From contig DATKYS010000090.1 of the NCBI GenBank assembly GCA_035528375.1, positions 1 through 13,398 on the forward strand: a DNA stretch of 13,398 bases, read 5' to 3'. Shown here one piece after another: positions 1-13,398 of this stretch. Position numbers and translations under genes: made by a program. Positions within the stretch are counted from its first letter, which is position 1; each line of letters starts with the position of its first letter. The notes under the pieces were generated by a model that searched no databases, was not told where the DNA came from, and saw only the letters and a program-made list of their open reading frames with translations. This stretch comes from a bacterium. Its GTDB lineage: Bacteria; RBG-13-66-14.

Positions 1-197
1 GAGCCCTGGATGACCGTCTCGCCGCCGTCCCCGCCCATCGGCTCATCGGGATAGTAGGGGTACTCCTCGGGGTAGTAGTCGCCCGTCTCCAGGACCTGCT
101 CCTTCTTGCCGGCGTCCATCCCGTCGGAGAGGGCCAGCATGGGGAACAGGAGCACCAGGGCCAGGCCGGCGATCCATAAGAGATACACACGTCTCAT
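1..197 (-). CDS. 5' part of an exported protein, function unknown (cut by window edge)
   Basis: An open frame on the minus strand starts at ATG 197-195 and runs off the window with 65 codons visible. The start begins MRRVYLLWIAGLALVLLF, a typical signal peptide: two arginines, a hydrophobic core of about 18 residues, and a plausible signal peptidase I site after ALS near residue 25. No lipobox cysteine is visible, so a soluble exported or periplasmic protein is inferred. The mature part seen so far is acidic and rich in Tyr, Pro, Glu and Gly (EEYPYYPDEPMGGDGG), which looks disordered. A purine-rich AGGCGG lies about 9 bases before the ATG. The gene is divergent from the tRNA genes. I do not recognise a family, and the missing C-terminus could hold the defining domain. 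Confidence 0.7.
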   Translation of the reverse strand, partial: MRRVYLLWIAGLALVLLFPMLALSDGMDAGKKEQVLETGDYYPEEYPYYPDEPMGGDGGETVIQG

Positions 198-321
198 CGC
201 GCACCGCCTTTTCGAGGGTCCTCGAAGCGTCGGAAGGACATTGGTATGCTACTACAAAACGGATGTAAAAGTTCCCCCGGACGTCGTCGTGCCCGGCGGC
301 TTTTAATCGGGGCCCGTTCTG

Positions 322-330
322 TGCTATAGT
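322..330 (+). promoter_or_regulatory. Extended -10 promoter for the tRNA-Arg genes
   Basis: TGC followed by TATAGT (hexamer 325-330) is an extended -10 element. No good -35 hexamer lies 16-18 bases upstream (only TT-A-type matches around 302-308), which is tolerated when TGn is present. Transcription would start near 337, about 70 bases before the first tRNA, and could run through both tRNAs into the PIN-protein gene because no clear terminator separates them. The same TGCTAT core recurs at three other promoters in this window. Confidence 0.5.
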
Positions 331-407
331 GGTGGGCGCGCCGCCCCCGGGCTAAACCCGTTAATCCGGACTCCTACATACGACTCTTCGGCCTCGGGAC
401 GGACGTG

Positions 408-483
408 GCGCCCGTAGCTCAGAGGATAGAGCAGCGGTCTTCTAAACCGCTGGTCGGTGGTTCGATTCCACCCGGGCGCGCCA
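408..483 (+). tRNA. tRNA-Arg, anticodon TCT
   Basis: The cloverleaf folds completely. The acceptor GCGCCCG (408-414) pairs with CGGGCGC (473-479). The D arm is GCTC/GAGC (417-420, 429-432). The anticodon stem GCGGT/ACCGC (434-438, 446-450) encloses loop CTTCTAA with anticodon TCT at 441-443. The T arm is GGTGG-TTCGATT-CCACC (456-472). The discriminator is G480 and CCA is encoded at 481-483. TCT decodes AGA and AGG arginine codons. Confidence 0.97.
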
Positions 484-601
484 TCACGGCGGGCGGCTTT
501 TTATCGGTCCTCCGCTCGGGGGACCGGGCGGTCCCGCCGGAAGTCCATGGAGGAGGTCGGTCGGGGAGCGCGGACCCGAGCGTCCGGCTTCCCAGGAGCG
601 T

Positions 602-677
602 GCGCCAGTAGCTCAGTGGATAGAGCGGCGGTCTCCGGAACCGTAGGTCGGAGGTTCGATCCCTCTCTGGCGCGCCA
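602..677 (+). tRNA. tRNA-Arg, anticodon CCG
   Basis: The acceptor GCGCCAG (602-608) pairs with CTGGCGC (667-673). The D arm is GCTC/GAGC (611-614, 623-626). The anticodon stem 628-632/640-644 has one G-T wobble closing pair and encloses loop CTCCGGA, anticodon CCG at 635-637. The T arm GGAGG/CCTCT (650-654, 662-666) also has one wobble pair. The discriminator is G674 and CCA is encoded at 675-677. It reads CGG. It is the second tRNA-Arg in a row, 118 bases after the first, and probably shares its transcript. Confidence 0.96.
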
Positions 678-714
678 CCCCCGCCGACCCCCCCCGAATA
701 CCCGAGGCATCGCC

Positions 715-1701
715 ATGCTCCTCGCCATCCGCATCGGCATCATCGCCTTCATGGGCGGTGTCGCCAGCTTCCTCACCCAGAGCCTTTTTCCCGAGACGGA
801 GTTCGCCTACCTGATCGGCGCCGCGGTGGGCGTCGGGGTGGCGGGAATTTTCGTCGCCCTGGAAATCTGGCTCTCGAAGCGGACCAACCGCCAGGTCATC
901 GCCGGGGCCATCGGCCTCCTCATCGGCCTCGTCGCGGCGGCCATCGTCTCCAACATCGCCATCGTCTCGGAGTACCCCGCCGTCCGCTACACCCTCTCCC
1001 TGGTGATCATGGTGCTCTTCGCCTATCTGGGCGCGACGCTGGCCATCCGCAAGCTGCCGCCGGCCTGGTTCCGGAGGGCGGACCTCCCCGAGGGAGGGGG
1101 CGTGCTGGAGTGGAAAATCCTCGACACCAGCGTGATAATAGACGGGCGCGTCGCCGACATCTGCGCCGCCGGGTTCCTGGAGGGCGTCCTGCTGGTGCCC
1201 AAGTTCGTTCTGAAGGAGCTCCAGCTCATCAGCGACTCCTCGGACTCCCTCAGGCGCAACCGCGGCCGCCGGGGGCTGGACATCCTCAACGACATGCAGA
1301 AGAAGCTCGGCGACCGCGTCCAGATAGAGAGCACCGACTTCCCCGAGCTCGCCGAGGTTGACTCCAAGCTGGTGAAGCTCGCCATGACCAAGGGCGCCAA
1401 GATACTCACCAACGACTTCAACCTGAACAAGGTGGCCGAGCTCCAGGGGATCGAGGTGTTGAACATCAACGATCTGGCCAACGCCCTGAAGCCGGTGTAC
1501 CTGACCGGGGAGCGGATGACGGTGAAGCTCATGAAGGAGGGGACCGAGCCGGGGCAGGCGGTGGGGTACCTCCAGGACGGCACCATGGTGGTGGTGGACC
1601 GGGGCAAGGAACAGATCGGCCGGGAGGTCGAGGTGACGGTCACGAGCCACCTGCAGACCTCGGCGGGCCGTATGATCTTCGCCCGGATGAGCCAGGATTG
1701 A
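715..1701 (+). CDS. YacL-like membrane-anchored PIN/TRAM-domain protein (putative RNase)
   Basis: The 328-residue product has three parts. Residues 1 to about 115 form four hydrophobic segments (for example IRIGIIAFMGGVASFL and AGAIGLLIGLVAAAIV). A PIN nuclease domain starts at ILDTSVIIDGRVADI. A TRAM-like beta domain covers about 269-326. Likely PIN metal-binding acids are D137, E168, D216 and D234 (the last in ILTNDFNLNK). This is the architecture of Bacillus YacL-type proteins, and the length fits that family. It is probably a membrane-tethered endoribonuclease; the physiological substrate is not known to me. The reading frame stays open upstream through the tRNAs, but ATG 715 with GAGG at 704-707 is the sensible start. 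It begins 37 bases after tRNA-Arg(CCG), suggesting read-through transcription, and a methyltransferase follows after 23 bases. Confidence 0.88.
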   Translation: MLLAIRIGIIAFMGGVASFLTQSLFPETEFAYLIGAAVGVGVAGIFVALEIWLSKRTNRQVIAGAIGLLIGLVAAAIVSNIAIVSEYPAVRYTLSLVIMVLFAYLGATLAIRKLPPAWFRRADLPEGGGVLEWKILDTSVIIDGRVADICAAGFLEGVLLVPKFVLKELQLISDSSDSLRRNRGRRGLDILNDMQKKLGDRVQIESTDFPELAEVDSKLVKLAMTKGAKILTNDFNLNKVAELQGIEVLNINDLANALKPVYLTGERMTVKLMKEGTEPGQAVGYLQDGTMVVVDRGKEQIGREVEVTVTSHLQTSAGRMIFARMSQD

Positions 1702-1724
1702 TCCCTCTCGACGGGAGAGCGGGA

Positions 1725-2342
1725 ATGACCTCGATGGGCTCGCGGCGGAGGGACCTCTTCGATGAACTGGCCGAGGAGTGGGACGGCGCCACCTCTCACG
1801 ACCCCGTAAAGCTGGAGTACATCGCCGGTCTTCTGGCCCTCGAAGCCGGTCAACACGTCTTGGACGCGGGGTGCGGCACCGGCGTCATGATCCCCCATCT
1901 GCGTCGGCACCTGGGCGGGTCCGGCATCATAACGGCTCTGGACTTCTCCGGGCGGATGCTCGCGGTGGCGGAGGCGAAGTATCCCCCGGCGGATAACCCG
2001 GATGTAAGGTTCGTCGTCCGGGACGTCAACGGGATGGCATCGGACCGCGAGTTCGACGCGATTCTCTGCTATTCATGCTTCCCCCACTTCCCCGACCAGC
2101 CGGCCGCCGTGAAGACCCTGGCCGCCGCGTTGAAAGAGGGGGGCAGGCTGGTAATCGCCCATTCCCAATCCCGCCGCGCCATCAACGACCTCCACCGGGA
2201 GGCCGGCGGAATATTACGGGGGGACTACCTGCCCACCGTGGCCGAAATTACCGGGATGATGGGATCGGCCGGGTTGAGGGTCACCGGCTCGGTGGACGAC
2301 GAGGGGCTCTTCGCCGTTCGGGCCGAGCGGCCTTCCGCTTGA
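1725..2342 (+). CDS. Class I SAM-dependent methyltransferase, substrate unknown
   Basis: The 205-residue product shows motif I VLDAGCGTGV (residues 45-54), an acidic residue ending strand 2 (ALDFS, D73) that should hold the SAM ribose, and a motif near residue 100 (VVRDVNG) that places the adenine. Strand 4 and later elements (FDAILCYSCFPHF, LKEGGRLVIAHS) complete a Rossmann-type methyltransferase of the UbiE/Methyltransf_11 kind. The substrate cannot be read from sequence; the C-terminal cap (about 150-190) is where specificity would lie. ATG 1725 is preferred: GGGAG at 1713-1717 sits 7 bases upstream. TTG 1698, overlapping the preceding stop, lacks such a site, and ATG 1734 is a second option. 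It is probably co-transcribed with the PIN-domain gene. It ends Ser-Ala-stop right at the border of the AT-rich toxin-antitoxin cassette. Confidence 0.85.
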   Translation: MTSMGSRRRDLFDELAEEWDGATSHDPVKLEYIAGLLALEAGQHVLDAGCGTGVMIPHLRRHLGGSGIITALDFSGRMLAVAEAKYPPADNPDVRFVVRDVNGMASDREFDAILCYSCFPHFPDQPAAVKTLAAALKEGGRLVIAHSQSRRAINDLHREAGGILRGDYLPTVAEITGMMGSAGLRVTGSVDDEGLFAVRAERPSA

Positions 2343-2391
2343 CTTTTTCACCCACCGGTTCGGGATTTCCCGGGCGAAGCGATATCGGCAG

Positions 2392-2420
2392 TTATTATTC
2401 ACCCTTGGGGTGAATAATAA
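2392..2420. promoter_or_regulatory. Perfect 13-bp palindrome, candidate HigA/HigBA operator
   Basis: TTATTATTCACCC (2392-2404) and GGGTGAATAATAA (2408-2420) are exact inverted complements separated by TTG. The repeat ends one base before a TTGACA -35 box, a classic position for a dimeric helix-turn-helix repressor. HigA-family antitoxins usually autoregulate their operon through such sites. An intrinsic terminator for the upstream methyltransferase is less likely: the stem is mostly A/T and no real T-tract follows. Confidence 0.65.
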
Positions 2421-2421
2421 T

Positions 2422-2450
2422 TTGACACATCTGTAAAATCGTGCTATTAT
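2422..2450 (+). promoter_or_regulatory. Near-consensus sigma70 promoter of the higBA cassette
   Basis: TTGACA (2422-2427) is a perfect -35, followed by a 17-base spacer and TATTAT (2445-2450), with TGC directly before it as an extended -10. The -10 overlaps the toxin ATG at 2449-2451. A transcript starting about 7 bases downstream would therefore lack the toxin start codon while still carrying all of higA. A weaker alternative -10 (TAAAAT, 2434-2439) could give a nearly leaderless toxin message. Confidence 0.7.
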
Positions 2451-2793
2451 GCTTATCGGCTACGTTAGTAAAAGAGTAGAAGCTATTTGCACCTCGGTAG
2501 AGAAGGCCCGGAAGGTTCTTCCAAACGATGAACACATCAAGCGTTTCTTGGCACTACTTCAGAATTTGCACACTCATCAAACCCTAGCCGACATACCAAT
2601 TCATACTTCCCCCCTGCACCTCCACCCCCTGAGAGCCGACCGTAAGGGTTTCTGGGCAGCTACCATCAAGGGAAAATGGAGGGTATGTTTTCGCCCCGCA
2701 GGTGAATGCCGTTACAAACCGGACGGTTCAGTGGTGCCGCAGACGGTCACTGAAATCGAAATCGTCGAGATAGTGGATTACCACGATGACTAA
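2449..2793 (+). CDS. higB: HigB-like toxin of the RelE/ParE superfamily
   Basis: The 114-residue product matches the HigB (plasmid maintenance killer) pattern: an N-terminal two-helix region, LHPLRADRKGFW (58-69), the strand WRVCFR (77-82) and the terminal IVDYH (108-112). These residues lie on the RelE-type beta sheet that cleaves ribosome-bound mRNA in characterised members. A loop of about 12 residues (around 85-98) is longer than in compact HigB proteins. ATG 2449 gives an N-terminus that aligns with the family, and no other standard start codon lies nearby in frame. Yet there is no Shine-Dalgarno sequence, and the codon sits inside the -10 box, so translation may be poor or start may be non-standard. 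The stop overlaps the antitoxin start by 8 bases, which implies translational coupling. Composition is AT-richer than flanking genes. Confidence 0.85.
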   Translation: MLIGYVSKRVEAICTSVEKARKVLPNDEHIKRFLALLQNLHTHQTLADIPIHTSPLHLHPLRADRKGFWAATIKGKWRVCFRPAGECRYKPDGSVVPQTVTEIEIVEIVDYHDD

Positions 2794-3883
2794 AAAACCT
2801 GTAAAGCCCGGCCCGTACTACCCCCCGGTGGCGATTCCCCCCGGCTTCACCATCGAAGTGATTCTGTCTGACAGAGGTTGGACCCAGGCCGAATTGGCTC
2901 GACGGATGGGCAGGCCCATCCAAACTGTTAACGAAATTGTAAAGGGCAAAAAGGAAATAACGGCCGATACGGCGATTGAGCTCAGTCGGGTGTTGGGTTC
3001 CCCTGTATCGTTTTGGCTCAACCTGGAGGCCAACCACCGCGAAAATGTAGCGAGGCTGGAACGACTCAAAGCTGAAGAAGGGGAGGTGAAAAAGACCAGC
3101 AATTTTCCCTATGCCGAAATGGTCCGGTACGGCCTGGTCCCACCCACAAGGGTTCTGAGGGAAAGGTTCGAGCACGTGCTGGCTTTCCTCAGCGTCGCTT
3201 GTTTTGACGCGCTGGAAAGCAACCTACCCGTAGTTTTTCGTAAGACTGGTAAACTACCGGTAAGCTTTGAGAAGCTGGCGGTCTGGTTGCAGTGGGGAGA
3301 GCTGAAGATGCAGAGGCTCAAATTGGGTAGGTTTAATAAAACGAAATTGCAATCCAGCTTGAATGAGATCCGTTCTCTCACCTTGGAGAAGCCTGACTCA
3401 TTTGTCCCTAAGCTGGAGAAGATCGGCGAGGAAACGGGCGTGGCCTTTTTGTTCGTGCCCGAATTCAGGGGACTGCCCGTAACCGGCGTGACGCGGTGGA
3501 TTAACGGAAACCCCCTCGTGCAGGTGAACCTGCGTTACAAGACCAACGATCATCTTTGGTTTACGGTTTTTCACGAGATTGGGCATGTCTTGAATTCACA
3601 GAAAAAGCAAGTGTTTATCGATATAAAAGGTGAGGATAATAAAAGTGCCGACGAAGAAAAGGCTGATGAGTTTGCCTGTAGGGTTTTCGTGCCCAAAGGT
3701 GTATTCGAAGAACTCCTCAGCTTGCCTAGAATATCCGAAGCCCTGGTGATGCGATATTCTAGAAAGCTCGGTATCGCCCCCGGTATCTTAGTCGGTATGT
3801 TGCAGCACGAGGGTAAGCTCCCCCACAGTCATCTGAACGGCCTAAAAGAGAAATATACGTGGGAAATTGCACATTCCGCGTGA
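2786..3883 (+). CDS. higA: HigA antitoxin fused to an ImmA/IrrE-type metallopeptidase domain
   Basis: The 365-residue product is much longer than a plain HigA (about 90-100 residues). Residues about 20-80 form an XRE-type helix-turn-helix of HigA type (WTQAELARRMG, then VNEIVKGKKEIT and SPVSFWLNLE). The C-terminal half carries the zinc-protease motif HEIGH at 263-267, with a downstream E-x-x-A-D-x-F-A (E290) as the probable third ligand. In ImmA/IrrE proteins this domain cleaves repressors; here it could act on the antitoxin itself, the toxin or another regulator, which is inference. Long HigA/ImmA fusions next to HigB toxins are a known arrangement. The gene overlaps higB by 8 bases and probably binds the palindrome at 2392-2420. 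Its last codons contain the likely TTG start of dprA, so the two frames overlap by 17 bases. Confidence 0.9.
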   Translation: MTKKPVKPGPYYPPVAIPPGFTIEVILSDRGWTQAELARRMGRPIQTVNEIVKGKKEITADTAIELSRVLGSPVSFWLNLEANHRENVARLERLKAEEGEVKKTSNFPYAEMVRYGLVPPTRVLRERFEHVLAFLSVACFDALESNLPVVFRKTGKLPVSFEKLAVWLQWGELKMQRLKLGRFNKTKLQSSLNEIRSLTLEKPDSFVPKLEKIGEETGVAFLFVPEFRGLPVTGVTRWINGNPLVQVNLRYKTNDHLWFTVFHEIGHVLNSQKKQVFIDIKGEDNKSADEEKADEFACRVFVPKGVFEELLSLPRISEALVMRYSRKLGIAPGILVGMLQHEGKLPHSHLNGLKEKYTWEIAHSA

Positions 3884-5003
3884 CATAGCGCCGGACTCCG
3901 AGGTCGCGGCCTGGATAAGCCTGAACCTGGTCCCCGAGGTGGGGCCGGTTCACTTCCGCCGCCTGGTGGAGCGCCTGGGCTCGGCCCGGGAGGCCCTGGC
4001 GGCGCCCTACGGTCGCCTGATCCAGATTCACGGCATCGGCGAGGTCCGCGCCGCCAACATCCTCGCCGCCCGCACCGAGGCGCACCAAAAGCGCCTGGAG
4101 CGCGAGCTCGACGCGATAAAACGATTCCCCGACCTGTCCCTCTTCCTCCTCTCCGACCCCGACTACCCCGCCCCGCTCAAGGACCTGCCCGACCCGCCGC
4201 CGGTGCTGTACGTGCGTGGGAGCTACCTCCCCGAGGACCGGCTGGCGGTGTCCATGGTGGGCACCCGCAACCCGAGCCCCTACGGCCGGGAGCTGGCGCG
4301 CAAGCTGGGCGGGGGCCTGGCGCGGGTCGGGGTGACCGTGGTCTCGGGCTGCGCCGCGGGGATAGACCTCGCCTCGCAGATGGGGGCCGTCGCCGCCGGG
4401 GGGCGGTCCATCGGCGTGCTGGGTTGCGGGGTGGACCTGGTCTTCCCGGCGAACGAGGGCTCGTCCTACGACAGGATACGGGCCTCGGGCGCCCTGGTGA
4501 GCGAGTTCCCCCTGGGCACGGAGCCCCAGGCGCAGAACTTCCCCCGGCGCAACCGGCTCATCGCCGCCCTTGGGCTGGGCGTGGTTGTTGTGGAGGCGCC
4601 GCGGAAGTCCGGGGCGCTCATCACCGCCGACTTCGCCGCCGAGCTGGGCCGCGAGGTGATGTCCTGCCCCGGCAACGCCATCGGCGCCGGTGCCCGCGGC
4701 TCGCACGCCCTGTTGAAAGAAGGGGCCGCCCTGGTGGAGACGGTGGAGGACATCCTGCGGGCCGTGGGCCACGCCGCCGACCCCCGCCTCTTCGCCGACC
4801 GGGTGACCGCCCCCCAGGCGCCCGACCTGACCGACGGCGAGGCCGCCCTCCTGGAAAGCCTCACCGCCGAGCCCATCCACGTGGACGAGCTCACCTCCCG
4901 TCTGGGAAGCCCCCGGGCGGAGGTCCTCCAACTCCTGTTGTCCCTGGAGCTCAAAGGCGTCGTGGAGCCGCTCCCCGGCATGTACTACCGTCGTCCCTTC
5001 TAG
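3867..5003 (+). CDS. dprA: DprA (DNA-processing protein A), DNA uptake/recombination mediator
   Basis: DprA binds incoming single-stranded DNA and loads RecA in natural transformation, and is also widespread in non-competent bacteria. The 378-residue product has an N-terminal helical region (WISLNLVPEVGPVHFRRLVE), the Rossmann DNA-binding core from about residue 128 (MVGTRNPSPYG, SGCAAGID at 160-167, FPRRNRLIA from 225, SGALITADFA, PGN) and a C-terminal winged helix (about 318-374, ending MYYRRPF). The core motif reads SGCAAGID where SGLARGID is usual, a mild deviation. The only start that keeps the N-terminal domain is TTG 3867, inside higA, with a weak GGGA just upstream. GTG 3939 would cut the domain. 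The odd start suggests that the upstream cassette replaced the native 5' region. It is followed by topA, a common pairing. Confidence 0.93.
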   Translation: MHIPRDIAPDSEVAAWISLNLVPEVGPVHFRRLVERLGSAREALAAPYGRLIQIHGIGEVRAANILAARTEAHQKRLERELDAIKRFPDLSLFLLSDPDYPAPLKDLPDPPPVLYVRGSYLPEDRLAVSMVGTRNPSPYGRELARKLGGGLARVGVTVVSGCAAGIDLASQMGAVAAGGRSIGVLGCGVDLVFPANEGSSYDRIRASGALVSEFPLGTEPQAQNFPRRNRLIAALGLGVVVVEAPRKSGALITADFAAELGREVMSCPGNAIGAGARGSHALLKEGAALVETVEDILRAVGHAADPRLFADRVTAPQAPDLTDGEAALLESLTAEPIHVDELTSRLGSPRAEVLQLLLSLELKGVVEPLPGMYYRRPF

Positions 5004-5010
5004 ACCGCGC

Positions 5011-5039
5011 TTGCCAAGCCCGCCGATTTCTGCTATAAA
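5011..5039 (+). promoter_or_regulatory. topA promoter
   Basis: TTGCCA (5011-5016, 5 of 6 to consensus), a 17-base spacer and TATAAA (5034-5039) preceded by TGC make a strong extended -10 promoter just after the dprA stop. Transcription would start near 5046 and leave a leader of about 55 bases before topA. topA can therefore be expressed independently of dprA. Confidence 0.75.
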
Positions 5040-5101
5040 CCCCAGAAAACGACGCCGCCCGAAAATTTACACGGCTCCTCCCTCACACCGGGCCGAACAA
5101 C

Positions 5102-7378
5102 ATGCCTAAGAGCGCGTCCCGAAGCCCCTCCGGAAAGCCCCTGGTCATCGTCGAGAGCCCCACCAAGGTGAAGACGCTGAAGCGCTACCTGGGCGAGGGC
5201 TACGACGTGGCCTCGAGCCGGGGCCACGTCCGCGACCTGCCGAAGAGAAACCTCTGCGTGGACGTGGAGCACGGCTTCGAGCCCACCTACGAGGTCATCC
5301 CGGACAAGGAGAGGATCGTCGGCGAGCTCAAGCGGGCGGCGGAGCGGGCCGGGGCCGTCTACCTCGCCTGCGACCCCGACCGCGAGGGGGAGGCCATCTG
5401 CTGGCACCTGGCCACCCTCATAGACGGCGGGCCGATCTACCGCATCACCTTCAACGAGATAACCCGGGCGGCGGTGACGCGCGCCCTCGAGCACCCGGGG
5501 GAGATTGACCTGAACCTGGTGGACGCCCAGCAGGCCCGGCGGGTCCTGGACCGCCTGGTGGGGTACCAGGTCTCGCCGATTCTGTGGAAGACGGTCCGGC
5601 GCGGCCTCTCGGCGGGGCGGGTCCAGTCGGTGGCGCTCCGCCTCGTCGTCGAGCGGGAGGAGGAGCGCGAGGCCTTCGTCCCCGAGGAGTGCTGGCCCGT
5701 CGTCGCCGGGCTCTCGACCGCCTCCGGCGAGCCGCTCGAAGCGGAGCTGATGAAGCTGGACGGGAAGAAGGCCGCCCTCGGCGACTGGCCCACCGTCCGG
5801 GAGCTTTTGTACGAAATCCAGGAGGGCCCCTGGACCGTCCGCGCCTTCGAGAAGCGCAAGCACCAGCGCCAGCCCCAGCCACCCTACATCACCAGCACCC
5901 TCCAGCAGGACGCCTCCACGCGCCTGGGCTTCGACCCCAAGCGGACCATGCGCGTCGCCCAGCAGCTCTACGAGGGGGTGGAGCTGGGCGAGCTGGGCCA
6001 GGTGGGCCTGATTACGTACATGCGCACCGACTCGGTCCGCGTGTCCGACGAGGGGCTCGGCCTGGCGCGGAACTGGATCGGAAAAAACCACCCGCAATGG
6101 CTCCCCGACGCGCCGCGGGTTCACACGAGCGGGAAGAGCGCCCAGGACGCCCACGAGGCGGTCCGCCCCACGGACCCCTTCCTCGGGCCGGAGCTCATCG
6201 GGCACCACCTGTCCCCGGAGCAGCTCCGGCTGTACGAGTTGATCTGGCGGCGCTTCCTGGCCAGCCAGATGACCCCGGCGCTCTTCGACAAGGCGGATGC
6301 CCGGATAGAGTCGGGTCGGGCCGAGTTCTCCGCCAAGGGCTCCATCCTGCGCGACCCCGGCTTCCTCGCGGTCTACCCGGACCAGGGCGAGGCCAGGGAC
6401 GTCCTGCTGCCGGAGCTCGCCGAGGGCGACGTGCTGGAGCCCGCCTGGCTCGACGGTCGGCAGAAATTCACCCAGCCGCCGCCGCGCTACAAGCCGGCCT
6501 CCCTGGTCAAGGAATTGGAGAAGCGGGGCATCGGCCGCCCCTCCACCTACGCCGCCATCATCTCCACCCTCCAGCAGCGGGATTATGTGGAGCTCGACGA
6601 CAACCGCTCCTTCTTCCCCACCGAGCTGGGTCGCCTGGTGACCAAGCTCCTGGTGGCCGGCTTCCCCCGGGTGCTGAAGGTGGAGTTCACCGCGGAGCTG
6701 GAGGAGGAGCTGGACGAGATAGCGCGAGGGGAGAAGAAGTGGCGCGAGGTTCTGGCCGATTTTTACAAAACGTTCGCCCTGGAGCTTCACCGGGCGGAAG
6801 AGGAGCTCCCGAAGCACCGGGGCGAGAACACGCTCCTGACCGAGCCGGTCTGCCCGAAGTGCGGCGGGGGGCTGACCATCCGCTTCGGGCGGGCGGGGGC
6901 CTTCGTCGGCTGCTCGAAGTACCCCGAGTGCGACTTCACCTCGAACTTCCGCCGCGACTCGGGCGGCCGCGTGGTGCTGACGGACCGGGCGGAGGAAACC
7001 GCCGCAACCGGGGAAATCTGCGAGTTGTGCGGTCGGCCGATGGCGCTCAAGCGGAGCCGCTTCGGGCCGTTCCTGGGCTGCACCGGCTACCCCGAGTGCA
7101 AGAACATCCGCCGCCTGGGCGGTGGGGAGCGGGCGCCGAGGCCCCCGGCGGAAAAAACGGAGATTCCCTGCCCCGAGTGCGGCGAGCCCCTGGTGGTCCG
7201 CCACGGGCGGAAGGGCGAGTTCCTCGGCTGCTCCCGTTACCCCAAGTGCCGGGGGACGCTGAACTTCGAACGCGACGCCGACGGCGGCATCGTCCCCAAG
7301 GCTCCGAAGGAGAAGACGACCGCGAAGAAGAAAACGGTCCCGAAGAAGAAGGCCCCGGCCAGGCGCGGGAAGAAGTGA
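5102..7378 (+). CDS. topA: DNA topoisomerase I (type IA)
   Basis: The enzyme relaxes negative supercoils through a transient 5'-phosphotyrosine link. The 758-residue product has a Toprim domain at about 12-125 (VIVESPTK with E18; DPDREGE with D91 and D93 for Mg2+). The type IA core contains catalytic Y306 in LITYMRTDS, and RGIGRPSTYA further on. Three C-terminal four-cysteine zinc fingers begin at C584, C640 and C690, each with the G-x-F-x-G-C-s-x-Y-P-x-C pattern. The last 30 residues are a Lys-rich tail, probably for DNA contact. Length is typical. ATG 5102 has only a weak ribosome site, but the Toprim strand starts 13 residues in, so the start is well placed. It has its own promoter at 5011-5039. 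No T-tract terminator follows directly; the repeat array starts 20 bases on. Confidence 0.97.
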   Translation: MPKSASRSPSGKPLVIVESPTKVKTLKRYLGEGYDVASSRGHVRDLPKRNLCVDVEHGFEPTYEVIPDKERIVGELKRAAERAGAVYLACDPDREGEAICWHLATLIDGGPIYRITFNEITRAAVTRALEHPGEIDLNLVDAQQARRVLDRLVGYQVSPILWKTVRRGLSAGRVQSVALRLVVEREEEREAFVPEECWPVVAGLSTASGEPLEAELMKLDGKKAALGDWPTVRELLYEIQEGPWTVRAFEKRKHQRQPQPPYITSTLQQDASTRLGFDPKRTMRVAQQLYEGVELGELGQVGLITYMRTDSVRVSDEGLGLARNWIGKNHPQWLPDAPRVHTSGKSAQDAHEAVRPTDPFLGPELIGHHLSPEQLRLYELIWRRFLASQMTPALFDKADARIESGRAEFSAKGSILRDPGFLAVYPDQGEARDVLLPELAEGDVLEPAWLDGRQKFTQPPPRYKPASLVKELEKRGIGRPSTYAAIISTLQQRDYVELDDNRSFFPTELGRLVTKLLVAGFPRVLKVEFTAELEEELDEIARGEKKWREVLADFYKTFALELHRAEEELPKHRGENTLLTEPVCPKCGGGLTIRFGRAGAFVGCSKYPECDFTSNFRRDSGGRVVLTDRAEETAATGEICELCGRPMALKRSRFGPFLGCTGYPECKNIRRLGGGERAPRPPAEKTEIPCPECGEPLVVRHGRKGEFLGCSRYPKCRGTLNFERDADGGIVPKAPKEKTTAKKKTVPKKKAPARRGKK

Positions 7379-7398
7379 TTGCGGCGGTCCCTGGTCCC

Positions 7399-7451
7399 CC
7401 CTCTCCCTCCGGGAGCGGCGTGCCGACGGGATTGGGGGTGAGGGCCACCTT
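7399..7451 (+). repeat. 53-bp repeat, copy 1
   Basis: This copy begins CCCTCTCCCTCCGGGAGCGG and ends GTGAGGGCCACCTT. It matches 7591-7643 at 51 of 53 positions in the same orientation, with differences only at the 23rd and 37th positions. The ends (CCCTCTCCC and GTGAGGG) are nearly complementary, so the element can fold on itself. Each copy is followed by an A-run, and that A-run is the T-tract of the adjoining minus-strand hairpin. Confidence 0.85.
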
Positions 7452-7453
7452 AT

Positions 7454-7483
7454 AAAAAAACGGGCCGACCTAAAGGTCGGCCC
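7454..7483 (-). terminator. Rho-independent terminator on the minus strand (repeat-derived)
   Basis: GGGCCGACCT (7462-7471) and AGGTCGGCCC (7474-7483) form a perfect 10-bp stem with a 2-base spacer. On the minus strand the stem is followed by G and seven Ts (plus-strand As 7454-7460). Before the stem the minus strand reads TTGCGATGACGTAGGGG, the repeat head seen also near 13122, 13198 and 13304. It would stop transcription coming from the glycosyltransferase and protect topA from antisense reading. Confidence 0.75.
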
Positions 7484-7590
7484 CTACGTCATCGCAACCA
7501 ACGGGCGAAGCGGTCCCCCTCTCCCTTCCAGGGAGAGGGCTGGGGTGAGGGTCGGGGTAGGGAACAGGAAAGGGCGGCGGCCCGCAGTTT

Positions 7591-7643
7591 CCCTCTCCCT
7601 CCGGGAGCGGCGCGCCGACGGGATTGAGGGTGAGGGCCACCTT
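7591..7643 (+). repeat. 53-bp repeat, copy 2
   Basis: This is the second copy of the element at 7399-7451, exactly 192 bases downstream and 51 of 53 identical. Near-identity in non-coding DNA suggests recent duplication or gene conversion between copies. Confidence 0.85.
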
Positions 7644-7645
7644 TG

Positions 7646-7674
7646 AAAAAACGGCGGGGATGGGAATCCCCGCC
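7646..7674 (-). terminator. Rho-independent terminator on the minus strand
   Basis: GGCGGGGAT (7653-7661) pairs with ATCCCCGCC (7666-7674) around a 4-base loop. On the minus strand it is preceded by ACGTAGGGC and followed by G and six Ts. It is the second of three minus-strand terminator-like hairpins in series downstream of the glycosyltransferase. Confidence 0.65.
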
Positions 7675-7700
7675 CTACGTTTAGTCGCACGGTGGTGAAT

Positions 7701-7727
7701 AAAACGGGCGGTTGTGGACACCCGCCC
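7701..7727 (-). terminator. Possible minus-strand terminator, imperfect hairpin repeat
   Basis: GGGCGG (7706-7711) pairs with CCGCCC (7722-7727), with one mismatch and three further pairs inside. The minus strand reads GTAGGGGCGGG before and GTTTTATT after. It is a variant of the perfect hairpin at 13318-13339. It is the first such structure with any T-run met by transcripts from the glycosyltransferase. Confidence 0.45.
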
Positions 7728-7816
7728 CTACGGCTACATCGCGAGATTGACCCGTAGGGGCGACCGGTAGGACGAGTCCTCCACGGTCGCCCGTTTCCAT
7801 AAAAACCGCGCGCCAC

Positions 7817-8893
7817 CTACGCGGTGAAGAAAAAATTCCCCCCCTCGACCAGCCCCAGGCGCTCGATCTCCCCCCGCATCCGCTCCCGCGCCCCGGCCTG
7901 CCCCACCGCCCCCAGATGGACGAACCGGAGAACCGAGCGCAGCGAGCTATGCCCCCGGCAAAACTCCGTGGCCCGCTCCACCGGAATCACCGGCGCGCCG
8001 AAAATCTTTGCCCCGATCCGGCCCGGGTGTACCTCAACGATGGCCTCCGGCTTCCAGCCTGCCTTTTCCAGTTCCCGCGCGAGCGCCTTGCCCACCGGCC
8101 CGCAGCCCCAGAGGACGTATCCGCCGCGCGGCTCGATCGCGTATTTCCCCAGGTAGCGGCACTTCAATGCCAGGAACGCCTCCGGCCGGTAACGCGGGTC
8201 GGTGCGCGTCAGCCGGTCCGGCCGGTCGCTCCAGACGTGGAGCACCTCCGGCACTTTCGCCAGCTTCAGCCCGCAATCGAAGACCAGACGCAGCCACAAG
8301 TCATAATCTTCGGGTCCATCGAAATCGCACCAGGCGCCAGTCTCGTTTAAAACTGCACGCCGGAGCGTCATCGTCGGGTGGACCAGCGGGCTCTCGACGA
8401 AAATCTCCCGGCGGATGTCCCCGGGCGTCACCAGGGAGTTGCTCCAGTCGAGGTAGCGCCGCGCGCCGGCGGTCATCCCACTTTCCGGCTCGACCCGGAT
8501 CAGGCAGCCGACGCCCGCCAGCTCGGCACGCTCCTTTAAATAATCCACCTGTTTTTGTAGACGGCCGGGGAGCATGGCGTCGTCGGCGTCCATGCGCGCG
8601 ATGAACTCCCCCCGGCACTCGGCCAGCCCCCGGTTGAGCGCGGCGACCAGCCCCCGGTGCGGCCCGCGGATGACCTTGATTCTCGAATCCCGCCGGGCCA
8701 GCCCCTCCAATAAATCCCCGCTCCCGTCGGTGGAGCCGTCGTCCACGGCGATTATTTCCAGCCCGACGCCCCGCTGATCCAGGCACGAGGCGACCGCCCG
8801 CGCGAGCGTGGCCCGCGCCTCGTAAACCGGCATGAGGACGGAAACCGCTGGACACGCGGACGGTGAAATATTATCCTCCGATGCGATGGGCAA
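7817..8893 (-). CDS. Family 2 glycosyltransferase with a C-terminal Rossmann-like domain
   Basis: The N-terminal part is a GT-A fold glycosyltransferase: AVSVLMPVYEARATLARAV, the VDDGSTDGS loop that binds the nucleotide sugar, the metal-binding MDADD, and GPEDYDLWLR as the catalytic-region ED motif. After about residue 255 a separate domain starts with YVLWGCGPVGKALARELE, a glycine-rich nucleotide-binding loop, then VEVHPGRIGAKIFGAPVIPVE, similar to the N-terminal domain of PglD-like sugar-modifying enzymes. A role in cell-surface glycan assembly is likely; donor and acceptor are unknown. The longest start is TTG 8893, without a visible ribosome site. A GGAGGA at 8879-8874 lies 4 bases before an in-frame ATT (8869), which may be the real, rare start. 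The first codons lie in the segment duplicated at 10018. The gene is convergent with topA. Confidence 0.87.
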   Translation of the reverse strand: MPIASEDNISPSACPAVSVLMPVYEARATLARAVASCLDQRGVGLEIIAVDDGSTDGSGDLLEGLARRDSRIKVIRGPHRGLVAALNRGLAECRGEFIARMDADDAMLPGRLQKQVDYLKERAELAGVGCLIRVEPESGMTAGARRYLDWSNSLVTPGDIRREIFVESPLVHPTMTLRRAVLNETGAWCDFDGPEDYDLWLRLVFDCGLKLAKVPEVLHVWSDRPDRLTRTDPRYRPEAFLALKCRYLGKYAIEPRGGYVLWGCGPVGKALARELEKAGWKPEAIVEVHPGRIGAKIFGAPVIPVERATEFCRGHSSLRSVLRFVHLGAVGQAGARERMRGEIERLGLVEGGNFFFTA

Positions 8894-8991
8894 CGACGCT
8901 GATTCTACTAAAATCCGAAAACCCGCGGTGGAGCTGCGCGGGGCGGTGAAGCTCTACGGCGGGCTGGCCGCCGTGGACGGGGTGGACCTCG
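8849..8991 (+). repeat. 143-bp direct repeat, left copy (flank of 1-kb island)
   Basis: This segment aligns without gaps to 10018-10160; I count 17 mismatches in 143 (about 88% identical). The last 36 or so bases are identical. It spans the start region of the glycosyltransferase plus the region upstream of, and first 35 codons of, an ABC ATPase gene. Similarity stops at CTCG (8988-8991), after which the left copy enters unrelated sequence. Confidence 0.9.
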
Positions 8992-9011
8992 AAACTCTAA
9001 ATCGTGTTTAA
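8886..9011 (+). pseudogene. Orphan 5' fragment of the ABC ATPase gene
   Basis: ATG 8886 opens a 41-codon frame whose first 35 residues parallel the intact ATPase at 10055. Both copies share GGLAAVDGVDL, and the start MGNDADSTK is identical. It then diverges into ETLNRV and a stop, just before the point where the Walker A strand would begin, so it lacks every functional ATPase motif. It is read as a dead remnant left when the island arrived. The substitutions relative to the intact gene change many residues (for instance near 10-12, 16 and 21-23), consistent with relaxed selection or with a diverged origin of one copy. Confidence 0.85.
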
Positions 9012-9113
9012 TTGGACAATTGACCTTAATGCCTTACCCCATTACTTGGAACTCGAAACTCCTTATCGTTGGTCTAGCTATACTCTAGATAACCGGTACG
9101 ACCTGGAGGAAAA

Positions 9114-9494
9114 ATGTACGAAGTATACAAGGTTGGATCCAGACATTTTATCGTCGTCGATTACTGTGACGGGCTGTATTATGCACCTCTCCCACTCAGG
9201 GCTCAGCGGAAGTTCGGGACTTCTCATGTGTCAGGTTCTTTGGATTACGTGGCGGGTTTGACGCGGCGTTTCTATACCCGCAGGGAAGCGGAAGCCGCAC
9301 GGCTTGCCGAATGGTGGGCTAAAAACAAAGATACTGTCGCTCAACTCATTAGCACCTCCGAAGAGGCTGTTAAAAGAATGGATGCCGCCGAGGAGATAGT
9401 GAACGAGATGTTGCGCTTGACTGATAGCTCTGGTGAAACGACAACCCCTTACCCTCACGGCGACGCTGATGCCGGGGCGAAGGAAAGTAAATAA
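9114..9494 (+). CDS. Unrecognised 126-residue protein, first gene of the island
   Basis: I do not recognise a family. A strong GGAGGA (9105-9110) sits just before ATG 9114, and TATACT at 9079-9084 is a possible -10 box, so expression is credible. The N-terminal half is rich in aromatic and beta-forming residues (VYKVGSRHFIVVDYCDGLYY). A charged helix follows from FYTRREAEAARLAEWWAKNK to EEIVNEMLRL, and the tail is a polar, disordered-looking stretch (residues about 105-126). No signal peptide or membrane segment is seen, so it is probably cytoplasmic. Composition is less GC-rich than neighbouring genes. It lies inside the segment bounded by the 143-bp direct repeats and is followed after 21 bases by the next island gene, so the two form a likely operon. 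Confidence 0.7.
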   Translation: MYEVYKVGSRHFIVVDYCDGLYYAPLPLRAQRKFGTSHVSGSLDYVAGLTRRFYTRREAEAARLAEWWAKNKDTVAQLISTSEEAVKRMDAAEEIVNEMLRLTDSSGETTTPYPHGDADAGAKESK

Positions 9495-9515
9495 ACGTAA
9501 ACCTGAGAGGGAAAC

Positions 9516-9995
9516 ATGAGGAGTAAAGTCGTCCTTGCCGCTGTTTGTGCCTTCGCCCTTGTAGCTGCTGTCGCCACCTGCGATGACGACGACAAGACCG
9601 CTGAGACTGTTATTGAGCCCGCTGCCGAGGACGCCCATGAGGCCGCCTTAGCCGCCTTCAAGGTTGCCGCCTACGCCGACTACGAAGCTGCCGAAGCCCG
9701 CCGTGCCGACGCTGCTGACGCTGCCTGTGAAGCCGCTGACGCCGCCGTCGCCGCCGCTAACGCTGTCGTCGCCGTACAAGACGCGGGCGGCTACGGTTGG
9801 GCCACCGCCGCCGCCGAGGCCCGCTTCAATGCCGCCGACGCCCGCTTCAACGCCGCCACCGCCCGCTTCAACGCCGCCACCGCCGACGCCGAGGCCGCCT
9901 ACGCCGCCTACGAGGCCGCCGATACCCGCTTCAACGCCGAAAAGGCTAACGACGCCAAGGTCGAAGCCAAGAACGCCAATGAGGGGAACCCCTGA
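9516..9995 (+). CDS. Alanine-rich heptad-repeat exported protein, possible lipoprotein
   Basis: The 159-residue product starts with a signal peptide (MRSKVVLAAVCAFALVAAVA). C22 after VAT could be a lipidation site, but Thr before the Cys is atypical for a lipobox. An acidic stretch (DDDD) follows. The rest is alanine-dominated, with aromatic and charged residues at regular spacing, and includes three tandem heptads ARFNAAD, ARFNAAT, ARFNAAT plus a looser fourth (TRFNAEK). A long helix or coiled coil is expected, recalling small envelope spacer lipoproteins such as Lpp in general character only; no homology is claimed. GAGAGGG at 9505-9511 precedes ATG 9516. The protein ends in a charged Lys/Asn/Glu tail without the terminal Lys that anchors Lpp. 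It is the second gene of the island operon. Confidence 0.65.
   Translation: MRSKVVLAAVCAFALVAAVATCDDDDKTAETVIEPAAEDAHEAALAAFKVAAYADYEAAEARRADAADAACEAADAAVAAANAVVAVQDAGGYGWATAAAEARFNAADARFNAATARFNAATADAEAAYAAYEAADTRFNAEKANDAKVEAKNANEGNP
9819..9881 (+). repeat. Three tandem 21-bp repeats inside the heptad protein
   Basis: GCCCGCTTCAA is followed by YGCCGCC and a variable last codon at 9819-9839, 9840-9860 and 9861-9881. Copies two and three are identical. A degenerate partial copy lies near 9924-9940. Being exact multiples of seven codons, they change protein length without breaking the heptad register. Confidence 0.85.
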
Positions 9996-10017
9996 AAAGA
10001 CCTACGCCGTCAACCAT

Positions 10018-10160
10018 TGGACACCCGGACGGTGAAATAGTATCCTCGGATGCGATGGGCAACGACGCCGATTCTACCAAAGTCTCGCCGCCCGCGGTGG
10101 GGCTGCGCGGGGCGACCAAGCGCTACGGCGGGCTGGCCGCCGTGGACGGGGTGGACCTCG
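10018..10160 (+). repeat. 143-bp direct repeat, right copy
   Basis: This is the right partner of 8849-8991. It includes about 37 bases upstream of, and the first 35 codons of, the intact ABC ATPase, and continues without a break into the functional gene. Weak similarity extends a few bases further left (AACC at 10012-10015). Confidence 0.9.
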
Positions 10161-11029
10161 CCGTCCGCCCCGGCGAGCTTTTCGGCCTGCTCGGTCCCAA
10201 CGGCGCCGGGAAAACCACCACCATCAACCTCATCGCGGGCTACATCGCCCCGGACGCGGGGGAGGTGCGGCTGGACGGCCTGCCCCCGACGCGGCCCGAG
10301 GCGCGGCGCAGGCTGGGCCTGGCCCCCCAGGAAATCGCCCTCTACGACGGGCTCACCGCCCGCGAGAACCTGGCCTTCTTCGGCTCCCTCTACGGCCTCA
10401 CGCGGCGGGAGCTCGCGCAACGGGTGGACTGGGCCCTCGATGTGGCGGGGCTCAAGGACCGGGCGCACGAGCCGGTGAAGCGCTTCTCCGGCGGCATGGC
10501 CCGGAGGCTGAACCTCGTGTGCGCCCTCGTCCACCGCCCGGAAATCCTTCTGGCCGACGAGCCCACCGCCGGGGTGGACCCCCAGTCGCGGGCCCACATC
10601 TTCGACACCATCCGCTCCCTCGCCGCCGAAGGCACCACCGTCGTCTACACCACGCACTACATGGAGGAGGCCTCGGCGCTCTGCGAGCGCATCGCCATCC
10701 TGGACCACGGGAAGCTCCTGGCGCTGGGCACCGAGGAGGAATTGCTGAAACTCTCCGGGGAGCGGACGCGGCTGGACTTCGAGCTGACGGGCGGGGAGAT
10801 TTTGGACGACCTCGATAAACGGCTGCGGGGGCTGGCGGGGGTCATCGAGCTGGCCGCCTCCGACGGGCGGCTGACGCTCTTCACCGACCCCGCGGCGCGG
10901 GTGCTGGCGTCGGCGGTGGGGCTATTGAACGGCGCGGGCCTGCGGGTGGGCGGTGTGGACATCGTCCGGGCCGACCTGGAGACGGTTTTCCTCTCCCTCA
11001 CCGGCCGCGCCCTGCGCGACGGCGGTTAG
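10055..11029 (+). CDS. ABC-2 type transporter, ATP-binding protein
   Basis: This is the ATPase of a multidrug/antibiotic/Nod-type exporter. The 324-residue product has Walker A GPNGAGKTT (47-55), the Q-loop region APQEIALYDGLT, the signature FSGGM (144-148), Walker B ILLADEPT with D168 and E169, and the switch histidine H201 in TTHYMEEA. After about residue 225 comes a C-terminal extension typical of DrrA/CcmA-like exporters. The start at ATG 10055 has no good ribosome site, but the N-terminal strand VGLRGATKRYGG is in place. Its first 35 codons and upstream region are duplicated at 8849-8991, so its 5' end may have been supplied by the inserted island. The permease follows after 3 bases, so they form one transporter. 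The substrate is unknown. Confidence 0.94.
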   Translation: MGNDADSTKVSPPAVGLRGATKRYGGLAAVDGVDLAVRPGELFGLLGPNGAGKTTTINLIAGYIAPDAGEVRLDGLPPTRPEARRRLGLAPQEIALYDGLTARENLAFFGSLYGLTRRELAQRVDWALDVAGLKDRAHEPVKRFSGGMARRLNLVCALVHRPEILLADEPTAGVDPQSRAHIFDTIRSLAAEGTTVVYTTHYMEEASALCERIAILDHGKLLALGTEEELLKLSGERTRLDFELTGGEILDDLDKRLRGLAGVIELAASDGRLTLFTDPAARVLASAVGLLNGAGLRVGGVDIVRADLETVFLSLTGRALRDGG

Positions 11030-11032
11030 TCC

Positions 11033-12274
11033 ATGAATAAACTCTGGGCCATATTCAAGAAGGACTGGCGCGCGTTCCTGCGCGACCCCAAGGCCGTCCT
11101 CCTCTCATCACTCCTGCCCATCGGCATGATGCTGGTGGTGGGCTTCGCCTTCTCCGGGGGCGGGGAGTGGGTCATCGAGCTGGCCGTGGTGGACTCGGAC
11201 GGCGGCGAGGCCGCGAAGACACTCCTGAAAACCATCGGGGACTCCGGGGTGTGCGTGCTGGTCCCGCTGCCCGACGAGGCCGCTGCGCGGGCGGCTCTGG
11301 AGGACAACGACTACGCCGCGGCGCTCTTGATCCCCCCGGGATTCACCGGGGCCGTGGAGAAAAACGCCGACGCCGGGCTCACCCTTCTGACCAACCCCCG
11401 GCGCGACCAGGAGCTGCGCGTTCTGGAAAACCTGGTCCAGGGCGCCTCCATCGCCCCGGCGGGGAAGAACGTCGCCCTGCGCATGGCCGACCGCTTCCTC
11501 GACGAGGCGGATTTCGTCTCCCCCGAGGCCCGTGAGGACGTGCGCGGCGAGGTCCGCTCCTACATCACCGAGGAGGAGGGGTCGGGAGGTTCGCTGGACT
11601 GGCAGGACTTCACCGAGTCCGGGTCGCCGGTGCGGGTGACGATCGAGGAGGTGCGGGCCACGGCGGCGGAGTGGAACGCCATCCTGCACTACGTGCCGGG
11701 TTACGCGGTGATGTTCGCGCTTTTCGGGGCGGCGTCGGCGGCGGCGGGCGTCCTGGCCGAGCGGGAGAAGGGCCTCGCCCGGCGCATCCTCACCTCGCCG
11801 CTTTCGCTCAAGGGCTACCTCCTGGGCAAGTCCGGCTTCCTGTTGACGCTGCCCGTGGCGCAGATGGGCCTCTTGTTCGGTTTCGGGGCGGTGGCCTTCG
11901 GGGCGGTCTACCCCGGCTCGACGGTCGCGCTCCTGGTTGTGAGCGTGTGCGTGGTCGCGGCCTCGGTGGGGCTGGCGCTGGCCCTGTTGGCCTTCTGCCG
12001 CACCGCCAAGCAGGTTGACCAGCTCGGCCTGTTGGTGATTCTGGTGATGAGCGCCCTGGGCGGGAGCTGGTGGCCGCTGTTCATCACGCCGGAGTGGATG
12101 CAATCCCTGGCGCACATCACGATAAACGCCTGGGCCATGGACGCCTACGCGGAGCTCTTCACTTTCGGCGGCGGCCTGGGCGACGTTCTGGTCCCCTGCC
12201 TGGTACTCCTGGGGTACGGGGTGGTCGGATTCGGCCTGGCGTTGTGGCGTTACCGGCCCCAGGAGGTCCGGTGA
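11033..12274 (+). CDS. ABC-2 type transporter, permease
   Basis: The 413-residue product has the layout of ABC-2 permeases. One membrane helix near residues 21-41 (AVLLSSLLPIGMMLVVGFAF) is followed by a large extracytoplasmic domain (about 42-220, soluble and acidic), then five or so hydrophobic helices from about 223 to the end. EREKGLARRILTSPLS between the second and third helices is the usual cytoplasmic coupling segment. It ends in a short basic tail (LWRYRPQEVR). It starts 3 bases after the ATPase stop and must be co-expressed with it. The export cargo is not evident; the large periplasmic loop is typical of the YhgE/YbhR-like exporter subgroup. Confidence 0.9.
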   Translation: MNKLWAIFKKDWRAFLRDPKAVLLSSLLPIGMMLVVGFAFSGGGEWVIELAVVDSDGGEAAKTLLKTIGDSGVCVLVPLPDEAAARAALEDNDYAAALLIPPGFTGAVEKNADAGLTLLTNPRRDQELRVLENLVQGASIAPAGKNVALRMADRFLDEADFVSPEAREDVRGEVRSYITEEEGSGGSLDWQDFTESGSPVRVTIEEVRATAAEWNAILHYVPGYAVMFALFGAASAAAGVLAEREKGLARRILTSPLSLKGYLLGKSGFLLTLPVAQMGLLFGFGAVAFGAVYPGSTVALLVVSVCVVAASVGLALALLAFCRTAKQVDQLGLLVILVMSALGGSWWPLFITPEWMQSLAHITINAWAMDAYAELFTFGGGLGDVLVPCLVLLGYGVVGFGLALWRYRPQEVR

Positions 12275-12294
12275 GCTTCGAGGGAGGTAGATAG

Positions 12295-12618
12295 ATGCGT
12301 TTGCTGCCGCTGTTCGTGGTTTTATCGCTGGCGCTTTTGGCGTTGGCCGGGTGTAACGCGGAGAAAGAGGAGCCGGCCGCCGAGGCCGGGCTGGGCACCG
12401 AGCAGGGCCCGGCGGAGACCACCGCCGCCGGCGACGAGGGCATGCCCGACGCCTACACCGGGCATTTCGTCTACGTCACCGAGCACGGCGACCGGTACCA
12501 CGCCCCGTACTGCCCGCACGTGCGCGGCAAGGATAACCTGCGCCGGATGACCCGGGAGGACGCCGTCCTCGAGGGCTACGAGCCCTGCAAGGACTGCAAC
12601 CCCGGCCCGCCGCGCTAG
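12295..12618 (+). CDS. Small lipoprotein with a C-terminal His/Cys (putative zinc) motif
   Basis: The 107-residue product has a lipoprotein signal with lipobox LAGC (C20), then a low-complexity acidic linker rich in Glu, Ala and Gly (about 21-50). A compact C-terminal domain reads FVYVTEHGDRYHAPYCPHV and later EGYEPCKDCNP. H69, C73, C98 and C101 match the H-x3-C...P-C-x2-C pattern found at the ends of various secreted nucleases and ComEC-like proteins and related to the Ada metal-binding domain. Metal binding is therefore likely; a catalytic role is not. AGGGAGG at 12281-12287 is an excellent ribosome site, 7 bases before the ATG. It lies 20 bases after the permease and is probably in the same operon, possibly as an exporter accessory. 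Confidence 0.8.
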   Translation: MRLLPLFVVLSLALLALAGCNAEKEEPAAEAGLGTEQGPAETTAAGDEGMPDAYTGHFVYVTEHGDRYHAPYCPHVRGKDNLRRMTREDAVLEGYEPCKDCNPGPPR

Positions 12619-12622
12619 GAAG

Positions 12623-12631
12623 TGCTATAAT
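12623..12631 (+). promoter_or_regulatory. Extended -10 promoter for acpS
   Basis: TGC plus a perfect TATAAT (12626-12631) lies just after the lipoprotein stop, about 33 bases before the acpS GTG. No -35 match is seen at the right distance. It probably gives acpS its own transcript apart from the exporter operon. Confidence 0.6.
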
Positions 12632-12663
12632 ACGCCCGTCGGCCGACGCGGGGGGCTGAACCG

Positions 12664-13062
12664 GTGAGCGACATCCTGGGGCTGGGCATAGACGTGGTCT
12701 CGCTGGCGCGTTTCAGCAAGCTTCTCCGCTCTGGGCGCGAGGAGCGTCTGCGGCGGCACGTCTTCAGCGAGCGGGAGTGGCCGCGGTGCTGGGGCGCCGA
12801 GCTCTCGCCCGGGCTCCTGGCCAAGCTTTCGGCCCGCTTCGCCGTCAAGGAGGCGGCGATGAAGGCCCTGGGCTGCGGCTGGGGGCAGGGCTCCTTCTTC
12901 CACGAGTTCGAGGTGGTGCCGGAGCACGGCGGCGGGGTCAGCCTCGAGCTCCACGGAAACGCCCGGGACCTGGCCCGGGTCAGGGGGATAAACCGCTGGT
13001 TCATCTCCATCGCCCACGAGCGCTACTACTCCGTGGCCACGGCCCTGGCCCTGCGGGACTAG
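12664..13062 (+). CDS. acpS: Holo-[acyl-carrier-protein] synthase
   Basis: AcpS transfers 4'-phosphopantetheine from coenzyme A to a serine of acyl carrier protein, activating it for fatty acid synthesis in the cytoplasm. The 132-residue product has the family motifs: LGLGIDVVSLARF near the N-terminus with the Mg2+-binding Asp; ARFAVKEAAMKALGCGWG with the catalytic-region Glu and Lys; and WFISIAHERYYSVATALA near the end, a variant of the W-x-S-x-SH motif. Length is normal for the trimeric bacterial enzyme. The start is GTG 12664, with a run of Gs at 12650-12655 as ribosome site. It has its own promoter at 12623-12631 and a strong terminator at 13137-13177. Confidence 0.95.
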   Translation: MSDILGLGIDVVSLARFSKLLRSGREERLRRHVFSEREWPRCWGAELSPGLLAKLSARFAVKEAAMKALGCGWGQGSFFHEFEVVPEHGGGVSLELHGNARDLARVRGINRWFISIAHERYYSVATALALRD

Positions 13063-13136
13063 GCGGCGTGGGTGGGGGACCGCCGCGGTTGTTTTGTGAT
13101 TAACTGACCCTTGGCGACGAACTGCGATGACGTAGG

Positions 13137-13177
13137 GGCCGACCGACGGCGCGCCGTTTAGGTCGGCCGGTTTTTTT
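13137..13177 (+). terminator. Rho-independent terminator after acpS (repeat-derived)
   Basis: GGCCGACC (13137-13144) pairs with GGTCGGCC (13161-13168), and the interior contains a second palindrome, ACGGCGCGCCGT (13146-13157). GG and seven Ts (13171-13177) follow. The stem is preceded by TGCGATGACGTAGGGG, the shared repeat head, so a dispersed repeat serves here as the terminator of acpS. Confidence 0.85.
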
Positions 13178-13197
13178 ACGAAAGCCATCGCCCTTCC

Positions 13198-13233
13198 TTG
13201 CGATGATGTAGGGCGGCCCCTCTGCGGGCCGCC
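13198..13233 (+). repeat. Head-plus-hairpin repeat unit
   Basis: The head TTGCGATGATGTAGGG (13198-13213) runs into the stem GGCGGCCC/GGGCCGCC around a 6-base loop. No T-tract follows. Confidence 0.75.
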
Positions 13234-13303
13234 GCGTTCTCTTCTATCCCGACCCCGACCCTCACCCCCATCCTCTCCCTGAAAGGGAGAGGGAGAATAA
13301 GGG

Positions 13304-13339
13304 TTGCGATGATGTAGGGGCGGGTGTCCACACCCGCCC
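13304..13339 (+). repeat. Head-plus-hairpin repeat unit
   Basis: The head TTGCGATGATGTAGGGG (13304-13320) overlaps a perfect 9-bp stem, GGGCGGGTG/CACCCGCCC, with loop TCCA. A second hairpin (13342-13363) follows almost directly. The stem is a cleaner version of the hairpin at 7706-7727. Confidence 0.8.
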
Positions 13340-13398
13340 GCGGGCGACCGTGGACGGTCGCCCCAACGGGGAATTGCGCGGTTTTAAATGTAGGGCGG

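Follow-up and report, generated by a model that had tools for sequence, protein, structure and literature searches.

Integrative elements that carry a tyrosine integrase, such as the islands found at tRNA genes or at the 5′ or 3′ ends of other genes, insert into a gene end and restore it. A different kind of event, termed 'insertion with long target duplication', emerged when two Helicobacter pylori genomes were compared, and is often tied to restriction-modification genes (Nobusato, Uchiyama, Ohashi, Kobayashi 2000, as described in PMC1643837); a further paper speaks of 'long and variable target duplications' (PMC3031569). In homology-facilitated illegitimate recombination, short linear foreign DNA with one end homologous to the recipient is captured (PMC3240628).

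The window, that is, the whole stretch of 13,398 nucleotides of bacterial DNA analysed here, contains an island that belongs to the second of these kinds, and it is set apart by phylum, by cargo and by the occurrence of several events per genome. As in the H. pylori cases, one or more foreign genes are missing in a relative, the target is present as long direct repeats of variable length and there is no transposase. Sites without the insert were found in the congeners G001 and G003 for the window locus, in G002 for a second locus at ftsX and in G001, G002 and G003 for a third at an aldehyde dehydrogenase (P5CDH-like) gene, and the respective duplications of 149, 108 and 79 bp are far longer than those made by transposases. 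In contrast to H. pylori, where the cargo described is mainly restriction-modification genes (frequent, not obligatory), the islands here carry orphan, Ala-rich heptad-repeat, LpoB/CsgG-like and zinc-ribbon-like genes, and no restriction-modification genes were detected among the island proteins searched against Pfam, NCBIfam, PHROGs and PADLOC. Furthermore, the duplicated segments here hold gene ends, and a single genome from another phylum contains several events that seem to differ in age. With integrative elements that restore gene ends, the locus shares a target gene that stays functional and a displaced gene-end fragment that is left behind. However, no integrase is encoded in the island, which measures about 1 kb, and targets, lengths and sequences differ between the loci: an ABC ATPase gene, ftsX and the P5CDH-like gene have neither an attachment sequence nor a target family in common. 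Homology-facilitated illegitimate recombination is similar in that the captured DNA brings no recombinase of its own, but it needs one end homologous to the recipient (PMC3240628). A donor that combines island and segment is not known, and at the P5CDH-like locus both copies are derived from resident DNA. The locus bears on the open question of how compact bacterial genomes acquire small orphan genes when no mobile element is involved.

The features of the locus are listed in Table 1. An earlier note on this DNA had described direct repeats of 143 bp with 17 mismatches. While that count is exact for the core, six bases at the start had been missed, and the complete repeat comprises 149 bp without gaps, with 130/149 identical positions (19 mismatches, self-BLAST E = 1.6e-45, longest identical run 38 bp) and exactly two copies in 1.90 Mb of the source genome. 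As the note had stated, the right copy is part of an intact ATPase gene and the left copy is a fragment that falls short of Walker A; it reaches codon 35 and then reads into the stop at 9011. The divergent glycosyltransferase gene likewise begins within the segment (start codon TTG at 8893, minus strand), which includes its first codons. Since the segment thus comprises the 5′ ends of both neighbours, the left copy serves the glycosyltransferase and the right copy the ABC exporter gene; neither gene is disrupted. Between the copies, the two genes and the differing composition reported before were found again, with the length corrected from about 1,026 to 1,020 bases, and the island ORFs match no recombinase family, as had been supposed. 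The GC content of the sampled genome is 0.65, versus the lower value of the island, whose first ~120 bp drop to 0.40.

Table 1. Features at the island locus (window coordinates).
Feature	Position	Strand	Remarks
Family 2 glycosyltransferase	7817..8893	-	left neighbour, intact
59-codon ORF	8832..9011	+	relic of ABC N-terminus running into island; substitutions look unconstrained
Left copy of duplicated target	8843..8991	+	5′ codons of glycosyltransferase on minus strand, promoter-like element, relic of ABC ATPase codons 1-35
Promoter-like TGGACA-17-TATCCT, left copy	8849..8877	+	directed into island; consensus match only
Inserted island, 1,020 bp, GC 0.577	8992..10011	+	missing at orthologous site of two congeners
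ORF1, 126 aa	9114..9494	+	orphan, foreign codon usage
ORF2, 159 aa	9516..9995	+	Ala-rich heptad-repeat protein, signal-peptide-like start
Last 13 island bases, GACCTACGCCGTC	9999..10011	+	echo of target sequence spanning left copy's end, GACCTCGCCGTC, one extra base
Right copy of 149-bp segment	10012..10160	+	5′ part of intact ABC ATPase
Promoter-like TGGACA-17-TATCCT, right copy	10018..10046	+	just upstream of ABC gene; consensus match only
ABC exporter ATPase, 324 aa	10055..11029	+	right neighbour, intact
ABC-2 type permease	11033..12274	+	partner of ATPase

We then characterised the island genes. The GC3 of ORF1 is 0.54, against 0.92-0.94 in the ABC ATPase and permease genes. Its codon-usage distance amounts to 0.95, a value that host fragments, with 0.62 at most, do not reach. 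No relatives were detected in 97 other genomes, phages or plasmids, and no family in Pfam, PHROG, NCBIfam or PADLOC matched above the cut-off. A weak match to DUF4122 (E 0.003, below cut-off) was not trusted, and an assignment as a phage or plasmid gene was rejected because phage and plasmid matches were lacking; the sole IMG/VR match, a 30-residue stretch within a 1,316-aa ORF resembling a phage tape-measure protein, was judged a chance hit. The AlphaFold model of ORF1 is poor (pLDDT 47). The heptads of ORF2 correspond to 21-nt repeats at window 9661-9939, and the protein is coiled-coil-like and rich in alanine. None of its protein matches in the congeners passed. Similar Ala-rich genes adjoin genes that, by eye, we take to be yebC-like, both in the source genome (C62, L102) and in the congener G003 (C395, L031). 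A donor sequence for the island was not found in the genomes, phages and plasmids searched. The suggestion that the repeat or the island might recur at other ABC genes led nowhere, since stretches of the source genome and of its relatives gave short chance matches only.

Evidence for an insertion came from the orthologous locus in G001 and G003, two members of the same genus with ATPase protein identities of 88% and 78%. The G001 counterpart of window 7819-8991 is L002 464-1606, and that of window 10012-11021 is L002 1458-2467; both alignments cover 1458-1606, which is exactly the 149-bp segment, present as a single copy. G003 has the same configuration, with one copy of the segment and the glycosyltransferase gene adjoining the ABC ATPase gene. 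The island is absent from this locus and from genome searches of both congeners. Since one copy and no island is the pattern that had been named beforehand as supporting an insertion, that claim was borne out. Because G001 and G003 keep the empty site, sequence comparison identifies the window locus as an insertion with long target duplication and not as a decayed tandem paralogue. A scan of genome contigs for the permease returned distant loci only, mostly from Chloroflexota, and was of no help regarding the empty site.

To look for recurrence, a total of 1.90 Mb in 141 stretches (genome size 2.63 Mb) was scanned for repeats of at least 60 bp with at least 80% identity, 300-3000 bp apart and with no more than two copies. 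Eight direct and no inverted low-copy repeats were obtained. Judged by their sequence layout, at least two more loci in the 1.9 Mb scanned have an architecture like that of the window. At C64 (L104), the repeat consists of the first 36 ftsX codons (701-808 and 1855-1962; 108 bp, 92% identity, longest identical run 44 bp) and encloses an island of 1,046 bp with a GC content of 0.45 and one LpoB/CsgG-like gene. G002 has one copy and no island here, and a single ftsX start is also present in G003-G006. At C140 (L139), the last 79 bp of the P5CDH-like gene are duplicated with 97.5% identity around 895 bp of GC 0.41, which contain two small genes, one with a zinc-ribbon-like start. In G003, a 185-bp duplication of the P5CDH-like 3′ end surrounds the adjoining radical-SAM-like gene (gene names assigned by eye).

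Two further cases are probable, with duplications of 75 and 77 bp. At C30, the 3′ end of a zinc-ribbon gene flanks a cupin-like gene; in G001 and G002, the match goes no further than the end of the zinc-ribbon gene, while in G003 the cupin-like gene is present and the fragment is displaced. At C105, a folD-like 3′ end flanks a 1.3-kb insert. Sequence common to the islands of the window, ftsX and P5CDH-like loci was not found. The recurrence points to a repeated and little-understood gain of genes without a transposon.

Other direct repeats from the scan were rejected as scars of capture. Those at ExbD-like and dehydratase-like genes look like tandem paralogues by eye. The C29 repeat (L069 8309-8439 and 9652-9782), of which one copy reaches the contig end, is a shared promoter-plus-signal-peptide segment; with 131 bp and 98.5% identity it precedes two different mature proteins, one of them repeat-rich and beta-propeller-like. 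In addition, a nucleotidyltransferase-domain gene lies between the ftsE-like gene and ftsX, upstream of the duplicated ftsX start (L104 226-700), and G002 has a similar stretch. A large family of secreted proteins, which combine an N-terminal LpoB/CsgG-like module with C-termini that vary, has 15 matches in the source genome and 8-10 per congener.

The best explanation for these loci, to which we assign a probability of roughly 0.58, is illegitimate capture of the island with duplication of resident target DNA. A fragment of about 0.5-1.3 kb would be captured independently of RecA at a broken or stalled site of the chromosome. Either two nicks 75-150 nt apart would create long staggered ends, with fill-in and sealing enclosing the fragment, or a replication fork would switch to the fragment and return 75-150 bp upstream. 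Both variants would duplicate resident DNA over a variable length and would require no recombinase encoded by the element. Insertions within ~150 bp of a gene end would be harmless, as the duplication rebuilds the gene, and such insertions would survive. In the window, the left copy keeps the 5′ end of the glycosyltransferase gene, and the island genes may be expressed from the ABC promoter that it contains; the right copy keeps the ABC gene whole. Because preservation by the rebuilt gene can account for a preference for gene ends without site specificity, and because both 5′ and 3′ ends of unrelated genes were struck, the apparent targeting of gene ends probably reflects survivorship rather than site specificity. 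The rule suggested is that an insertion close to a gene end does no harm when the target duplication is long.

Classical end joining is unlikely, since Ku (PF02735) had no match in G000-G003 and G006, with G000 being the source genome. A site-specific element is a poor fit as well, given the variable duplication lengths, the unrelated targets and islands, the lack of a recombinase in the islands and the presence of just two tyrosine recombinases in the whole genome, which are encoded on other contigs and are presumably XerC and XerD. Clean microhomology or donor sequence could not be shown at the insertion junctions. That the lineage possesses a dedicated gene-capture process, which would repeatedly insert ~1-kb fragments of one or two genes near gene ends with a staggered duplication of 75-150 bp and without a mobile-element recombinase, seems very doubtful to us.

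The age and the origin of the copies were assessed from their substitutions. At the window locus, the copies share 130/149 positions with each other and 134/149 and 131/149 with the sister species, and the substitutions are evenly split between left and right, which does not single out either copy as the native one. Lineage-specific sites amount to 4-4.5% in the flanking genes; had the duplications been recent, ~6 common changes would be expected at the window locus and ~5 at ftsX. At neither locus was a substitution found that both copies have in common against the relatives, so that either the two events date from about the time when the species separated, or one copy was imported. In the former case, loss in the sister species would be entailed. 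The P5CDH-like copies, in turn, have 3 substitutions in common that are absent from all three congeners and 5 more that are absent from two of the three. Since both copies carry lineage-specific substitutions, the duplicate at this locus was made from resident DNA. Together with their empty sites, these insertions of differing apparent age provide a natural series for studying duplication length, copy origin and decay.

These results bear on the proposal of the earlier note that the gene was restored by a slightly diverged 5′ end brought along by the island. In this form, the island would have come from a related lineage on a circle or a taken-up fragment that included a copy of the gene end, and would have entered there by homologous recombination, either as a Campbell-type single crossover or by homology-facilitated illegitimate recombination, so that one copy is donor-derived. 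The window copies, which differ from each other as much as from the sister species and have no lineage-specific change in common, would fit an imported copy and an old duplication alike, and the claim could hold for this locus. ComEC is encoded in the source genome and the gene at window 3867-5003 was judged by eye to be DprA-like, which makes DNA uptake possible; small linear DNA with one homologous end can be integrated by the homology-facilitated route (PMC3240628). However, the resident-lineage substitutions in both P5CDH-like copies contradict import there, divergence does not change abruptly just beyond the right copy, and the origin of the chimeric donor would merely be moved back one step. 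We consider import possible but unlikely.

A history in two steps, with a short tandem duplication of the 5′ region followed by insertion of the island into the first copy, is rather improbable. If part of the first copy had stayed behind after the island, an echo of the target sequence such as that at the end of the island, with its one extra base, would be expected; it is a lead in this direction that is suggestive only. Yet the echo is modest (an equal score is reached by 1.2% of random genomic 20-mers), has no counterpart at the ftsX and P5CDH-like loci, and two rare events would be required at each of several loci, while no bare tandem duplication was seen in the relatives examined.

An assembly artefact might be suspected in a metagenome-derived draft of 144 contigs, but is highly improbable. 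The identical runs of at most 38 bp (window) and 44 bp (ftsX) are too short to confuse usual assembly k-mers, which also speaks against the misassembly that the earlier note had listed as a possible refutation; a mis-join would produce identical copies instead of 87% identity, and the coding frames are intact on both sides. That a tandem paralogue of the ABC ATPase was deleted and left its stump as the left copy is hardly tenable: although a deletion also leaves a truncated copy beside an intact one, no relative shows two complete tandem ABC ATPase genes here, the glycosyltransferase gene of both congeners directly adjoins a single ABC gene, the duplication takes in non-coding and glycosyltransferase sequence, and the like pattern recurs at ftsX and the P5CDH-like gene, one of them at a 3′ end.

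Further segments of interest were observed in and around the window. The sister species G001 has an insert of its own, 0.83 kb with a GC content of 0.32, exactly between the ABC ATPase and permease genes (C238, L022 4802-5632). It contains one gene with a weak DUF429 hint below cut-off, and no long target duplication was found at this insert. Within the window, 2449-3883 is a second acquired segment of low GC content (0.50-0.51), a gene pair that consists of a HigB-like toxin, whose Pfam match (E 0.016) falls short of the cut-off, and an HTH/IrrE-like (ImmA-type) antitoxin, which matches PADLOC PD-Lambda-2_B (6.6e-27). Finally, high-copy intergenic repeats of the CCCTCTCCCTCCGGGAGCGGC and GTAGGGGCGGGTGTCCACACCCGCCC types occupy window 7399-7651 and 13123-13398 and occur on many contigs of the source genome and its relatives.
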